From Chelatococcus sp. YT9 (GTDB lineage: Bacteria > Pseudomonadota > Alphaproteobacteria > Rhizobiales > Beijerinckiaceae), in the NCBI RefSeq assembly GCF_018398315.1, contig NZ_JAHBRW010000001.1, positions 3,914,501-3,978,500 of the forward strand: a stretch of 64,000 nt of DNA, in the 5' to 3' direction. The notes below the pieces were generated by a model. That model was not told the origin of the DNA, made no database searches, and saw only the letters and a program-made list of their open reading frames with translations. The position numbers were made by a program, and so were the translations under genes. Below are positions 1 through 64,000 of this stretch, in pieces (the stretch's first letter is position 1; each line of letters opens with the position of its first letter).

Positions 1-180
1 AGGGAGCCTGGCGCTGAAGTCGAGGTTACATATTCTTTTGGAAAGACTGCCGATTTTTCGATCAGTGTAAGTATACGAATGGAAGACGAATTCACCGACG
101 ACGAGCTTATTGCCCGAGCCAATCATCGCCTTAAGGAAGTCGTGCAAGAACTATATAAAAGGACGTTCCCACAGACCTAG
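1..180 (+). CDS. Partial hypothetical protein, C-terminal 59 residues
   Basis: An open frame enters from the left edge and ends at TAG 178-180. It is 59 codons long without a visible start, acidic and mostly helical-looking near its end (residues around EDEFTDDELIARANHRLKEV). It is on the plus strand whereas all neighbouring tail genes are on the minus strand, and its stop codon overlaps the tape-measure stop codon on the other strand. Codon choice is more AT-rich than the tail genes. I do not recognise the family. An independently transcribed phage cargo gene is the likeliest explanation. Confidence 0.5.
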   Translation, partial: REPGAEVEVTYSFGKTADFSISVSIRMEDEFTDDELIARANHRLKEVVQELYKRTFPQT

Positions 181-3100
181 CGTCTGTTGCTATTCAAAGA
201 CTGCTGGCGGTTGTTTTCTTCAGCCGCCTCGGCGTTTCGCGTCATAGCCCGCGCAACCTGCCCGAACCCCTCGGACTGGTTGCTGAGAATCTGTCGAAGG
301 ACAGCCTTCGTTTCCTGCAACTCGCTCCGCAAGGCCCGGATCTCTTCCCTGGCGCTGTCGTCATTGGCCGGCCGGCCGGCGCGCATCGCCTCAAGCATGG
401 GGAGATTGGCGCGCGTCTGGTTCGCAGGCATGACGTACTCGCCCCCGGCCAAGGCGATCGAGCCGCCGCCGGCATAGCGGGCAAGCACGCTGTCGACATC
501 AAAGATGCCGTTGCCCACCATGCCACCGCCGGCATAGGCCCCGACGATGCCGCCGAGCCGCATGGCACCGTTCGCCTTGTGCTGAAGGAAAGCCTCGTAG
601 AGCGTGGCGTTGTTGAAGGTGCCGTTGCGCAGGAGGCCGGTCCAATAAGCGAGGCCCGCGGTGTCCGCCTCGCGGTTGAATACCTCCTTGTACAGGCCCT
701 TCACATAGGTTTCCTGCCAATCGCCGGCTTGCCCGGTGCCGCCCGTGCCGGCCGCCTGATTGGCCTTGGCCTTGTCGAGCGCCACCATGGTTTCCTGCAG
801 CTTGGCGATCGCCTCGGTGACCGAGAGCACGCTGTCGTTGACCGTGATCAGGCCCTCAACCTGCGCGTCGAGCGCCGCCAGTTGCGCCTTGGCGGTATCG
901 AGTTGAGTTTCGGCCTTGTTGGCCGTCGCATCGAGGATCGACCGCACCTGGTTGAAGATCGCGTAATACTGCTCGGATGAGGCATAGAAGCCGCGCGCTT
1001 CCTCCAGATATTGCCGGCTGACCTCCTCGAGCTCGCCGATGGCTTCCGTGTCGCCCGCAAGGGCTTTCTGTGACACCTCGTTGAAGCGATTCTGCGCCTC
1101 GATAAGGCGCTGTTCCGGCGACAGCGGCGACAGGGAATTGTCGAGAAGCAGAGATTGCCGGAAGGCCTTCAGCGATTTGATATAACCTTCCGTCCGCGTG
1201 ATGGTGTCCTTCAGCGCCGAGGCTTCGGCCTGATAGGCAGCCGTCAGGGCAGCACGAGCCGCGTCGACGGCGGATTGCGCCTCCTGCACGTTGGCGTCAA
1301 GCTGCGCGGTTGCAGCCGCCTCCAACTGGGCGACCGACATGGCCGCCGCACGCACCACGCCCGTGAGCTGCGGAAACTTGACGATCAGATCGTCAAAGGC
1401 CGCGCCGACAAGTTGCGAGCCGTTGACAATGGCCTGCGCTTCCGCCTTGAACACCTGGTCGACAAGCGCCCGGTCGAGGCCGAGCATGGCCGCGTCCTTC
1501 AGATCCCGCTGATATTGCGCGATCTGATCGGCCATCTCATTGAGATAGCCCATATCGCTCGCCTCATTCAGGCGCCGCTCCAAGCCCTCGGTGAAGGCAG
1601 AACGCAGGCGATCCATGGCCGCGCCGACACGCTGGTTGATGGCGTTGGCGGCATCCTCGGCGGACATGCCGAGATCCTGAAGCACCTTCGACAGGCCGGC
1701 GGCCGTGCCGTTGATCGACTGGATTTGCTGCTGCACTTCCGTGAGCGTCTTTGCCTGGTCGAGCATCGACAGGGCATAATCGATCGAGGCATCACGGGCG
1801 TTCTGTATCTGCCAGGCGCCTTCACCGAACGCCGTCGCCGTGTCGGCAACGAAGGACTTGGCGCTGTCCCCGAACTGCTTGACGGCGTCGGAGGCCTGCT
1901 TGAACGGACCCTGAGCACCGAGGCCGGCGCGCAGCTCGTCGATCGTGCCGGAGAAGTCGGCGCGGAACTCGTCTTTAAGCCGGTTGACGAAGGTGTTGTA
2001 ATCGTTCTGAAGGGCGATCAGCTCATCCACATGACCAGCGTTGACCAACACCGGGCCAAGCTCATTTAGCTTGTCGATGCCGGCCTGTATCTGCTGCTGG
2101 ATGTTGCCGAGCTCGTCGCCGCGAAATGTCTGGCCGAGTTGCGCCACCTGGGGCTTCGCGGCCTCATAATTCTCCTGCGCCTGGCGCCGCAGCTCCTCCT
2201 TCTGCTGCTTGCGCTGCTGCATGTTGCCATAGATCGCGATGCCGGCGCCGGCCAGGAGACCGATGGGGCCGAGCACCGACGCCGTGGCCAGCCCACCGAG
2301 TGAAATTCCAGCGGAGGCCAAGCTGCTCGCCATAGCCAAGCCGCCGGCGCCGCCAGCTATTCCGCCCATCACACCCGCCATGCCGACAGATCCGGCCGAC
2401 ATGCCGCTGCCATAGGCCGCGCCGAGGGAGGCCAGCGCGGTCACGCCGCCCATGAGGGCCTTGCCGTCGATCCCGAAGACATTGCCGATCGCCGCGCCGG
2501 AGGTCTGGCCGCCCGTGCCGATCGCCTTGTTCACGCCCTCGGCCGTTCCCTTGGCGACGGTGTCGCGGAACAGCTTGACGTCATTGCCCATGAGGTAGCC
2601 GAAGAGCCCGCCTTGCTCGCCCTTGTTGGTGGCGGCCGTGCCGAGAATGCCCGCGAGCGGCCCTTCTCCAGTGAGGAGGGCCTGCAAGCCGGACTTCAGG
2701 AAGGTGTCGGCGAGGCGCTTCAAGGCATCCTCGAGCGAGCCGCTCCCGGAGATCAGATCCTCGATGAAGCTGGATAACTGGTCGCCAAGGAAGCTTTGCG
2801 CCTCCTGCAACTGCTCGTAGGCGCGCTGTGTCGCGTCGAGTTCGGTTTTCAGGCGCGCGTGCCGGCCAGCCTCCTCGTCGATCTGCCGCAGCACTTTATC
2901 CGTCAGAGGGATCTTGGCCTCGATCGCGGAGCGCTCCAGCTCGCGCGCCGTCTTGAGCTTCAGCGTCTCCTCAGTGCTCGCGCCGATGCCGGCTATCTCG
3001 ATCTGCATCTCGGCGTTCTGTTTCTGGATACGTTCGATCAGCCGGTCATAGGAATTTGCCGCCTCCCGGTTCGCGCCGCTACGTGAACTGCCCCCACGCG

Positions 3101-4868
3101 TCGCCGCCGCGCTGGCGTTGGCCACTTCCTTTGCATAGAGGGCCTCGCTTTTGGCCTGATAGGCGGTTACGTCAGCCTGCGCCACGCCCGAGCGTGCCAT
3201 GTCCTCGGCAATCTTCTTGCGCTCGGCAAGGCCATTTTGGGCTTCCTGCACCGCGCGATCATACGGCTTCAGGCCGTTGCGGGTTGCGTCCTGGAAGGCC
3301 TTGTCCAATCCGCCTTGCGCCTTGGCGAGCGCCGACACAGCACCAACGGCGCGGGTAGCACCGGCAGTCACCTCATCATAGTTCGGCAGAGGGCCGATCA
3401 TGTCCTTCAGGCGCTTGTCAGCCTCGCGCGCGAACTGCGCGGCAGGGTCGGGGACGCCTGGTATCTCGCCGCCCATGGCCCGAATACGGGAGTTGTAAGC
3501 CTTATCCAGCGCCCGCTCGTATTCCTGTGCTTGCTCGGTCGCGCGCTTCAGATCTTGCTGGCTTGCGAAATCTCGCTTGCCTTCGAGCGATGGGATGACG
3601 TTCTCGCGGTAGTGGCGGACGCCCTCCTGAAGGCTCTGGAGCTGCTGAAGCTCGCGCGTGTTGGGTAGTTCGCGAATCGCCGCGGCAACATTCCGCACTT
3701 CGGCCGCCACACCGTTCATCGCACCGGCAACGCGGGCGGAGATCCCCAACACCTCGTCCATCGCGGCGGCAAGGTCGGAAAAGGCCGTGACACCGTTGGT
3801 GGCAGCATCCTGCATCGTCACCTTGCTGTCGCGGAAGGCGCCATCAATGTCCTCAGACCCCTTCACGATGGCGTCGAAAACGCGGGACGCGGACAACTGT
3901 CCTTCCTCGCCGAGCTGCTTCAACTCGCCGATTCCGACGTTGAATTCCTTGGCGATCAGGCGGGCGAGCGGCGGCGCGCCCTCCAGCACACTGTTCAGTT
4001 CATCACCGCGCAGGGCGCCGGCCGCCATGGCCTGGTTGAGCTGGAGGATCGCGCCCGCCGCCGATTCCGCCGACACGCCGCCAAGCTTGAAGGCCTTGTT
4101 GATGGTCTCGGTGGCGCGCGCGACCTCGGCTTGCGTCTTGCCCAATTCTTGCGTGGAACGGGTGAGCCCGGCATAGAGCGTCACTGTCGGCTCGAGCGAC
4201 GTGCGCGTGTTCAATGCGAGATCAACGAGCATCTGCTGCCGGTCGCCAAGCTGCTCGGCGGCAACACCGGCGGCTTGCAACAGGTTGCCATAGCGCGTGT
4301 ACTGATCACCCGCCACGGCGATCGCCGAGCCCGCCGCGACGACAGCGCTCGCCACCGCCGCCACCCCGCCCGCCAGGCCGCCGAAGCCGGCGAGCCCGCC
4401 GCTGAAGCGGGAAAGCCCGGGCACCGCCGCCGACGCGGCCTGCATCACGCGCCCGAAGCTGCTCGCCATATTGTCGTTGGCAACCGCGACCCCGCCGGTG
4501 CTCGCCGTGACCTGCGCATGCTTTTGCCGGACCATGTCGATGATGCGGGCTGCTTCCTGCTGCGTGGCGATGCCACGGCGCACGGCCATATCCGCCTTCA
4601 GCGTCGCGTCCTGGATGGCGCGCTGCGCGCGAATGGCCGGGTCCATGGAGCGCGACAGCCGTTCCCATTCCGCGCGCGAGCGGCTGATCGAGCCCGCCTG
4701 TCCGCCCATCGCGGCGGTCGCCCTGTCCTGGGCCTCCTGCGCGCGGTTGTGGGCGTCGATCGTCCGATCAACCGCCAGCTGGGCCGCACGCATGGCCTTC
4801 ACGTAGGCCGCGCTGCCGACTTCGGCGCCACGCGCGTCAACGACCAGGTTGGTGACAACTTGCGCCAT
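177..4868 (-). CDS. Phage tail tape measure protein
   Basis: This protein of 1563 residues sets tail length and is ejected through the tail tube. Residues about 200-350 match the tape-measure N-terminal domain, with the motif GALRGDELNSVLEGAPPLA typical of that family. Long coiled-coil and Gln/Ala-rich stretches follow, with a glycine/alanine-rich hydrophobic segment around residues 770-900. Near residues 1400-1430 there is a DUF4214-like stretch (LYKEVFNREADTAGLAYW), then glycine-rich repeats and a C-terminal coiled coil. I chose ATG 4868 over the upstream TTG 4880 because no Shine-Dalgarno sequence favours the latter. It is the last minus-strand tail gene seen before the window edge. Confidence 0.93.
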   Translation of the reverse strand: MAQVVTNLVVDARGAEVGSAAYVKAMRAAQLAVDRTIDAHNRAQEAQDRATAAMGGQAGSISRSRAEWERLSRSMDPAIRAQRAIQDATLKADMAVRRGIATQQEAARIIDMVRQKHAQVTASTGGVAVANDNMASSFGRVMQAASAAVPGLSRFSGGLAGFGGLAGGVAAVASAVVAAGSAIAVAGDQYTRYGNLLQAAGVAAEQLGDRQQMLVDLALNTRTSLEPTVTLYAGLTRSTQELGKTQAEVARATETINKAFKLGGVSAESAAGAILQLNQAMAAGALRGDELNSVLEGAPPLARLIAKEFNVGIGELKQLGEEGQLSASRVFDAIVKGSEDIDGAFRDSKVTMQDAATNGVTAFSDLAAAMDEVLGISARVAGAMNGVAAEVRNVAAAIRELPNTRELQQLQSLQEGVRHYRENVIPSLEGKRDFASQQDLKRATEQAQEYERALDKAYNSRIRAMGGEIPGVPDPAAQFAREADKRLKDMIGPLPNYDEVTAGATRAVGAVSALAKAQGGLDKAFQDATRNGLKPYDRAVQEAQNGLAERKKIAEDMARSGVAQADVTAYQAKSEALYAKEVANASAAATRGGSSRSGANREAANSYDRLIERIQKQNAEMQIEIAGIGASTEETLKLKTARELERSAIEAKIPLTDKVLRQIDEEAGRHARLKTELDATQRAYEQLQEAQSFLGDQLSSFIEDLISGSGSLEDALKRLADTFLKSGLQALLTGEGPLAGILGTAATNKGEQGGLFGYLMGNDVKLFRDTVAKGTAEGVNKAIGTGGQTSGAAIGNVFGIDGKALMGGVTALASLGAAYGSGMSAGSVGMAGVMGGIAGGAGGLAMASSLASAGISLGGLATASVLGPIGLLAGAGIAIYGNMQQRKQQKEELRRQAQENYEAAKPQVAQLGQTFRGDELGNIQQQIQAGIDKLNELGPVLVNAGHVDELIALQNDYNTFVNRLKDEFRADFSGTIDELRAGLGAQGPFKQASDAVKQFGDSAKSFVADTATAFGEGAWQIQNARDASIDYALSMLDQAKTLTEVQQQIQSINGTAAGLSKVLQDLGMSAEDAANAINQRVGAAMDRLRSAFTEGLERRLNEASDMGYLNEMADQIAQYQRDLKDAAMLGLDRALVDQVFKAEAQAIVNGSQLVGAAFDDLIVKFPQLTGVVRAAAMSVAQLEAAATAQLDANVQEAQSAVDAARAALTAAYQAEASALKDTITRTEGYIKSLKAFRQSLLLDNSLSPLSPEQRLIEAQNRFNEVSQKALAGDTEAIGELEEVSRQYLEEARGFYASSEQYYAIFNQVRSILDATANKAETQLDTAKAQLAALDAQVEGLITVNDSVLSVTEAIAKLQETMVALDKAKANQAAGTGGTGQAGDWQETYVKGLYKEVFNREADTAGLAYWTGLLRNGTFNNATLYEAFLQHKANGAMRLGGIVGAYAGGGMVGNGIFDVDSVLARYAGGGSIALAGGEYVMPANQTRANLPMLEAMRAGRPANDDSAREEIRALRSELQETKAVLRQILSNQSEGFGQVARAMTRNAEAAEENNRQQSLNSNRR

Positions 4869-4885
4869 CCGATGCCCCAAAAGAA

Positions 4886-4908
4886 AAGGCCGCCCAAAGG
4901 ACGGCCTT
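4886..4908 (-). terminator. Hairpin terminator after the lipoprotein gene
   Basis: On the minus strand AAGGCCG pairs with CGGCCTT across a short loop that can extend the stem, and a T-rich stretch follows (TTTTCTTTT). It lies between the lipoprotein stop and the tape-measure start, so it would insulate the tape measure from accessory-island transcription. Confidence 0.6.
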
Positions 4909-4930
4909 GTGATTGCCTATGCTGCCGATG

Positions 4931-5242
4931 CTATCCGCAGCGGTAAAGGTCGCCAGTCATCGTGGCGCTTGGCCCAGGCATCGACACCTGTGGGCCGCTA
5001 GAGACGATATCGGTCGCCCCAGCGTCGACCGCCGCATTTCTCATCTTATTCAGGATATCCCCCCGTATGGTGGACAACGACATCGTATCCATAGGGTCAA
5101 CGCCAACTGTTTCCTGACGTAGGAATTGGCAACCCTTTACCATCTCAACATTCCCAGACAAACGCACTGCGTCTGCGCCCGGCTTTGCCGAAATGCAACC
5201 CACCAGCACCAGCGGCGCGAAAACAACTGCCCAACGCATCAT
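4931..5242 (-). CDS. Small lipoprotein, DUF4156-like
   Basis: A 103-residue predicted lipoprotein. The N-terminus is MMRWAVVFAPLVLVGC, a signal peptide ending in a lipobox with Cys at about residue 16. The mature part carries the pattern VKGCQFL, then MRNAAVDAGATDIV, then TGDLYRC, which resembles DUF4156 lipoproteins. Start ATG 5242 is preceded by GGGGG. It sits in the accessory island between tail chaperone and tape measure, so it is a plausible lysogenic-conversion gene acting in the host envelope. Its function is unknown. Confidence 0.7.
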   Translation of the reverse strand: MMRWAVVFAPLVLVGCISAKPGADAVRLSGNVEMVKGCQFLRQETVGVDPMDTMSLSTIRGDILNKMRNAAVDAGATDIVSSGPQVSMPGPSATMTGDLYRCG

Positions 5243-5308
5243 CACCCCCAAATTTTGGGCATGCTAGCGAAGGGCTGTTGCCTGGATCAAGTCTCTCTCG
5301 GGAGCCGC

Positions 5309-5707
5309 TTAGTTGCGGCTCCCTCCAATCTGCGTCCGGCGGAGCGAGGCGCAGGCCGTCGCGAGGTGCTCTGCCGCGAGCCCGTCCTCATTGGCCGCCC
5401 GTTCCATGGCCGCGGCGAAGAGGGCAAGCTCGGCGATGGATTGCGGCGCGGTGTCGAGGATGCGCTCGGCGAGGTCCTTCGCCTCGCGATAAGGGATATC
5501 TACCCAATCCTCGATTTCACGCAGCGTCTGGGCGGAGGCACCATCGCGCGTGATATCAAGCACGACAGCATCACGGCGCTCATATTCTGTCCACGCCGTC
5601 TCCATCCGCGCGGACAGGGCGGTGACTGTCGAGGCCTCCGCATGGAGGGCGCAAAAGGCCGCGGGCATCCGCACCTTTGCAAGGTCTAAGAGAGTGAGGC
5701 CGGTCAT
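5309..5707 (-). CDS. Hypothetical protein
   Basis: A protein of 132 residues, mostly helical and acidic, with no cysteine cluster, membrane segment or recognised motif. ATG 5707 is used. The gene begins two bases after the antirepressor stop codon region (overlap/adjacency at 5707-5710), which implies co-transcription and translational coupling with the antirepressor. I do not recognise the family. Confidence 0.55.
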   Translation of the reverse strand: MTGLTLLDLAKVRMPAAFCALHAEASTVTALSARMETAWTEYERRDAVVLDITRDGASAQTLREIEDWVDIPYREAKDLAERILDTAPQSIAELALFAAAMERAANEDGLAAEHLATACASLRRTQIGGSRN

Positions 5708-5709
5708 TC

Positions 5710-6576
5710 CTAACACCCCCCCGATGCCGTATCCGGTTGGGCCTTCGGTCGAATACCGAGATAGACCATGCGACCGCCGATCTTGCGCTTGGGAAAGCCC
5801 ATGCGGCCAAACCGAGTCTCGTAGGAGCGTTGCGAGGATATCTCCAAACCATGGGCCGTGCAGAACTCGATATAGGCGCGCGCGAAGACATGGGACGGCG
5901 TGTAGACGCCCGGCACACGCTCGATGCCTTCGATGGCAAAGCGGGCCACAGAGTCCGTCTCGTCGTGAGCGAGCTTCGGAGCGTCGTCAAGCTCCGGCAC
6001 CCACGGCAAGCCCACCGCGCGCCAGACCGCGAGAGCCGCCGAAGAGCCCCGGCTAAGGCGCGCTTCGCGCACGAGGCGAACGGCCTGGCTGAAATCGGGA
6101 TGCCCGGGCAGCAACTGACGCGCGCCATCGGCAACAACCGAAGGCATTTCCGGCGCAGCGACACGATGATGCTCACCGAAGAACCGATCATAGAGAGTAT
6201 CGGCGCATTCCTCCTGAAAGCGGATCACACGCTCGCGAATCTCAGGATCTGGCACCTTTTTCGGATTAACGGTCGCTAACCAGAAGTGGATACGGTTCAA
6301 CGGGAGAGCGGTCATATTGCGCCACTTCCCATCCTCAGCAACCGTGGGGATCTGCCCCACAGTTGGCGCTAGGACAGGGTGTTCGGCAATCTTCAATCTT
6401 TGTGTTGACCAATCTAGCCCCATGGCCTCAACGATTGGCCGCATTGCCACCAGAGTTGTGGCCGGGGACACGCCGGGCTCCACGAGGAGAACGGCGTCGT
6501 AGAATGGAACCGGAACCGCCCGTCGCCCAGTATTGCTTCCGAGCGCTGTTCGATCCATATCATGACCATTCATCAT
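5710..6576 (-). CDS. Phage antirepressor, P22 Ant N-terminal type
   Basis: A protein of 288 residues. Residues about 20-135 match the P22 antirepressor N-terminal domain (PIVEAMGLDWSTQRLKI, then LPLNRIHFWLATVNPKKV, then RFQEECADTLYDRFFG). The C-terminal part (about 205-275) resembles the winged-helix domain found at the end of P4/D5-type phage primases (YIEFCTAHGLEISSQRSYETRF and RMVYLGI), so it may bind DNA. Antirepressors of this family inactivate lytic repressors by protein contact; here the target could be the CI at 27.3 kb or the small repressor at 7.4 kb. Start ATG 6576 follows GAAAGGAAAC. The leader is duplicated upstream of the next gene. Confidence 0.82.
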   Translation of the reverse strand: MMNGHDMDRTALGSNTGRRAVPVPFYDAVLLVEPGVSPATTLVAMRPIVEAMGLDWSTQRLKIAEHPVLAPTVGQIPTVAEDGKWRNMTALPLNRIHFWLATVNPKKVPDPEIRERVIRFQEECADTLYDRFFGEHHRVAAPEMPSVVADGARQLLPGHPDFSQAVRLVREARLSRGSSAALAVWRAVGLPWVPELDDAPKLAHDETDSVARFAIEGIERVPGVYTPSHVFARAYIEFCTAHGLEISSQRSYETRFGRMGFPKRKIGGRMVYLGIRPKAQPDTASGGC

Positions 6577-6676
6577 CGGTTTCCTTTCAACCGGTGGTGA
6601 TGAGGTCTCGCGTTACAGCGCGAGGCCGCGATCCGGCGGCGAGGCGAAGGGTGCAATCTACGTCTCGCCGCCGGGC
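6573..6676 (-). repeat. Duplicated structured leader, copy A (antirepressor)
   Basis: About 100 bp that is nearly identical to 7221-7323 and holds the ribosome-binding site and start of the antirepressor gene. On the minus strand it has a perfect 11-bp inverted repeat (CCGGCGGCGAG / CTCGCCGCCGG) around a conserved loop containing AGATTGCACC, then a second hairpin (CTCGCG / CGCGAG), then AAAGGAAAC ahead of ATG. Confidence 0.75.
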
Positions 6677-6694
6677 TGCTCGAAGCAGAGGGGG

Positions 6695-7222
6695 CTAAGG
6701 GACGTGACTTCCCTCATCAACCTGAACGAACGTAATATTGGCTGGCAAAGCGCACCTGAGTCTCGGCGCCACAGCAATCCCAGCATTGCAACCGTAAACT
6801 GTCATGTATCTTTGCAACTGCTGAAGCGCTCGCTCATCAAAGGCGTGGCGCTTAATTTCGACAGGCATTTCCTGATCGTTAAATCTTATAAATAAATCTG
6901 GAATATGGTTTTTATCTAATGCGCATTGTATGCGACGCGCACCGGGAAGGTATTGGGAAATATTTTTGCAAAATTTATCGCGAATTTCCCATTCGCGCGG
7001 CAGGGAAGATTTGCTGTTCGTGTATATCAGCGCGATTACGGACATTCTGAGGAAGGTAAATTCGGGGCTCGCCGGGATTTCTCCTATCATGTCCAGCGCT
7101 GCCTTGGGATTGGAGAAAGACATTTTTGCAGCCAATTCAAGAAGCAAAACTTCAGCGGCAACATTAAGCTGGGGCCGGGGAATACGCGGCGGCTCATTGG
7201 GCGGCATGGTTTGAACATCCAT
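6695..7222 (-). CDS. PD-(D/E)XK nuclease-like protein
   Basis: A protein of 175 residues. The C-terminal half shows the order expected of a restriction-endonuclease fold: IPDLFIRF (Asp), a strand with VEIKR (E-x-K), then a helix (DERALQQLQRYM) and a strand (AGIAVAPR). The N-terminal half is helical and unassigned. Start ATG 7222 is chosen because it lies at the same place in the duplicated leader as the antirepressor start, after AAAGGAAAC. The nuclease assignment is by motif only. It could also be a non-catalytic DNA-binding member of the fold. Confidence 0.55.
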   Translation of the reverse strand: MDVQTMPPNEPPRIPRPQLNVAAEVLLLELAAKMSFSNPKAALDMIGEIPASPEFTFLRMSVIALIYTNSKSSLPREWEIRDKFCKNISQYLPGARRIQCALDKNHIPDLFIRFNDQEMPVEIKRHAFDERALQQLQRYMTVYGCNAGIAVAPRLRCALPANITFVQVDEGSHVP

Positions 7223-7323
7223 CGTCGGTTTCCTTTCAACCGGTGGTGATGAGGCCACGCGTTCCCGCACGAGGCGGCGATCCGGCGGCGACGCGAAGGT
7301 GCAATCTAGACCTCGCCGCCGGG
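7221..7323 (-). repeat. Duplicated structured leader, copy B (nuclease-like gene)
   Basis: The second copy of the leader at 6573-6676. The large inverted repeat CCGGCGGCGA / TCGCCGCCGG is intact. The second, smaller hairpin is kept with one G-T pair and one mismatch. The Shine-Dalgarno region is identical. One copy probably arose from the other by duplication. Confidence 0.75.
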
Positions 7324-7348
7324 GTTAGCGGTGGTTGTTTCATCGCAG

Positions 7349-7413
7349 TATGGCGATAAAACTAGATGCAATCAGATGTTGCGTCAACACCCATATGGCG
7401 ATAATTTCGCCAT
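7349..7413 (+). promoter_or_regulatory. Repeated operator-like sites before the small repressor gene
   Basis: The 11-mer TATGGCGATAA occurs at 7349-7359 and again at 7394-7404. The second copy is part of a perfect inverted repeat, ATGGCGA (7395-7401) and TCGCCAT (7407-7413), ending one base before the likely start codon. This arrangement fits autorepression by the HTH protein encoded immediately downstream. Confidence 0.5.
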
Positions 7414-7414
7414 C

Positions 7415-7651
7415 ATGATTTCATCAGCCCAATGCCGAATGGCCCGCGCCGCCCTGGAACTCACTGTAGCCGATCTGGCCACGGCGGCGGGAGTCGCGCC
7501 CAATACGATCAATCGGTTTGAAACCGGCAAAACGGTGCCAAACCGCTCGACTCTTGCCGCCATCCAGCTCGCCCTCGAAGAGGCTGGCGTGGAATTCATT
7601 CCCGAGAACGGCGGCGGCCCTGGCGTCCGGCTGCGCAAGCGCGGCGATTAA
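7415..7651 (+). CDS. Small XRE-type helix-turn-helix regulator
   Basis: A protein of 78 residues made almost entirely of an XRE/HTH_3 domain (ARAALELTVADLATAAGVAP, then TINRFETGKTVP). The tail reads LEEAGVEFIPENGGGPGVRL, a pattern common to small alphaproteobacterial repressors. ATG 7415 is chosen because the domain begins there; ATG 7376 in the same frame would add 13 residues. Neither start has a clear Shine-Dalgarno sequence. It lies divergently from the nuclease-like gene and just upstream of the toxin-antitoxin pair. Confidence 0.75.
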   Translation: MISSAQCRMARAALELTVADLATAAGVAPNTINRFETGKTVPNRSTLAAIQLALEEAGVEFIPENGGGPGVRLRKRGD

Positions 7652-7788
7652 TCCAGCCAAAGCAATTTGGGCTGACGTGCGCCTTCTGCTAAGCCGCAAT
7701 TTTACGGAATATAATTATTTCAACAGCTTATCGAAGTTGACGTCTACATGCTGAACATTCAGCCCACGACAAAGGACGTTCTTTTCGA

Positions 7789-7817
7789 TTGACAATTTGT
7801 AGCCTATAAGCTACAAA
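7789..7817 (+). promoter_or_regulatory. Toxin-antitoxin promoter with embedded operator
   Basis: TTGACA at 7789-7794 and TACAAA at 7812-7817 are 17 bp apart. Inside them lies a perfect 8-bp inverted repeat, TTTGTAGC (7796-7803) and GCTACAAA (7810-7817), separated by 6 bp. The toxin ATG at 7823 is so close to the -10 box that the transcript would have almost no leader. Confidence 0.7.
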
Positions 7818-7822
7818 CAGTC

Positions 7823-8119
7823 ATGATCGAAGTTCGCCAGACAGCCATCTTCAGCACCTGGTTTTCCAGGCTTCGCGACCGCACCGCGAAGGCGCGGATC
7901 GCGGTCCGCATCGACCGGCTGGCGCTGGGCAATGCGGGGGATGTGAAGCCGGTCGGCGCCGGCATCAGCGAACTCAGGATCAACTACGGGCCGGGCTACC
8001 GGGTCTATTTCACACGCATCGGCGACAGGGTGGTCATCCTGCTCTGCGGCGGCGACAAGAGCACGCAGGACGAGGACATCCGGTCGGCCAAGGCACTCGC
8101 CTCCGAACTGGGAGAGTAA
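7823..8119 (+). CDS. RelE/ParE-superfamily toxin, HI1419 type
   Basis: A protein of 98 residues of the phage-derived Gp49/HI1419 killer family, whose members are RelE-like and usually act on translation. Family signatures are FSTWFSRLRDRTAKARI near the N-terminus, VGAGISELRINYGPGYRVYF in the middle, and LLCGGDKSTQDEDI near the end. The toxin precedes its antitoxin, the usual order in this family. It has no Shine-Dalgarno sequence and begins about 5 nt after the -10 box. The palindrome in the promoter suggests autoregulation by the antitoxin or the complex. Confidence 0.88.
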   Translation: MIEVRQTAIFSTWFSRLRDRTAKARIAVRIDRLALGNAGDVKPVGAGISELRINYGPGYRVYFTRIGDRVVILLCGGDKSTQDEDIRSAKALASELGE

Positions 8120-8122
8120 GAC

Positions 8123-8416
8123 ATGGCGCTTGAAACGACACGCTGGGATTCCAGCGAGCATCTCGACAGCGAAGAGGCGATCGTCGCCTATATGGATGCC
8201 GTCCTCGAGGAGGGCGACCCCGCATTGGTGACCGCCGCCCTCGGCCAGATCGCCAAGGCGCGCGGCATGACGCAGATCGCCCGCGAGACCGGCCTGTCCC
8301 GCGAGAGCCTCTACCGGGCGCTGAGCGCCGAAGGCCGCCCCGAATTCGCGACGGTCATGAAGGTGATGCAAGCCCTCGGGCTGCGGCTCTCCGCCTCGCC
8401 GTCGAAGGCCGCCTGA
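8123..8416 (+). CDS. Antitoxin, HI1420-type addiction module protein
   Basis: A protein of 97 residues. It begins with an acidic region (HLDSEEAIVAYMDAVLEEGD) and ends with an XRE-like HTH (MTQIARETGLSRESLYRALS), matching the HI1420 antidote family. The start is 3 nt after the toxin stop and has GGAGAG at 8111-8116. It should neutralise the toxin and repress the shared promoter. Confidence 0.88.
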   Translation: MALETTRWDSSEHLDSEEAIVAYMDAVLEEGDPALVTAALGQIAKARGMTQIARETGLSRESLYRALSAEGRPEFATVMKVMQALGLRLSASPSKAA

Positions 8417-8418
8417 GA

Positions 8419-8440
8419 CCCTGCTCAAAACTGAGCAGGG
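8419..8440 (+). terminator. Hairpin after the toxin-antitoxin operon
   Basis: A perfect 9-bp stem, CCCTGCTCA and TGAGCAGGG with loop AAAC, begins 3 nt after the antitoxin stop. There is no T-run, so it may act as a weak terminator or a 3' stabilising structure. The rest of 8441-8575 shows nothing I can call. Confidence 0.45.
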
Positions 8441-8575
8441 CTATCGCCCCAACCGCTTCCGGATACGCCTGTCCTTGCGATAATTGGCGATGATGGCCGG
8501 ATCGGGCAGGGCGGGTGACGAACCGAGCGAGATGGCGTCCTATTCCCGCGGGAGGCTCTCCGCTGGCTCGCAGTT

Positions 8576-9550
8576 TTACTTGTCCTTCTGCAATCTCTTG
8601 ACAAGCGTGGGGGATCCACCCGCGGAGTCGAAAGCGACAATATCCGCAGATAGCACGCCTTCCATTTTCATGATTTGCTCGGCCGCATGGATCACCCCTG
8701 ACTGGTGGGTGTTTGAACTTAGCAACGGAAGAATTTCTTGTCCTATCCGGGTAAGAGCGACCACAGGAATAATAACAGTAGTCCCCGGTTCGCATTTAAA
8801 AACGATCTGCAGCGATTTGAAGGGAAGGCTAAGGATCCCACTTTCAGGTACAATGAAACGCCTATTCTGACTATCGGTCAGTATCCCGTATTGAGAAAGA
8901 AGAGATTTTTTCCGAAAATCATCAGTGTAATCAAATCTGTTTGGAAAAGGTATGAAGTCCTCATAAGCAATATGTTGGAACATGTTCTCAATTACAACTG
9001 CCACGTCCTTGTCCAGCACAGACATGAACTGAATCGTCGAAAGCGAGAATGATCCAGGCTTCCTGATCTCACCATTCAGAATGCGGCCTAGCACATCCCT
9101 AAGTGCTTCACTGGTCGCACGTTCTGCAATGGTATCGAAGAAGTTCAGCCAATCATCTGTCGGGCCCGTCGATGTCGGGTCAATTGGGTCCCCTTCGTTG
9201 AGATGCTCTACGGCAACTCGCGCCACCGCCTCCCGGTTGACCTGCTTTTTCAAGATCCCGGCGGCAAAAGTGTCCGCGGCTCGCTGTACCATTGCCGGAT
9301 CACTCACGCCGAGATCTGCAGCAGCGTTGGCCAGGGCACGGGCCATGATGGACTTGCCCTCGGCCTTATCCCTGATGCCCTGAGCAACACTTTCACCCCA
9401 GGCCTGAACGATAGTGCCGCCTGCCTCGCCTGTTTTTCCGACGACATGCGCCAGCGCTTTAACCGCGCCCGGAACGCCAAGCAGCGTCTTATTCAGCACC
9501 ACGCCGGTAACAACAAGTCCATGCGGTATGATATCTATATCGTCATCCAT
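8576..9550 (-). CDS. DUF2806 domain protein
   Basis: A protein of 324 residues. The centre has the DUF2806 signature: TDDWLNFFDTIAERATSEAL followed by RILNGEIRKPGSFSLST. The N-terminal region is alanine/valine-rich and may associate with membrane. The C-terminal half contains beta-rich segments. ATG 9550 is preceded by AGGAC; an upstream in-frame start at 9565 has poorer support. DUF2806 proteins have no established role. The position in the accessory island and the AT-richer composition point to acquired cargo. Confidence 0.72.
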   Translation of the reverse strand: MDDDIDIIPHGLVVTGVVLNKTLLGVPGAVKALAHVVGKTGEAGGTIVQAWGESVAQGIRDKAEGKSIMARALANAAADLGVSDPAMVQRAADTFAAGILKKQVNREAVARVAVEHLNEGDPIDPTSTGPTDDWLNFFDTIAERATSEALRDVLGRILNGEIRKPGSFSLSTIQFMSVLDKDVAVVIENMFQHIAYEDFIPFPNRFDYTDDFRKKSLLSQYGILTDSQNRRFIVPESGILSLPFKSLQIVFKCEPGTTVIIPVVALTRIGQEILPLLSSNTHQSGVIHAAEQIMKMEGVLSADIVAFDSAGGSPTLVKRLQKDK

Positions 9551-9587
9551 TTGTCCTGCCCCCAAGAAATGGCAGAACGAGCTGACC

Positions 9588-9713
9588 TTACATCAGAAGG
9601 TTTTTCAATACCCATCCCACGCCGATGGCGATCATCGCGGCGAGGCCCAGAAAGACCGCGGCTGCAAAGACCATGGCGGCGCCTACCGCAATTTTCTCCA
9701 TGACAGCGTCCAT
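9588..9713 (-). CDS. Small single-span membrane protein
   Basis: A 41-residue protein with one hydrophobic helix (AAMVFAAAVFLGLAAMIAIG) and a short basic tail (LKNLLM). ATG 9713 follows GAGGGG at good spacing; the in-frame ATG 9728 overlaps the upstream stop codon and is the alternative. It directly follows the tail chaperone extension. It could be a holin-like or assembly accessory protein, but nothing proves this. Confidence 0.5.
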   Translation of the reverse strand: MDAVMEKIAVGAAMVFAAAVFLGLAAMIAIGVGWVLKNLLM

Positions 9714-9724
9714 CGTTGTGCCCC

Positions 9725-10099
9725 TCATGCCGGCGGCCTCGCCCGTTCGGCCAGCAACAGGCCGTCCAGATCCTCGATAACGGCCACCTCCCACGGGGCG
9801 AGCCGCAGCACGAGGCGGGAAAAGGCCTCGATTTCCGACCACGGGATGGGGGAAAGAACCATCCCATTTTGCGGCCGGCGAGCGGACAGCCGCTGGAAAG
9901 CATTCCAGAGATAGGCTGATGCGGGCGGCAAGGGCAGCGACCGCATCTCCTCCTCCAGCTCGGCGCGGCGGGCGGCAGTGCGCGCCCGCTTCACCAGGCC
10001 TTCCAGCGTCTCGCGATAGGTAACGCCCTTCTCGTCGGTGGCTGTCAGGGCGAATTCCCGCTCCGCGAAGGCTCTCAGGTCGTCGCGGAGCGCTTCGTA
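9725..10099 (-). CDS. Tail assembly chaperone, -1 frameshift extension (T-like)
   Basis: An open frame of 124 codons that overlaps the end of the upstream chaperone gene in the -1 frame and has no ATG until deep inside (about 9946). The content (ASAYLWNAFQRLSARR, then PWSEIEAFSRLVLRLAPWEV) resembles the second product of lambda-like G/GT chaperone pairs. Slippage on the four T at 10102-10099, where the zero-frame TTT codon can re-pair after a -1 step, would join 139 residues of the upstream product to these 124. The location just ahead of the tape measure block is where such pairs are found. Confidence 0.65.
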   Translation of the reverse strand, partial: YEALRDDLRAFAEREFALTATDEKGVTYRETLEGLVKRARTAARRAELEEEMRSLPLPPASAYLWNAFQRLSARRPQNGMVLSPIPWSEIEAFSRLVLRLAPWEVAVIEDLDGLLLAERARPPA

Positions 10100-10515
10100 A
10101 AAGACCGGTCGTCGGCCAGAAACTCGATCATCTGGAGGATAGCCCAGCTCATTTTCGGGTTGAGCAGCAGCTGCGTTGCGGCTTCTTCCGTGAACGCGAC
10201 CGGGCCGGCACCGATATCAACCGGCGTCCAGTCGACGATATGGGCGACTACCCAGCGGATATTGTCGCGGCGAACTTCCTCCGGCTCGCGGTCCTCAGCC
10301 TTGTATTTCTTGCCGTTCGCCCGCGCCTGCTCCATCTGCTGCTCTTTGCGCAGGTTGCGCCGGGAGTTCTCATTCGACCAGGCGACGGCCTTGGGGTGGC
10401 CGGGGCCAGCGAAGGTGATGACCCAGCCGGTACCCTCGACGCCGCCAGGCTTCAGGATCTCAAGGGTGGCAGTGTCCGTCGACAGCGTGTCGAGATCGAG
10501 GGAAACAACATTCAT
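10075..10515 (-). CDS. Tail assembly chaperone (G-like)
   Basis: A 146-residue protein beginning MNVVSLDLDTLSTDTATLE, with a GTGWVITFAGPGHP region and an internal charged helix (RNLRKEQQMEQARANGKKY). It lies between the major tail protein and the tape measure and is followed by an overlapping -1 open frame, the arrangement of lambda G and GT. Start ATG 10515 follows AAAGGAC. Such chaperones coat the tape measure during tail assembly and do not enter the virion. Confidence 0.7.
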   Translation of the reverse strand: MNVVSLDLDTLSTDTATLEILKPGGVEGTGWVITFAGPGHPKAVAWSNENSRRNLRKEQQMEQARANGKKYKAEDREPEEVRRDNIRWVVAHIVDWTPVDIGAGPVAFTEEAATQLLLNPKMSWAILQMIEFLADDRSFTKRSATT

Positions 10516-10542
10516 CGGATTGTCCTTTGTCGGAAGGTGTGA

Positions 10543-10566
10543 CGGGCGGCGCCGACACGCCGCCCG
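10543..10566 (-). terminator. Hairpin between tail tube and chaperone genes
   Basis: A perfect 9-bp stem, CGGGCGGCG and CGCCGCCCG with a 6-nt loop, downstream of the major tail protein gene. No T-run follows. It may reduce expression of the chaperone relative to the abundant tail tube protein. Confidence 0.4.
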
Positions 10567-10617
10567 CCTATGACGCGCGCCAGTTCAAACCCCGCTGTGC
10601 GGACGGGATTACGGGCC

Positions 10618-11805
10618 TCAGACCGCCGAGGTCTGAAACTTGATCATCGTGGGATCGTAGGCGCCGCCGCGCTCGTCCTTGCCGATGTTCAGGCCGATGG
10701 TCTGCGTGCGCGGGCCGTCCGCGCCGAGTTCGGATTTCGACGCCGAGGCGAGCGTGAGGTTGCCGATGTAGAAGGCCGCGAAGTCCCGCGGCTCGGCCTC
10801 ATTCCCAGCAAACAGGAGGTGCAGGCTCAGCACGTCTTCCGCGAGGAAATTTTTCACGCGCGTGAAGTCTTTGCGCAGCGCCGTCATGTTGCCCTCGACG
10901 GTCGCGTTGTTGGTGAAGACGTCTGGCGTGGTGGTGCGGGCGACAACTTCCGTGCCGGCGGCGCGCAGATCGACCGTGATGTCGAGGCTGGTGAGATCAA
11001 CCAGGTCCTCATCGCCGAGCCGAATGACGGCCTCAACGGCGGTGAGGCCGATCGAGGTCGTGGCAACCGGATTGGTGAAATGCGGCGCGTCCGCGCCCTC
11101 GAGCACATCCGAATCCTGGCCGGCGAAGTTGAATGTGAGGATCGCCATGCCGTTCGGCTGCAGCTGGATCTGCATGGAGCCGACGCGCACGCCAAGCGCC
11201 ACTTCCGAGCCGTCGATATCCGCCTCGTATTCCTCGAAGGCGAAGGACCGTGGCGTCAGCCCCTGAATGACCTTCTTCGGGCGATCCAAGGTCACGGCCG
11301 TCTCAGCAACGGCGACCTCGGCGAGGTCATCCTCGGCCACCGTCAGGACGGTCGCCGAAACACCAGTCACGCGCAGGTTTCGGTCGTTGTTCGCGGCGGT
11401 CACGAAGCCGCCGAAGCGCACGACGTCGCCGACCTTCACGCCATCGGCGATCCAGGAGCCGGCCGAACGGGTGAATGTGCGGGCCACGTCGTCGACGGTG
11501 AGCGACAACCCCGTCAGGGCGAGCGGCGCATCGAAGGTGCCGCGGAACACGGCCGCGATGAGGTCGTCAAAGCTGCCGAGGCTGAGATCGCCGGAATAGG
11601 AGCCGGCGAGGTTGCGCTGGCCATGGCGGGCGCGCGTGGTCATGCCGTCGCGGCGGTTCTCGTTGGATTGGATGGTGCCCTTGGTGAGGTTCAGGCCGCC
11701 AGTGTTAGGGCGGAAGACTTTCGCGCCGGTTGAGGTCGGCAGCTCGCCGTAACTCGTCTCTTCCTTGTAGGCCACAAGGATATTGCGCCCGGACTGATAG
11801 CCCAT
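10618..11805 (-). CDS. Major tail (tube) protein
   Basis: A protein of 395 residues whose start (GRNILVAYKEETSYGELP, then KGTIQSNENRRDGMTTRARHG) and end match the phage tail-tube family with two tube-type domains. It probably stacks as hexamers to make the tail tube. The strong Shine-Dalgarno sequence AAAGGAG before ATG 11805 suits a highly expressed structural gene. It is placed between the tail terminator and the chaperone genes, as expected in a siphovirus. Confidence 0.85.
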   Translation of the reverse strand: MGYQSGRNILVAYKEETSYGELPTSTGAKVFRPNTGGLNLTKGTIQSNENRRDGMTTRARHGQRNLAGSYSGDLSLGSFDDLIAAVFRGTFDAPLALTGLSLTVDDVARTFTRSAGSWIADGVKVGDVVRFGGFVTAANNDRNLRVTGVSATVLTVAEDDLAEVAVAETAVTLDRPKKVIQGLTPRSFAFEEYEADIDGSEVALGVRVGSMQIQLQPNGMAILTFNFAGQDSDVLEGADAPHFTNPVATTSIGLTAVEAVIRLGDEDLVDLTSLDITVDLRAAGTEVVARTTTPDVFTNNATVEGNMTALRKDFTRVKNFLAEDVLSLHLLFAGNEAEPRDFAAFYIGNLTLASASKSELGADGPRTQTIGLNIGKDERGGAYDPTMIKFQTSAV

Positions 11806-11877
11806 GGATAAGCTCCTTTAGCATGTGAGCATGAGTTGCCTTGCCCAAGGGCCGTCAGGGCAATCAGGCGGCCCGGG

Positions 11878-12324
11878 TCAACCCCGGTGCCAATACTCGA
11901 AAGGAATGGTCGTGGTGACGCGAAACCAAAGGCCGTCGCTGTCACCATCGCCGCCATCATCCACACGGGGCGACCAGCTGCGCACGCAGTGGCCTGATGT
12001 CTCGTTGTAGAATTCCTGCGTGCGGAAGATCTCGCCGAGCGCAACCGCATGCTGGAAGCCGACCGCGGCATCCGTGCCGGAAGGTGTGAAGACGTGGAGC
12101 TTGATCAGGCCGTCATAGACATAGACGTGATCACGCGGCACGCCCGCGCCGACGATGGTGCTGCCGGCGCCGATCACCTCGGCATAAACCCACGGCCGCA
12201 ACAGCCCGGTATCAGGGTCAAGCTCGGCCGGCCTGGCGCCGTTGGGGAAGGCGAGGGGAGTCGCGGTCCATTGCGCCTGCAACCGCGCGAAGATCGCGGC
12301 GACGGCGCCGGCATAGTCGGCCAT
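11878..12324 (-). CDS. Tail terminator protein, DUF4128-like
   Basis: A protein of 148 residues. A short N-terminal helix (AGAVAAIFARLQAQW) is followed by the beta-rich core (HVYVYDGLIKLHVF, then TTTIPFEYW at the end), typical of phage tail terminators of the DUF4128 group. It would cap the finished tail tube and join it to the head. It is three bases upstream of nothing else in the tail block and follows the neck gene closely, consistent with one operon. Confidence 0.72.
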   Translation of the reverse strand: MADYAGAVAAIFARLQAQWTATPLAFPNGARPAELDPDTGLLRPWVYAEVIGAGSTIVGAGVPRDHVYVYDGLIKLHVFTPSGTDAAVGFQHAVALGEIFRTQEFYNETSGHCVRSWSPRVDDGGDGDSDGLWFRVTTTIPFEYWHRG

Positions 12325-12326
12325 GG

Positions 12327-12923
12327 CTATAGCTCGCGAACGATGAGGGCGGGATAGCGCAGGCCAGACTTGCCATGGTCCTTGCCCTGGGCAATGGCGC
12401 CGCCGACGATGCCGCGATAGGTGAATTTGATGCTCGCGAGATTGCCGAACCGCCGCTTCACGATCCGTTCGGTGACCTCATAGACATGGCCGGGAACCTG
12501 CATCTTCATGGCTCCCAACTCGATCTTGCGGGCGTAGGGCGTGAAATTGGCGATCGACACCTCGGCGCCCGGCTCCCAGGCCTTGAGATTGACCACCGCC
12601 ATGCCATCGAGAAAGAGCGTATGGCTCTTGCGGTAAAGGCCGCTGTCGACCGGCGAGCGGTCGAACAACGTTTCCATGGCGAATTGCACGACCATCTCGA
12701 GGCGCGGATAGACGTATTCGATGACACCGGCCGGCTTCACCTTGTCTTCCGGCGCGCCCTTGGCACCGTCCACAAACCGCGTGAACGACGCGGGCCGGGG
12801 CTCGGCGCGCATGACCTTGGCATGCTCGCGCTTGGCCAGCGCGACAAGTTCCCGATGCGTCGCCGCCAGGCCCTCTTTGATCGCCGCATCAAACTGGAGG
12901 CCGACAGGCTGCAGCCGCGCCAT
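12327..12923 (-). CDS. Neck/tail completion protein (HK97 gp10-like position)
   Basis: A protein of 198 residues. The central segment (FDRSPVDSGLYRKSHTLF, then VSIANFTPYARKIELG) resembles the HK97 gp10 type of neck or tail-completion protein, and the gene order agrees. The ATG at 12923 overlaps the stop of the preceding gene (TGATG). The family call rests on synteny plus limited sequence resemblance. Confidence 0.6.
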   Translation of the reverse strand: MARLQPVGLQFDAAIKEGLAATHRELVALAKREHAKVMRAEPRPASFTRFVDGAKGAPEDKVKPAGVIEYVYPRLEMVVQFAMETLFDRSPVDSGLYRKSHTLFLDGMAVVNLKAWEPGAEVSIANFTPYARKIELGAMKMQVPGHVYEVTERIVKRRFGNLASIKFTYRGIVGGAIAQGKDHGKSGLRYPALIVREL

Positions 12924-13264
12924 CACGCCGCCCCATGCCCGCGCGCGACGATCTCGTACGCGATGAGAACGCCGCCGATGCGCCGCGTGCTGTCGTTGAC
13001 CGCGATGATCTTCATGGGCTTGCCGCCGACGATAAGAAGGACATCACCGGCCGGCGCGGGCACCGCGCCATTGGCAAAGGGCTCCGCCGGCATAATAACC
13101 TTGCTGTCGCCCTGCCTGATGTCGCCGACAAGCTCGCGCGGCTCGAAGCCCACAACCCACGCCTTCACCGTGGTCGACTGCGCGCCCCTGGTGAGCGTGA
13201 CGGATTCGCCGACGTCATCGATCTGCTCGCGCTGATCGGCGATGAATTCCGCTGCTGTGCTCAT
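12923..13264 (-). CDS. Probable head-tail joining protein
   Basis: A 113-residue protein starting MSTAAEFIADQREQIDDVGE, with a beta-strand-rich body (ESVTLTRGAQSTTVKAW, KPMKIIAVNDSTRRIGG). This is the usual size and composition of a head-tail stopper of the HK97 gp7 type, and it lies between the connector and neck genes. It overlaps the upstream stop codon by 4 bases (ATGA). I rely mainly on position. Confidence 0.55.
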   Translation of the reverse strand: MSTAAEFIADQREQIDDVGESVTLTRGAQSTTVKAWVVGFEPRELVGDIRQGDSKVIMPAEPFANGAVPAPAGDVLLIVGGKPMKIIAVNDSTRRIGGVLIAYEIVARGHGAA

Positions 13265-13887
13265 GACAGCGGCCAGCAACGGAAGGGCTCGAGGAAGCTC
13301 GCGATCGCCTGGCGCGTCATCCCGTCGACCGCGCCGGTCATGTCCCACTCGCGAGAGCCGACACCGTCAACGACCTTCTTTTTCAGGTTCGCATCGGGGC
13401 CGGCGAGTGCATGTTGCGAGCGCACGAGCAGGAGCATCGCGGAAATGATGGCGGGCGGCACGGCCGCGAAACCCACAACGGCGATGATCCTGATGCGAGA
13501 ACCGGGCAGGGTGGCTGGCCACCGCACCCCATGGGGCGCTGCTATCGACACGGTGAGACCGTCGTTGCGAAGCTCGGAGGCCGCCGGATCGAGCATCCGG
13601 GCCTCGCCGTCCGTATCGACATAGGCAATCGAGGTGACGGACTGCACCGGCGCGATCGGCACGCGCGCGAAATCGCCGAATCCGTCGCATTTCACGGAAA
13701 CGGTCTGTGTCGGCACATAGATCGCGCAGTAGTGCTCGACATAGTCGCGCGCTGCCATCATCAGCCGTTCAAGCTCATCGTCGAGGTCGGCATTGTCGAG
13801 GGCAATGCCGCACTGGCGCTTTGCCTGGTCGAGCGTCAGCGGTGACGTGCCCTCTGGAGGCGTGACGACGGACGCGGGACACCACAT
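13261..13887 (-). CDS. Head-tail connector protein, gp6-like
   Basis: A protein of 208 residues. The segment LTLDQAKRQCGIALDNADLD followed by DDELERLMMAARDYVEHYC is diagnostic of the phage gp6-like head-tail connector family. It forms the ring docked on the portal. ATG 13887 is chosen because the domain starts a few residues later. It is one base beyond the preceding stop codon, so the two genes are tightly coupled. Confidence 0.8.
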   Translation of the reverse strand: MWCPASVVTPPEGTSPLTLDQAKRQCGIALDNADLDDELERLMMAARDYVEHYCAIYVPTQTVSVKCDGFGDFARVPIAPVQSVTSIAYVDTDGEARMLDPAASELRNDGLTVSIAAPHGVRWPATLPGSRIRIIAVVGFAAVPPAIISAMLLLVRSQHALAGPDANLKKKVVDGVGSREWDMTGAVDGMTRQAIASFLEPFRCWPLS

Positions 13888-13888
13888 C

Positions 13889-14071
13889 TCAGCCCCGCTT
13901 TTCCGGCGCGGGCTTTTTCGTGGCACGCTCGGCCTTGTCCTCGGCTACCGGCACCGCCATGCCAGCTTCAATCAGGCGCATGGCTTCGGCATCGGAGAAG
14001 CGCTCCGTCTCCTCCCCGGGCGGCAAGGCGAAATCGATGCCGGCAATGCTGGTGAGCATCTTGATCTTCAT
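13889..14071 (-). CDS. Small phage structural-region protein
   Basis: A 60-residue protein, MKIKMLTSIAGIDFALPPG, with SDAEAMRLIEAGMAVPV and a lysine/proline-rich tail. Small proteins of this pattern are frequent between capsid and connector genes of HK97-like phages but their role is not known. GGAGTGGAC precedes ATG 14071. Confidence 0.65.
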   Translation of the reverse strand: MKIKMLTSIAGIDFALPPGEETERFSDAEAMRLIEAGMAVPVAEDKAERATKKPAPEKRG

Positions 14072-14090
14072 GGTGTCCACTCCGATGGGC

Positions 14091-14113
14091 TGGCGCCCCA
14101 AGGCGGGGCGCCA
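14091..14113 (-). terminator. Hairpin after the major capsid gene
   Basis: A perfect 9-bp stem, TGGCGCCCC and GGGGCGCCA with a 5-nt loop, nine bases after the capsid stop codon. It has no T-run. It could protect the capsid mRNA 3' end or lower transcription of the downstream genes. Confidence 0.45.
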
Positions 14114-14121
14114 ACGTTGGC

Positions 14122-15390
14122 TCAGGACGCGGCGGTGATCAGATGTTTCACCGCGGCGGTGTCGCCGAGCTCGCCATCGAAGTAGATCAGGCCTGCGATG
14201 CCGAGATCCGGCCAGAAGCGCTCGCGCAACACGCCGATCAGCGGCGAACCGACCTTGCGGACGTAGTATTTGCCGAAGTCGCCGAACAGCACGACCTTCT
14301 TTGCAGCCGCAATGGAATCCATCGCCTGGTTGATGCTGTAGCGGTAGCCGAGCAAGGTTCCGGGCTGGCCCTTGGTGATGTCGCCCATCTGCCAGAGATA
14401 GTTGCCCTGGCCGTCCTTGAGCTTGCGCAGGGCGGACAAGGTGAGGTCATTGAACATGAACCGGACCTTGGGCGAAACGCGATGAGCGGGATCGACCGAA
14501 TGGACGAGATCAATGAGTTCGTCGCTGGCGATGGCCGCGGCTGCGGTTGCGGTCTTGCCAAGGGACGAGGCGGTGACGATGCCGTTCGGCGCACCCGTGC
14601 CGGAGCCGGTGGTCAGGCGCGCATTGGCAATGCGGCCAAGGCGCTCGCCGAGAAGCTCGCCGAGGAGGCTCTCCATATTGAAGATCGAATCGCGCGCCAG
14701 TTCCAGGGAGAACCGCACGAATTCGGTGTCGTAGCCGTAGGAGTCGAGGGACTTCTGGCCGAAGGCTACATCCTTGCCGCCGTCGTCCGTCAGCGCGGTG
14801 CCTTCCGTATGATCCTCGGCAGTCGATGCCGTATCATCGACGGTCGGGATCTTGATCGAATTGCCCGTGGAGGTGTTGATGACGGTGCAGATGTCCTCAT
14901 CGTACATCGGCCCCCAAGCCTTCATGGACTTGACGATGAAGTCGGCGAGTTCGGTGGGGACGGTGTAGCCGCCGGCCGTCGCCGTTCCGACCGTCTGGGC
15001 GCGAAATTCCGCTTTGGCTTCAACACCACGGCGCAGGACCGCACGCTCCTCAGGCGTCAGCTCGCCGAGGTCGGCGCCGCGCGACAGGTAGGTGTAGAAG
15101 ACCGTGCGATAGTCCGGCGACTGCCCATCGTCCTCGCCGCGGGCCTCGGTGTCGCCAGGGTTCGGACGGTTACGTGCACGCGCTTCCTCGCTCCGGTGTT
15201 CGGCGTCAGCAGTCTTCTGCTCGCGCTCGATCAGCTTCTCCACTCGGTCGAAATCCGCCATGATGTCGTCGTGGCGTTTGTCGAGTTCGGCGGCGCGTGA
15301 CTCGTCGGTGTTCTTCTTGATCTCGTCGAGGGCTTCGCGGGCGTCATGGACGAGCTTTTCCCGCTTCTCCTGCAGTTCCTTGAGGCTCAT
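14122..15390 (-). CDS. Major capsid protein, HK97 fold
   Basis: A 422-residue protein. The N-terminal 100 residues are a charged coiled coil (delta/scaffold domain), then a linker where the prohead protease would cut, then the HK97-fold shell domain starting near TVGTATAGGYTVPTELADFI. Later family signatures include FVRFSLELARDSIFNMES, NARLTTGSGTGAPNGI and VLFGDFGKYYVRKVG. It forms the icosahedral shell. GGGGATGACC precedes ATG 15390. Confidence 0.95.
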   Translation of the reverse strand: MSLKELQEKREKLVHDAREALDEIKKNTDESRAAELDKRHDDIMADFDRVEKLIEREQKTADAEHRSEEARARNRPNPGDTEARGEDDGQSPDYRTVFYTYLSRGADLGELTPEERAVLRRGVEAKAEFRAQTVGTATAGGYTVPTELADFIVKSMKAWGPMYDEDICTVINTSTGNSIKIPTVDDTASTAEDHTEGTALTDDGGKDVAFGQKSLDSYGYDTEFVRFSLELARDSIFNMESLLGELLGERLGRIANARLTTGSGTGAPNGIVTASSLGKTATAAAAIASDELIDLVHSVDPAHRVSPKVRFMFNDLTLSALRKLKDGQGNYLWQMGDITKGQPGTLLGYRYSINQAMDSIAAAKKVVLFGDFGKYYVRKVGSPLIGVLRERFWPDLGIAGLIYFDGELGDTAAVKHLITAAS

Positions 15391-15416
15391 TGGTCATCCC
15401 CTGTGATGAGCGCATG

Positions 15417-15440
15417 AAAAAACCCGCCGAAGCGGGCGCT
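15417..15440 (-). terminator. Intrinsic terminator between protease and capsid genes
   Basis: On the minus strand CCCGC, tetraloop TTCG, GCGGG is followed by six T. It lies downstream of the protease stop and upstream of the capsid start, so it should attenuate read-through into the capsid or imply a separate capsid promoter, although I see no consensus promoter between it and ATG 15390. Confidence 0.75.
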
Positions 15441-15479
15441 TAGGGCCGGAAGCGGGACTGCTTGCCGTGCCACCTCCGG

Positions 15480-16091
15480 CTATGCCGGGTTCCGGGCGAT
15501 GCGGCGGAAGCGCTGTTCCATTAGCGCGCGCCGGCTGGCGATTCTCTGGTGGGCCGGATGTGGCGCCTGCCGCTCGTTGCGGAGGCGCTCCAACGAGCGC
15601 AAGGCGATCGAGGTGCCCTCATAGGCGGGCTCCGAGACGATGGACACTTCATGCAGCTCCACCTCATGGATGGTGCGCACGGGAACGTCCCCGGTCTCGT
15701 CCCATTCCTGCCGGGTCACGACGAATCCGAAGGACATGCCGGAGACGTCGCCGCGCTCGATCAGCACACGCACGTCGCGGCCATCGGAGGTATCCGGCAG
15801 GTCGATCTCGACGGCGAGCCCTTTGGCGTCCTCGGACAGCCGCAGCGTTCCCGCCGATTTCCGGCCGAGCACACGGCCGCGGTCGTGGTCGAAATAGGCG
15901 CGCACGTCGGCGGTCTTCAACGTCTCGGTGAACGCGCCGGGCGCCAGCACCTCCTGGAAATAGCCACCGATGTCGGCGATCTCGCCGACGACGGCAGCAT
16001 AGCCCACCACCGTGAGCTTGCCGTCGTCGTCGGCACGGTGCTCGACAGCGCGAACGAGCGAACGCCGTTCTGCCTCAGTCTTCTGCGGCAT
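15480..16091 (-). CDS. Prohead protease, HK97 family (S78)
   Basis: A protein of 203 residues. The order of the herpesvirus-type serine protease fold is visible: VGYAAVVGE near the start, the catalytic-His region AYFDHDRGRVLGR, and the nucleophile region GDVSGMSFGFVV. It matures the capsid by removing the delta domain. ATG 16091 follows GGAG at good spacing; ATG 16103 is the alternative. The start lies inside the end of the portal gene (17-bp overlap), implying coupling. Confidence 0.88.
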   Translation of the reverse strand: MPQKTEAERRSLVRAVEHRADDDGKLTVVGYAAVVGEIADIGGYFQEVLAPGAFTETLKTADVRAYFDHDRGRVLGRKSAGTLRLSEDAKGLAVEIDLPDTSDGRDVRVLIERGDVSGMSFGFVVTRQEWDETGDVPVRTIHEVELHEVSIVSEPAYEGTSIALRSLERLRNERQAPHPAHQRIASRRALMEQRFRRIARNPA

Positions 16092-17358
16092 TCTCGTCTC
16101 CATTGTCGTTCAGCGGCGGCCCGCCATTGTCGCCGATGCCGCGTTCCAGCTGCTGGCCGAGCACGACGGTGGCCCCCTGCACGAGCAGCTCATTGGCGGC
16201 CGGGTTGTCGTGGTTCGGCCGCTCCTCGAGGGCGCGCGCCTCGTTCGGTGTCATCTGCGCCGTCTGGATGGCGCGGGCGATTGCCTCGATACGGGTCTTG
16301 AAGTCGCCGCGCATCACGCCGTCGAGGTTGTGCTTGATGTAGCGACTGGAGCGCCCCCGGCCGAACAGCTTGAGGTTCATCTCGTCTTCAAGCGCACCCG
16401 CCCAATGGCCGATGAGATGCTTGACGAGGTGGAGATCCTGCTGCTCGGCGTTGGTAAAGGTCGCGCGCGTGAGGTCCTGCAAAAACACGGGCGGCAACTG
16501 CCATACCCGCGCGAATTCCTCGATCTGGAAGCGGCGCGCATCCGTCATCTGCCCCTTCTCAGGGTCGAAGCCCACCTGCTTCAGATCATGGCCCGGCGGG
16601 AGCGGGAACAGCGGCTTGTTGGACTGCTTTGCGGATTCGATCGCGCGATGAATATCCGCCATCGCCCGCTTGAGGCCCTCGTTGCCTTGGGGAAGGGGAC
16701 CTGTCAGTGCGAGCGGCGGCACGCCGCCGCCGGCAAAGAACTGGCTACCGTAGTCGTTCATCGCCAGCGCGAGCTGGATGGCATTCGCGGCCATCTGGAT
16801 CGGGCCATAATGCCCGGTCTGGTTCTCCCGCAGCATGAAGGGGATGTCGATGATATCCTCTGCGGGATAGTCCCTTCCGTCGACCCGATAGGTCAACCTG
16901 AGGCCAGCGCGCTTGATCGTTGCCGTCTTCGGGTTGATGGGCCAGATGTTCTCGACCGAGCTGCCACTGCGCTCAATCCAGGCGAGGCCGCGCCCGCCAG
17001 TAAAAACCTGCTGCCAGAAATATTGCCGGAACTTGAAGCTGCCCATTTGCGGGTTAGGGGCATCACGCACGATCGTCTGCAACTTGCCACCAACCTGAAC
17101 AGCGCCTTTGTCGCTATCCCTGAAGGCGTGGAGCGGCAGATAAGCCAGCGTGCGCGACAGGAAGGCTACCGCGGCCAGCACCGCCGGCACGCGCAAGGCG
17201 TTCTCGGTGGTGACGGCGGGCAGGTTCGCCACGCCTTGTCCGAAGAACGCGAGAAAGTTCTCCGCGCTCACCGGAACGGTCGGGTTCTCGATGCTGTCTG
17301 CCCGCTGCTCCGCGGCGACCGGCGCGGGCGCCGCGCTGGACCGAGTGAAGGGCCACAT
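16075..17358 (-). CDS. Portal protein, HK97 family
   Basis: A protein of 427 residues. Signatures are FLSRTLAYLPLHAFR, PNPQMGSFKFRQYFWQQVF, and the downstream RFQIEEFARVWQLPPVFLQD and NAEQQDLHLVKHLIGHW, all typical of phage portal family HK97. It forms the dodecameric DNA channel at one vertex. ATG 17358 overlaps the terminase stop codon (TGATG). Confidence 0.93.
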   Translation of the reverse strand: MWPFTRSSAAPAPVAAEQRADSIENPTVPVSAENFLAFFGQGVANLPAVTTENALRVPAVLAAVAFLSRTLAYLPLHAFRDSDKGAVQVGGKLQTIVRDAPNPQMGSFKFRQYFWQQVFTGGRGLAWIERSGSSVENIWPINPKTATIKRAGLRLTYRVDGRDYPAEDIIDIPFMLRENQTGHYGPIQMAANAIQLALAMNDYGSQFFAGGGVPPLALTGPLPQGNEGLKRAMADIHRAIESAKQSNKPLFPLPPGHDLKQVGFDPEKGQMTDARRFQIEEFARVWQLPPVFLQDLTRATFTNAEQQDLHLVKHLIGHWAGALEDEMNLKLFGRGRSSRYIKHNLDGVMRGDFKTRIEAIARAIQTAQMTPNEARALEERPNHDNPAANELLVQGATVVLGQQLERGIGDNGGPPLNDNGDENAAED

Positions 17359-19097
17359 CACGCGGACATTAGGCTGAAGTTGGGATCGTCCCAGGGGGAA
17401 GTCATCTCAGGCCTGTCCTTCGCTGCTATGCCGAGCGCCATGCAAAGCGCCACGATCCCGTCAATTCGCTCAGTGACCTTGCTCTTGTCCGGCTTGATGT
17501 TGTCCGCAGGGTCCGGAACAACCGCCACCACCTGCGCGTGGCGCCGCAACAGCGGATGCCCGCCATGGTGAAAGCCGTTGCTCAACACCAGGCGCTCAAG
17601 CTCCTTTGCCGGCGCGCTCATCGAGGCAAAGCCCTGGCCGAACATGACCACGGGGATTCCCTCTTGCTCTAGCTTCACGGCCGTCTCGATCGCGTTCCAC
17701 CGGTCGATCGCCAAGCCGCCTTCGCCGGGCTCCCTTTGCTCGCCAGCGAAGGCGACCCGGAAGCGCTCGGCATCGCGATAGATCTGCGCCTGGATGAAGG
17801 CGTAATCCATCACGTTACCTGGCGTGGTCAGAAGCGCGGGCTGCGCACCAGAGGCCCATTGGGCATAGGGCAACTTGTCCCGGTGGCCGTGGGCCTTGAG
17901 CAAATCACGCGGCTTGAAGAAGCGGGGCAGAACGACCGGAAACTCCAAACCGCTCTGCACGGGGAACCACCACACCAAGGCGGATAGGTCGCTCGTCGAC
18001 GAGAGATCGAGACCGCCGAAACAGCGCTTGCCGACGAGCGTGGATTCCAGGTCGCGCCAGTCGATAGGCCCCTTGCAGTGGTCCCAGCCGAAACGCCGTC
18101 CCTCGTCGTCGATGCCGTCGATCGGTAGCCAGCGAACTGCCTGCTCAGTCCAGATATTGAGGTGAAACTGCTTGAACCCGTTCTCCAGACGGGGCAGTTG
18201 CCGCGCGCGCCGACAATCCGCCTCCATGGTGTCGAGTTTCTTCGACACGCCAAGGTTGGGGTTGGCCTTTGCCCAGGTCTCCGGCTTCGTCCAATCGTCG
18301 TCAGGGCTGGCGGCATAGACCACCACCAGCGTCTCCGGATCCTCGATGGTCCCCTCAAGGATCTTCTGGCACTCGTCCCAAGCGTCCTCGCCATAGCCGC
18401 CCTTCTTGCCGGCCGTTGAGATGAGAAACTCGAGCGGCTGGCGGCGCGCAGCCTCGGAATCGTGGATGAACTGGTAGAGTTCACCCGAGACCCATTCGTG
18501 GATCTCATCGCCGATGAGCCCCGAGGCTGACAGGCCATGCTTGCCGCCGGGCTTGCCCGACAACGGCTTGAAAGACGCGTTCAGGGCAGGGCAGTAGATC
18601 GAAGGCTTCAGGCAAACGAGATCGGCCGAGAGGCTCGGCGACTTGCCGACCATCGCTGTCGCCTTGTCGAAGACGAGCCGGGCCTGTTCCTTCTCCGACG
18701 CGATGGCATAGACTTGCCCGCCGGGCTCGGCATCGCCAAGCAGGATGAGCAGGGCGACGCCAGCTGCTAGCTCAGTCTTGCCGTTCTTGCGTGGCACCCA
18801 GACATAGCAACGCCGATAGCGGCGCAGGCCGTCCGAACGCTTCCAGCCGAAGAGCGGCCGCACAATGTCGTTCTCTTGCCACGGCTCAAGGATGAACGGG
18901 CGCCCCGCCCATTCGCCCTCGGTGAGGCAGATATGATCGGCGAAGAAGGCGACCGCGGCATCGGCGGCACGCTCATCAAACCAGTAGTCGCCGTCCGTCC
19001 AGACCCGCGCGCGGCTGTCCCAATTGGCGGTAGAGTGAACGCCAGGCGGCCGCGAACGGGGTTTGGCCCGCCGCGCTGGTCCACATTGAACCGCCAT
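17358..19097 (-). CDS. Terminase large subunit
   Basis: A 579-residue DNA-packaging motor. The ATPase domain shows the Walker A-like motif VPRKNGKT (about residue 100) and Walker B IGDEIHEW (about residue 198). The C-terminal nuclease domain has GGLDLSSTSDLSAL with acidic metal ligands. The family is the HK97/TerL_ATPase plus nuclease type. It lies directly after the small subunit and just upstream of portal in a leftward head operon. Confidence 0.94.
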   Translation of the reverse strand: MAVQCGPARRAKPRSRPPGVHSTANWDSRARVWTDGDYWFDERAADAAVAFFADHICLTEGEWAGRPFILEPWQENDIVRPLFGWKRSDGLRRYRRCYVWVPRKNGKTELAAGVALLILLGDAEPGGQVYAIASEKEQARLVFDKATAMVGKSPSLSADLVCLKPSIYCPALNASFKPLSGKPGGKHGLSASGLIGDEIHEWVSGELYQFIHDSEAARRQPLEFLISTAGKKGGYGEDAWDECQKILEGTIEDPETLVVVYAASPDDDWTKPETWAKANPNLGVSKKLDTMEADCRRARQLPRLENGFKQFHLNIWTEQAVRWLPIDGIDDEGRRFGWDHCKGPIDWRDLESTLVGKRCFGGLDLSSTSDLSALVWWFPVQSGLEFPVVLPRFFKPRDLLKAHGHRDKLPYAQWASGAQPALLTTPGNVMDYAFIQAQIYRDAERFRVAFAGEQREPGEGGLAIDRWNAIETAVKLEQEGIPVVMFGQGFASMSAPAKELERLVLSNGFHHGGHPLLRRHAQVVAVVPDPADNIKPDKSKVTERIDGIVALCMALGIAAKDRPEMTSPWDDPNFSLMSA

Positions 19098-19100
19098 AGG

Positions 19101-19655
19101 CTATTGCAGATATCCGACCGGCGATTTCGCCTTTGGCGGCTCGCCTGATGGTTGCGGGCCAGGCTTTGCCTGGTTCGCTGTTGCGCCGAAGAGATCGTTC
19201 GGCGCCGACGTCCCGGCGGCAGCGCGAGCCGCGAAAATCCGCTGCCGCTCCGCGGGGTTGAGGCCAAACCGGTCTTCGGCCGCCGAAAGGCTTTTCTCCA
19301 ATCGATCGGCTATCGCGAAGGCGGGCTCGATGCGCTTGAGCTTGCCGTGAACGCTCTCGCTTTCATAGAACTCCCCCTCCTTGTCGAGAACGCCCTGCAT
19401 CTTCACCCAGCGGGCGAAATTCGTGCAGTAGCGCCCGAACGTCTCTGCATCGGCCGGGCCCAGAAGTTTCAGGGCGACGAGCCGCGGCGCGAGACGCTTC
19501 CAGACTTCCAGCGCTTTGGCTTTCATCCAGCCCGGCGGAACGACCACGCCGCTCTCATCAGGAATAACAGGATCGGCGCCAATGGGACGCCGACCGGAAT
19601 TGCCCTTGGCGAGCTTCACACTCGCGGGCTCCGGTTTCGGTCCACGACGCGCCAT
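19101..19655 (-). CDS. Terminase small subunit, P27 family
   Basis: A protein of 184 residues: basic N-terminus (MARRGPKPEPASVKLAKGN, then GRRP), then the P27-type domain (KALEVWKRLAPRLVALKLL, DAETFGRYCTNFARWVKMQ, ESVHGKLKRIEPAFAIADRL). It recognises phage DNA and stimulates the large subunit. The large subunit begins three bases after its stop codon. Confidence 0.9.
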   Translation of the reverse strand: MARRGPKPEPASVKLAKGNSGRRPIGADPVIPDESGVVVPPGWMKAKALEVWKRLAPRLVALKLLGPADAETFGRYCTNFARWVKMQGVLDKEGEFYESESVHGKLKRIEPAFAIADRLEKSLSAAEDRFGLNPAERQRIFAARAAAGTSAPNDLFGATANQAKPGPQPSGEPPKAKSPVGYLQ

Positions 19656-19778
19656 AAGTGCCTCTCACAAAAAAAGTTTCCGGAAACTTGCGACGAAACG
19701 CGTGTGACCACCCCACCGGTCCCGGCCCCTAAGGCCCCAGACTTTCGACCACCCCCCCGGCCTCGGCCAAGGCGGCGG

Positions 19779-20114
19779 TCAGCCGGCGGCGGCCCGCTCC
19801 TCCCGCTGGATGTCGCGGTCGTGGTGCGGCTTGCAGGTCGACTCATGGTTCGATGCGTCGATGAATGTCGACCAGTCGCCCTTATGGGGCTTGCGATGGT
19901 TGACCACGGTGGCGGCCTCGACGCGGCCTTCGGCGAGGCAGCGCTCGCAGAGGGGCTGGCGAGCCAGCTGGGCTTGCCGCGCCTCTTGCCATGCGGCCGT
20001 CTTGTAGAAGGAGCGCCAGGGCTGAGCCTCACGGCGCCGAGCGTCGTGCTCCCGATCCCGCTCGCGTTTGCTTCTCGATGTGGGCGGACGGAAGGTCGAA
20101 GGAAGGGACGGCAT
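19779..20114 (-). CDS. HNH endonuclease
   Basis: A 111-residue protein with a basic start, then the zinc/HNH core: CERCLAEG (CxxC), TVVNHRKPH (the His-containing strand), and NHESTCKPHHDRD (second metal-binding part with final His). HNH nucleases beside terminase genes are required for cos-type packaging in several phages. Start ATG 20114 follows GGAGGTGG. It is separated from terminase small subunit by about 120 bp in which I see no gene. Confidence 0.88.
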   Translation of the reverse strand: MPSLPSTFRPPTSRSKRERDREHDARRREAQPWRSFYKTAAWQEARQAQLARQPLCERCLAEGRVEAATVVNHRKPHKGDWSTFIDASNHESTCKPHHDRDIQREERAAAG

Positions 20115-20142
20115 TACATCACCACCTCCATCGCCAACGAAA

Positions 20143-20169
20143 AAACCCGGCGCTTGTGGCACCGGGTTT
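20143..20169 (-). terminator. Intrinsic terminator before the packaging/head operon
   Basis: On the minus strand AAACCCGG and CCGGGTTT form an 8-bp stem with a 11-nt loop, continued by a run of T. It lies downstream of the replication-region gene ending at 20218 and upstream of the HNH start, separating early from late leftward transcription. Confidence 0.75.
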
Positions 20170-20217
20170 CTGATCTGATTTACCGTGACCAGTATTGAGT
20201 CAAGTAAAGGTCGCAAG

Positions 20218-21099
20218 TCAAGCCGCGTAAGCAATTTTATTTTTGCGCCTCGCACGGAATCGCGGCGGAGGCAGCGCAGCGGCCCGCGAGAGGGCGCTCG
20301 GCAGGATGCGGGGAGCGCGGGCCTGCCCATCCTCCCACGGCCGTGCAGGGCGGGCACAGGGCGTGAGGGCGATGCTCTCCAGCCCATCCGCCAGATCCTC
20401 GACGAGAAGAGCGAGCGCCGCATGCCACAGCTCATATTCGATGCGGCCGATGATGCCGGGCACAGGGTCGGGCTCGAGGTAGGTCCGCTGGTAGGCACCA
20501 GGGTAGGGGCGACGACGGGTGTGGTTGTAGCCTTCGACTGTCACCGTCCGCTCGACAACCCGCCCGTCGCACGTCTCCTCATACACAACCCTGTCGATGA
20601 ACCATGCGGGCTGGCCGGTGGAGGCCTGCCGCTCAACCTTGCGCTCAGGCACATCCATCTCCCACACGGGGCAGCCACCCATTAAGGCGAACCGCTCGAC
20701 CAGTTGCCGCCGTCCGCGAAAGTGCCGTTGCCCTTGCTGGTCGATGTAGGTCGCCCGCTGCAGGGCCTGAGCCGCAAGGCTGGCCGCATCGTCGCCGATC
20801 TCGGGCATATCGCCCAGCGGATCCCACGCATCCGGCACCTCAACCGCGCAGCCATCCAGGGCGCGCACGGCATCGAACACGCGCACCGCATCCACATGCG
20901 GCGCATCCAGCGCGGTTAGATCCGGCAGCACGCCATAGCGGTTATAGTCGATCACCGCCAGGAGCTGCGCATAGCTCGAAATGCCAGCCCAGCCTGGGCG
21001 AATGCTGTCTGACGGCCCATTAGCCGAGCCGAGGGCTTTTGGCAGCTCCTCACGATATGCCCAACGCAGCACAGCCTCGATATCCATGGTCCGTTTCAT
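20218..21099 (-). CDS. Replication-region protein, paralogue 1
   Basis: A protein of 293 residues. Its first 88 residues (from KRTMDIEAVLRWAYREELP to VRALDGCAVEVP) are about 94% identical to those of the gene at 21427-21891. The rest is unrelated to that paralogue: an alanine-rich helix, then DVPERKVERQAS, a region with YNHTRRRPYPGAYQRTYLEP, and a proline/arginine-rich tail. I do not recognise either domain. The strong Shine-Dalgarno sequence AGGAATTC precedes ATG 21099. Upstream is an array of 10-bp repeats (21124-21395). Confidence 0.6.
   Translation of the reverse strand: MKRTMDIEAVLRWAYREELPKALGSANGPSDSIRPGWAGISSYAQLLAVIDYNRYGVLPDLTALDAPHVDAVRVFDAVRALDGCAVEVPDAWDPLGDMPEIGDDAASLAAQALQRATYIDQQGQRHFRGRRQLVERFALMGGCPVWEMDVPERKVERQASTGQPAWFIDRVVYEETCDGRVVERTVTVEGYNHTRRRPYPGAYQRTYLEPDPVPGIIGRIEYELWHAALALLVEDLADGLESIALTPCARPARPWEDGQARAPRILPSALSRAAALPPPRFRARRKNKIAYAA
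20832..21098. repeat. Direct repeat, copy 1 (about 267 bp)
   Basis: Encodes the shared N-terminal domain of the two paralogues. It aligns without gaps to 21621-21887 with roughly 20 differences, so the duplication is fairly recent. Confidence 0.85.
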
Positions 21100-21123
21100 G
21101 GAGAATTCCTGTCGTAGGGGGTT

Positions 21124-21395
21124 GGCGACAGTTAGCGACAGTTGAAATCAGACCGTCGCCGAATATTTATCAAGAAACATCAACATATTAGAAGAAGTAG
21201 CGACAGTTGGCGATAGTTTTTCCGTGTAACGTATAGAATTTTCGGGGGATGAGATCCCCCGAACCCCGTATTGCATATACGCACGCGAAAAACTGTCGCT
21301 ACTGTCGCCGCGCGCGCTTAAGTCGTTGTCATGTCGGGGGAAAATGGCGGCGACACTTGCCGGGAAACCGTCGCTAACTGTCGCCAACTGTCGCC
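21124..21395. repeat. Array of 10-bp repeats GGCGACAGTT (array 1)
   Basis: Ten units matching (A/G)GCGACAGTT with at most one mismatch. Direct units at 21124, 21134, 21199, 21209 and 21349; inverted units at 21291, 21301, 21366, 21376 and 21386. They are mostly in tandem pairs or triplets at one helical-turn spacing. A perfect 10-bp palindrome with a 3-nt loop (21241-21263, TTCGGGGGAT / ATCCCCCGAA) stands in the centre. This fills the 327-bp gap between the two paralogues; no gene is visible. Candidate phage replication origin or operator cluster. Confidence 0.7.
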
Positions 21396-21426
21396 GGGCG
21401 GCGGGTGTTAATACTCGCCCCGCTTC

Positions 21427-21891
21427 TCAATCGTTGGGGTTGCGGGGCGCCTCAGGGCGGGCCGGCACGTCATGAAGCTCACAGCTGAGGTAGAAGATGC
21501 GGCCGGTCTGTTCGGCCTTCTGGAAGCGCTGCCCGACGACGCGCCCGAATTTCGTCTGCGAGCGGGCGCGCTTGGCATTGGCGAGCGACCACGACACATA
21601 GGCCTCGTAGGCCGCATGCGCCGGCACCTCAACCGCGCAGCCATCCAGGGCGCGCACGGCATCGAACACACGCACCGCATCCACATGCGGCCCATCCAGA
21701 GCGGTTAGATCCGGCAGCACGCCATAGCGGTTGTAGTCGATCACCGCCAGGAGCTGCGCATAGCTCGAAATGCCAGCCCAGCCCGAGCGGATGCTGTCAG
21801 ACGGCCCACTGGCCGAACCGAGGGCCTTTGGCAGCTCCTCACGATAGGCCCAACGCAGCAACGTCTCGATATCCATGGTCCGCTTCGTCAT
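21427..21891 (-). CDS. Replication-region protein, paralogue 2
   Basis: A 154-residue protein. Residues 3-90 duplicate the N-terminal domain of the downstream gene. The C-terminal part (AAYEAYVSWSLANAKRARSQ, then KFGRVVGQRFQKAEQTGRIF and YLSCELHDV) looks like the winged-helix domain at the end of P4/D5-type primase-helicases. It may therefore be a DNA-binding replication accessory factor. ATG 21891 follows GGAG; an in-frame ATG at 21954 is the alternative but lies in the repeat array. It lies downstream of the DUF5906 helicase. Confidence 0.6.
   Translation of the reverse strand: MTKRTMDIETLLRWAYREELPKALGSASGPSDSIRSGWAGISSYAQLLAVIDYNRYGVLPDLTALDGPHVDAVRVFDAVRALDGCAVEVPAHAAYEAYVSWSLANAKRARSQTKFGRVVGQRFQKAEQTGRIFYLSCELHDVPARPEAPRNPND
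21621..21887. repeat. Direct repeat, copy 2 (about 267 bp)
   Basis: The second copy of the sequence at 20832-21098, encoding the N-terminal domain of paralogue 2. Confidence 0.85.
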
Positions 21892-21905
21892 TGCAGCTTC
21901 TCCAG

Positions 21906-22180
21906 TGTCAAACCTTGTCAAACCTTTTGAAGAAGAAAGAGTAAGGTTTGCCATGCCAGATGCCTTACTCTCGCTGGCTTTGGCTAACCTGCCAGACCTT
22001 CCAAACCTGAATTGGGAATTTCGGATAACTGCTCGCGAGACAGGGAGCGTCGGTTAGCCATGCTTCGCGCGCATGCCCGCGCGCACGTGAGGCGATGGGT
22101 CTGACAGGTTTGGCGGGTTTGGCAAATCATTGAGATAACTTGCATTTCTCTGTCAAACCTCGATTTTTGGTGTCAAACCT
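21906..22180. repeat. Array of 10-bp repeats TGTCAAACCT (array 2)
   Basis: Exact units at 21906-21915 and 21916-21925 (tandem), 22151-22160 and 22171-22180. Degenerate units occur between: TGGCTAACCT and TGCCAGACCT around 21981-21999, TCCAAACCT at 22000, and inverted AGGTTTGG-type units at 21944, 22106 and 22115. The array fills the 352-bp gap upstream of paralogue 2, where no gene is visible. The unit length equals that of array 1 but the sequence differs. Confidence 0.65.
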
Positions 22181-22243
22181 AGGTCTGCCTGTTTTATCGA
22201 AAGCATTTCCACCCCTCGCTGCCTGTCTCTCTCGCGACGCGGT

Positions 22244-23707
22244 TCAAGGCCAGTCGACACGCTGTTGCAGCGAATCTTCGAAGGCGGCGCGGCAGTCTTC
22301 GAGCGCAGGCATCCGCCACTGCCAAACACGCCGCTGGCTCCCATCCGGGCTATCCCAGGCGCTACGCTCCGCCGTCAGGCCCGGCACAAGCTTCACGAGC
22401 TTCATGCCGACCTCGGTATCGGCCGCGCGGCGCTTCACGCCGATGCGATCGGACACCGCGATGTAATCATCCGCCAGGACGGATTTAGGAATCAGGCGCA
22501 GCCAGCTGTCACCGCCGCGCGTTGTTGTCCCTGTCATGAGCCGCTCGAACCACCACGACTCGATCGAATCGAGCGAGCGAATCTTTTGCTCAAGCAACGC
22601 TTCCGTGCGGGGGATCTTACGCAGGTCGACTGATTCGAGATCGAAATTCAGAAGATCGTAGAGAAGGGCCTCCCGTCCGCCGTTATCCAGCTCCTCATCC
22701 ATTTCGCGGAAGTAATTGTGGTTCTGAGCACAGCGAGGGTTGATGTCGAGCACACAGAAACGGCGTTCGTCCTTTCCCGCCGGTACCACCCAATCATTAT
22801 TGGAAGTCATGATGAGGCGCAGATAGTTCTTGAGGCGGATCGGATCGACGCCCTTAGCCTCGATCTGCTGGATGGGCGAGGTCACCAATCCTTTGAGGCG
22901 GCCTTCGGCCGTCTTGTCGCCCGCCCAGACCGCTTCGTCAGCCTGGAGCAGTATGCAGCTGCCCATATGCGCGTTGAATTGGCCGGTCACATAGCGGGGA
23001 TCGTCGACGAGGAAATAGTGCCGCTGGATGAGCGACCCCATGGCTTCGCCCACCTTGGTTTTGCCGGTGCCCATCAGGCCGCGCAGCACAATAGCGACGC
23101 CGATGCGCTCGCGAGGGCGCTGCATCATGTGGGCAAAGAAGCCGAAGAACCAACGAAATGTTGCTTCATTGCCGTCGCAAACATTGTTGAGCATATGGTC
23201 GCGCAGGATCGCGTAACCATTGTCTTTCTTCTTTGGCTTGACAGAAAATCCTGACCACAGGTTTAGATATCCCGGCGTTCCGGTCGCATTGTCCTTGTCA
23301 GGGAAGAATTCGATACCGCGGTAGCTTCGGCGCGCGCGGTTTGAAAGCCATGCCTGAGCCCACGTCACAGCCTTGATCTTGCCGTCACTTCCAACGATCT
23401 CGGTGTAGCGATTCGCGAACCATGCGCGCAGGGCATCCAGCGTCAGCACGCGCTGCACGTCTTCAAGCGGCGCGTTCGGCTGCTCGAGATAGACAACAGC
23501 CTTCGACCCCATCAGCACGAGCGCGAATTCGCTGTTCATATGGTCCATGTCGAAGCCAAGGGCACGGGGCATCGGCGGCTCCCCACTGCCCGAAATGCTG
23601 TCTACCCCTTGCTGCCCTGTCTCTCCGCCGCGGTCGATTTCCGCGCCATCCTCCAGCACTTCCGCGGAGTCCAGCACGTCGCCGATGCGTCGTGATTCAT
23701 CGGTCAT
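22244..23707 (-). CDS. Phage replicative helicase, DUF5906/primase-helicase type
   Basis: A 487-residue protein. The helicase domain has Walker A GLMGTGKTKV (about residue 218), Walker B-like LLQADEAVW, and the sensor-like LRLIMTSNNDWVVP, followed by DERRFCVLDINP. This is the SF3-like DUF5906 family of phage and plasmid helicases. The N-terminal 100 residues are variable and acidic. Start ATG 23707 follows GGAGTAG. It follows methyltransferase and primase in one leftward replication operon and faces the repeat arrays on its 3' side. Confidence 0.87.
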   Translation of the reverse strand: MTDESRRIGDVLDSAEVLEDGAEIDRGGETGQQGVDSISGSGEPPMPRALGFDMDHMNSEFALVLMGSKAVVYLEQPNAPLEDVQRVLTLDALRAWFANRYTEIVGSDGKIKAVTWAQAWLSNRARRSYRGIEFFPDKDNATGTPGYLNLWSGFSVKPKKKDNGYAILRDHMLNNVCDGNEATFRWFFGFFAHMMQRPRERIGVAIVLRGLMGTGKTKVGEAMGSLIQRHYFLVDDPRYVTGQFNAHMGSCILLQADEAVWAGDKTAEGRLKGLVTSPIQQIEAKGVDPIRLKNYLRLIMTSNNDWVVPAGKDERRFCVLDINPRCAQNHNYFREMDEELDNGGREALLYDLLNFDLESVDLRKIPRTEALLEQKIRSLDSIESWWFERLMTGTTTRGGDSWLRLIPKSVLADDYIAVSDRIGVKRRAADTEVGMKLVKLVPGLTAERSAWDSPDGSQRRVWQWRMPALEDCRAAFEDSLQQRVDWP

Positions 23708-23711
23708 CGGT

Positions 23712-24473
23712 CTACTCCGCAGCGAAAAGGGGAAAAGGGTCGTCCGCGGGCGGGCCTGACGGTCGCGATGTAGCCTTCAGCAGGAAGTCAGGCTGCGCTT
23801 CGACACGCGAGATCCGTTGGCAGGCGGCATCGAAATATTCAGGAACGAGCTCGATCCCGATGAACTTAGCGCCGGACTTCAGGCACGCCATTCCCGTGGT
23901 GCCGGATCCCATATACGGATCGAGCACGGTCGGGCTGGGCGCATCAGTCGCGACGCGCACAAGCTTTGTCATGAGGCCGATGGGCTTAATGGTGGGATGG
24001 ATGGAACTGTCGCCCGAGGCAGGTCCAACCCAGAAGCGTGACTTGTCCGCATAGGTGCCGCCGATGCGCACGCCCTTCCAAAAGTGGAAGATGTATTCGG
24101 CATCAGGGAGATAGTTTGCTCCACACAGCGGCGTCGGATTCGTCTTGTTGAACGTCGTCAGGTTCCAACGGAAGGCGTTCGCTTCGCCCCACTCGATCAG
24201 CTTCCGAAGCTGAGCCTTCGCACAGAAAACAGTGATCGAATTAGACACGCCGAGGAGAAGGTCAGGGTCGAACCCGGTGTGCAGGTCGGCATTATAGATG
24301 TCTTTGTAGACCTTGCGCTTCGCGCCCAGGCCGCCACCCATCGGCACGAATTCGTAAGGCGGGTCGGTGACAACAGCATCAACCACGCCCAAGCTTGGCA
24401 GAATTGCTCTGCAGTCGCCCAGATACAGCGTCGCATCGCCTATGACTTCTTTGCGCTGCCACGGTTGCGTCAC
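23712..24473 (-). CDS. Site-specific DNA methyltransferase (DPPY type)
   Basis: A 253-residue protein. The catalytic motif IV is VVTDPPYEF (about residue 36) and the AdoMet-binding motif I is LDPYMGSGTTGMACL (about residue 196). Catalytic motif first is the beta-class order of N6-adenine/N4-cytosine methyltransferases. No restriction partner is adjacent, so it is probably an orphan phage methylase that protects or marks phage DNA. GTG 24473 overlaps the primase stop codon (GTGA). Confidence 0.88.
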   Translation of the reverse strand: MTQPWQRKEVIGDATLYLGDCRAILPSLGVVDAVVTDPPYEFVPMGGGLGAKRKVYKDIYNADLHTGFDPDLLLGVSNSITVFCAKAQLRKLIEWGEANAFRWNLTTFNKTNPTPLCGANYLPDAEYIFHFWKGVRIGGTYADKSRFWVGPASGDSSIHPTIKPIGLMTKLVRVATDAPSPTVLDPYMGSGTTGMACLKSGAKFIGIELVPEYFDAACQRISRVEAQPDFLLKATSRPSGPPADDPFPLFAAE

Positions 24474-25657
24474 CCCGCCATCTCCCCTTGCAGCATGTCG
24501 TTGAAATCCTTGCCCGCATCAGCCCAGGCCACGCGGATGGCGCGGCCGGGCTTGCGGAAGCGGCGGCCGGCGCGCAGCAGGGCGTTTTTGGTCAGCTCGC
24601 GGTCGCTGTCGCCGTCGCCGAGCAGGATCACGTCTTCGATCCTGTCCGGCACGGGGATGGAGGGCTCGTCGAGGTCCGGCACAGGGCCGGGCATCCGCTG
24701 GCGCCGCACATGCCCAAGCGCGTTGCGCCAGGTCAGCGTCGGGTGCGGCACCGTCTCGGTGGCCTTGCCGCCGAGGTTGCCGAGGTCGATCGAGGACCAG
24801 AACAGGCAACCGCTGATGTCGCGCCCGTCCTTCACCAGCGCCTGCCGCACCGAGAGCACGGTCTCGATGCCCTCGCCGATGTCGAGGGTGCGGGCCGAGG
24901 TCACGTCGCCGCCAAGGTGGATATAGCCGCCGCGCTTGGAGCCCCGCACTTTCTTCGACGGCAGGATTTCGCCCGTGTCCGGATCGGTGATCACCGCCTT
25001 TCGCGCGGTTGCAGCGTCGAGATAGGTGATATGGATGCCGGAAAAGCGCCCATCCGGCCCGATGATGGCGGCAAGCTGCGCCGGTCCCGTATGGATGAGC
25101 CGCGGGCTGCGGTTCCCCATCTCGTCCACGGTCTCGCCGTGGAAATAGCGCATCTCGGGATGGTAACGCAGCCGCGCGTCAGCCGGCGCCTCAAAGCCCC
25201 GCCCTTCATGGTAGGCGGCAACGAGCGTCCCGGCGATCGGCTGCCCATGCTGCCAGATGCGGTGCAGCCGCGCGCGCTCCTGTTCGCGGTAGGTGGCGGA
25301 GGCCGCGTCGTTCTTGGCCTTCCGCTCCGCCCGTTCCTTGGCATGCCGGGCCGCGGCTTCCGCATCCGGCTCCTGCGCGCCGCCCAGCCATTCCACTGCG
25401 CCGCGGAAATCCTTGCCCTCGACACGCTCGACCAGGCGGATGACATCGCCGCCATCCTCGCAGACCGCGCAGACCCAGCGGTCTGCCCAGGCCTCGAAAC
25501 GCCCCGCCGATTTCGACAGGCGATTGTGGGAGCAGATCGGGCAGGGGCCAACCATCTTGCCGCCGGAGGCGCGCAGGTTCACCCATTTCGCCGCCAGCTG
25601 GTCGCACGGGTTGCGGGCGCGCAAGTCATCGAGCGCTTCGGGAGAGATCAACGCCAT
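24470..25657 (-). CDS. Phage DNA primase (CHC2 zinc finger plus Toprim)
   Basis: A 395-residue protein. The zinc-binding domain lies at about residues 37-75 (GPCPICSHNR and WVCAVCEDGGDVI). The Toprim-type region shows TLDIGEGIETVLSVRQAL (about residue 262) and DVILLGDGDSD (about residue 343). It would lay RNA primers for phage replication with the separate DUF5906 helicase. ATG 25657 overlaps the previous small membrane gene by 10 bp. Confidence 0.87.
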   Translation of the reverse strand: MALISPEALDDLRARNPCDQLAAKWVNLRASGGKMVGPCPICSHNRLSKSAGRFEAWADRWVCAVCEDGGDVIRLVERVEGKDFRGAVEWLGGAQEPDAEAAARHAKERAERKAKNDAASATYREQERARLHRIWQHGQPIAGTLVAAYHEGRGFEAPADARLRYHPEMRYFHGETVDEMGNRSPRLIHTGPAQLAAIIGPDGRFSGIHITYLDAATARKAVITDPDTGEILPSKKVRGSKRGGYIHLGGDVTSARTLDIGEGIETVLSVRQALVKDGRDISGCLFWSSIDLGNLGGKATETVPHPTLTWRNALGHVRRQRMPGPVPDLDEPSIPVPDRIEDVILLGDGDSDRELTKNALLRAGRRFRKPGRAIRVAWADAGKDFNDMLQGEMAG

Positions 25658-25824
25658 GGGAAATACTCAACAGCGAACGCGAATCCCAAGATGAAGATCA
25701 GGCAGATCCCGAACATCAATCGACGCGGGAAGCAGAATAATTGACGCAGGTTAGGCTCTAGACAGAATGCGCACAGCCAATAAGAGACGCTTGCGGCTAT
25801 CAGCGAATAGACCACCCCATTCAT
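25648..25824 (-). CDS. Small two-span membrane protein
   Basis: A 58-residue protein with two hydrophobic helices: VVYSLIAASVSYWLCAFCL and LMFGICLIFILGFAFAVEYF. An excellent Shine-Dalgarno sequence (AAGGAG) precedes ATG 25824, which overlaps the upstream stop codon (TGATG). It overlaps the primase start at its other end. The function is unknown. Confidence 0.65.
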   Translation of the reverse strand: MNGVVYSLIAASVSYWLCAFCLEPNLRQLFCFPRRLMFGICLIFILGFAFAVEYFPWR

Positions 25825-26027
25825 CACGCAATCTCCTTGAACAAGGCCAGTTGCTGACGGTTCCAGAGCGCCGAACCCGCCAGCGCCGCGAGCACCCGCT
25901 CGCGTGGCATCTTCAGGGCCCGTGCGATCGCAAAGACAGGCAACCCGGCGGCCCGCATGCGGCAGGCGATCCGCGCGCGGCGCGGGTGCGAGAGCCGGAT
26001 GACGGTGAAGCGGGGGCGGCGCGCCAT
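25824..26027 (-). CDS. Small basic HTH-like protein
   Basis: A 67-residue protein. Strongly basic start (MARRPRFTVIRLSHPRRARI), then a helix-turn-helix-like segment (MRAAGLPVFAIARALKMPRE). It probably binds DNA. ATG 26027 lies just after the upstream stop codon; a longer upstream frame has no better start. Confidence 0.55.
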   Translation of the reverse strand: MARRPRFTVIRLSHPRRARIACRMRAAGLPVFAIARALKMPRERVLAALAGSALWNRQQLALFKEIA

Positions 26028-26029
26028 GC

Positions 26030-26293
26030 TCAGTTCTCCGCGCACATCCGCGCGGCCGAGCCGGGCGAGGTGAAGGCGTTGACGCGCGCTTGCCAGTTGA
26101 ACTGCCCCATGTCCCTCCATGTCTCTTCGACCTCGGGAAAGGGCGCCTCGGCATGTTCATAGAGATCCGCGAGCGCCAGCGTGTCGGCCCGCGCCCTGCC
26201 TTTCAGCCACAGCGCCCGGCGCCGGAGGATCTTCACCATGGAGGTACGCGCGCGGGGATCAGCGAGCACCGCTTCGAGCATTACACGCTGCAT
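26030..26293 (-). CDS. Hypothetical early phage protein
   Basis: An 87-residue protein (MQRVMLEAVLADPRARTSM, with KILRRRALWLKGRARADTLA). It is helical and contains tryptophan-rich C-terminal half (EVEETWRDMGQFNWQARV). The ATG overlaps the upstream stop (TGATG). I do not recognise it. Confidence 0.55.
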   Translation of the reverse strand: MQRVMLEAVLADPRARTSMVKILRRRALWLKGRARADTLALADLYEHAEAPFPEVEETWRDMGQFNWQARVNAFTSPGSAARMCAEN

Positions 26294-26763
26294 CAGGACA
26301 CCTGCCGCACAAGGGCGGAGAGCGCCGCGAGCGCGGTATGCGCCTCGTCGATCTCGCGCAGAAGGTCCATGCGCGCGGTCGGTGAGTTGAGCCGGCCTTC
26401 ATTCATCAGGGTGCCGAGGCACCGGGTCACGTCGCCGGTCTCCGCGACAATGGCTATGAGGTGGTGGTGCAGCGCAGCCTCCGGCTTTTGGGGATCGGCC
26501 CGGCTCACGAGGTCATGCCCGGTGAGGCCGGCCAGCGTCCGCGTCACCAGCGGCGCGCCGCAATGCGCCTCGAGGTCCGCCACCTGGTCGACGGCGAGAA
26601 AGCGCTCGGGGAAGGAGGTGGACGCCGCCTCGCTGAACCGGCTTTCCGAGCCGCGGGTGATTTCCGCGGCGGCGAGCCTTCCGCCGCCGGCCTTCTTGAG
26701 GAGGAGGTGCGAGACGCTCTTGAGCTGCAGGTAGTCACTGGCAGGCAGGTAACGGGCGTTCAT
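26293..26763 (-). CDS. Putative phage regulatory protein
   Basis: A 156-residue protein starting MNARYLPASDYLQLKSVSHL. Its middle (SRFSEAASTSFPERFLAVDQ, then VADLEAHCGAPLVTRTLAGL) resembles phage regulators of the CII type that decide which of several early operons is used, but the match is loose. It is the first gene of the leftward replication operon after the Cro-like gene, the place of lambda CII. ATG 26763. Confidence 0.45.
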   Translation of the reverse strand: MNARYLPASDYLQLKSVSHLLLKKAGGGRLAAAEITRGSESRFSEAASTSFPERFLAVDQVADLEAHCGAPLVTRTLAGLTGHDLVSRADPQKPEAALHHHLIAIVAETGDVTRCLGTLMNEGRLNSPTARMDLLREIDEAHTALAALSALVRQVS

Positions 26764-26840
26764 CGAAGGCCTCATGAGGCGGAAGCTTGGCCGGGGATTT
26801 CCCATGCCGGGACGCGGCCGGTGTGGTGATGTGGAAACCG

Positions 26841-27170
26841 TCAGCCGGGGGGTTGGCGGCACAAAGAAACCCTGCCGTCCGATGGTGATCCCGCACCCAA
26901 ATCGGACGGCAGGGCAGTTCCCGCCGCGGGAGGAGCGGCGGAGGGCGAAGGGCGAGGGATATCGGCAGGCCAGTCGGCATTCGGCGGCCAGATATCGGAG
27001 AGGCGCTGGATCAAACCGACGAGCTTGCGCGAACCGACGTCATGCCCCTTGCGAAGGCGATCAATCCGCTTCCCATCACTGAACAGGATCGTCGACAGGC
27101 GCGCGTCCGAGATCGGGCGCGCTGCACGGTAACAATCGACAAGGTGCAAGAGATGCTCGGCGGTAATCAT
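26841..27170 (-). CDS. Cro-like regulator, divergent from CI
   Basis: A 109-residue protein. The N-terminal 65 residues (MITAEHLLHLVDCYRAARPI, then LSTILFSDGKRIDRLRKGHD) look like a small DNA-binding domain, and the rest is proline/alanine-rich. It starts opposite the CI gene with a palindromic operator between them. The minus-strand promoter TTGACA (27206-27201) with CATAGT would place the transcript start at or next to ATG 27170, with no Shine-Dalgarno sequence. Functional call rests on position. Confidence 0.6.
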   Translation of the reverse strand: MITAEHLLHLVDCYRAARPISDARLSTILFSDGKRIDRLRKGHDVGSRKLVGLIQRLSDIWPPNADWPADIPRPSPSAAPPAAGTALPSDLGAGSPSDGRVSLCRQPPG

Positions 27171-27176
27171 GAAGCG

Positions 27177-27215
27177 ACTATGCGGGACATAAACCGCATA
27201 TGTCAACGGGATAAT
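27177..27215. promoter_or_regulatory. Lysis-lysogeny operator and divergent promoters
   Basis: An inverted repeat TATGCGG (27180-27186) and CCGCATA (27195-27201) is flanked by TTGACA on the minus strand (27206-27201) for the Cro-like gene and by GATAAT on the plus strand (27210-27215), a -10 box for CI. A repressor bound here would cover the leftward promoter and the -35 region of its own promoter. A close relative of this site lies at 28684-28699. Confidence 0.65.
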
Positions 27216-27257
27216 GACCGCTCAGCGTTCCTGCTTGGCGCGGGTAAATTCCCATGC

Positions 27258-27986
27258 ATGGAAAATGACGTTCGATCGCGCATTCAGCGGCGCCTTGATA
27301 AGCTTGGCATTTCGATGCGCGCCGCCTCCCTCAAGGCTGGCATGAGCACCGATGCCATTCGCGACCTTTTCCGTAAGGACTCCATGTCGCCTTCCCTGCG
27401 CACGATCGAGCGCTTAGCCGTTGCCCTGGAGACATCTGCCGAGTGGTTGGCGTTCGGCAGTGGCGATGAGGACGATCCGGGGCCAGGGGCACGGCCGGTG
27501 CCAACCCCGCGTTTCCAGCAGATCGTCGTTGCGGGGCCGGTGCAGGCGGGTTGGTTCCGTGAGATCGATGAGTTTTCCCAGGAAGAGCCTGAGACGCTCT
27601 ATGATGAGCCCGACCCGGAATTTCCTCAGGCGCGGCTTGTCGCCTTTGCCGTGCATGGCGACTCGATGAACGCAGCATCCCCGCCGATCCCTGATGGAAG
27701 TCGCGTTATCTGCGTTGACTTCGAGGATACCGGCTTGACGATTGCTGACGGTATGATCGTTGTGGTGGAGCGGACAAAAGAAGACGGCAGCCTTAGGGAG
27801 TGGTCCGTCAAAGAGGTGGAGTTTTTCCCCGACCGCGTGGAATACCGCCCCCGTTCGACCAACCCGAAACATAAGCCCATCGTTGTTTCAAACGACCCCG
27901 ACGCCGACGACGGAAGCGTCAGGATCCTTGCACTGGTAAGGCGAGTCACCATGCCGGTGCCGCGAGCGCGAATCACGTCTCGTTAA
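27258..27986 (+). CDS. CI-type phage repressor, HTH plus S24 peptidase
   Basis: A 242-residue protein. The N-terminal XRE domain (RRLDKLGISMRAASLKAGMS, then TDAIRDLF) is followed by a LexA/S24 autoproteolysis domain: PVQAGWF holds the Ala-Gly cleavage site, FAVHGDSMN the nucleophile Ser, and REWSVKEVEFF the general-base Lys. It maintains lysogeny and should be inactivated by RecA* after DNA damage. I chose ATG 27258, where the domain begins, although no Shine-Dalgarno sequence is visible. It is divergent from the Cro-like gene and upstream of the early rightward operon. Confidence 0.88.
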   Translation: MENDVRSRIQRRLDKLGISMRAASLKAGMSTDAIRDLFRKDSMSPSLRTIERLAVALETSAEWLAFGSGDEDDPGPGARPVPTPRFQQIVVAGPVQAGWFREIDEFSQEEPETLYDEPDPEFPQARLVAFAVHGDSMNAASPPIPDGSRVICVDFEDTGLTIADGMIVVVERTKEDGSLREWSVKEVEFFPDRVEYRPRSTNPKHKPIVVSNDPDADDGSVRILALVRRVTMPVPRARITSR

Positions 27987-28076
27987 AAAATTCTTATCAT
28001 GTCAAGCGCGCCCATTGACTCACCTGATGCACCGACTGAATAATGAGAACATATCGCGAACAAATTGGAGGCGATT

Positions 28077-28325
28077 TTGTGCTCAGATTTTCAACCGGCT
28101 GCAAGGTTCAGCCTGCACGTTCGCTGTCATAATTGTAGGCGCCTTGCGTCCATTTACGTAGATGTCCCCGATGTTGAAGATGCGCCCGTCACAGTTGATG
28201 AACTCGTAGAGAGTTCGCTAGTTCAACGGCTTTCGTTCTGTTGCAGCGGCTGCCAGAACAACATTGGAACGCTTGTCGCAGTAAAGCAGCTGCCCGCAAT
28301 CGAGATGGAGGCTTGCTATGGATAA
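28077..28325 (+). CDS. Small zinc-ribbon-like protein
   Basis: An 82-residue protein with two CxxC pairs, RCHNCRRL and CCSGCQNN, about 40 residues apart, likely binding one zinc ion. TTG 28077 is chosen because GGAGG lies five bases before it and no ATG is available. The stop overlaps the next start. The role is unknown. Confidence 0.6.
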   Translation: MCSDFQPAARFSLHVRCHNCRRLASIYVDVPDVEDAPVTVDELVESSLVQRLSFCCSGCQNNIGTLVAVKQLPAIEMEACYG

Positions 28326-28662
28326 GCTTGACATTGATTGGGCTGAGAACGTCGCAATCCGCACGCTCGCCTACATTGGGCAGGACGAGGCGCGCATGAA
28401 AAGGTTCCTCCTGGCGACAGGGCTGCGCGGGGACACGATAAGAAAAGCTTCTACTTCGGGCAGCTTCCTGTCGGGGGTTCTCAGCGCCGCCATCGAGGAC
28501 GATTCCCTCACGTCCGGAATGGTTGTTGCCACGGGTATAGCTCGGCGCCATGTCTCCGAGGCTCACGATATTCTCTTCAAGCAGTCCCGCAGGGAAGTCG
28601 CCGCCCACGTTCCGGCGTCCGCTGTCCGCAAGAAGGCACTCTATCCTCGTCAATTGGGGTAA
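28318..28662 (+). CDS. DUF3572 family protein
   Basis: A 114-residue protein. The pattern NVAIRTLAYIGQDEARMKRF, LATGLRGDTIRKAS and GSFLSGVLSAAIEDDSL matches DUF3572, a small helical alphaproteobacterial family of unknown function normally found on chromosomes. The phage copy starts inside the end of the zinc-ribbon gene. Confidence 0.7.
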   Translation: MDKLDIDWAENVAIRTLAYIGQDEARMKRFLLATGLRGDTIRKASTSGSFLSGVLSAAIEDDSLTSGMVVATGIARRHVSEAHDILFKQSRREVAAHVPASAVRKKALYPRQLG

Positions 28663-28678
28663 ATATCCCGCATAACGA

Positions 28679-28705
28679 TTGACGCGGGAAATAAACCGCT
28701 ATACC
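28679..28705 (+). promoter_or_regulatory. Early-operon promoter with CI-like operator
   Basis: TTGACG (28679-28684) and TATACC (28700-28705) bracket GCGGGAAATAAACCGC (28684-28699), which differs from the operator at the CI/Cro switch (GCGGGACATAAACCGC) by one base. The spacer is short (15 bp). A CCCGCATA half-site lies just upstream at 28668. CI probably represses this operon directly. Confidence 0.65.
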
Positions 28706-28735
28706 GTGCCTCCAATCAAGACATTGGAGGCGCAT

Positions 28736-29098
28736 ATGCTTTCCCCAAATTCCAGCTTCCGCGATCCAAATTGGCGGGCCGAGCGCGCTGAGGCTATGGC
28801 CGTCGTCATGCGTGAGCGGACAGCTTTGTCCGGCTGCTGCACGAAGGACGATCTCACCCGCGAGGGTTTCTCGCACGAAGAGATCCACCAGCTCGGCTAC
28901 GACGCAGCCTATCGCGCAGGCCCGCGCTACTGCCTACCGGATCCGCGAGTTCAAGATCTCCCCGACGAGGCGGAGGCCCCCGGCATTCCGGTTAATATTA
29001 AACGGCGCGCCGCTCAGGCCGTCGAGTTCGCCGCGCTCGCGCTCTTCCTGTCCGTTGGCATCATCGCCACGGGCCTCGGCTCCTTTGTTGGGAGCTGA
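28736..29098 (+). CDS. Early phage protein with C-terminal membrane span
   Basis: A 120-residue protein. The middle (CTKDDLTREGFSHEEIHQLG, then YDAAYRAGPR) is a small helical segment common in phage early proteins. One hydrophobic helix ends the protein (AALALFLSVGIIATGLGSFV). ATG 28736 follows TTGGAGGCG. It is the first gene behind the CI-like operator. Confidence 0.6.
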   Translation: MLSPNSSFRDPNWRAERAEAMAVVMRERTALSGCCTKDDLTREGFSHEEIHQLGYDAAYRAGPRYCLPDPRVQDLPDEAEAPGIPVNIKRRAAQAVEFAALALFLSVGIIATGLGSFVGS

Positions 29099-29102
29099 GG
29101 CA

Positions 29103-29225
29103 ATGGAGCCGCAGGCGCCGCTCTCGGCCGTGATCGCCTACACCTTTGGCTATTACGTCGCCGCCATGGTCGCGACTGGTGCCGCTGTCACGGTCTTCCG
29201 GCTCTTCTGGGGAGGGCGCCCATGA
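29103..29225 (+). CDS. Small membrane protein
   Basis: A 40-residue protein with one long hydrophobic helix (AVIAYTFGYYVAAMVATGAA). It starts 4 nt after the preceding stop with GGGAGCTGAGG upstream, and its stop overlaps the next ATG (ATGA). Its tight packing in the operon supports that it is real. Confidence 0.6.
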   Translation: MEPQAPLSAVIAYTFGYYVAAMVATGAAVTVFRLFWGGRP

Positions 29226-29860
29226 TCGGCACATCCTCCCCCTGGCTGCAGACGGCATCAGGCCGCGCCTTCGATCTCATCAACCCGACCGCGGAGATGG
29301 TCGACTTCCGGTATGACGTGCCGGATGCGCTCGCCCGCATCGCCCGATTCAATGGGCATGTGCCGGTCGGTCCTTATTCGGTGGCGCAGCATTGCTGCAT
29401 CGGCGCCGATGCCATCCTCGACGAGACCGGCCGGCCTGACCTCGCCGCCGCCTTCCTGCTCCATGACGCGCACGAGGCCTATATCGGCGACATCACCACT
29501 CCCGTTGCGCGCGCCTTGGCGCATCTGGCGACGGGGGAACATGCCGTCGATGGCCACGCCCAGGCAGTGCGAAAATCGATCGAGCGCCTCAAGATGCGCC
29601 TCGACCGGGCGATCTTCGAGGCCGCCGGCCTGCACTGGCCTTTGCTGGGACAGGCGGACCTTCTGATCAAGAGCATGGACATGCGCATGCTCGAGGCCGA
29701 GCGCCGCCAGCTGCTCGCCCCGCCGCCAGCCCCGTGGGGCATCGAGTGCGAGCCGCCCCGCCTGCGCCGCGGCGCCCTCACCATCTGGCCATGGATCCGC
29801 GCCGCCGATGAATGGCGCGCCCGCTTCACCCGCCTTTGCCCCGCCGCACTCGCGGCCTGA
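29222..29860 (+). CDS. HD-domain phosphohydrolase (YfbR-like)
   Basis: A 212-residue protein. Metal-binding residues of an HD domain are visible: SVAQHCCIGA (His), AFLLHDAHEAYIGDITTP (HD pair), and QADLLIKSMDMRMLEAER (final Asp). Phage members of this family hydrolyse deoxynucleoside 5'-phosphates. Here it would adjust nucleotide pools for replication. Confidence 0.8.
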   Translation: MIGTSSPWLQTASGRAFDLINPTAEMVDFRYDVPDALARIARFNGHVPVGPYSVAQHCCIGADAILDETGRPDLAAAFLLHDAHEAYIGDITTPVARALAHLATGEHAVDGHAQAVRKSIERLKMRLDRAIFEAAGLHWPLLGQADLLIKSMDMRMLEAERRQLLAPPPAPWGIECEPPRLRRGALTIWPWIRAADEWRARFTRLCPAALAA

Positions 29861-29877
29861 CCCTGGGAGACTGCCCC

Positions 29878-30222
29878 TTGTCCGCTCGCATCATCCGCCG
29901 CTTCGGCGACATGCTCGGTCTGTTGAACCGCGGCAAATTCACCGAGTCCTGTGACGAGCACCTGACCAAGGCCATCGAGACCTTGGAGGCGCTGCCCTCT
30001 GAGAAGGGCACAGCCACCATCACCGTGACAATCACGGTGAACTATGAAAGCGGCCGCCTCGATATCAAGCCGACCGTGAAATCGAAGCTCCCCGAAGACA
30101 AGGCCTTTGCGGCAACGCCGTTCTGGGCTGTCGAGGGTGGCGTCAGCGTCAACCACCCCAGCCAGCACGACATGTTCCCGCGCGACGCCACCGAGCGTGA
30201 GCGCGAGCGCGCCGGCGCCTGA
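29878..30222 (+). CDS. Hypothetical protein preceding DUF2303
   Basis: A 114-residue protein. The N-terminal helix carries RRFGDMLGLLNRGKFTE and the core is a beta sandwich-like stretch (TATITVTITVNYESGRLDIK). TTG 29878 is chosen because GGGAGA lies at good spacing. Proteins of this pattern are often found upstream of DUF2303 genes, but their role is unknown. Confidence 0.55.
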   Translation: MSARIIRRFGDMLGLLNRGKFTESCDEHLTKAIETLEALPSEKGTATITVTITVNYESGRLDIKPTVKSKLPEDKAFAATPFWAVEGGVSVNHPSQHDMFPRDATERERERAGA

Positions 30223-30250
30223 TCTCCCCCGCCACAGAGGAACCCTTTCC

Positions 30251-31240
30251 ATGTCTGAGACCAAAATAAACATTCCGCCCGAACTCGCGTCCGCATTGGC
30301 CGCCATTGCCGCGTCGCGCATTCCTGATGGAGGCGAAGGCGTCGACAAGATCGCTCGCATGGCTCATGAGGCAGGCGGGCGTAACCTTGAAATCGAGTGG
30401 CTGGCGACAGGGGATCTGGGCAAAGGCCTTCCCGAGGAGGTTCCACTTGTCATCGATCGCCGCCAGGGAGGCAAGATTTCAACTTTAGAGGACGAGATAG
30501 AGCGGTATCGCATCGGCCCGGATCGTCGCAAAGGCACCGCCCGTGTCACGACGCTGCGCGCCTTCGTTGATCTGGTGAACCGCCACAAGGATGAGGGCTC
30601 GGTCATCTTCGCCCGCACCGATTGGCCTGAGCCCGGTTTGACGGCCGTCATCGACTATCACACCAAGGATCATGCGCCCCGGCATGGCGAGCACCGGATC
30701 GAGTATAAGTTCCCGGTCACCAAAGAATTCAAGGCGTGGGTCGACCGTAACGGCAAGACGCTTCAGCAAGAGGATTTCGCCCTGTTCCTTGAAGAGCGGG
30801 CGCCCGATCTTGTCGAGCCGAATGACGACGAGGTGAAGCTGCTCGAAACCCTCCTCAAGACGCGTATTGCCATGCCCAACGAGGTGTTTGACCTGGCGCG
30901 CGGCCTGGAGGTGCGAGTCGGACAGACCGTCGCCAACCACACGCGCATTCAGAGCGGTGAAGGGCAGCTCGTTTTCACCGAGACGCACACCAATGCCAAG
31001 GGCGAGCCCCTGATCGTCCCCGGCCTCTTTATCATCCAGGTCGCGGCCTTCGTGGATGGCGGCCCCGTCCGCATCCCAGCACGCCTGCGCTACCGCGTGA
31101 AGGGCGGCGACATCGTTTGGTTTTACCAGCTCTACCAATGGGAAGAGAACCTGCGCGGCCGCATCAAGATCGATCTCGAAAGCGCGGAGTTCGACACCAA
31201 CCTTCCGACCTATGAGGGCAGCCCAGAAGCGCGCGCCTGA
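30251..31240 (+). CDS. DUF2303 (YfdQ-like) phage protein
   Basis: A 329-residue protein recognisable as DUF2303 from segments such as TTLRAFVDLVNRHKDEGSVI, TAVIDYHTKDHAPRHGEHRI and LETLLKTRIAMPNEVFDLAR. The family occurs in early or recombination regions of many temperate phages, function unknown. It lies 28 bp after the preceding gene. The next 176 bp (31241-31416) hold no gene I can support. Confidence 0.8.
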   Translation: MSETKINIPPELASALAAIAASRIPDGGEGVDKIARMAHEAGGRNLEIEWLATGDLGKGLPEEVPLVIDRRQGGKISTLEDEIERYRIGPDRRKGTARVTTLRAFVDLVNRHKDEGSVIFARTDWPEPGLTAVIDYHTKDHAPRHGEHRIEYKFPVTKEFKAWVDRNGKTLQQEDFALFLEERAPDLVEPNDDEVKLLETLLKTRIAMPNEVFDLARGLEVRVGQTVANHTRIQSGEGQLVFTETHTNAKGEPLIVPGLFIIQVAAFVDGGPVRIPARLRYRVKGGDIVWFYQLYQWEENLRGRIKIDLESAEFDTNLPTYEGSPEARA

Positions 31241-31416
31241 TATCCCGTGCGAAAGCGCGTGACGAAGCCGGCCGCCAAGGAACCTGAAACGGCGTCCGGT
31301 GGAGCGCGTGAGTAGGCCCGGCAGGGGGCGGACCCTGCCTGCAACGTCTGAGTTTATGGACGCGACTTCGCCGGGGGGAGAGCAACCCGGCACCAATTCC
31401 GATCCGAGAGCTAACC

Positions 31417-31644
31417 GTGGCCAACACACTCACCAAAAGCCAAGTGGAAGCCCTGCGGTGGCTCCGCGAGCACAACGGCGAAGGCATGTTCACAAACGTC
31501 GGCACGCTCCTCGCGGCTGGCGAGATCGCCCCCGTTGTGCGGTCGACCTGGAATGCCCTGGCGCAGGCCGGGTTTGTCGAATTCCACGGCGGCAAAAGCG
31601 GTCGCGGGCGCCTGCGCATCATCGAAAAGGCGGCAACCCCATGA
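31417..31644 (+). CDS. Small winged-helix-like protein
   Basis: A 75-residue protein (LTKSQVEALRWLREHNGEG, then VRSTWNALAQAGFVEFHGG and RGRLRIIEKA), looking like a minimal winged helix with a basic wing. GTG 31417 has a modest AGAG upstream. It overlaps the start of the clamp gene (ATGA), so it may be translationally coupled to it. Confidence 0.6.
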   Translation: MANTLTKSQVEALRWLREHNGEGMFTNVGTLLAAGEIAPVVRSTWNALAQAGFVEFHGGKSGRGRLRIIEKAATP

Positions 31645-32756
31645 AACTCACCCTCGATCGCGCGGCCCTGCTGAAGCCTCTCGCCGCGCTCAACCGCATC
31701 GTCGAGAAACGCACGACGATTCCGATCCTCTCCAACATCCTCCTGAAGGCTGCCGATGGCCGGCTGACCCTGCAGGCAACTGACCTCGACATGGAGGCGA
31801 CCGCAGGCGTCGCGGCCGAGGTCGAGGCGCCGGGGGCGATCACCCTGCCGTCAGGCACCCTGCACGACATCGCCCGGAAGATGCCGGAGGGCGGGCGCAT
31901 CAGCATGGAGGCGAATGCCGGCGGCACGCACGTCCTCGTTAAATCCGGCCGGTCGCGCTTCACCGTCAATGCCCTGCCGCCGGAAGACTTCCCCGACCTG
32001 TCGGCGGGCGACCGGCCGCACAGCTTCATCATGCCGGCGAAGACGCTTGCCCGGCTGATCGAACAGACACGCTTCGCCATCTCCACCGAGGAAACCCGTT
32101 ATTACCTCAACGGCATCTTTCTGCATGTCGCAGAGGGCAGGGAAGGCCCATGGCTCACGGCCGTGGCCACCGATGGGCACCGGCTGGCGCGCGCCAGGAC
32201 CATGCCACCCGATGGCGCGATCGGCATGCCCGGCGTCATCGTGCCGCGCAAGACGGTCGGCGAGCTGGTGCGGATGCTCGACACCACAGGCGATGTCGCC
32301 GTGTCGCTGTCATCGAGCAAGATCCGCTTCGCCATCGGCGACGAGGTGCTTACCTCGAAGCTGATAGACGGCACCTTTCCCGACTATCTCCGCGTGATCC
32401 CGCAAGGCAACGACAAGCGGGCGACGCTCGATCGCGTGGCAATGGCCGAGGCGACCGACCGCGTGTCGACCGTCTCGAGCGACCGCGGCCGAGCCGTGAA
32501 ATTTGCCTTCGAGCAGGGCCGCGTTTCGATGAGCGTGACGAACCCGGAATCCGGCGAGGCGCACGAGGAGATGGAGGCCGATTATGAAGCCGAGCCGATC
32601 AGCATCGGCTTCAACGCTAAATACATGGCCGAGATCTTGAGCATCCTCGACAGCGACAAGGTCGCCGTCACGATGGCAGATCCCGGCTCCCCCACACTGA
32701 TCGTAACCCCCGACGACGACAGCCTGCTGCTCGTCCTCATGCCGATGAGGGTGTGA
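31641..32756 (+). CDS. dnaN: DNA polymerase III beta subunit (sliding clamp), phage-borne
   Basis: A 371-residue protein, the normal length for the three-domain beta clamp. Signatures: NRIVEKRTTIPILSNILL near the start, ETRYYLNGIFLHV in the middle, and VATDGHRLARA plus the C-terminal LLLVLMPMRV. It tethers polymerase to DNA. A complete clamp is unusual in a temperate siphovirus. No polymerase is seen in the window, so it would have to recruit the host polymerase or compete with the host clamp. Confidence 0.93.
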   Translation: MKLTLDRAALLKPLAALNRIVEKRTTIPILSNILLKAADGRLTLQATDLDMEATAGVAAEVEAPGAITLPSGTLHDIARKMPEGGRISMEANAGGTHVLVKSGRSRFTVNALPPEDFPDLSAGDRPHSFIMPAKTLARLIEQTRFAISTEETRYYLNGIFLHVAEGREGPWLTAVATDGHRLARARTMPPDGAIGMPGVIVPRKTVGELVRMLDTTGDVAVSLSSSKIRFAIGDEVLTSKLIDGTFPDYLRVIPQGNDKRATLDRVAMAEATDRVSTVSSDRGRAVKFAFEQGRVSMSVTNPESGEAHEEMEADYEAEPISIGFNAKYMAEILSILDSDKVAVTMADPGSPTLIVTPDDDSLLLVLMPMRV

Positions 32757-32758
32757 CC

Positions 32759-33997
32759 ATGCCCCTGACCCAACAGCAATTCGCGCAGAAATGCGCCTAC
32801 GTCGCGCGCCACGCCTCGGCATGGGCCGGGGACACGCTGGAGATGGAAGGCGACGTCTCGCCCGACACGGTCGCGCGGTTCACAGATGAGTTGCGGGAAC
32901 GTGCCAACCACCTCGACCGGCGCGCCGGGCGGCAAGCGTCGGCGGCAACAGTTCCGGCGCCGGTCTACAAGGGTGTCGAGCGCATCCTCGATGAGAACAG
33001 CGCGTGGATCGCGCGGCCAAGCGATGAGGTGACAAAACGCGTCGCGCTCGCTGCCACCATCGCCGCGCACACGATAATCGACAAGGAAGGTGCCGAACTT
33101 GCACCACCGCCCGGCACGACAGCAATCGAGGCCTTGAAAGTGGCTATCGAAGGCGAGTGCGACGGGCTAGCGATCGACGATGCGCAGGCGACAGTGATCC
33201 TCAACTACGTTGCTCAGGCGGAACGCGCCGAGGATGCGGAGCCGGTTGCGTGGATGTACCCGGACCACGTGGCAGCTTATCAGCAAAAAACTGCAGGTGG
33301 CATCGCGTGGGCCTCTCAAGAGCAAACCGATTTCTACTCTATCCCGCTCTACACCCACCCGCCCAAGCCCGAGCCGTCGCCCGCCCCCGCACGGTGGACC
33401 GATGCCGAGATCGCCACCGTTTGGCGCGCTGCGATGACTGCCGCATGCAACATCATAATCAAGCGGCAAAATGACCTGAACGATGATGATGATCCAACGG
33501 ACATCCTCAACGAACAGGATCAGTGCATCCATCAGATTAAGAAGTGGATCGAGCCCGATGGTGCACATCTCGAGGAAATACGCCTCCTTTTAGGTGGAAC
33601 GGCGGCCACCAAGCCCGAGCCGTCGCCAGATGTGGAGGCGGCACCCTTCGCGAGCTTGGTTGCATTGCGCGCCGCGAACATAGCGCGCGATGCTGAGTGG
33701 GCGCCAGACGTTAAGCCGGACCTCGCATTTCGCGGCAATGAGCTTGCCGGCGAAACCGGTGAGGCCTGCAACGTCATCAAAAAGCTGGAGCGCGAGCGGC
33801 ATGGATGGGTTGGCTCTCGCGCCACACTTACGGATCTCGCTGACGAGCTGGCAGATGTTGTGATCTGCGCCGATCTCGCGGCCATGACAGCGGGAATAGA
33901 CCTATCCGGAGCCGTTGTGCGCAAGTTCAACGCCACCTCCGATAAGAACGGCTTGGCGACGCGGATGGCAGCACTCAGCAAGCCGGAGGGCGCCTGA
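32759..33997 (+). CDS. Mosaic early protein with C-terminal MazG-like domain
   Basis: A 412-residue protein. The last 110 residues match MazG-like NTP pyrophosphohydrolases (ANIARDAEWAPD, ELAGETGEACNVIKKLERER, ELADVVICADLAAMTAGIDL, VRKFNATSDKNGL). The middle has EPVAWMYPDHVAAYQQ and YSIPLYTHPPKPEPS, a pattern of phage Eaa/DUF551-type proteins. The N-terminal 100 residues are helical and unassigned. The repeated KPEPSP linkers suggest domain shuffling. MazG domains hydrolyse (deoxy)nucleotides or alarmones. Confidence 0.72.
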   Translation: MPLTQQQFAQKCAYVARHASAWAGDTLEMEGDVSPDTVARFTDELRERANHLDRRAGRQASAATVPAPVYKGVERILDENSAWIARPSDEVTKRVALAATIAAHTIIDKEGAELAPPPGTTAIEALKVAIEGECDGLAIDDAQATVILNYVAQAERAEDAEPVAWMYPDHVAAYQQKTAGGIAWASQEQTDFYSIPLYTHPPKPEPSPAPARWTDAEIATVWRAAMTAACNIIIKRQNDLNDDDDPTDILNEQDQCIHQIKKWIEPDGAHLEEIRLLLGGTAATKPEPSPDVEAAPFASLVALRAANIARDAEWAPDVKPDLAFRGNELAGETGEACNVIKKLERERHGWVGSRATLTDLADELADVVICADLAAMTAGIDLSGAVVRKFNATSDKNGLATRMAALSKPEGA

Positions 33998-33998
33998 C

Positions 33999-34664
33999 AT
34001 GCTCTGGATCCAGAATGTGACCCCGGAAGGCTTCGCTCGCTCTGACGATCAACCTCACGATTATGTGCTGAAGATCAACCGCAACGAACTGGCCCGGTTT
34101 CAGCATATCCGGGCCAAGGGCGCGGCCGAATGTCTGCGCGCCGCTGCCGATGCTTTCGACAAGGCCGAAGCCCTCAGCAAGCGAGATGGGTGGGTGACTA
34201 TGGGGGCCTTTGCCGACCCGCCACCCGCTCCGGAAGGGATGAAACTGGAAGTCCAGCTTTGCCCCCTGCTTGGATCTGTGAGCGCATACCGGCACGTCCC
34301 CGAGCCACCGCCGCTCGCAATGCCCATCAGCCGTGCCATTGAGATCGTCGGCATGATCTGCCACCGCAGTTTTCACGCCATGGGCGTGACCGTACGGGTC
34401 GGAGATCTGGACGGTGTATCTCTGGCCGCGATGGTCGAGGCAAAACGCCTAGTCGAGGCGGAGAACGACAAGCCTGCGGTCGACGGTGCGCGCACGATCC
34501 ATGTCGTGCCCGACGATCGTCTCATCGCGGCGGCCTATGCCCTTGCCAACTATGAGCCGAGGCACGGCGCGGTTGTTTCGGAGCCGGATGGCGACGGGCT
34601 GACCAAAGCGCTGGCGATCGTCAGGATCACAGCCGAGCCGCAGCGGGAGAGCAACCATGGGTGA
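33999..34664 (+). CDS. Hypothetical early phage protein
   Basis: A 221-residue protein (MLWIQNVTPEGFARSDDQPH). No known motif is evident; it has an alanine-rich helix (KGAAECLRAAADAFDKAEAL) and a proline-rich linker. It starts right after the MazG-like gene and its stop overlaps the DUF5131 start. I do not recognise it. Confidence 0.55.
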   Translation: MLWIQNVTPEGFARSDDQPHDYVLKINRNELARFQHIRAKGAAECLRAAADAFDKAEALSKRDGWVTMGAFADPPPAPEGMKLEVQLCPLLGSVSAYRHVPEPPPLAMPISRAIEIVGMICHRSFHAMGVTVRVGDLDGVSLAAMVEAKRLVEAENDKPAVDGARTIHVVPDDRLIAAAYALANYEPRHGAVVSEPDGDGLTKALAIVRITAEPQRESNHG

Positions 34665-35655
34665 CCGCACCGGCATTCAATGGACGGACGCTACCTGGAA
34701 TCCGATCGTCGGTTGCTCGATCGTCTCGCCAGGCTGCACCAACTGCTACGCCATGAAGATGTCAGACCGCATTGAGAAGATGACGCCTGGTTCCCACTAT
34801 GCCGGCACGACGATGCGGGTGAAGGGCAAGCCCGTCTGGACCAGCAAGATGGCGATGGCGCCCGATGCCATCCTGACACAGCCGCTGCGCTGGAAGCGCC
34901 CGCGCAGGGTGTTCGTCAATTCCATGGGCGATCTCTTTCACGAGAGCGTGCCCGATGACTGGATCGACCGCGTCTTCGCCGTCATGGCGCTGGCGCCGCA
35001 GCATTCATTTCAGGTGCTGACGAAGCGGTCGGCGCGGATGCGGGACTATCTTTGCACCCGTGCAGGCGATTGGGTTCTAGAGCTCTCGCGCGCGGTTCGT
35101 GAAGCCAGCCTCGTCAAATGGGCCGATCGGCCCGACCGCGCCACACCGCGTTGGCCTCTGCCGAATGTTTGGCTCGGCGTGTCCGCTGAAGATCAGAGGC
35201 GTTGGGAAGAGCGCATTCCAGACCTGAAAGCGACACCCGCAACCGTTCGCTTTGTCAGCGCCGAGCCGCTGCTTGGACCGATCGTCGGTGACATTTCAGG
35301 GCTAGACTGGATCATCGTCGGCGGCGAGAGCGGCCCCGGTTCCCGCCCGATGCATCCGGATTGGGCACGCTCGATCCGCGATCAGTGCGCGGCCGCCGGC
35401 GTCCCGTTCTTTTTCAAGCAATGGGGCGATTGGTCCGTTGCCCTCGACCGCAGCAGAGAGGATCCAGATTGGAGCGCTGATTACGGCTACAAGCTCAGCC
35501 GCACGCGCCCTGATATCGCATGGCTCAACCTGGAAGGCGGGAGCGGTTTCCACGGCGAGCGATTCCATGTGATGCGCCGCATCGGGAAGCGGTCCGCCGG
35601 CCGGCTTCTCGACGGCATCGAGCACAACGCCATGCCGGGAGGCGCGCATGCCTGA
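34657..35655 (+). CDS. DUF5131 / phage Gp37-Gp68 family protein
   Basis: A 332-residue protein. The hallmark is GIQWTDATWNPIVGCSIVSP followed by GCTNCYAMKM, a three-cysteine cluster, then RVFVNSMGDLFHESVPD and SFQVLTKRSARM, and VGGESGPGSRPM. The cysteine cluster resembles that of radical-SAM enzymes. The family is common in phages and its function is not established. It overlaps both neighbours by a few bases. Confidence 0.82.
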   Translation: MGDRTGIQWTDATWNPIVGCSIVSPGCTNCYAMKMSDRIEKMTPGSHYAGTTMRVKGKPVWTSKMAMAPDAILTQPLRWKRPRRVFVNSMGDLFHESVPDDWIDRVFAVMALAPQHSFQVLTKRSARMRDYLCTRAGDWVLELSRAVREASLVKWADRPDRATPRWPLPNVWLGVSAEDQRRWEERIPDLKATPATVRFVSAEPLLGPIVGDISGLDWIIVGGESGPGSRPMHPDWARSIRDQCAAAGVPFFFKQWGDWSVALDRSREDPDWSADYGYKLSRTRPDIAWLNLEGGSGFHGERFHVMRRIGKRSAGRLLDGIEHNAMPGGAHA

Positions 35656-35971
35656 ACGTGTCCAACTGCGGCGCGCCAAAGGCTGGCGCATGCCGCCAAA
35701 CACGGCGAAGGTCGATCGGTCGACCAAATGGGGCAATCCCTGGACCATCGCGAAGGCACGCGAGGCCGGCTATCTGGGCACGGATGACGAGCTGCGCGCC
35801 ATGTGCGTGCAGTGCTTTCGCAACGCCATGGTCAACGGCCTGCCTGCCGTGGATCGCATCCGGGCCGATCTACGCCAATTGCGCGGCAAGAACCTCGCGT
35901 GCTGGTGCCCGCCGGACCAGCCCTGCCACGCTGACATTCTTCTCGAATTCGCGAACAAGGAGCCCGCCTGA
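35648..35971 (+). CDS. DUF4326 family protein
   Basis: A 107-residue protein with [29 protein letters not shown], matching DUF4326, a small phage-associated family of unknown function with conserved Cys and His that may bind a metal. The start overlaps the DUF5131 stop and its own stop overlaps the SSB start (ATGA). Confidence 0.8.
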
Positions 35972-36462
35972 TGGCCGGATCAGTCAACAAAGTCATTCTT
36001 CTCGGCCATCTTGGTCGCGACCCCGAGGCGCGTCGCGGCAATGACGGCAACCCGATTGTCAATTTTCGCATGGCGACTTCGGAGACGTGGCGAGACAAAG
36101 CAACAGGCGAGCGCCGGGAGCGCGCCGAGTGGCACAGCGTCGTCGTTTTCAACGAGAACTTGGCGAAGATCGCCGAGCAATATCTGCGCAAGGGCTCCAA
36201 GGTCTACGTCGAGGGCCAATTGCAGACGCGCAAATGGCAGGACAAGGACGGCCAGGATCGCTACACGACCGAGGTCGTTCTGCAGCGCTTCCGCGGGGAA
36301 ATTACGTTGCTTGATTCCCAGCGCAACGGCCCGCCGCCGGCTGACGATCCCGACCAGTACGGCACCACTTCCACGCGCGATTCATCGGCTGGCGGCAACG
36401 CCTATGCCGATCGCAAGACCGGCAAATATTCAGCGGATCTTGACGATGACATCCCGTTCTAG
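35971..36462 (+). CDS. ssb: Single-stranded DNA-binding protein
   Basis: A 163-residue protein with the OB fold start ([19 protein letters not shown]), core ([38 protein letters not shown]), a disordered linker and the acidic tip DDDIPF that binds partners. It coats single-stranded DNA in phage replication and recombination. Confidence 0.95.
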
Positions 36463-36733
36463 CGCCGAGCCGGCACAACTGACGATCGCCCCGCGTGGTC
36501 TCTCTCGCGAGCAGGCCGCAGCCTATTGCGGCCTTAAGCCGAGCGGCTTTGACTACTGGATCACGCGCGGGCGGCTGCCGGGGGCGATCCCCGGCACGAA
36601 GCGCTGGGATCGCCGGGCGCTTGATGCCGCCTGGGACAAGCTGTCGGGGCTGGACGACAAATTGACGTCCGCATATGCCCAGGGCGATGATGACTTTGCG
36701 CAGTGGCTGCGGGACAACGGGCATGCGGGTTAA
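36446..36733 (+). CDS. Excisionase-like/AlpA-type HTH protein
   Basis: A 95-residue protein. The HTH_17-type segment reads [20 protein letters not shown], then [20 protein letters not shown]. The gene starts inside the end of ssb and overlaps the integrase start, the location of directionality factors. It could control excision or regulate the integrase. Confidence 0.72.
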
Positions 36734-37772
36734 CCTCAAAGGCATCCACACCGTTAGGGTCAAACTCGCGGGCGGCAAGGTTGGGGTCTATCGCTATGCT
36801 TGGCGTGGCGGACCTAAGCTCGAGGGAGAGCCCGGCACGCCGCAGTTCATGGCGAGCTACAACGCCGCCGTTGCGAGCCTCAAAGCTCCGAAAGCGGGGC
36901 GGTTTCACACCGTCATTGTGGGGTTTAAGACATCTGGCGAGTTTCGGGGGCTGGCGGCGCGCACGCAGTCAGACTACCTCAAGCACATCGCGCGCATCGA
37001 GGTGAAGTTCGGGTCACTTCCGCTGTCTGGCTTCACCGAGGCGAACGCCAAAGTTACGCGCGGCGTGTTCAAGAAGTGGCGGGACGAGAACGCCGCCAAA
37101 TCGGCACGGCAGGCAGACTATGCCTGGAGCATCCTCGGTCGAATTTGCTCATGGGGCAAGGATCGCGGCGATCTCGACGTCAACCCGTGCGAGCGGGGAG
37201 GGCGGCTTTACAAGGCCGACCGCAATGACCGTGTTTGGTCCGCCGCCGACGAGGCGGCCTTCATCGCCAAGGCTCCGGCGCATTTGCACCTGGCTTTGAT
37301 GCTGGCGCTCTGGACCGGGCAGCGGCAAGGCGACCTGCTACGCTTGACCTGGTCGAACTATGACGGCGCGACCTTGCGCCTGCGCCAGGGCAAAACTGGC
37401 AAGCGAGTCGTCATTCCTGTTGGCGCACCGCTTCGGGCGGCGCTCGACGCGGAGCAGGCCAGGAAGCGCGGCGCCCTGGTGCTGCTGAACCTCGAGGGCG
37501 ACCGCTGGACGCCGGATGGCTTCCGCTCATCCTGGAGCAAGGCATGCGCCAAGGCAGGAATCACGGCGCTGACGTTCCACGATTTTCGCGGCTCGGCTGT
37601 CACCCGGCTGGCCCTCGCGGGGGCCAGCGTGCCAGAGATCGCGACCATCACCGGGCACACCCTGCGCGACGTGCAGGAGATCCTCGACGCGCACTATTTG
37701 AGCCGCGATGTGACCATGGCGGAGAGCGCAGTCAGGAAGCTGGAAGAGTGGTCGAAGGCGGCCGAAACGTGA
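36723..37772 (+). CDS. Phage tyrosine integrase
   Basis: A 349-residue protein. The catalytic domain shows Arg I in WTGQRQGDLLRL, the HxxR motif in TFHDFRGSAVTRLA, the His/Trp box in TGHTLRDVQE and the nucleophile Tyr in LDAHYLSRD. The N-terminal half has the core-binding domain. ATG 36723 is used. It lies 76 bp from the 3' end of tRNA-Gln, so it probably recombines there. Confidence 0.93.
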   Translation: MRVNLKGIHTVRVKLAGGKVGVYRYAWRGGPKLEGEPGTPQFMASYNAAVASLKAPKAGRFHTVIVGFKTSGEFRGLAARTQSDYLKHIARIEVKFGSLPLSGFTEANAKVTRGVFKKWRDENAAKSARQADYAWSILGRICSWGKDRGDLDVNPCERGGRLYKADRNDRVWSAADEAAFIAKAPAHLHLALMLALWTGQRQGDLLRLTWSNYDGATLRLRQGKTGKRVVIPVGAPLRAALDAEQARKRGALVLLNLEGDRWTPDGFRSSWSKACAKAGITALTFHDFRGSAVTRLALAGASVPEIATITGHTLRDVQEILDAHYLSRDVTMAESAVRKLEEWSKAAET

Positions 37773-37848
37773 ACAGACTCTGTAAAATGCCTGTAAAATG
37801 CCGTTTCCGGTCCAACCTTCAGAATGGAAAAAACGTAAGGATTACAGT

Positions 37849-37895
37849 TGGCTGGGGGACCTGGATTCGAACCAGGACTAACGGAGTCAGAGTCC
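37849..37895. other. Probable phage attachment site (att) in the tRNA-Gln 3' half
   Basis: The integrase lies directly beside the 3' half of this tRNA and the chromosome resumes on its far side. Integrases of this kind use tRNA 3' ends and rebuild the tRNA with phage DNA. The other prophage end, which should repeat part of this segment, is outside the window, so the exact core cannot be set. Confidence 0.6.
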
Positions 37896-37922
37896 GCAGT
37901 TCTACCGTTAAACTATCCCCCA
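37849..37922 (-). tRNA. tRNA-Gln (anticodon CUG)
   Basis: Reading the minus strand, the 74-nt cloverleaf starts TGGGGGA and ends TCCCCCA-G-CCA, so CCA is encoded. The anticodon stem GCGGA/TCCGT frames the loop CTCTGAC with anticodon CTG. The T loop is GGTTCGAATCC. The 3' end faces the phage integrase. Confidence 0.95.
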
Positions 37923-38087
37923 CCAAGGGACTGGAAACAACGACCTTTTCCGGGTCGGTTCCGAAGCTGCGAGCGTTATCGGTAGAAATCTCGCTCGCGA
38001 TGCCTTCTAGATGAAGCCGCTGAGGGTGGCAAGCCCCTTTGTGTCAGGCCGGTCGGAAAGCGCCGCCGTCCACAGGAGAAATATCGA

Positions 38088-39101
38088 TCAGCTGACCGCG
38101 CCGCGCGAGGCGTCCGCCCGGACGTCTGAGGGCGTTGCGCCATAACGCTTGCGGAAGGCCTTGTTGAAGGTGGAGAGGTCCGAGAAGCCGCAATCATAGG
38201 CAATCGTCGCGATCGAACTGCGGCCGGCCGGCTCCCTGCGCAAGCGGCTGTGAGCGAGCGCCAGCCGACGCTCCCGCAGAAAGGCGGAAAACGTAGTCCC
38301 TTCCCGTTCAAAGAGAAGCTGGACATAGCGCGGCGTGACACCGTGAAGACCGGCGATCGTATTCACGTTGATATCGAGATCGCAAAGGCGGGCTTCGATG
38401 TCCCGCCGCATCAGCTGCAGACGGGTGCTCGCGGTGGAGGAGCCCGGGCGCGGATCCGTATCTACGTACTGGCTGCCGAGGCAGAGCGCGACAAGATCAT
38501 GGAGGTGATCTTCGGCGAGGCCAGCCGCCCTTGCGCTAGCGGGCGGATTCGTTCGCAGAAGAGACGCATAGCCGACCATCAGCGCCGCTTCCGGGGCGGC
38601 GTGCTGGATATGAAAGTAAGGCTGGCCTTCCGCGTAGGGCACGAGATTGCCGAGCCGGCCGGGTGCCATGGTTACACCCGTCACCATCGTCGCAGCCAGC
38701 TCGAACGTGAACGGAACAGCCTGGTTGATGATCAGTATATCGCCGGCGGCAATCTTGACGGGTGGACGGCCATCAACCGCGACCTCGTGATCGCACCCAT
38801 GCACCGTAAGCAGATATCCATCTCGACCGTCGCCGAGGAGCCGACGGGGGCGTGAGCCTCGCATGGACGGATATTGGCAGGAGCCGAGGGTCGTGCCTCC
38901 AGGCAGTGCGTAGGCAGCCATCTCGACATGGAGCTCGTCCGCCACGAAAGGCACGAACTCGAGACCCGAGAAATGTCGGGCCACGAAGTCGTGCACGAAG
39001 GCCATGCGCTGGCGGTGCGGCACGTCGTTGGTTGAAAGACGCAGCATGGAAGCGAAGCCGGGCGGGACCGTGACAATGAAGGGTAATATGTTCCGATCCA
39101 T
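38088..39101 (-). CDS. AraC-family transcriptional regulator
   Basis: A 337-residue protein. The C-terminal domain has the two AraC HTH units (IAGLHGVTPRYVQLLFEREG and IATIAYDCGFSDLSTFNKAF, then RKRYGATPSD). The N-terminal domain is of the AraC-binding-like type (YLLTVHGCDHEVAVDG, AGDILIINQAVPF). The effector is unknown. It is the first chromosomal protein gene after the prophage and is divergent from the GGDEF gene. Confidence 0.9.
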   Translation of the reverse strand: MDRNILPFIVTVPPGFASMLRLSTNDVPHRQRMAFVHDFVARHFSGLEFVPFVADELHVEMAAYALPGGTTLGSCQYPSMRGSRPRRLLGDGRDGYLLTVHGCDHEVAVDGRPPVKIAAGDILIINQAVPFTFELAATMVTGVTMAPGRLGNLVPYAEGQPYFHIQHAAPEAALMVGYASLLRTNPPASARAAGLAEDHLHDLVALCLGSQYVDTDPRPGSSTASTRLQLMRRDIEARLCDLDINVNTIAGLHGVTPRYVQLLFEREGTTFSAFLRERRLALAHSRLRREPAGRSSIATIAYDCGFSDLSTFNKAFRKRYGATPSDVRADASRGAVS

Positions 39102-39297
39102 GTAATGACATCACTGTACGTCCGGTCAACTGTTGACAGGCGGCCAATTCCCGACACATGGCGTCCGGCCTCCCGGGATAGCGAACTCGTGACGCACCCC
39201 GCGATGATGGCAGATCGCCCTCCAATCCACTAAGTTGACAGACTACCGCAACGGGATTCGAAGTATTCGACCCTCAGCGGCTCCTCGGAGCGCAAAT

Positions 39298-40098
39298 TTG
39301 TTCCGCAGCACAAGTCTCACGCGACTGCTCGCGCATCCGCAGATCACCAGCACGAAGAGCCTGGTGCGCTATGTCTGCGTGGTCACGGCGATCAGCCTTG
39401 CCATCGCGCTCTGCCTCGACATCGCGAGCCAGCTGGTTTTCTTCACGAATTGGGAAACGGCGCTGCGCTCTTGGGCACTGACGGTGCTCAGCGTCTGCGT
39501 GATCGCCGTGCCGGTCAGTACGATCTTCGCCCGCTCGCAGCGGGCACTCCTTCTTGCTCATCGCGAGCTCGAGGTCCTGAGCAGTACGGACCAACTAACC
39601 GGACTACCGAACCGCCGGGCGCTGATCGAAGCGAGCGAACTGTCGGATTTCGACACGATGGTGCTCGTCATAGCGGATGTCGATCGCTTCAAGACGATCA
39701 ACGACACCATTGGTCATCGGGGTGGCGATGCCGTGATATGCGCGGTAGGGCAGATCATGGCGAAGCATCTTTCGCAGTTCGGCATAGTCGGGCGTCTGGG
39801 GGGCGACGAGTTCGCGCTGATCTCCACCAACGCGCCCATCGAAGACATCGTTCTGGCGCTCATCAAGCTGTGCGAGGCCGTGTCGAAGACCTCGATCATA
39901 GCCGCGGATAACGCCGTGAAAGTCTCGATCTCGGCGGGAATTGCCATACGTGACCCGTCGATTTCCTTTGATACCGTGTATTCAGAGGCGGACGAAGCGC
40001 TCTATATGGCCAAGCGCGCCGGCCGCAATCGCATTGAATTGTCGGAGCGGGTGAAGCTCGCGTACTCGGAGATCTACGTTCGTTCGGCGAGTGGATAA
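39298..40098 (+). CDS. Membrane diguanylate cyclase (GGDEF)
   Basis: A 266-residue protein. Two membrane helices occupy about residues 25-75. The GGDEF domain begins at SSTDQLTGLPNRRALIEAS and has the active signature GRLGGDEFALIS, so it should make cyclic di-GMP. No clear inhibitory RxxD site precedes it. TTG 39298 is chosen because GGAG lies seven bases upstream; a longer frame starts at TTG 39235 and no ATG is available. Confidence 0.85.
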   Translation: MFRSTSLTRLLAHPQITSTKSLVRYVCVVTAISLAIALCLDIASQLVFFTNWETALRSWALTVLSVCVIAVPVSTIFARSQRALLLAHRELEVLSSTDQLTGLPNRRALIEASELSDFDTMVLVIADVDRFKTINDTIGHRGGDAVICAVGQIMAKHLSQFGIVGRLGGDEFALISTNAPIEDIVLALIKLCEAVSKTSIIAADNAVKVSISAGIAIRDPSISFDTVYSEADEALYMAKRAGRNRIELSERVKLAYSEIYVRSASG

Positions 40099-40187
40099 GT
40101 GAACCGGGAGCGCGTCCCGCCAAGCCGTGGCGCCACTGCGCCTGCGCGACGTGGCTCCCGCCACGAGAAGCGCGCGCCAACGCGACT

Positions 40188-40922
40188 TTACAGACGCATG
40201 CCGCCGTCCACGGAGAGGACGGCGCCGTTGATATAACGTGCCTCTGGTGAGCAGAGGAACGCGACGATACCGGCACAATCCTGCGCGTCCCCAATTCGGC
40301 CCAGCGGAATTTTCTCCTCCACACGCTTGCGGAAATCGGCATCCGCGAGCACCGCGCGGTTGCGATCGGTCAGGATCGCGCCGGGCTGCACCACGTTGAA
40401 GGTGACGTCGGGCTCGCGTGTATTGCGCGCCAGGTTGAGAATGATGTTCGTCTGCGCCACCTTCGTTCCGGCATAGAAAATATGCACGTCATTCGGGCGG
40501 TATTCCTGCACGGTCCCAATCGCAATGATGCGGCCGCGTCCACGCGCGATCATGCCCGGCAGCACGGCGCGGATGAGGCGCATGGTCGAATAGAGATTGA
40601 CCTCAGCCTGAGCCGCCATGGCCTCCTCGGTCAAGGTTTGCCAGGTCTGGCGAAACTCGATCGAGGCGTTGAGGACGAGGATATCGGGGGCGCCGAGGGA
40701 GGCTTCGACCTCCTGGACGAGACCCGCGGTTGCCGCCGCATCGGCGAGATCGGCCTTGAACAGGCGCGAGCCATGCGGAGGCGCCTCTGCCGGCTCCTTG
40801 TCGTCGCGCCCATGGAGAGCGACCTTTGCGCCGGCCGCGGCGAGCCTGTCGGCGATCGCGCGGCCAATGCCGCGCGTCGATCCGGTGACGAGGGCGATCT
40901 GCCCCTCAAGATATGCGTTCAT
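40188..40922 (-). CDS. Short-chain dehydrogenase/reductase
   Basis: A 244-residue Rossmann-fold oxidoreductase: cofactor motif VTGSTRGIGRA, structural LVLNASIEF, catalytic YAGTK. The usual catalytic serine 13 residues before the Tyr appears to be Thr (IGTVQEY). The C-terminus GAVLSVDGGMRL is typical of the family. The last gene of the leftward cluster, starting 15 nt after the first binding-protein gene; it probably oxidises or reduces a sugar or hydroxyacid intermediate. Confidence 0.85.
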   Translation of the reverse strand: MNAYLEGQIALVTGSTRGIGRAIADRLAAAGAKVALHGRDDKEPAEAPPHGSRLFKADLADAAATAGLVQEVEASLGAPDILVLNASIEFRQTWQTLTEEAMAAQAEVNLYSTMRLIRAVLPGMIARGRGRIIAIGTVQEYRPNDVHIFYAGTKVAQTNIILNLARNTREPDVTFNVVQPGAILTDRNRAVLADADFRKRVEEKIPLGRIGDAQDCAGIVAFLCSPEARYINGAVLSVDGGMRL

Positions 40923-40936
40923 GATGCCCGGTCTGT

Positions 40937-42238
40937 TCAAGTCGGCAGGAGAGGTTTGACGCGCGCTGCGGCATCCGCCATGGCCGCCTCCGGAGTCATG
41001 GCCCCGATCACGGCCGCCTGGCTCGCCTGGACGAAAATATCATGGGCGCGAGCCTGTTCATCGAAGGCCGGCAGATGAATGCGCGCGTTCTTAAGCGCCG
41101 CGGCCTCCTCGGCGGCGTAGGGCAGGGCCTCCTTGAGCTTAGCGTCGTCATAGGTCGAGAGGCGCGTCGGGCCGTTGCCGTTGAGCGCCATCGCGAGCGT
41201 GCCTGCCTTGGACGACAGCGCGCTGATGAGCCCCCATGACGCGTCCTTCTGCTTGGCCACTTTCGGGATGACGAGCGCCCAGAACTCCACCGTCGGGGCA
41301 TAGGTGAGCTTGCCCTGGAGGTCGGCGGAGACCGGGACCGTCAGCGCCTTGAACTTGCCCGGATATTGCGACTTCGATGGGTCGTTGTAGCTGACGAGCC
41401 GGGCAAAGGGATTGATGGTGATGGCGGCCCGGCCCTGCTGCATCCAGGTGGTCACCTCCTCATTGTTGAGATTGGTGAAGTTGCGCGGCATGACACCGGA
41501 CTTGTAAAGATCGGCCAGGATGCCGAGCGTCTTCACCATCCCGGGTTCCGTACAGACGATCTTGCCGTCGGCGGTCATGTAATCGCCGCCGAGCGCACGG
41601 GACAGCGACAGGAAGTTCGAGGCGAACACGCTGGTGAAAGCGAGCCCGTAGACCGGTGTCCCGTCGGCGCGCTTGTAGGTGAGCTTGCGCGCGGCCTCTA
41701 TCAGTTCCTCGAAGGTCTTCGGCAGGGCGACGCCACGTTCCTCGAACAACGCTTGGTTATAGATGAGGGCGTTGGTGGCGTGGCGAACTGGCACGCCGAA
41801 GAGCGCGCCGTCGAGCTTCAGCGGCTCGACAAGGCCCGGCGCGAAGTCGTCGAAGGCCTCGATCGGCGCGCTCGACTGGCGCGCGTCAAGCGGCTCGAAC
41901 AGCTTGAGATTACGTGGAACGGCGCGGCCGTTGAGGAGATAGCCGACGTCGATGGAGGTTTCCGACAGGGAGACCTCTCGCAACAGGCGCTCCATGATGG
42001 CGTTGACATCGCCGAGCGTCACCCAGTCGATGTCGGTGCCCGTCGCGGCGCGCCAGGCGGCGGTCGCGTCGCCGCCGGGGCCCGACGTCGCGGCCGAGTG
42101 GTGCACGCGGTGCGACAGGACGGTCAGCTTCTTGGCCTGGGCATGCCCGTGGCCGGGCAGGGCGAGCGCGGCTGTGCCCGCCGCGCCTGCGAGTGCCAGC
42201 ACTCGCCGGCGTGTGGGATTACGTAGATTGGCTGACAT
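40937..42238 (-). CDS. ABC transporter substrate-binding protein (paralogue A)
   Basis: A 433-residue periplasmic binding protein, family 1 (sugar type). The N-terminus carries a Tat-type signal (RRRVLALAGAAGTAALALPG, cut near HGHAQA). Typical core segments include GVPVRHATNALIYNQALFEE and FWALVIPKVAKQKDASWGLI. It is clearly related to the second binding protein in the cluster (both begin the mature part with SHRVHHSA or GHRVHRTA). GGAGGGAGG precedes ATG 42238. Confidence 0.88.
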   Translation of the reverse strand: MSANLRNPTRRRVLALAGAAGTAALALPGHGHAQAKKLTVLSHRVHHSAATSGPGGDATAAWRAATGTDIDWVTLGDVNAIMERLLREVSLSETSIDVGYLLNGRAVPRNLKLFEPLDARQSSAPIEAFDDFAPGLVEPLKLDGALFGVPVRHATNALIYNQALFEERGVALPKTFEELIEAARKLTYKRADGTPVYGLAFTSVFASNFLSLSRALGGDYMTADGKIVCTEPGMVKTLGILADLYKSGVMPRNFTNLNNEEVTTWMQQGRAAITINPFARLVSYNDPSKSQYPGKFKALTVPVSADLQGKLTYAPTVEFWALVIPKVAKQKDASWGLISALSSKAGTLAMALNGNGPTRLSTYDDAKLKEALPYAAEEAAALKNARIHLPAFDEQARAHDIFVQASQAAVIGAMTPEAAMADAAARVKPLLPT

Positions 42239-42324
42239 CCTATTCCTCCCTCCAATAGGTCCTGGAGCCCATGCTCCGTCGTGGGGCTGTCACGGGGCTC
42301 TCGCGGCCCCATCAGCCTGTGTTT

Positions 42325-43257
42325 TCAGGTCGCTGGCTTGTCGGCCTCCGACAGCCTGATCTTGACCCCGGCACCATCACCGACGACGCGCAGGATGCTC
42401 GTGAAATCCTCGCGCGGATAGACCTCCGCCGTCTGGGTCAGCAGCTCAAACACCGCCTTGCCGAGCGTGAGCGGCACGCCCATGTCCTCGGCGAAGGCAA
42501 GAGCCAGCCGCTGGTCCTTGCGGGCGAGCGGCGTCATGAAGCCGGGGCTGAAGTCGCCAAGGAAGGCCTTGGACGGCATGAGCTTGTGCATCCAGGCATT
42601 GTTCGTGCCGGTCGCGCCGCTGATGGCGACGATCATGTCGAGCGGCAGTCCCGCCTTGAGGCCGATGGCGCAGGCCTCGGCGACGGTCGAGACGATGCCG
42701 GCGGACAGGAAGTTGTTGACGAGCTTCATGGCGACGCCGTTGCCGATCGGCCCGCAATAGGTAATCGTATCGGCCATCGTGCGCAGGAGCGGCATAGCTT
42801 CGTCAACAGTCGCCTTGTCCCCGCCGATCATGAGCGCGAGGGTGCCGGCGCGTGCGTTCTCCACGCCACGCGCCACCGGGCTGTCGATCATCCGGATGCC
42901 CCGCTCAGCGAGCCTTTCCGCGACGCGGCGGCTTGTGCCGGGATCGATGGTGCTCATGTCGACATAGAGCGTGCCGGGCTTGGCCGCGGATTCGATACCA
43001 TCCTGGCCGAGCGTGATCTTCTCCACGTCCGGCGCATCCGGCAGCATGGTGATGATGACATCCGAGGTCCGGGCGAGCTCGGCCACCGAGGCGACGGGCG
43101 TGGCGCCTGCCGCTTTGGCCTCCGCCAGCGCCTTCTCGCTGAGATCGAACACTTTCAACTCATAGCCGGCCTTGGCCACATTCAGCGCCATGGGCAGGCC
43201 CATGGTGCCGATGCCGATGAAACCGATGACGCTCTGGCCGGGAACAATCGCAGACAT
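42325..43257 (-). CDS. NAD(P)-dependent beta-hydroxyacid dehydrogenase (3-hydroxyisobutyrate type)
   Basis: A 310-residue protein. Rossmann motif GFIGIGTMGLPMALN, substrate motif DSPVARGVENARAGTLALMI, catalytic Lys in GNGVAMKLVNNF, and the later NAWMHKLMPSKAF. The family includes 3-hydroxyisobutyrate, tartronate semialdehyde and related dehydrogenases. It starts directly after the stop codon of the second binding protein, in the leftward operon, so it likely works on the imported or converted sugar acid. Confidence 0.88.
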   Translation of the reverse strand: MSAIVPGQSVIGFIGIGTMGLPMALNVAKAGYELKVFDLSEKALAEAKAAGATPVASVAELARTSDVIITMLPDAPDVEKITLGQDGIESAAKPGTLYVDMSTIDPGTSRRVAERLAERGIRMIDSPVARGVENARAGTLALMIGGDKATVDEAMPLLRTMADTITYCGPIGNGVAMKLVNNFLSAGIVSTVAEACAIGLKAGLPLDMIVAISGATGTNNAWMHKLMPSKAFLGDFSPGFMTPLARKDQRLALAFAEDMGVPLTLGKAVFELLTQTAEVYPREDFTSILRVVGDGAGVKIRLSEADKPAT

Positions 43258-44559
43258 TTAAGACCTCACAAGCGGTTCAACGCGTTGTTTCAGTTGGGCG
43301 ACGGCGTCCCCGGGCTTCATCTGGCCGAGGGCGACCGCCTGGACGGTTTGGGCAAGGATGTCGCCAGCCTCGGTCGCCTTGTCGAAGGCGGGCAGCGGCG
43401 GCTTGGCAACGGCGAGGGCGCGGGCCTCCTCGGCGGCGTAGGGAACCGCCTCCTTGACGCGCGGGTCGTCATAGGCAGACGGGCGGATCGGGCCGTTGCC
43501 GTTGAGGGCAGCCCGGATGACCGCCTCCTTGGCTGTCATCGCCTTCACCATCTGCCAGGCCAGCGCCTTGTTGCGGCTGTTGCGTGGGATGACGAAGGAC
43601 CAGAACTCGGTGGTGCCGACGATGTCGCCGCCGCCGTTCACGGTGGCCGAGGCCGGCGGGGAGACGACCTTGATCTTGCCGGCATAGTTCGACTTCTGCG
43701 GATCGTTGAAGGCGAGATAGCGGCCGAAGGCGAAGTGGCACATGGCCAGGCGCCCGGTCTGCATCATGGTGATGACCTCGTCCTGCCGGAGCGCCGCGAA
43801 GTTGCGGGGCAGGATCTGCTTGGCGAAGAGATCGCGGAAGACCTCGAAGGTCTTCATCATGCCCGCCTCGTTGGGCACTACCTTCAGCGCCTCGTCGATG
43901 AAGGGGGCCTGATAGGCGAGCGACAGCGTGACCATATTGACGTAGCTCACGCCTTCCATGGCGAAGCCGTTCACGGGCACGTTGCCGTCGCGCCGGAAGG
44001 TTGTCTTCTCGGCGAAGGCGATCATGTCCTCGATTGTGCGCGGCGGGCCGGACAGCCCGCGCTCGGTGAAGAACGCTTCGTTGTAATGAAGGCCGGTGGT
44101 CGCATGGCGGAAGGGCACAGCGAAGGTTTCGTTGTCGACAGTGACGGCCTTGACCATTCCCGGCGAGACTTCCTGCCAATCCTCGATAGGGTCGCCCGCC
44201 GCGAGCTCGTTGATCGGCGCCATCAGCTTCAGGGCCCTCGGCACCGCGTTGGTGTTGAGCAGAAAGCCGACATCGAAGGATGTTTCGCCGAGGCTCGCCT
44301 CCCGCAGCAGGCGCTCGTGAAGTGGGCCAACGTCGAAGGTCGACCAGTTGAGGGCAACGCCGTTCGCCTTGCCCCATTCACCGAGGATGTCGCCGCCCTT
44401 GCCGCCGGCATCACCGGTGAGAGCGGTGCGATGGACGCGGTGGCCGATGATGTTGAGCGACTTCGACTGCGCGATAGCCGGCGTGAGGCCGGCCGCGAAG
44501 GGTAGGGCGCCGGCGCCGATCGCCAGCAGCGCCCGGCGGGACGGACGGATGAGGGACAT
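43258..44559 (-). CDS. ABC transporter substrate-binding protein (paralogue B)
   Basis: A 433-residue periplasmic binding protein with signal peptide (SRRALLAIGAGALPFAAGLT, cut near AIAQS). Core segments (FAVPFRHATTGLHYNEAFFT, EFWSFVIPRNSRNKALAWQM, NGNGPIRPSAYDDPRVKEAV) match paralogue A. AGGAGGAAACC precedes ATG 44559. Two binding proteins for one permease pair may bind related ligands. Confidence 0.88.
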   Translation of the reverse strand: MSLIRPSRRALLAIGAGALPFAAGLTPAIAQSKSLNIIGHRVHRTALTGDAGGKGGDILGEWGKANGVALNWSTFDVGPLHERLLREASLGETSFDVGFLLNTNAVPRALKLMAPINELAAGDPIEDWQEVSPGMVKAVTVDNETFAVPFRHATTGLHYNEAFFTERGLSGPPRTIEDMIAFAEKTTFRRDGNVPVNGFAMEGVSYVNMVTLSLAYQAPFIDEALKVVPNEAGMMKTFEVFRDLFAKQILPRNFAALRQDEVITMMQTGRLAMCHFAFGRYLAFNDPQKSNYAGKIKVVSPPASATVNGGGDIVGTTEFWSFVIPRNSRNKALAWQMVKAMTAKEAVIRAALNGNGPIRPSAYDDPRVKEAVPYAAEEARALAVAKPPLPAFDKATEAGDILAQTVQAVALGQMKPGDAVAQLKQRVEPLVRS

Positions 44560-44642
44560 GGGTTTCCTCCTAGAACGAATTTCTTGCCTGCCTGCGTTTG
44601 CGCAGGTCCAACGGATCGTCACGTCTCGAGTCCGGCGCGGGC

Positions 44643-45395
44643 TTACTCGCCGGAGAACAACTCCTTCACCGCCGCATCCGCAGCTTCGAAATGCTGGCTC
44701 ATCGCGTTGAAGGCCGCGTTTGCATCGCCCGCCTTGATAGCTTCGAAGATGCGCACATGGCGCTCATAGGTCTCGCGCCATTCCGCCGGTCCCCGGTTTC
44801 CGCGTGAGTTGAAGATTTCCATGATCTCCGAGATGATGGGCCGGAGCGCGCGGATCTGGAACTTCAGCAGCCGGTTGCCCGACATGGTGCCAACCGCCTC
44901 GTGAAAGTCGAGATCGGCCTCGATCCAGGAAGGCACGTCACCAAGGCTCTCCTCCATGCGCGCCAGAATCGCGCCGAGATTGGCGAGTTCGGCCTCACTG
45001 CGCGCCTTCGCGGCGAGCCTCGTCGTCGGCGGCTCGAGAATTCGCCGAAGCTCGATGGCCTCATTGATACCCGTTGCGCTGCCGCGCACAGCGAAGCGAA
45101 AGAAGCGCCCAAGCGGCTCGGCGTCGAGATCGCGAATTCGCGTGACCTTGCCTTGCTGGATATGCACGACGCCCATGGCGGCGAGTTCACGGATAGCCTC
45201 GCGCGCCACTTGCTTGCTGACACCGAACGACGCGGCGATCCGCCCTTCCGAAGGCAATGCGTCGCCTGGCTTCAACCGCCCGTCCAGAATGGCCTGTGTC
45301 AGCTTCTCGATGACCGCTTCGCCAAGTCGCACGGGCGCAACGTCTTCAGCCCCGAGCAAAAGGTCGAGCGGATCGATGTCGACCGTCCCGTTCAA
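44643..45395 (-). CDS. GntR-family (FCD/FadR-type) regulator
   Basis: A 250-residue protein. The N-terminal winged helix reads LKPGDALPSEGRIAASFGVS followed by KQVAREAIRELAAMGVV. The C-terminal FCD domain has EAIELRRILEPPTTRLAA and DLDFHEAVGTMSGNRLL. It should sense a sugar acid and repress the divergent clusters. TTG 45395 with AGGGACC upstream is the best start; no ATG is in frame nearby. Confidence 0.88.
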   Translation of the reverse strand: MNGTVDIDPLDLLLGAEDVAPVRLGEAVIEKLTQAILDGRLKPGDALPSEGRIAASFGVSKQVAREAIRELAAMGVVHIQQGKVTRIRDLDAEPLGRFFRFAVRGSATGINEAIELRRILEPPTTRLAAKARSEAELANLGAILARMEESLGDVPSWIEADLDFHEAVGTMSGNRLLKFQIRALRPIISEIMEIFNSRGNRGPAEWRETYERHVRIFEAIKAGDANAAFNAMSQHFEAADAAVKELFSGE

Positions 45396-45520
45396 TCCAG
45401 GTCCCTTTTTAAATGTCGATGTCTTGGCGGCAGGGCTGTTCGCCGCCCGTTGGCCGTTCGGGGCCGTGCCTGCCGACGGCGCGGCGCCACAAGGAGACTA
45501 TGACAAAGTTGATGCGGCAT

Positions 45521-45549
45521 TGCAACTATCCAACTTAGCAGATAAGTTG
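45521..45549 (+). promoter_or_regulatory. Promoter and palindromic operator of the catabolic operon
   Basis: TTGCAA (45521-45526) and TAAGTT (45543-45548) are spaced by 16 bp. CAACTTA (45531-45537) and TAAGTTG (45543-45549) form a perfect 7-bp inverted repeat around GCAGA. The site lies between the GntR gene and the enolase gene and fits binding by the GntR product. Confidence 0.6.
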
Positions 45550-45578
45550 CTAGGCAAATATCGCACAGGGAGGAAGGC

Positions 45579-46763
45579 GTGACTGATCAAGAACGCTTGT
45601 CATCTGCCAGCCAGGCATTGGCCGAGGCGGAGATGCACAACGCGGGCGCCGTGATTCGGCGAGTGACGGCTCATCCGCTGCGGGCGATCCTGCCCAAGGC
45701 CCAGCGGACGTCCCAGGGCGACTATCCCTCCGTGGAAATTCTGGTTGTCGAGGTAGAGACCGCCGACGGCCTGATCGGCATCGGCGAGGGGCTAGCCCGT
45801 CGTGGTGCCAAGGGCTATGCGGCGCTCGTTGACGAGGCGCTCACACCGCGCCTCCTGGGGGAGGATTCGAGCCCTCGTCGCGCGTTGTGGCAACGGCTGC
45901 GCAATGCCCTCACCGGGCGGCCGGGAGGGCAGGTGGTCGAAGCGCTATCGGCCGTCGACATCGCCCTCTGGGATCTCGCGGGCAAACGCGCGGGCGAGCC
46001 GATCCACCGCCTGCTCGGCGGTATGGGGCGCGGCCGTGTGCCGGCCTATGCCTCGTCGATCAACTGGCTCGATGACGCGACTGTGGAGGCGGAGATCGCA
46101 TCGGCGCTCGCATCGGGCTTCCGCGAGATCAAGGTCAAGCTCGGCCGGCCGGTCCCGGCGGCCATCGCCCGCGCCCGGCTTGCGCGTCGCCTGGCGGGTG
46201 ACGACATCGCCCTCTATGTCGATGCCAACTGGGCCTATGACGTGGACGACGCCATGCGTGTCGGCCGGGCACTCGCCGACCTCGGCTATGATCTTTTCGA
46301 GGAGCCGATCGCGCCGCACGACCGCGCGGGCTATCGGCGCCTCGCCCAGCACCTGCCGATCAGGCTGGCGGCGGGGGAGAGCGACTATGTTGGCAGCGAG
46401 GCGCTGCAGCTGCTGGAGGATCGCTCGCTAGGCCTCATCCAGCCGGACGTGACACGCTCTGGCGGCATTACCGAGACTTGGCGGATAACGGAGCTGGCGG
46501 CAGCCTACCACACGGCCTATGCACCTCATGTGGGCTGGTCCGGCGCGATCTGCGTGGCGGCGAGCCTGCATCTGGCGGCGGCGGCCGAGACGACGCGCAC
46601 CTTCGAGTGCATGGTTTATGACAATCCCCTGCGGGACGAGCTATGCGCGCCTGTGATCGGCAGCCACACGCAAATCATCGACGGCGGCGTCGCGATCCCA
46701 CAAGGCCCGGGTCTGGGGGTGACGCTCGATTACGACGTTCTCGCCCGTCACCGCATCGCTTGA
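45579..46763 (+). CDS. Mandelate racemase/muconate lactonizing (enolase superfamily) enzyme
   Basis: A 394-residue protein. KxK motif in REIKVKLGR, metal ligands in YVDANWAYD, LFEEPI and LAAGES, and the Asp-His pair in IQPDVTRSGGIT and YAPHVGWSG. This places it in the mandelate racemase subgroup, many of whose members dehydrate sugar acids. GTG 45579 follows GGGAGGAAGG. It is the first gene of the rightward operon and the probable entry enzyme of the pathway. Confidence 0.9.
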   Translation: MTDQERLSSASQALAEAEMHNAGAVIRRVTAHPLRAILPKAQRTSQGDYPSVEILVVEVETADGLIGIGEGLARRGAKGYAALVDEALTPRLLGEDSSPRRALWQRLRNALTGRPGGQVVEALSAVDIALWDLAGKRAGEPIHRLLGGMGRGRVPAYASSINWLDDATVEAEIASALASGFREIKVKLGRPVPAAIARARLARRLAGDDIALYVDANWAYDVDDAMRVGRALADLGYDLFEEPIAPHDRAGYRRLAQHLPIRLAAGESDYVGSEALQLLEDRSLGLIQPDVTRSGGITETWRITELAAAYHTAYAPHVGWSGAICVAASLHLAAAAETTRTFECMVYDNPLRDELCAPVIGSHTQIIDGGVAIPQGPGLGVTLDYDVLARHRIA

Positions 46764-46770
46764 GGGCCTG

Positions 46771-47652
46771 ATGGAACAACGATCACCGCTCCTGCCCGCC
46801 CTCGGGTTCATTGCTCCTGTCCAGCTCTTCGTCGGCGTCATCATCTTCATCCCGGCGCTTTACGTGTTCTGGCTCAGCCTGACGGAATCGTCCTTCGGGC
46901 AGGCGCCTGTCTTCGTCGGGCTCGCCAACTATGCCCGCGTGCTGGCCGACCCCTATTTCTGGAAGGCGCTCGTCAATACGGTCATTGTCGTCCTGATCGT
47001 CGTGCATGTGGAGCTTCTGCTTGGTCTCGGCATGGCGCTCCTGTTCGCGAGCGGCGTGCCTTTTCGACCGCTTCTTCTGGCCGCCGTGCTCGCACCCTAT
47101 GCGGTCAGCGAGGTTTCGGCCGTCGTGATGTGGCGCTTCCTGTTCGATCCGGAAGTCGGCTTCGCGACGCAAGCGCTGACGGCTCTTGGTCTGCCGCCGC
47201 TGGAATGGGCGGTGGTGCCATGGCAGGGGCTGTTGCTCGTCTCGCTGCTCAGCATCTGGCTGCATCTGCCCTTCACTTTCGTGATCCTCTACGCGGCGCG
47301 GCTTGCCATTCCCGGTGAACTCTACGAGGCCGCGCAGATGGACGGAGCCAGCGGCTTCGCGCGGTTCCGCCGGGTCACCCTGCCACTTCTCGTGCCGGCG
47401 ATGCTGATCGCCATGCTCTTCCGCTATATTTTCGCCTTCCGCCTGTTCTCCGAGGTGTGGCTGCTCACCGGCGGTGGCCCGGCGCGCCAGACGGAGGTGC
47501 TCGCGGTCTATCTCTATCTCGAGGCCTTCCGCTACAACGCCTTCGGCGACGCCGCCGCGACCGGCTGGCTCCTCGTGGTGGCATCGCTCGTCCTGGCGCT
47601 CTGGTATCTCCGGCGCCTCTACAAGGAGATGTTTGCGACCTATGCGCCGTAA
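46771..47652 (+). CDS. ABC transporter permease (MalF-like)
   Basis: A 293-residue inner-membrane protein with six predicted spans. The EAA loop is ELYEAAQMDGASGFARFRRV, the ATPase docking site. It belongs to the carbohydrate permease type. It starts 7 bp after the enolase stop codon and overlaps the next permease gene. Confidence 0.9.
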   Translation: MEQRSPLLPALGFIAPVQLFVGVIIFIPALYVFWLSLTESSFGQAPVFVGLANYARVLADPYFWKALVNTVIVVLIVVHVELLLGLGMALLFASGVPFRPLLLAAVLAPYAVSEVSAVVMWRFLFDPEVGFATQALTALGLPPLEWAVVPWQGLLLVSLLSIWLHLPFTFVILYAARLAIPGELYEAAQMDGASGFARFRRVTLPLLVPAMLIAMLFRYIFAFRLFSEVWLLTGGGPARQTEVLAVYLYLEAFRYNAFGDAAATGWLLVVASLVLALWYLRRLYKEMFATYAP

Positions 47653-48472
47653 CCCGCTCCTCATGGCCCTCAAGGGCATCGCCATCCTGGTCGTGCTGGC
47701 CTGGTCGCTCATTCCTATCGCGATGATCATGGTGTCATCGTTCAAGACGGACCGCGACATCTTCGCCGTGCCGCCGCGTCTCGCGTTCCAGCCGACATGG
47801 ACAAATTATGTCGCGTTATGGGAACGTTGGGGGGATTTCTTCCATGGCCTTCTCAACAGCCTCATCGTCACCGCCGGCGCGACCATCGTCGCGGTGCTGG
47901 CGAGCGCAGTGGCCGGCTACGCCTATTCCCGCTTCCGTCACAAGGTGCTGGCGGGATCGGCCTTTTTCCTTATTTTCATCCGTCTCATTCCACCCATCGT
48001 CATCACCTTGCCGCTGTTTCCGGCGGTGAACTGGCTGGGGCTGAACGACACTCATTTCATCCTGATCATCCTCTACGCCACCTTCTTCGTGTCCCTCGGC
48101 ACGCTGGTCATGCGCACCTTCATCGACCAGATCCCCAAGGAGGTGGACGAGGCGGCCCATCTCGATGGCGCAAGCCGGCTGCAGGTGCTCTACAAGCTCA
48201 TCCTGCCGTTGTCCGCCCAGGGCATGGTGGCGGTCGCAGTCTTCGTGATCGTCTATGCCTGGAACGAATTCCTGTTCGCCTTCATCTTCACCACGACGCG
48301 TGCAAAGACCGCGCCGCTCGTGCTGTCGGAAATGATAGGCGCCGTGGAAGGGGTGGAGTGGGGCGTCCTCTTCGCCGCCTCGACTGTCCAGCTTCTGCCG
48401 GTGCTCATCTTCGTGGTGCTCGCCCAGAAGCATCTCGTTGCCGGCCTGACGGCGGGGTCGACGAAAGGCTAG
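47642..48472 (+). CDS. ABC transporter permease (MalG-like)
   Basis: A 276-residue inner-membrane protein with six spans. The EAA loop is KEVDEAAHLDGASRLQVLYK. It is the partner of the upstream permease. No ATPase gene occurs in the cluster, so the pair must use an ATPase encoded elsewhere. Confidence 0.9.
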   Translation: MRRNPLLMALKGIAILVVLAWSLIPIAMIMVSSFKTDRDIFAVPPRLAFQPTWTNYVALWERWGDFFHGLLNSLIVTAGATIVAVLASAVAGYAYSRFRHKVLAGSAFFLIFIRLIPPIVITLPLFPAVNWLGLNDTHFILIILYATFFVSLGTLVMRTFIDQIPKEVDEAAHLDGASRLQVLYKLILPLSAQGMVAVAVFVIVYAWNEFLFAFIFTTTRAKTAPLVLSEMIGAVEGVEWGVLFAASTVQLLPVLIFVVLAQKHLVAGLTAGSTKG

Positions 48473-48473
48473 G

Positions 48474-48518
48474 GCATCGGCCCGAAAAGTGGAACGCGTT
48501 TTCGGGCAAAGCCGATGC
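48474..48518. repeat. Rhizobial-type palindromic intergenic repeat
   Basis: GCATCGGC (48474-48481) and GCCGATGC (48511-48518) enclose CCGAAAA (48482-48488) and TTTTCGG (48499-48505). This nested palindrome is of a type scattered in rhizobial genomes. It lies between the permease and the next gene of the operon and could form a strong mRNA hairpin. Confidence 0.7.
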
Positions 48519-48593
48519 ACAGGCAAAGAGCTACAGCATCGGCAAGGCTCACGAGGAACCCCCAGAGGAAACAATGTCCGAAGGATCACACCA

Positions 48594-49487
48594 ATGACCG
48601 ATATCGCCGGGAACGACCTCAGGAGGGCCATGCAAACGGCCAATCCGGCGCTGAGCCGTTTCGATCCCTTGCCCCGGATCATTACTTTCGACGATTTCGA
48701 CCGGGGCTTTTGCGGCTGGACGCAGCTTGTCGGCAATTATGAGGAGGACCTCGACAGCATGCTGCCCGGCTACGCGCAGCACCTGTCGCCGATGCTGTCG
48801 ACCCTGCCGCATTGGGACGCCGGCTCCCACGGCAGCTTCGACGGCAGCTATGCGCTGAAGATCGCTACGCGGCCCCGCCGCGGCGCGCAGAACGTCGCGA
48901 TCAAGCGCCTGACCTTCCGCCATGCGGGACCCATTCGCATAGAGGCCTATGTCACCTTCAAGCCGGAAGCGAGCGAGCTCAAGCTGTCCGAGGCGGATGT
49001 GCGCTCTTTCGGCTTCCTCTACGATCTCCAGGTCGGCGACAGGGCGGGCGAGGGCGGCGAGCGGGTGATGCCGCATCTGCGCTTCCTCAACGCGCTCGAC
49101 GGCGAGCATGTCCAGCGCTGGCAGTTCAAGCCGCAGACCACCGCCTTCAAGCCGATCGGCCATGAGGACAAGACGGTCAGCCATTATCATCTGGCGCCGG
49201 AGGGGTGGGTCGACCTCCCGGGGGGAGAGCAGCGCCTCTGCTACAACGAGATCCCGACCAAGGTGAACTGGACGTATCTGTGCCTCGATTTCGACCTGGC
49301 GACCATGCAGTGCACCGGTTTCCGCTGCAATGACCGGGTGTTCGACGTATCCGGCTACGAGCCCATCCGCATCCCGGCCATGAAGAACCTCTGGTGCATG
49401 CTGAATCTCGCCTTCTTCGCCGAAACCGACACTGACAAGCGGGCTTTCCTGTATGTCGACAGTGTCTGCCTCTCGGGAGACTTCTGA
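48594..49487 (+). CDS. Conserved hypothetical protein (probable DUF6772 type)
   Basis: A 297-residue protein rich in beta strands and aromatic residues (RIITFDDFDRGFCGWTQLVG, KNLWCMLNLAFF, FLYVDSVCLSGDF). It resembles proteins labelled DUF6772 beside sugar ABC transporters in rhizobia; that name is from memory. The concanavalin-like shape suggests a carbohydrate-binding or lyase role, which is inference. AAGGATC precedes ATG 48594. It has no signal peptide. Confidence 0.6.
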   Translation: MTDIAGNDLRRAMQTANPALSRFDPLPRIITFDDFDRGFCGWTQLVGNYEEDLDSMLPGYAQHLSPMLSTLPHWDAGSHGSFDGSYALKIATRPRRGAQNVAIKRLTFRHAGPIRIEAYVTFKPEASELKLSEADVRSFGFLYDLQVGDRAGEGGERVMPHLRFLNALDGEHVQRWQFKPQTTAFKPIGHEDKTVSHYHLAPEGWVDLPGGEQRLCYNEIPTKVNWTYLCLDFDLATMQCTGFRCNDRVFDVSGYEPIRIPAMKNLWCMLNLAFFAETDTDKRAFLYVDSVCLSGDF

Positions 49488-49822
49488 TGCTGCGTGAGAG
49501 CTTTGCTGCCATCGTGGCACGCAACGAAACCTGGACGGGCAAGAGCGCGACGGAGCCCTATGAGGCCGGCTGGGCCAACGAGGCGGTCGTTTTCGTGCGC
49601 GCGTTGAAACCTGTTACCGGCAAACCGGGCCGGGCAAGGATCGAGATCTCGCCGGATGGCATGCGCTGGGCACCGGAGGGGACGGAATTCGAGCTGCCGA
49701 CCGAGAAGGATGGCATCGGCTTCGCCCGTGTCGAGCGCTTCGGCACCTGGATCCGTGTTACCGCGGATGTGCCCGACGGCGCAGCGATTACGGTTCTGGT
49801 GACACTGCATCTGAAGGCGTGA
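49487..49822 (+). CDS. Small conserved hypothetical protein
   Basis: A 111-residue protein (AGWANEAVVFVRALKPVTGK, then ARIEISPDGMRWAPEGTEFE), predicted to be a single beta sandwich. The ATG overlaps the stop of the upstream gene (TGATG), so the two are co-translated and probably act together. I do not recognise the family. Confidence 0.6.
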   Translation: MLRESFAAIVARNETWTGKSATEPYEAGWANEAVVFVRALKPVTGKPGRARIEISPDGMRWAPEGTEFELPTEKDGIGFARVERFGTWIRVTADVPDGAAITVLVTLHLKA

Positions 49823-49883
49823 CGGCGGCAAGCTTGGCTCCAATGCTAGCCGAAGTGTCATTCCTGGCGGCTAGTGAAACCGG

Positions 49884-49936
49884 CCGGGAAGGGAATCCAA
49901 AGGGCCAAGCTCGCGCTTCGTGGATCCCCTTCCCGG
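49884..49936. repeat. Palindromic intergenic repeat before modA
   Basis: CCGGGAAGGGAATCCA (49884-49899) pairs with TGGATCCCCTTCCCGG (49921-49936) with one mismatch. A second perfect hairpin (CGGGCTGC / GCAGCCCG) follows at about 49934-49952. They may end transcription of the upstream operon. Confidence 0.6.
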
Positions 49937-50018
49937 GCTGCTGCGCAGCCCGCCGGGGGATCACGCCGACCTTCCTGACCGCTTTTTCGCTCTCCCCAAC
50001 CGCGGCGCGATCGGCTAA

Positions 50019-50042
50019 CGATATATCCATTGAGATATTTCG
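50019..50042. promoter_or_regulatory. ModE-like operator upstream of modA
   Basis: CGATATATC (50019-50027) and GATATTTCG (50034-50042) form an imperfect inverted repeat (8 of 9) with a 6-bp spacer. AT-rich half-sites with CG ends match the general form of ModE sites upstream of modABC. The modA start is 24 bp downstream. Confidence 0.6.
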
Positions 50043-50065
50043 GCGGTGGGGCAGGGCAGGCAACA

Positions 50066-50887
50066 ATGGTCAATCAACTTGATATGCGGAGCCAGTTGGC
50101 TCGCATGGCGCGTTTCACCGGCGTGGTCGCCGTGGCGATGCTTGTCAGCCTTGGCAGCATAGTTGGCGCGCAGGCCAAGGATCCGGTCGTGTTCGCGGCG
50201 GCGAGCCTCAAGAACGCGCTCGACGCCATCAACGCCCAGTGGAAGGGCGAAACCTCCAGGCAGGCGACGGTCTCCTATGCGGCGAGCTCGGCACTCGCCA
50301 GGCAGATCGAATCCGGGGCGCCGGCCGACATCTTCATGTCGGCGGATCTCGACTGGATGGACTATCTGGCCAAGAAGGATCTCATCAAGCCGGATAGCCG
50401 CGTGACGCTGCTCGGCAACCGCATCGTGCTGATCGCGCCGAAGGACAGCCCGGTCGAGATCGAGATCGGGCAGGGCTTCGATCTCGCCAAGGCGCTCGGC
50501 GACGGGCGGCTCGCCATGGGCGATACGGCTTCCGTGCCCGCCGGCAAATACGGCAAGGCGGCGCTGGAGACCCTCGGCGCCTGGGCCGGCGTCGAGAAGA
50601 AGGTCGCGCAGGCGGAGAGCGTGCGCGCGGCGCTTCTTCTGGTTTCCCGCGGAGAGGCGCCACTCGGCATCGTCTATGCCACCGACGCCGCCGCCGATCC
50701 GCAAGTCAAGATTGTCGGCACCTTCCCGGAAAGCTCCCATCCGCCAATACTTTACCCGATTGCGCTCACGAAGGACTCGAGCAATCCGGAAGCGGCGGAG
50801 TTCCTCACCTACCTGCAGTCGCCGAAGGCCAGGCCCCTTTTCGAGAAGGAAGGGTTTACGGTGATGGGCAAGGCCGCGACGCAGTGA
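50066..50887 (+). CDS. modA: Molybdate ABC transporter substrate-binding protein
   Basis: A 273-residue protein with a signal peptide (about residues 1-37, ending VGAQA). The mature part begins DPVVFAAASLKNALDAINAQ, the standard ModA start, then SYAASSALARQIESGAPADI and the later GEAPLGIVYATDAAADPQ. It binds molybdate or tungstate in the periplasm. First gene of a modABC group. Confidence 0.93.
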   Translation: MVNQLDMRSQLARMARFTGVVAVAMLVSLGSIVGAQAKDPVVFAAASLKNALDAINAQWKGETSRQATVSYAASSALARQIESGAPADIFMSADLDWMDYLAKKDLIKPDSRVTLLGNRIVLIAPKDSPVEIEIGQGFDLAKALGDGRLAMGDTASVPAGKYGKAALETLGAWAGVEKKVAQAESVRAALLLVSRGEAPLGIVYATDAAADPQVKIVGTFPESSHPPILYPIALTKDSSNPEAAEFLTYLQSPKARPLFEKEGFTVMGKAATQ

Positions 50888-50917
50888 GTGTTTGACGTCG
50901 TCCCATCTGTCACGGCG

Positions 50918-51050
50918 CGGTCATCCCGGGGCGTCCGCAAGGACGAGCCCGGGATCCATGAACACCGTCGGCGAAAGCTTTCCGAGGCCCGGAAGGTCGC
51001 GTAGTGTTCATGGGTCCCGGACAGCCGCTTCGCGGCTTCCGGGATGACCG
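50918..51050. repeat. Long palindromic repeat between modA and modB
   Basis: CGGTCATCCCGG (50918-50929) pairs with CCGGGATGACCG (51039-51050), and GGGATCCATGAACAC (50951-50965) with GTGTTCATGGGTCCC (51004-51018). The whole 133-bp element is a nested palindrome of the type found in many copies in Hyphomicrobiales. It separates modA from modB inside the operon. Confidence 0.75.
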
Positions 51051-51134
51051 TTGCGCGTGGGCGTCCTCTCCTTTCCCAGATGGGGTTCTCGCATCGCGGA
51101 TCACGCATGAACTCTTCACGAGTAGCGGTTCACA

Positions 51135-51836
51135 ATGTCCTGGCTTGAGCTCAGCCCTGCGGAATGGACGGCGGTCCATCTCAGCCTGAAGGTGTCCTTC
51201 TGGGCGATGATCGCCAGCCTGCCGCTGGGGATCATCGTCGCGCTCCTGCTCGCGCGCGGCCGCTTCTGGGGGCATTCCCTGCTCAACGGGATCGTGCATC
51301 TGCCGCTCGTGCTGCCGCCGGTCGTGACTGGTTTCATCCTGCTCATCCTGTTCGGTCGGCGCGGGCCGGTCGGTGCCTTTCTCGACCAGTATTTCGGCAT
51401 CGTCTTTTCCTTCCGCTGGACGGGAGCGGCGCTTGCCTGCGCGGTGATGGCCTTTCCGCTGCTCGTGCGCTCGATCCGCCTGTCGATCGAGGCCGTCGAT
51501 ACCCGGCTGGAGGTGGCGGCCAGCACGCTCGGGGCCAACCCTGTCTGGGTGTTCCTGACGGTGACGTTGCCGCTGATCCTGCCGGGCATCATCGCCGGCA
51601 TGGTGATCGCCTTCGCCAAGGCCATGGGCGAGTTCGGCGCGACGATCACCTTCGTGTCGAACATTCCCGGCAAGACCCAGACCCTTTCGGCGGCAATCTA
51701 TACCTTCACGCAAGTGCCCGGGGGCGACAGCGGCGCGATGCGGCTGACCATCGTCGCCGTGGTCATCGCCATGGCCGCGCTTCTCGTGTCTGAGCTCCTG
51801 GCGCGCGGCGTCGCCCGCCGCATCGCGGCCGCGTGA
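51135..51836 (+). CDS. modB: Molybdate ABC transporter permease
   Basis: A 233-residue protein with five membrane spans. ModB features: LSLKVSFWAMIASLPLGIIV near the start and the EAA-type loop LEVAASTLGANPVWVFLTVT, then AKAMGEFGATITFVSNIPGK. It moves molybdate across the inner membrane with ModA and ModC. Confidence 0.94.
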   Translation: MSWLELSPAEWTAVHLSLKVSFWAMIASLPLGIIVALLLARGRFWGHSLLNGIVHLPLVLPPVVTGFILLILFGRRGPVGAFLDQYFGIVFSFRWTGAALACAVMAFPLLVRSIRLSIEAVDTRLEVAASTLGANPVWVFLTVTLPLILPGIIAGMVIAFAKAMGEFGATITFVSNIPGKTQTLSAAIYTFTQVPGGDSGAMRLTIVAVVIAMAALLVSELLARGVARRIAAA

Positions 51837-51889
51837 CCGATGGCGGCATGAATAGCGATCCACGAAATAGCAATCATGAATAGCAGTTC

Positions 51890-53005
51890 ATGAGTATCGA
51901 CATCGACGTCACCCACCGGCTCGGCGCCTTCCGCCTCGTTGCCTGTTTCAGCGGCGGCGCGGGCGTGACAGCGCTGTTCGGCCGCTCGGGCTCGGGCAAG
52001 ACCTCGCTCATCAACATCATCGGCGGCCTGCTGCGGCCGGACCGGGGGCGCGTGGTGATCGACGGCGTCACGCTCGTCGATACCGACCGCGGCATCTTCG
52101 TGCCGAAGCATCGCCGGCGCCTGGGTTATGTCTTCCAGGAAGCGCGCCTCTTTCCGCATATGAGCGTGCGCCGCAACCTCCTCTATGGACGCGGCTTCGT
52201 GCCGGCTGGCGAGCGCATCGCCATGGAGCCGATCGTCGACATGCTCGGCATCGGCCACCTGCTCGACAGGCGGCCGGCCGGTCTCTCGGGCGGCGAGAAG
52301 CAGCGCGTGGCCATCGGGCGGGCGCTTCTCGCCAGTCCACGGCTTCTCTTGATGGACGAGCCGCTGGCTGCTCTCGACGAGAGCCGCAAGGGTGAGATCC
52401 TGCCCTACATCGAGCGCCTGCGTGACGAGATGCGGCTACCGATCGTCTATGTCACCCATTCGGTGAGCGAGGTCGCGCGGCTCGCCACCACGCTGGTCGT
52501 TCTCAATGCCGGCGAAGTGGCGGCGGCGGGCCGGGCGGCCGATGTCATGCAACGCCTCGATCTGTCTCCGCTGACGGGGCCGGAAGGCGCGGGAGCCGTG
52601 GTTGATGGAAGAGTCTCCGCCCAGGATAGGACCTATGGCCTGACGGTTGTCGCGACCCTGGCCGGCGAGCTCTTCATCCCGGCCGTGGCGAAGGCGGTCG
52701 GCGCCCCCGTCCGCCTTCATATCCGGGCGCGCGACGTCATGCTGGCGACGCGGCGGCCCGAGGATCTCAGTGCGCTCAATGTCATCGAAGGCGTCGTCGC
52801 CGAAGTCGGCGAGGCCGCGGGCGCGGCGGTGGACATCCGGCTCGACTGCCGGGGCGTGCCGCTTCTGGCGCGGTTGACGCGGCGCTCCCTGGAGGGGCTG
52901 GCGCTCGCACCGGGCAGGACGGTCTTCGCCGTGGTGAAAGCCGTTTCGTTCCTGCCGGAGGAGCGCGGGGAAGAGGGGCATTCGGCAGCGGACGCCGCCG
53001 ACTGA
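51890..53005 (+). CDS. modC: Molybdate ABC transporter ATP-binding protein
   Basis: A 371-residue protein. Walker A FGRSGSGKTSL, signature LSGGEKQRVAIGRALL, Walker B LLLMDEPLAALD and switch THS. The C-terminal part (about 290-370) is the TOBE/Mop molybdate-binding domain. It powers ModB and can be feedback-inhibited by molybdate through the TOBE domain. Confidence 0.94.
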   Translation: MSIDIDVTHRLGAFRLVACFSGGAGVTALFGRSGSGKTSLINIIGGLLRPDRGRVVIDGVTLVDTDRGIFVPKHRRRLGYVFQEARLFPHMSVRRNLLYGRGFVPAGERIAMEPIVDMLGIGHLLDRRPAGLSGGEKQRVAIGRALLASPRLLLMDEPLAALDESRKGEILPYIERLRDEMRLPIVYVTHSVSEVARLATTLVVLNAGEVAAAGRAADVMQRLDLSPLTGPEGAGAVVDGRVSAQDRTYGLTVVATLAGELFIPAVAKAVGAPVRLHIRARDVMLATRRPEDLSALNVIEGVVAEVGEAAGAAVDIRLDCRGVPLLARLTRRSLEGLALAPGRTVFAVVKAVSFLPEERGEEGHSAADAAD

Positions 53006-53016
53006 GCCTCGTTCCG

Positions 53017-53451
53017 TTACTCCGTCGCCACAGCCTCCGCCAAGGCGTCGAGATCCGCAGCAACCGCTGCATGGGCGGTGCGTTCGAGCCGGCGATAGCG
53101 CGCCACGATATCCTGGCCGAGGGGGGTGAGCACCGCGCCGCCGCCGCGCGGGCCGCCATGCTGGGTAGCGACCAGCGGCGCGCGAAAGGCCCGGTTGAGA
53201 CTGTCGATCAGCAGCCAGGCGCGGCGATAGGACATCTCCATGGCACGGCGGGCGGCCGATATGGAGCCGGTCTCGCCGATGAGCTCCATCAGCCTGATCT
53301 TGCCGGGGCCGAGCGCGCCCTGCTCGCCCAGATCGACCCGGATCGTCAGCCGGCCCGCTGGCCCCTCGGGATTATGCGTGAGGCGCGTGACGCCCCGGGC
53401 GGGCAGGGGCGCCGCAGGGGGGGGCGCTGCCGCAGTCTTCAAGTTCGCCAT
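53017..53451 (-). CDS. ModE-type regulator, DNA-binding domain only
   Basis: A 144-residue protein. The winged HTH has the ModE/LysR pattern GKIRLMELIGETGSISAARR followed by AMEMSYRRAWLLIDSLNRAF. Proline/alanine-rich start. No Mop (TOBE) molybdate-binding domain follows, so it is about half the length of classical ModE. It converges on modC and probably controls modABC through the site upstream of modA. ATG 53451 is chosen; earlier in-frame starts are weaker. Confidence 0.85.
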   Translation of the reverse strand: MANLKTAAAPPPAAPLPARGVTRLTHNPEGPAGRLTIRVDLGEQGALGPGKIRLMELIGETGSISAARRAMEMSYRRAWLLIDSLNRAFRAPLVATQHGGPRGGGAVLTPLGQDIVARYRRLERTAHAAVAADLDALAEAVATE

Positions 53452-53684
53452 GGCCGCGATGTCCGTTGTCGACGCAGGGAGCGAATTGTGCTGTGGCTTC
53501 GGTCCGCTGTAAAGCAATCCACAACGCTCCGCCATCGATGCCAGGTGATTGCCTGTCAAGGTCTTGAAATGGCCACGTGCCCGGCCTTTGGCTATGGGAA
53601 GAAATCGGAGACCATGACCGGCCTGGAGCCAGGCCTCATATCCTCCGGAATGACGACCGTCACATAGGAATTTGCGGGAGCCCG

Positions 53685-56045
53685 ATGGTATCCATCAATC
53701 AGCGTATCGCCGACGAGCTGGGCGTTCAGGAAAAGCAGGTCACAGCCGCCGTGGAGCTGTTGGACGGCGGGGCGACGGTGCCCTTCGTCGCACGCTACCG
53801 CAAGGAGGCGACCGGCGCCCTGGATGACGCGCAACTGCGCACGCTTGATGAGCGGCTTCGCTATCTCCGCGATCTCGAGGAGCGCCGCGCCGCTGTCCTC
53901 GCCAGCATCGCCGAGCAGGGCAAGCTCGATGCCGCGCTGGAGGCGGCGATCAATACGGCCGATACCAAGGCGCGGCTGGAAGACATCTACCTGCCGTTCA
54001 AGCCGAAGCGCCGCACCAAGGCGCAGATTGCCCGCGAGGCGGGGCTCGGGCCGCTCGCCGAGGCGCTTCTGGCCAGGCCCGCGCTCGATCCGGCCGCGCA
54101 GGCGGCCGCTTTCGTGAATGCCGACAAGGGCATTGCCGACACCCAGGCGGCGCTCGACGGCGCCCGCGCCATCCTGGTCGAGCGCTTTTCGGAAGATGCG
54201 GACCTCATCGGCCATCTGCGCGAGGAGGTTTGGACCCGGGGCAAGGCCACCTCCAAGGTCCGCGACGGCAAGGAGACGGCCGGCGCCAAGTTCGCGGACT
54301 ATTTCGATTTCAGCGAGCCCCTGGTGAAGCTGCCGTCGCATCGCATTCTCGCGCTCTACCGCGGCGAGAAGGAGGAGATCCTCGACATCCGCATCGAACC
54401 GGAACCGGAGGCGCCGCCCGCGGTCAAGGCAGGAACGCCGCAGCCCGGCACTTACGAGCGGCGCATCGCGCATCGCTTCGGCATCGCCGACCAGGGCAGG
54501 CCCGGCGACAGATGGCTTGCCGAGACCGTGCGCTGGGCCTGGCGCACCAAGATCCTCGTGCATATCAGCGTGGACCTGCGCGGCCGGCTCTGGCAGGCCG
54601 CCGAGGACGAGGCGGTGAAAGTCTTCGCCGGCAACCTGCGTGATCTCCTGCTGGCGGCGCCGGCCGGCACCCGCGCCACCATGGGCCTCGATCCCGGCTT
54701 CCGGACGGGCGTGAAGGTGGCTGTGGTGGACGCGACTTCACGCGTCGTGGCGACGGCGACCATCTATCCGCATGAGCCGCAGCGGCGCTGGGACGAGGCG
54801 ATCGCGACGCTGGCGGCGCTCGCGGCGCGCCACAAGGTCGAGCTCGTGGCGATCGGCAACGGCACGGCCTCGCGCGAGACCGACAAGCTCGCCGCCGAGC
54901 TCATCCAGCGCTACCCCGACCTCAAGCTCACCAAGGTCATGGTGTCGGAGGCCGGCGCCTCGGTCTATTCGGCCTCCGCCTTTGCCTCGCAGGAACTGCC
55001 GGACCTCGACGTCTCGTTGCGCGGGGCGGTCTCGATCGCACGTCGTTTGCAGGACCCGCTGGCGGAACTCGTGAAGATCGATCCGAAATCGATCGGCGTC
55101 GGACAGTACCAGCACGACCTCAGCGAATCGAAGCTGTCGCGCTCGCTCGATGCGGTGGTCGAGGACTGTGTGAACGCGGTCGGCGTCGACGTGAACACGG
55201 CGTCGGCGCCGCTGCTCGCCCGGGTCTCCGGCGTGGGGGAGGGGCTTGCCCAGAACATCGTGCTCCACCGCGATGAGAACGGCCCCTTCCGCAAGCGCAG
55301 CGACCTGAAGAAGGTTGCGCGGCTCGGGCCGAAGGCCTTCGAGCAGGCGGCCGGCTTCCTGCGTATTCCCAATGGTGACGATCCGCTCGATGCCTCCAGC
55401 GTCCATCCGGAAGCCTATCCGGTGGTACGCCGCATTCTGGAAGCGACGAAGAGCAATATCCGTGGCCTCATCGGCAACACGACGGTGCTGCGCGGCATCC
55501 AGCCGGCGCGCTTCACGGACGAGACCTTCGGCCTGCCGACCGTGACGGACATTCTCAAGGAACTGGAAAAGCCTGGTCGTGACCCGCGCCCGGCCTTCAA
55601 GACCGCGACCTTCCGCGAGGGCGTGGAGAAGCTGAGCGATCTCGAGCCCGGCATGATGCTCGAGGGGGTCGTCACCAATGTCGCGGCCTTCGGCGCTTTT
55701 GTCGACATCGGCGTGCACCAGGACGGGCTCGTCCACATCTCCGCGATGGCGTCGACTTTCGTGAAGGACCCGCGTGCGGTCGCCAAGCCCGGCGACATCG
55801 TGCGGGTCAAGGTTCTGGAGGTTGACCAGGCGCGCAAGCGCATCGCCCTGACCATGCGCCTCGACGACGATGTCACGCGGGAGCCGCGGCGTGGCGGGTC
55901 GGAGAGGCAAGGGCCACGTTCAGCCACGCCACAGGCGAGCCGCCCGCCCCAGCGTCAGCAGCCCTCCCCAAAGGAAGCGGGCGGCGCCTTGGCCGACGCG
56001 CTTAGACGGGCCGGCTTGAAGGGTGGCAACGAACCGCGCCGCTGA
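53685..56045 (+). CDS. tex: RNA-binding transcription accessory protein Tex
   Basis: A 786-residue protein of normal Tex length. It has the N-terminal helical region ([20 protein letters not shown]), a YqgF-like domain ([20 protein letters not shown]), a helix-hairpin-helix region ([20 protein letters not shown]) and a C-terminal S1 domain ([20 protein letters not shown]). A short Arg/Gln-rich tail follows. GGGAG precedes ATG 53685. Tex affects transcription and stress responses. Confidence 0.95.
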
Positions 56046-56078
56046 TGGCGCGTCCTCTCGCGACGACGACCACCGCTT

Positions 56079-56180
56079 GCTCCCTGGAGGGAGCGGTCGC
56101 GCCGCAGGCGCGGGCGAGGGAAGGCCCCCGCGGCGGAGAACGACTGCCCTTCGCCCCAGCCCTCTCCCCGCGGGGAGAGG
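56079..56180. repeat. Palindromic repeats downstream of tex
   Basis: GCTCCCT (56079-56085) pairs with AGGGAGC (56088-56094), and 56161-56180 is a perfect 20-bp palindrome (CCTCTCCCCG / CGGGGAGAGG). They occupy the gap between convergent tex and the amidohydrolase and may serve as a two-way transcription barrier. Confidence 0.6.
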
Positions 56181-56255
56181 AAAACGTGCGCGTACGGCCC
56201 CTTTCCCCATGGGGCAGGCCGGGCGGCAAAATCGGCGTCTGGGTGGCGCGCCATC

Positions 56256-57155
56256 TTACGTCAGCCGATAGATCCGCTCGGCATTCGTGGCGAGCAGCTT
56301 GGCCTGCTCGGTGGGCGTGCTGCCGCGGAGAAGGACGTGGGTCGCCGCTACCCAACGCGTGAGGCTGCCGCTTAGGGTGCAGACCGGCCAGTCGCTGCCC
56401 CAGACCAGTCTGTCCCAGCCGAAGGTCGCGATCACATGCTCGGCCGCCGGGCGAAGATCCTGCAAGGTCCAGTGAATTGGGGCGGCGTAGGAGATAAGAC
56501 CGGAAAATTTGCAGGCCACATTGGGCAGGTGGGCGAGGGCGGCCAGATCTCTCTTCCACGCGTCAAGCTCGCCACTCCCTGGCTTTCCACAATGGTCCAG
56601 CACGAACTGCACGTCAGGGCATTTGGCTGCGAGGGCGGTTGCAAGCGGCAACTCATGCCCGAGAACGCACAGGTCGAATGTCAGGCCGAGCGGCCCGAGC
56701 CGCTGCAGGTTGTCGACGAGAAACGGGCTTTCATAGATGCCAGGTTTGCCCTGAAAGACATGCCTGACGCCTTTAACATGAGGATAAGAGCCCAGCCTCT
56801 CGATGTGTTCGGGAAAAGAAGGCAGGTCAGGCCGACATCCTGCGATCGCACCGGCTACGGGAGGACCGAGACCCGTCACGTGAACAACTTCCGCCTCAAC
56901 CTGTTCAGGCGACACGTCGACTTCCATGTGCAAGGCGGCGGAAATCCCCAGGAGCTTCGCCTCACTCCAGTACTCTGTGAGGTCGAACGTACGCTGCAGC
57001 CGTGGCTCGGTTGAGATCCAGGGATAGGTAAACCGTTTGGGCTCGATCAGATGAAGATGCGTATCGATGATGGGCTGCGCATTGGAAGACGATGAACCGG
57101 CCGCTTCGGCTTGTGCTTGATCCCGCGCGTCGTCTGCAAGGAATTGATCGACCAT
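56256..57155 (-). CDS. Amidohydrolase family 2 (lactonase-like)
   Basis: A 299-residue TIM-barrel hydrolase. Metal-binding IDTHLHLIEP near the start, VLDHCGKP in the middle and LVWGSDWPVC near the end. It resembles L-fuconolactonase and related sugar-lactone hydrolases. GAGGGCGG precedes ATG 57155. No pathway neighbours lie beside it, although the sugar-acid cluster is 7 kb upstream. Confidence 0.85.
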   Translation of the reverse strand: MVDQFLADDARDQAQAEAAGSSSSNAQPIIDTHLHLIEPKRFTYPWISTEPRLQRTFDLTEYWSEAKLLGISAALHMEVDVSPEQVEAEVVHVTGLGPPVAGAIAGCRPDLPSFPEHIERLGSYPHVKGVRHVFQGKPGIYESPFLVDNLQRLGPLGLTFDLCVLGHELPLATALAAKCPDVQFVLDHCGKPGSGELDAWKRDLAALAHLPNVACKFSGLISYAAPIHWTLQDLRPAAEHVIATFGWDRLVWGSDWPVCTLSGSLTRWVAATHVLLRGSTPTEQAKLLATNAERIYRLT

Positions 57156-57314
57156 TCCGCCCTCTCGGTCTGTGGACGGATGTCCTGATTCCCCTTCGAG
57201 CGTCCGTCACACCTCCTTCCACGATAGAAGGTATCCTCCGGCGGGCACAAGTGCGTGACCGATAGCGTCATGCACGCGGGTCTGCCATGAGCCGCGTGCA
57301 TGAGCCCATCAGGC

Positions 57315-57542
57315 CTATTGGCGCATGCGGGTAAGCTCCCAAAGCGCCGCGAGCTTCTCAGGCGTGAGCGTTTCGCCGCTTTCCGTGCGTACCCAGGCGA
57401 TCTCCTTGTTCCCGGGCTTCTGCGTCATCGCGAAGGCAACGGCATCGTCCAGCGTTTCGAAATCGATGGCGTCGCGTTCGCTCGCTTCCCGGTCCGCCGA
57501 CCAGTATTGCAGACGCGCGGGCTTATTGAGTTCGGCATGCAT
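57315..57542 (-). CDS. Small conserved hypothetical protein
   Basis: A 75-residue protein (MHAELNKPARLQYWSADREA, then DFETLDDAVAFAMTQKPG and IAWVRTESGETLTPEKLAAL). Small proteins of this look are common in rhizobia and have no known role. A perfect Shine-Dalgarno sequence (AAGGAGG) precedes ATG 57542, which supports its being real. Confidence 0.65.
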   Translation of the reverse strand: MHAELNKPARLQYWSADREASERDAIDFETLDDAVAFAMTQKPGNKEIAWVRTESGETLTPEKLAALWELTRMRQ

Positions 57543-57726
57543 GCAAGCCTCCTTCTCTGATTGGTCATCGGGGGAACGATCGGCGGGCGGATCTGTTCCC
57601 CCATGCGTTACCCAGCCTTTCGACCAGAGCTCAGCCGGAACAATCACTGCCGAGCGCGGGTTGGGACAGACGGCAGACAAGCTCAAGCCTCCGACAATGC
57701 CAGATCGAGCTCGCACAAAGGCACCG

Positions 57727-58869
57727 ATGAAGAACACAGCCGCCAAGGGATCCGCGATGAAGTCCGGAAAAGCTTCAAAAGCTGACGAAGATAAGTCCGA
57801 TGCCCCGGACACACCGCCAGCGGTGGGGGTGCATGGGGCGGAGGTTCTGCCATCCGTAATCGTCGAAACCTACAATGCGGAGCTCAAGGATGACGAGGGT
57901 TTCGTCGGCGACCGCGCTTCCAAGGGAGCCTTCACGGAAATTCTCGATAATTTGCGCAAGACCCTGCGGGAGTATGGCGACGATCCCCTCGGCGAGGAGA
58001 AAACGGACGCCATCAAACGGAGCAAACTCGAGGCCATTCTGGTCAAGGGCGAGCCGGCGGCGGCTGGATTGGTAATGAGCGCCATCGAGGACTACGCGCA
58101 GGAGTTGACGGCCGTGATCCGCCGCTTCCGGCGACAGAAGTCCTGGTCTAGCGTTGAACGGATCGTCTTCGGCGGCGGCTTCCGTGACAGCCGCGTTGGC
58201 GAACTCGCCATCGGCCGCGCGTCCGTCCTTCTGAAGGAGGAGGGGCTCGGGGTCGAACTCACTCTCATCCGCAATCATCCCGACGAGGCCGGACTGATCG
58301 GAGCGGTGCATCTGGCCCCATCCTGGATGTTCGCGGGCCATGACAGCATATTGGCGATCGATATCGGGGGGACCAACATCCGTGCCGGCGTCGTCCATCT
58401 TAAGCAGAAAAAGGCGCCGGATCTCGGGAAGGCCTATGTGTGGGAAACGGAGATCTGGCGCCATCGGGACGAAAAGCCGACCCGAGAAGCGGCCGTAAAG
58501 AGGCTCGTCGGAATGCTCGAAGGCCTCATCGAAAAAGCTGTCAAGGCCGAGCTTACGCTCGCGCCTTTTATCGGCGTCGGCTGCCCTGGGGAAATCGCCA
58601 GCGACGGCTACATCACCAAGGGTGCGCAGAACCTGCCCGGAAACTGGGAAAGCAGCCGCTTCAATCTTGCGCACGAACTGCAACAGGCAATCCCGGTGAT
58701 CGGCGATCATGAAACCGCAGTGCTGATCCACAACGACGCGATCGTTCAGGGGCTGAGCGAGGTTCCCTTCATGACTGATGTGGAGAGGTGGGGGATCCTG
58801 ACCATCGGCACCGGCCTGGGCAACGGCGTCTTCGTCAATCGCCGCAAGGGTGATGGAAAAAACAGTTAG
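57727..58869 (+). CDS. ROK-family sugar kinase/regulator-like protein
   Basis: A 380-residue protein. The C-terminal half shows the ROK nucleotide-binding motif ILAIDIGGTNIRAGVV, the GVGCPGEI segment, HNDAIVQGLSE and TIGTGLGNGVFVN. The N-terminal 170 residues are an extra helical domain of unknown function, without an HTH. The typical ROK zinc-cysteine motif is not seen. It may be a sugar kinase. ATG 57727 (AAAGG upstream) is chosen over ATG 57697. Confidence 0.75.
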   Translation: MKNTAAKGSAMKSGKASKADEDKSDAPDTPPAVGVHGAEVLPSVIVETYNAELKDDEGFVGDRASKGAFTEILDNLRKTLREYGDDPLGEEKTDAIKRSKLEAILVKGEPAAAGLVMSAIEDYAQELTAVIRRFRRQKSWSSVERIVFGGGFRDSRVGELAIGRASVLLKEEGLGVELTLIRNHPDEAGLIGAVHLAPSWMFAGHDSILAIDIGGTNIRAGVVHLKQKKAPDLGKAYVWETEIWRHRDEKPTREAAVKRLVGMLEGLIEKAVKAELTLAPFIGVGCPGEIASDGYITKGAQNLPGNWESSRFNLAHELQQAIPVIGDHETAVLIHNDAIVQGLSEVPFMTDVERWGILTIGTGLGNGVFVNRRKGDGKNS

Positions 58870-59118
58870 CCAAGCTTAGCATTGTTTCCAATGTTTCGGC
58901 GCGATAACGCACCTGCGATAACCGATGCGGCAGCGCAGCACTTGCTTCATGAGGCCCAATGGAATAAGCCTCCCCCGCAGATGCGAACCGCTCTAAAGGC
59001 GCAAATTCTCCAAGCGGGGCTTTAGCTTCGTGGACAGGGTGGGCGGCGCGAGGGTTGCATCGTTCACACTGAGTCGTTTTTCGCCCCGCGCGTTGCGGAC
59101 CATGCCTGCGAGTTCCGG

Positions 59119-59484
59119 ATGCAAAGCCTCCTGGCCGACTATCTGCCGCTCGTGATTTTCATCGGCGTATCGCTCGTCATCGGGCTTGCGCTCTTGATAT
59201 CGCCCTTCATCGTGGCCTATTCGCGGCCGGATCCCGAAAAGCTGTCAGCCTACGAATGTGGCTTCAACGCTTTCGATGACGCGCGCATGAAATTTGATGT
59301 GCGCTTCTACCTCGTGGCGATCCTCTTCATTATCTTTGACCTTGAAGTGGCCTTCCTGTTCCCCTGGGCGACCGTGTTCGGTGAGCTTGGCTGGGCCGGC
59401 TTCTGGTCGATGATGCTCTTCTTGGGCGTTCTCACGGTCGGCTTCATCTACGAGTGGAGAAAGGGAGCCCTGGAATGGGATTGA
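59119..59484 (+). CDS. nuoA: NADH-quinone oxidoreductase subunit A
   Basis: A 121-residue membrane protein with three spans. The conserved loop reads [20 protein letters not shown], then [20 protein letters not shown]. It is part of the proton-pumping arm near the quinone site. First gene of the complex I operon; the 249 bp upstream hold no gene I can support and no clear promoter. Confidence 0.97.
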
Positions 59485-60059
59485 TCACTGACGCCAAGGA
59501 GCCGGGCATGGCGCCGGCGGGTGGTGGTCTTATCCTGCCGCAGGGTGGGGCCCAGCCGCCGCGCCACGATTCGTTTTTTACGGGTCTGAACGATGAGCTC
59601 GCCGACAAGGGTTTCCTCGTCACGTCCACCGACGAGCTCATCACCTGGGCGCGCACCGGCTCGCTGATGTGGATGACCTTCGGTCTCGCGTGCTGCGCCG
59701 TGGAAATGATGCAGGTGTCGATGCCACGCTATGATGTCGAGCGCTTCGGCTTCGCGCCGCGGGCCTCGCCGCGGCAGTCGGACGTCATGATCGTCGCCGG
59801 CACCCTGACGAACAAGATGGCGCCTGCACTCCGTAAGGTCTACGACCAGATGCCGGAGCCCCGCTACGTCATCTCCATGGGTTCATGCGCCAACGGCGGT
59901 GGCTACTACCACTATTCCTACTCGGTTGTGCGCGGTTGTGACCGCGTCGTGCCTGTCGACATTTATGTGCCAGGGTGCCCGCCGACGGCGGAAGCGCTCC
60001 TATACGGCGTCCTCCTTCTCCAGAAGAAGATTCGCCGCACCGGCACCATCGAACGCTGA
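59475..60059 (+). CDS. nuoB: NADH-quinone oxidoreductase subunit B
   Basis: A 194-residue protein carrying the N2 iron-sulfur cluster. Ligand motifs: [21 protein letters not shown] and [18 protein letters not shown]. It binds next to the quinone pocket. The start overlaps the nuoA end by 10 bp. Confidence 0.97.
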
Positions 60060-60073
60060 TTGCGGGTGATCGC

Positions 60074-60733
60074 ATGACGACGGATATCGACCCTAACGCG
60101 GCCAAGGACGAGACCCTCGAGGTTCCGGCTCCGCTTGGCGAGCTCGAAACGCTCGGAGCCCACGTGATTGGCGCTTTGGGGGAGGGCATAGAGGCGGTTG
60201 TCGCCTTTGGCGAGCTCGCCATTCTGGCTCCTGCCAGCGACATCCTCCGCGTCCTGAAGTTCCTTCGGGACGATCCCGTTTGCCGCTTCGTGAACTTCAC
60301 CGACATCTGCGGTGTCGATTATCCGGCGCGCCCGATGCGCTTCGATGTCGTCTACCATCTTCTGTCGCCGTCATTTAATCGGCGGATCCGCGTGAAGGTT
60401 CAGGCGGATGAGGGAACCCGCGTGCCGAGTGCAGTCGGCATATTTCCCGCGGCTGACTGGTTCGAGCGTGAAGTCTACGACCTTTATGGGGTCATCTTCT
60501 CCGGCCATCCGGATCTCAGGCGCATCCTGACCGACTACGGTTTCGAGGGGCATCCGCTGCGGAAGGATTTCCCGCTGACCGGCTTCGTCGAAGTTCGCTA
60601 CAACGACAGCGAGAAGCGCGTGGTGTACGAGCCGGTGCGCCTGAACCAGGAGTTCCGCAACTTCGACTTCCTGTCACCGTGGGAAGGGACCGAATATATC
60701 CTTCCCGGCGATGAAAAAGCGAAGGGGAATTGA
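60074..60733 (+). CDS. nuoC: NADH-quinone oxidoreductase subunit C
   Basis: A 219-residue peripheral-arm subunit. Signature [20 protein letters not shown] and the end region [20 protein letters not shown]. It stabilises the NuoB/D module. Confidence 0.97.
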
Positions 60734-60738
60734 CCGCG

Positions 60739-61185
60739 ATGGCTTCCGCTGCATCATCGGCTATCCCCGGGGGCTGTCTTTGCGGCGCGGTTCGTTTTTC
60801 GGCCGTGCCCGCCAAGCACGAAATGGATGTCTGCCATTGCGGCATGTGCCAGCGGTGGAGCGGTGGCGTCTTCATGACAGTGCCCTGCGCGGAGATCACC
60901 GTCGCTGACGAGAGCGCGTTGGGCGTCTATCCCTCTTCCGAATGGGGCGAGCGCCTTTTCTGCAAGACGTGCGGGACGAGCCTGATGTGGCGTTTGCGCG
61001 GGCAGCAGGGAGGGAACGTCGCCGTCTCCATGCAGAGCTTCGACGACAAGTCGTCCTTCGTCTTCGCCGAAGAGATCTTCATCGACGAAAAGCCGGATCT
61101 CTATAGTTTTGTGGGGGACCGCCCCCGCAAGACCGGCGCCGAGATCATGGCTGAATTCGCCGCACAACAGGCGGGATCAGAATGA
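60739..61185 (+). CDS. GFA-family (CENP-V/GFA) zinc protein
   Basis: A 148-residue protein. Zinc-binding cysteines in [22 protein letters not shown] and FCKTCGTSL match the glutathione-dependent formaldehyde-activating enzyme family. It lies between nuoC and nuoD, which normally adjoin. Its stop overlaps the nuoD start (ATGA), so it is coupled to complex I expression. No known role in complex I. ATG 60739 is chosen. Confidence 0.88.
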
Positions 61186-62372
61186 GCGAGCACGAGATCC
61201 GCAATTTCTCGATCAACTTCGGTCCGCAGCATCCGGCGGCCCACGGCGTGTTGCGCTTGGTGCTGGAGCTCGACGGCGAGGTTGTCGAGCGCGTCGATCC
61301 GCATATCGGGCTGCTGCATCGTGGCACTGAGAAGCTGATAGAAGCCAAAACCTATCTGCAAGCCGTGCCTTATTTCGACCGGCTCGACTATGTCGCGCCG
61401 ATGAATCAGGAACACGCGTTCGCGCTCGCAGTGGAGCGGCTGCTCGGCATTACCGTGCCGAAGCGCGGGCAGCTCATCCGCGTGCTCTATTCGGAAATCG
61501 GGCGGCTTCTCTCGCATCTCCTCAATGTCACCACGCAGGCCATGGACGTCGGCGCGCTGACGCCGCCACTGTGGGGCTTCGAGGAGCGCGAGAAGCTGAT
61601 GGTCTTCTACGAGCGGGCCTCGGGCGCGCGCATGCATGCGGCTTATTTCCGGCCCGGCGGCGTGCATCAGGACCTTCCGCCGAAGCTCATCGACGATATC
61701 TATGCCTTCTGTGATCCCTTCCTGAAGGTCTGCGACGATCTCGAGGATCTGCTGACCGAGAACCGCATCTTCAAGCAGCGCAACGTCGATATCGGCGTTG
61801 TCAGCCTTGATGAGTGCTGGGCTTGGGGGTTCTCGGGCGTGATGGTCCGCGGTTCAGGCGCGGCCTGGGATCTGCGCAAGTCGCAGCCCTACGAGTGCTA
61901 CGAAGAGCTCGATTTCGACATTCCCATCGGCAAGAACGGCGACTGTTACGACCGTTATTGCATCCGTATGGAAGAGATGCGGCAGTCCGCCTCCCTCATG
62001 AAGCAGTGCTGCGAGCTGTTGCGCTCGCCGGCAGGGCAGGGGCCGCATTCCGCCGTCGACAACAAGATCGTGCCCCCGAAGCGCGGTGAGATGAAGCGCT
62101 CGATGGAAGCGCTCATCCATCACTTCAAGCTCTATACCGAGGGCTACCACGTGCCCGCCGGTGACGTTTATGCCGCTGTCGAGGCGCCCAAGGGTGAATT
62201 CGGTGTCTATCTCGTGTCCGACGGCACGAACAAGCCCTACCGGTGCAAGATCAAGGCGCCGGGGTTTGCGCATCTACAGGCGATGGATTTCCTGTGCCGC
62301 GGACACATGCTCGCGGACGTCTCGGCTATCCTGGGGTCGCTCGACATCGTGTTCGGGGAGGTTGACCGGTGA
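61182..62372 (+). CDS. nuoD: NADH-quinone oxidoreductase subunit D
   Basis: A 396-residue quinone-site subunit. Signatures: [20 protein letters not shown] near the start, [25 protein letters not shown] and the C-terminal [20 protein letters not shown]. Confidence 0.97.
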
Positions 62373-62396
62373 CCATGATGATGAGGAGCTGCTGAT

Positions 62397-63347
62397 ATGG
62401 CTGTTCGCCGTCTTGCGCCCCCCGATGTCCAGCCTTCGTCCTTCGCCTTCACGGCGGAGAACGCTGTCTGGGCAGGCGAGCAGATCGCCAAATATCCCGA
62501 GGGCCGGCAAGCCTCCGCCGTCATTTCACTGTTGTGGAAAGCGCAGGAGCAGTGTGGGGGATGGCTGCCTGAGGCCGCCATCCGGAACATCGCCGAGCTT
62601 CTCGGCATGGCCTATATCCGTGTACTGGAGGTGGCGACCTTCTACACGATGTTCAACCTGGAGCCGGTCGGCAAATATTTCGTCCAGCTCTGCGGCACGA
62701 CGCCGTGCATGGTTCGCGGCGCCGGTGCGCTGCGGGATGTCCTGCAGGCTCGCTTCGGCGATCAACATCATGTCTCGGCGGATGGCAATTTCTCCTGGCT
62801 CGAGGTGGAATGCCTCGGTGCCTGCTGTAACGCGCCGATGGTGCAGATCAACGACGACTACTATGAAGATCTGACGCCGGAGAGCCTGAATACTCTTCTC
62901 GACAATTTGGCTGCCGGCAAGCCGGTCAAGATCGGTCCGCAGAATGAGCGCACGTCGTCTGAGCCCGAGAGGGGCCTGACCTCCCTGACCGATCCGTCCC
63001 TCTATGACGGCTCCGTCATCGGCTCATGGAGGAAGCGCTTCGAAGAGGAAGAAGCCAAGGCCAAGGCCGCTGCCGAGGAGAAGGCGAAGGCTGAGGCTGC
63101 TGCGGCGGCGGCAGAAGCGGCCCAGGTCAAGGAACCGAAGAAGTCCGCCGGCACGCGTCCCGAGCAGCAGGCCGCCGATAGCCCGGCCGAGCGCGTCGCG
63201 GACGGCAAGGCGCCGGTGTCCGCAGCCGATAACACGAAGGCGGCGCCCGCCAATCCGACCGAGGAGAACGAGCGGGCGAAGGACAGGGGCACTGCACCGA
63301 CGGCGCCTGCCAACCCGTCCAATCCCGACGACAAGGCGAAGGGGTGA
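62397..63347 (+). CDS. nuoE: NADH-quinone oxidoreductase subunit E, long C-terminal tail
   Basis: A 316-residue protein. The first 180 residues are the normal [2Fe-2S] subunit (QLCGTTPCMVRGAG and VECLGACCNAPMVQIND carry the four cysteines). The remaining 130 residues are low-complexity, rich in Ala, Lys, Glu and Pro, starting near KRFEEEEAKAKAAAEEKAKA. Such tails occur on NuoE in Hyphomicrobiales; their role is unknown. Confidence 0.95.
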   Translation: MAVRRLAPPDVQPSSFAFTAENAVWAGEQIAKYPEGRQASAVISLLWKAQEQCGGWLPEAAIRNIAELLGMAYIRVLEVATFYTMFNLEPVGKYFVQLCGTTPCMVRGAGALRDVLQARFGDQHHVSADGNFSWLEVECLGACCNAPMVQINDDYYEDLTPESLNTLLDNLAAGKPVKIGPQNERTSSEPERGLTSLTDPSLYDGSVIGSWRKRFEEEEAKAKAAAEEKAKAEAAAAAAEAAQVKEPKKSAGTRPEQQAADSPAERVADGKAPVSAADNTKAAPANPTEENERAKDRGTAPTAPANPSNPDDKAKG

Positions 63348-63353
63348 GCGGCC

Positions 63354-64000
63354 ATGCTTCATGACAGGGACCGCATCTTCACTAATCTCTACGGCTTGCA
63401 GAGCCCCGGCCTGAAGGCGGCGCTGATGCGCGGCAACTGGGACGGCACGAAGTTCCTGCTGGAACAGGGCCGTGACTGGATCATCGACGAGATGAAGAAG
63501 TCGGGCCTGCGCGGTCGTGGCGGCGCGGGCTTCCCGACGGGTATGAAGTGGTCCTTCATGCCGAAGCAGTCGGACGGGCGGCCTCATTATCTGGTCGTCA
63601 ATGCGGACGAGTCGGAGCCTGGTACCTGCAAGGATCGGGAGATCATGCGGCACGATCCGCATCTCTTGATCGAGGGGTGCATGATCGCCTCCTTCGCCAT
63701 GGGCGCGCATGCCGCCTACATCTACATCCGCGGCGAATACATTGCCGAGCGCGAGGCATTACAGCGGGCCGTTGACGAAGCCTATGAGGCAAAGCTCATC
63801 GGCAAGGACAACGTTCACGGCTATCCCTTTGATCTTTATGTGCATCACGGCGCCGGCGCCTATATCTGCGGCGAGGAAACGGCCCTTCTGGAAAGCCTCG
63901 AAGGCAAGAAGGGCATGCCGCGGCTGAAGCCGCCATTCCCTGCCAATATGGGCCTCTATGGCTGCCCCACCACCGTCAACAACGTCGAGTCGATTGCGGT
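63354..64000 (+). CDS. nuoF: NADH-quinone oxidoreductase subunit F (3' end missing)
   Basis: The first 215 residues of the NADH- and FMN-binding subunit: [40 protein letters not shown] and [20 protein letters not shown]. The window edge cuts the gene, so the C-terminal iron-sulfur cluster region is not seen. Confidence 0.97.

Follow-up and report, generated by a model that had tools for sequence, protein, structure and literature searches.

Two tandem iteron arrays in a phage replication module of Chelatococcus sp. YT9 are putative helicase-recognised origins

The 64,000-nucleotide stretch of Chelatococcus sp. YT9 DNA analyzed here (the window) contains two arrays of 10-bp repeats, and very probably both are phage origins that are recognised by a helicase and lie 3' of an AAA+ primase-helicase gene; array B would be the resident origin and array A an origin derived from a donor. 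Judged by sequence and by analogy, they are most likely origins of the kind described for SaPI Rep, Cch2 and phage A2. New here is the tandem of two such origins; the kind itself is already known. We infer binding and origin activity from the layout of the arrays, from their presence and absence beside helicase genes, and from the covariation of the repeat unit with the helicase C-terminus.

The replication module and its two arrays

On the minus strand, in the direction of transcription, a zinc-ribbon/Toprim primase is followed by a DNA methylase, a DUF5906 primase-helicase, array B, gene B, array A, gene A, an unidentified frame, and the small and large terminase subunits. The features are as follows; the array coordinates were converted by hand from offsets.

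20218-21099, minus strand: gene A, phrog_9306 family (9306 below), open frame of 293 aa (PHROG E=6.2e-56)
21124-21395, both orientations: array A, 11 copies of GGCGACAGTT/AACTGTCGCC, layout >>><>>-82-<<><<
21241-21263: hairpin in the middle of array A, stem of 10 bp (z=-3.27 for the DNA fold of 21210-21290)
21427-21891, minus strand: gene B, open frame of 154 aa, a 9306 N-domain with the putative C-terminal end of a P4-family primase
21430-21621, minus strand: gene B tail (residues 91-154), putative primase C-terminal end, winged-helix-like, 58-67% identical to helicase frames
21622-21891, minus strand: gene B N-domain (residues 1-90, N-terminal region of phrog_9306), a copy of the start of gene A
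21906-22190, both orientations: array B, 13 copies of AGGTTTGnCA in facing clusters
22244-23707, minus strand: DUF5906/VapE-like primase-helicase (PF19263, E=3.1e-21), C-terminal end of class I
23712-24473, minus strand: DNA methylase
24470-25657, minus strand: zinc-ribbon/Toprim primase of the same replication module (PF01807, PF13362, PF23639)

The DUF5906 helicase also matches PHROG DNA primase families and the PDB entries 6k9c/6k9e, named 'Primase' (E=1.1e-10). On the P4-family model TIGR01613 it reaches only 14.1 bits, below the curated cut-off of 108.7 bits, and no P4-family helicase above this cut-off is present in the host genome. Its C-terminus is closest to those of the loci L038, L185 and L179, whose arrays resemble array B.

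The earlier note on this DNA had described an array of its own, with a 10-bp period and a differing unit, before each of the genes A and B. This holds for the copies (11 and 13) and for their units, but the copies form facing clusters in both orientations and not a simple tandem. In the 450 bp upstream, the commonest 8-mer (strands pooled) occurs seven times for A and four times for B; among 100 dinucleotide shuffles, with a mean maximum of 2.0, none was as high. Copy pairs face each other over a gap (>>-gap-<<) in 55 of 66 arrays, and the median gap among those 55 is 87 bp. Array A has this layout; array B fails the strict layout test because one weak extra copy narrows its centre. None of 200 shuffles matched the stability of the hairpin in array A; the centre of array B forms no stable one (z=0.36). 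Array A is not unusually decayed, at 0.91 mismatches per copy (rank 24 of 66); of the two, array B is the more degenerate (1.46, rank 48 of 66).

In other loci the array sits in the gap ahead of the 9306 gene, which measures 225-491 bp in 29 of 30 stretches examined (709 bp in L042), and its unit varies widely (AACCCTCGC, AGGTTGGACA, AGGGAGGC, GGGTAACG and others). The array-B pattern was not found in viral contigs; the array-A pattern matched 13 of them, each with just the two copies of the query, which we take as chance. In genome contigs the array-A pattern gave nine matches: in L136 it lies between a helicase and a 9306 gene, in L142 there is no more than a weak C-terminal match, and the remaining seven have neither a helicase nor a 9306 match. 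Among the sequences searched, no donor phage of array A was found. The host genome holds no further paired array-A units at up to one mismatch; together with the lack of a P4-family helicase over the cut-off, this makes array A look orphaned there.

Elsewhere in the window, at 37780-37922, a perfect 11-bp tandem repeat (CTGTAAAATGC) adjoins a tRNA-Gln gene; it is possibly near an attachment site.

Array presence follows the helicase

In a survey whose rows are not deduplicated (L061, L197 and L121 are counted twice) and in which some array-negative rows lie near contig ends, an array was called in 89 of 97 rows that have a 9306 gene and a helicase within 2.6 kb upstream of it. Without a helicase in that range, an array accompanies the 9306 gene in four of 28 rows; in the other 24 none was called. 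Conversely, six of eight rows with a helicase and no 9306 match at E<=1e-6 have an array, three loci counted here as helicase-only (L121, L124 and L125) having weaker 9306-like matches. The survey of homologues proposed in the earlier note, which expected an array beside each copy of the shared domain, thus went against that expectation.

Among the eight array-negative rows with a helicase, an inserted frame displaces the array in L042 and its duplicate L153; in L182 and L246 it lies beside the helicase, far from the 9306 gene; in L040 and its duplicate L168 the array is degenerate and passed a different scan, as did the borderline array of L188; no such reason is apparent for L055. Four rows have an array but no helicase. 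In two of them, both L061, the 9306 frame is broken and a C-terminal fragment of a helicase lies upstream; L167 stops at a contig end, and in L241 the helicase lies about 4 kb upstream.

A single genome carries the two prophages L041 and L042. Ahead of the helicase their identity is 95%, and from a point near the 9306 start onward it is 96.8%; no blastn alignment extends across the helicase and the array, and the arrays differ (AGGGAGGC vs AACTATCACC).

Array sequence covaries with the helicase C-terminus

The array unit correlates with the helicase C-terminus: the rank Mantel r is 0.65 in the discovery set (27 loci), 0.61 in a second set (37 loci) and 0.64 in all 64, each with p=3e-4, which is the floor for 3000 permutations, a procedure that does not fully remove relatedness. 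The corresponding values for the array unit and the 9306 family are 0.07, -0.04 and 0.03, and for the 88-residue N-domain r is -0.01 (64 loci). Partial correlations tell the two apart: r is 0.64 for the C-terminus given 9306 and 0.01 for 9306 given the C-terminus. The suggestion of the earlier note that the proteins A and B and their arrays are matched partners is not supported by these values. Two initiator/origin sets with diverged specificity was the right kind of answer, but the 88-residue domain finds no support as the partner of the array. The helicase core correlates with the array as well (r=0.61), r being 0.31 for the C-terminus given the core and 0.15 for the core given the C-terminus. 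Because of this, location of the iteron specificity in the C-terminal domain of the helicase is favoured by the sequence comparison, not proven.

The discovery set comprises 27 of 30 arrays, the two window arrays and L060 being left out. The second set was drawn from viral contigs and further genomes; from 56 new loci with a confident helicase, three were removed for want of a 9306 gene, seven for a weak array and nine as duplicates, and the resulting 37 retain some kin, e.g. L157 and L187. The test leaves out L036, whose 9306 gene is broken, L055, whose helicase is some 1.8 kb away, and the homologues that have no helicase next to them. For L075 the primase was used, not the adjacent antirepressor gene.

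When the window is compared with 65 loci, likeness to the gene B tail goes with likeness to array A (rho 0.57) and against likeness to array B (-0.43). The reverse is seen for the C-terminus of the window helicase, with rho 0.38 for array B and -0.66 for array A; for array B the correlation is weak in the first 27 loci alone (rho 0.32, p=0.11). For the N-domains of A and B the link with array B is weak (rho 0.27, p=0.03, 64 loci), and with array A there is none (rho -0.21 and -0.24). Individual loci illustrate both trends: L185, whose class I C-terminus is similar to that of the window helicase, has the unit TGnCAAACCT, i.e. the array-B unit on the other strand, and L120, with a class II C-terminus, has the unit TGGCGACnGT, close to array A. 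There are also counter-cases. The C-termini of L161, L040 and L150 are about as tail-like, yet their units are less similar; the units of L136 resemble array A, while only 19 of 53 positions of its C-terminus are identical to the gene B tail. By this comparison array B would fit the DUF5906 helicase just upstream, and array A would fit the P4-family type of helicase, i.e. the type represented by the gene B tail.

Gene B as a chimera

Genes A and B share a block of 266 nt (20832-21097 vs 21621-21886) that is 94% identical, with five amino-acid differences in the first 85 codons from a common Met-Asp-Ile-Glu; on this point the earlier note was correct. Of 18 nucleotide differences in the first 86 codons (junction codon included), 12 fall on third positions, and over the same codons dN/dS is 0.18 and dS 0.20. 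We do not take the low ratio as proof of a working gene B, because two 9306 alleles may have diverged before the fusion. Beyond the common 85 or so codons the two proteins are wholly different. The C-termini had accordingly been called unrelated, which is true of A against B; the tail of B does have relatives, since it resembles the C-terminus of P4-family primases.

Gene A matches the phrog_9306 profile over its full length (residues 2-262), and gene B with its N-domain alone (residues 2-94, E=2.5e-16). This is a conserved phage family without assigned function, and gene A sits between an array and the terminase genes. Of 397 genomes sampled from the order, 38, including the host, have a member of the family. 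The AlphaFold2 model of gene A has a mean pLDDT of 88, and its fold has no match at E<=0.001 in PDB or BFVD. A scan of genome contigs returned no relative of the 9306 N-domain, and in the other sources scanned (130 in all) there is no second copy of it, except for a broken frame in L197.

Six other genomes have frames of helicase size (593-771 aa) that match the tail of gene B with 58-67% identity (E 1.5e-15 to 4.9e-24). Among these frames, that of L040 encodes a P4-family primase (TIGR01613, 193.4 bits) whose C-terminus, the end that matches the gene B tail, scores 28.1 on Pox_D5 (PF03288; gathering score 21.4). The tail itself has no Pox_D5 match at E<=1; its kinship with the Pox_D5 C-termini is based on the 58-67% identity, not on a model score. 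Gene B matches RFX_DNA_binding at E=0.12, under the cut-off of that model. In the AlphaFold2 model of gene B, blocks over residues 91-140 have a pLDDT of 82-90, and two helices (91-104 and 112-122) and two strands (125-128 and 131-135) have good local confidence; the 9306-derived part (helix 72-82, strand 88-90) is of low confidence because the alignment did not reach it. The best PDB fold match of the tail is the RFX DNA-binding domain 1dp7, with a probability of 0.87 but E=0.7, so that the model is suggestive of an RFX-like DNA-binding fold. A profile of the tail found nothing relevant among PDB sequences.

Among 397 genomes of the host's family, a match over all 154 residues of gene B occurs in the host genome only; the other matches of that scan begin at residues 36-49 and lie within helicase-sized frames. 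Phage records yielded no relatives of gene B, and plasmids no match to window positions 20218-26000. By sequence, then, gene B is identified as a chimera of a gene-A-family N-domain and a P4-family helicase C-terminus, and it may be a relic of recombination or an active DNA-binding protein.

The host has a second prophage-like locus that shows what the module looks like with one array:

C1:3454700-3467500: L038, a related DUF5906 helicase with a AGGTTGGACA array in a single-origin arrangement

L038 and the window align over 1946 columns (76%), through the helicase and array B and into gene B for about its first 53 codons; these codons of the gene B N-domain are collinear with the start of the L038 9306 gene. 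The same start also aligns with gene A, and the DNA past the L038 9306 gene aligns with the DNA past gene A. Given this pattern, a helicase tail, array A and the greater part of a 9306 gene look like an insert into a module of the L038 type.

From this arrangement we infer a donor event. The DUF5906 helicase at 22244-23707 would read array B as the resident origin, and array A would be a second, foreign origin from a phage with a P4-family (D5-type) helicase. Module recombination would have fused about 90 codons from the start of the resident 9306 gene with about 64 from the end of the donor helicase, a junction that gene B would represent; behind it would come the array of the donor and a complete 9306 gene (gene A). 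In both origins a helicase C-terminal domain would read the iterons, and the inverted clusters facing a central element may serve to load two helicase rings, as conjectured from SaPI and Cch2.

Domains of the primase-type C-terminal kind occur in other settings as well. An antirepressor-type protein of the window (P0003, 5713-6612, minus strand; P22_AR_N, E=1.4e-29) has a C-terminus that fits the same domain profile as gene B, and an equivalent domain is found on Bro-N proteins in phage RR1-A (L075) and in L041. In L173, positions 3316-3693 hold a freestanding copy between a complete helicase and the array, in an open frame of 125 aa (88 aa counted from the first start codon); separation of the domain may therefore have occurred more than once. 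Further short frames with such a domain are present in L126 and L251.

Comparison with known systems

In Lactobacillus phage A2 (AJ251789), a rep_origin is annotated at 32208-32717 (L261 2644-3153), starting 27 bp before the end of the primase gene. Like the window arrays it has decamers of one orientation, an AT-rich centre and then copies in the opposite orientation. Unlike the window, the stretch 29565-34708 has one annotated origin, with fewer copies (3 + 4), another unit (ACGGGAGGAT) and a different gene after it. Among the open-licence matches listed, no paper on this annotation was found. The gene B tail matches the end of the A2 primase at chance level (31%, E=0.9).

The C-terminal domain of SaPI Rep reads iterons directly downstream of its own gene, and the isolated C-terminal domain of SCCmec Cch2 bound its putative origin (PMC7581432). 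These systems share with the window short iterons just 3' of the helicase gene, and their C-terminal reader would have its counterpart in the window helicase. They differ in that they are staphylococcal and in that only three iterons are reported for Cch2; the cited passages of that paper mention neither a tandem origin nor a chimeric gene. In the window, multiple short iterons lie directly downstream in both cases (13 and 11 copies), an AAA+/SF3-type helicase lies directly upstream of array B, and upstream of array A there is just the putative helicase C-terminal end in gene B, the intact gene being missing.

The pRN1 and BIP-1 replicons (prim-pol, SF3 helicase, winged helix) have their origin 3' of the replication gene, and the winged helix has been proposed as the first contact (PMC4234260). 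The parallel is looser; the origin of the archaeal plasmid pRN1 is described in that source as a large stem-loop, not an iteron array. Among the matches listed from open-licence PubMed Central, no title or opening of an abstract names a tandem origin with a chimeric gene, or these arrays; PMC5537653 refers to phage RR1-A and contains none of the terms iteron, primase and origin of replication.

Alternative explanations

In the model of the earlier note, the 88-residue domain acts as initiator or regulator; either copy would read its own array, and the five differing residues would set the specificity. Where a helicase is present too, the domain does follow an array in most rows, the window has two copies and two arrays, and the N-domain tracks array B, if weakly. 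Yet we consider this model highly improbable and reject the domain as array reader: it does not covary with the array, nearly identical 9306 genes go with different arrays in one genome (L041 and L042), and family members without a helicase are mostly without an array. Nor do the five residues find support as the seat of specificity, since the differing positions 5 and 6 vary freely among homologues. It is quite improbable, too, that the arrays are operators of a phage transcriptional regulator instead of origins. Their position just upstream of genes A and B would suit an operator, and the antirepressor-type proteins of the window, L041 and L075 carry a C-terminal domain similar to that of gene B, but presence and sequence of the arrays follow the helicase, and the two-sided layout and the annotated A2 origin of like design fit an origin better.

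A further possibility is compatible with two helicase-recognised origins and concerns only the present role of the insert: gene B and array A could have been retained as a device that titrates or occupies the initiation apparatus of superinfecting phages with the same iteron. We regard this as unlikely, and keep it as an option of low probability because origin-based resistance has been described for phiSfi21, where PER, a non-coding phage element, acts as an infection-activated, host-protecting origin (PMC6356513, citing Foley 1998); the cited passage mentions no freestanding recognition domain, and the likeness bears on interference only. That gene B is open with a low dN/dS in its N-domain relative to gene A, and that array A is not unusually decayed, would agree with such a role, as would the absence from the host of a P4-family helicase over the cut-off, which leaves array A with no known resident user. 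Against it, the divergence of A and B may predate the fusion, a recent recombination would look just as intact, and only one such arrangement was found, which gives no sign of repeated selection; the dN/dS and the low decay fit a recent event or selection. In its most specific form, a stolen origin and a stolen freestanding recognition domain, fused to the phage's own 9306 N-domain, would be used against phages with the same iteron, gene B occupying the origin of competitors and array A drawing away or exploiting their helicase. This form we think unlikely; if true, it would be an interference system at the level of the origin, built by domain capture.

Significance

Under the preferred explanation, that of two helicase-recognised origins, one resident and one from a donor, several dozen related phages share one origin design (55 of 66 arrays) in which the iteron changes with the helicase C-terminus. 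They form a natural data set, and with such covarying loci the recognition code of this class of initiators would be directly testable and origins could be paired with initiators from sequence alone. The window would illustrate one possible route for the exchange of specificity, in which a phage that already bears an origin acquires a recognition domain along with the origin that belongs to it.
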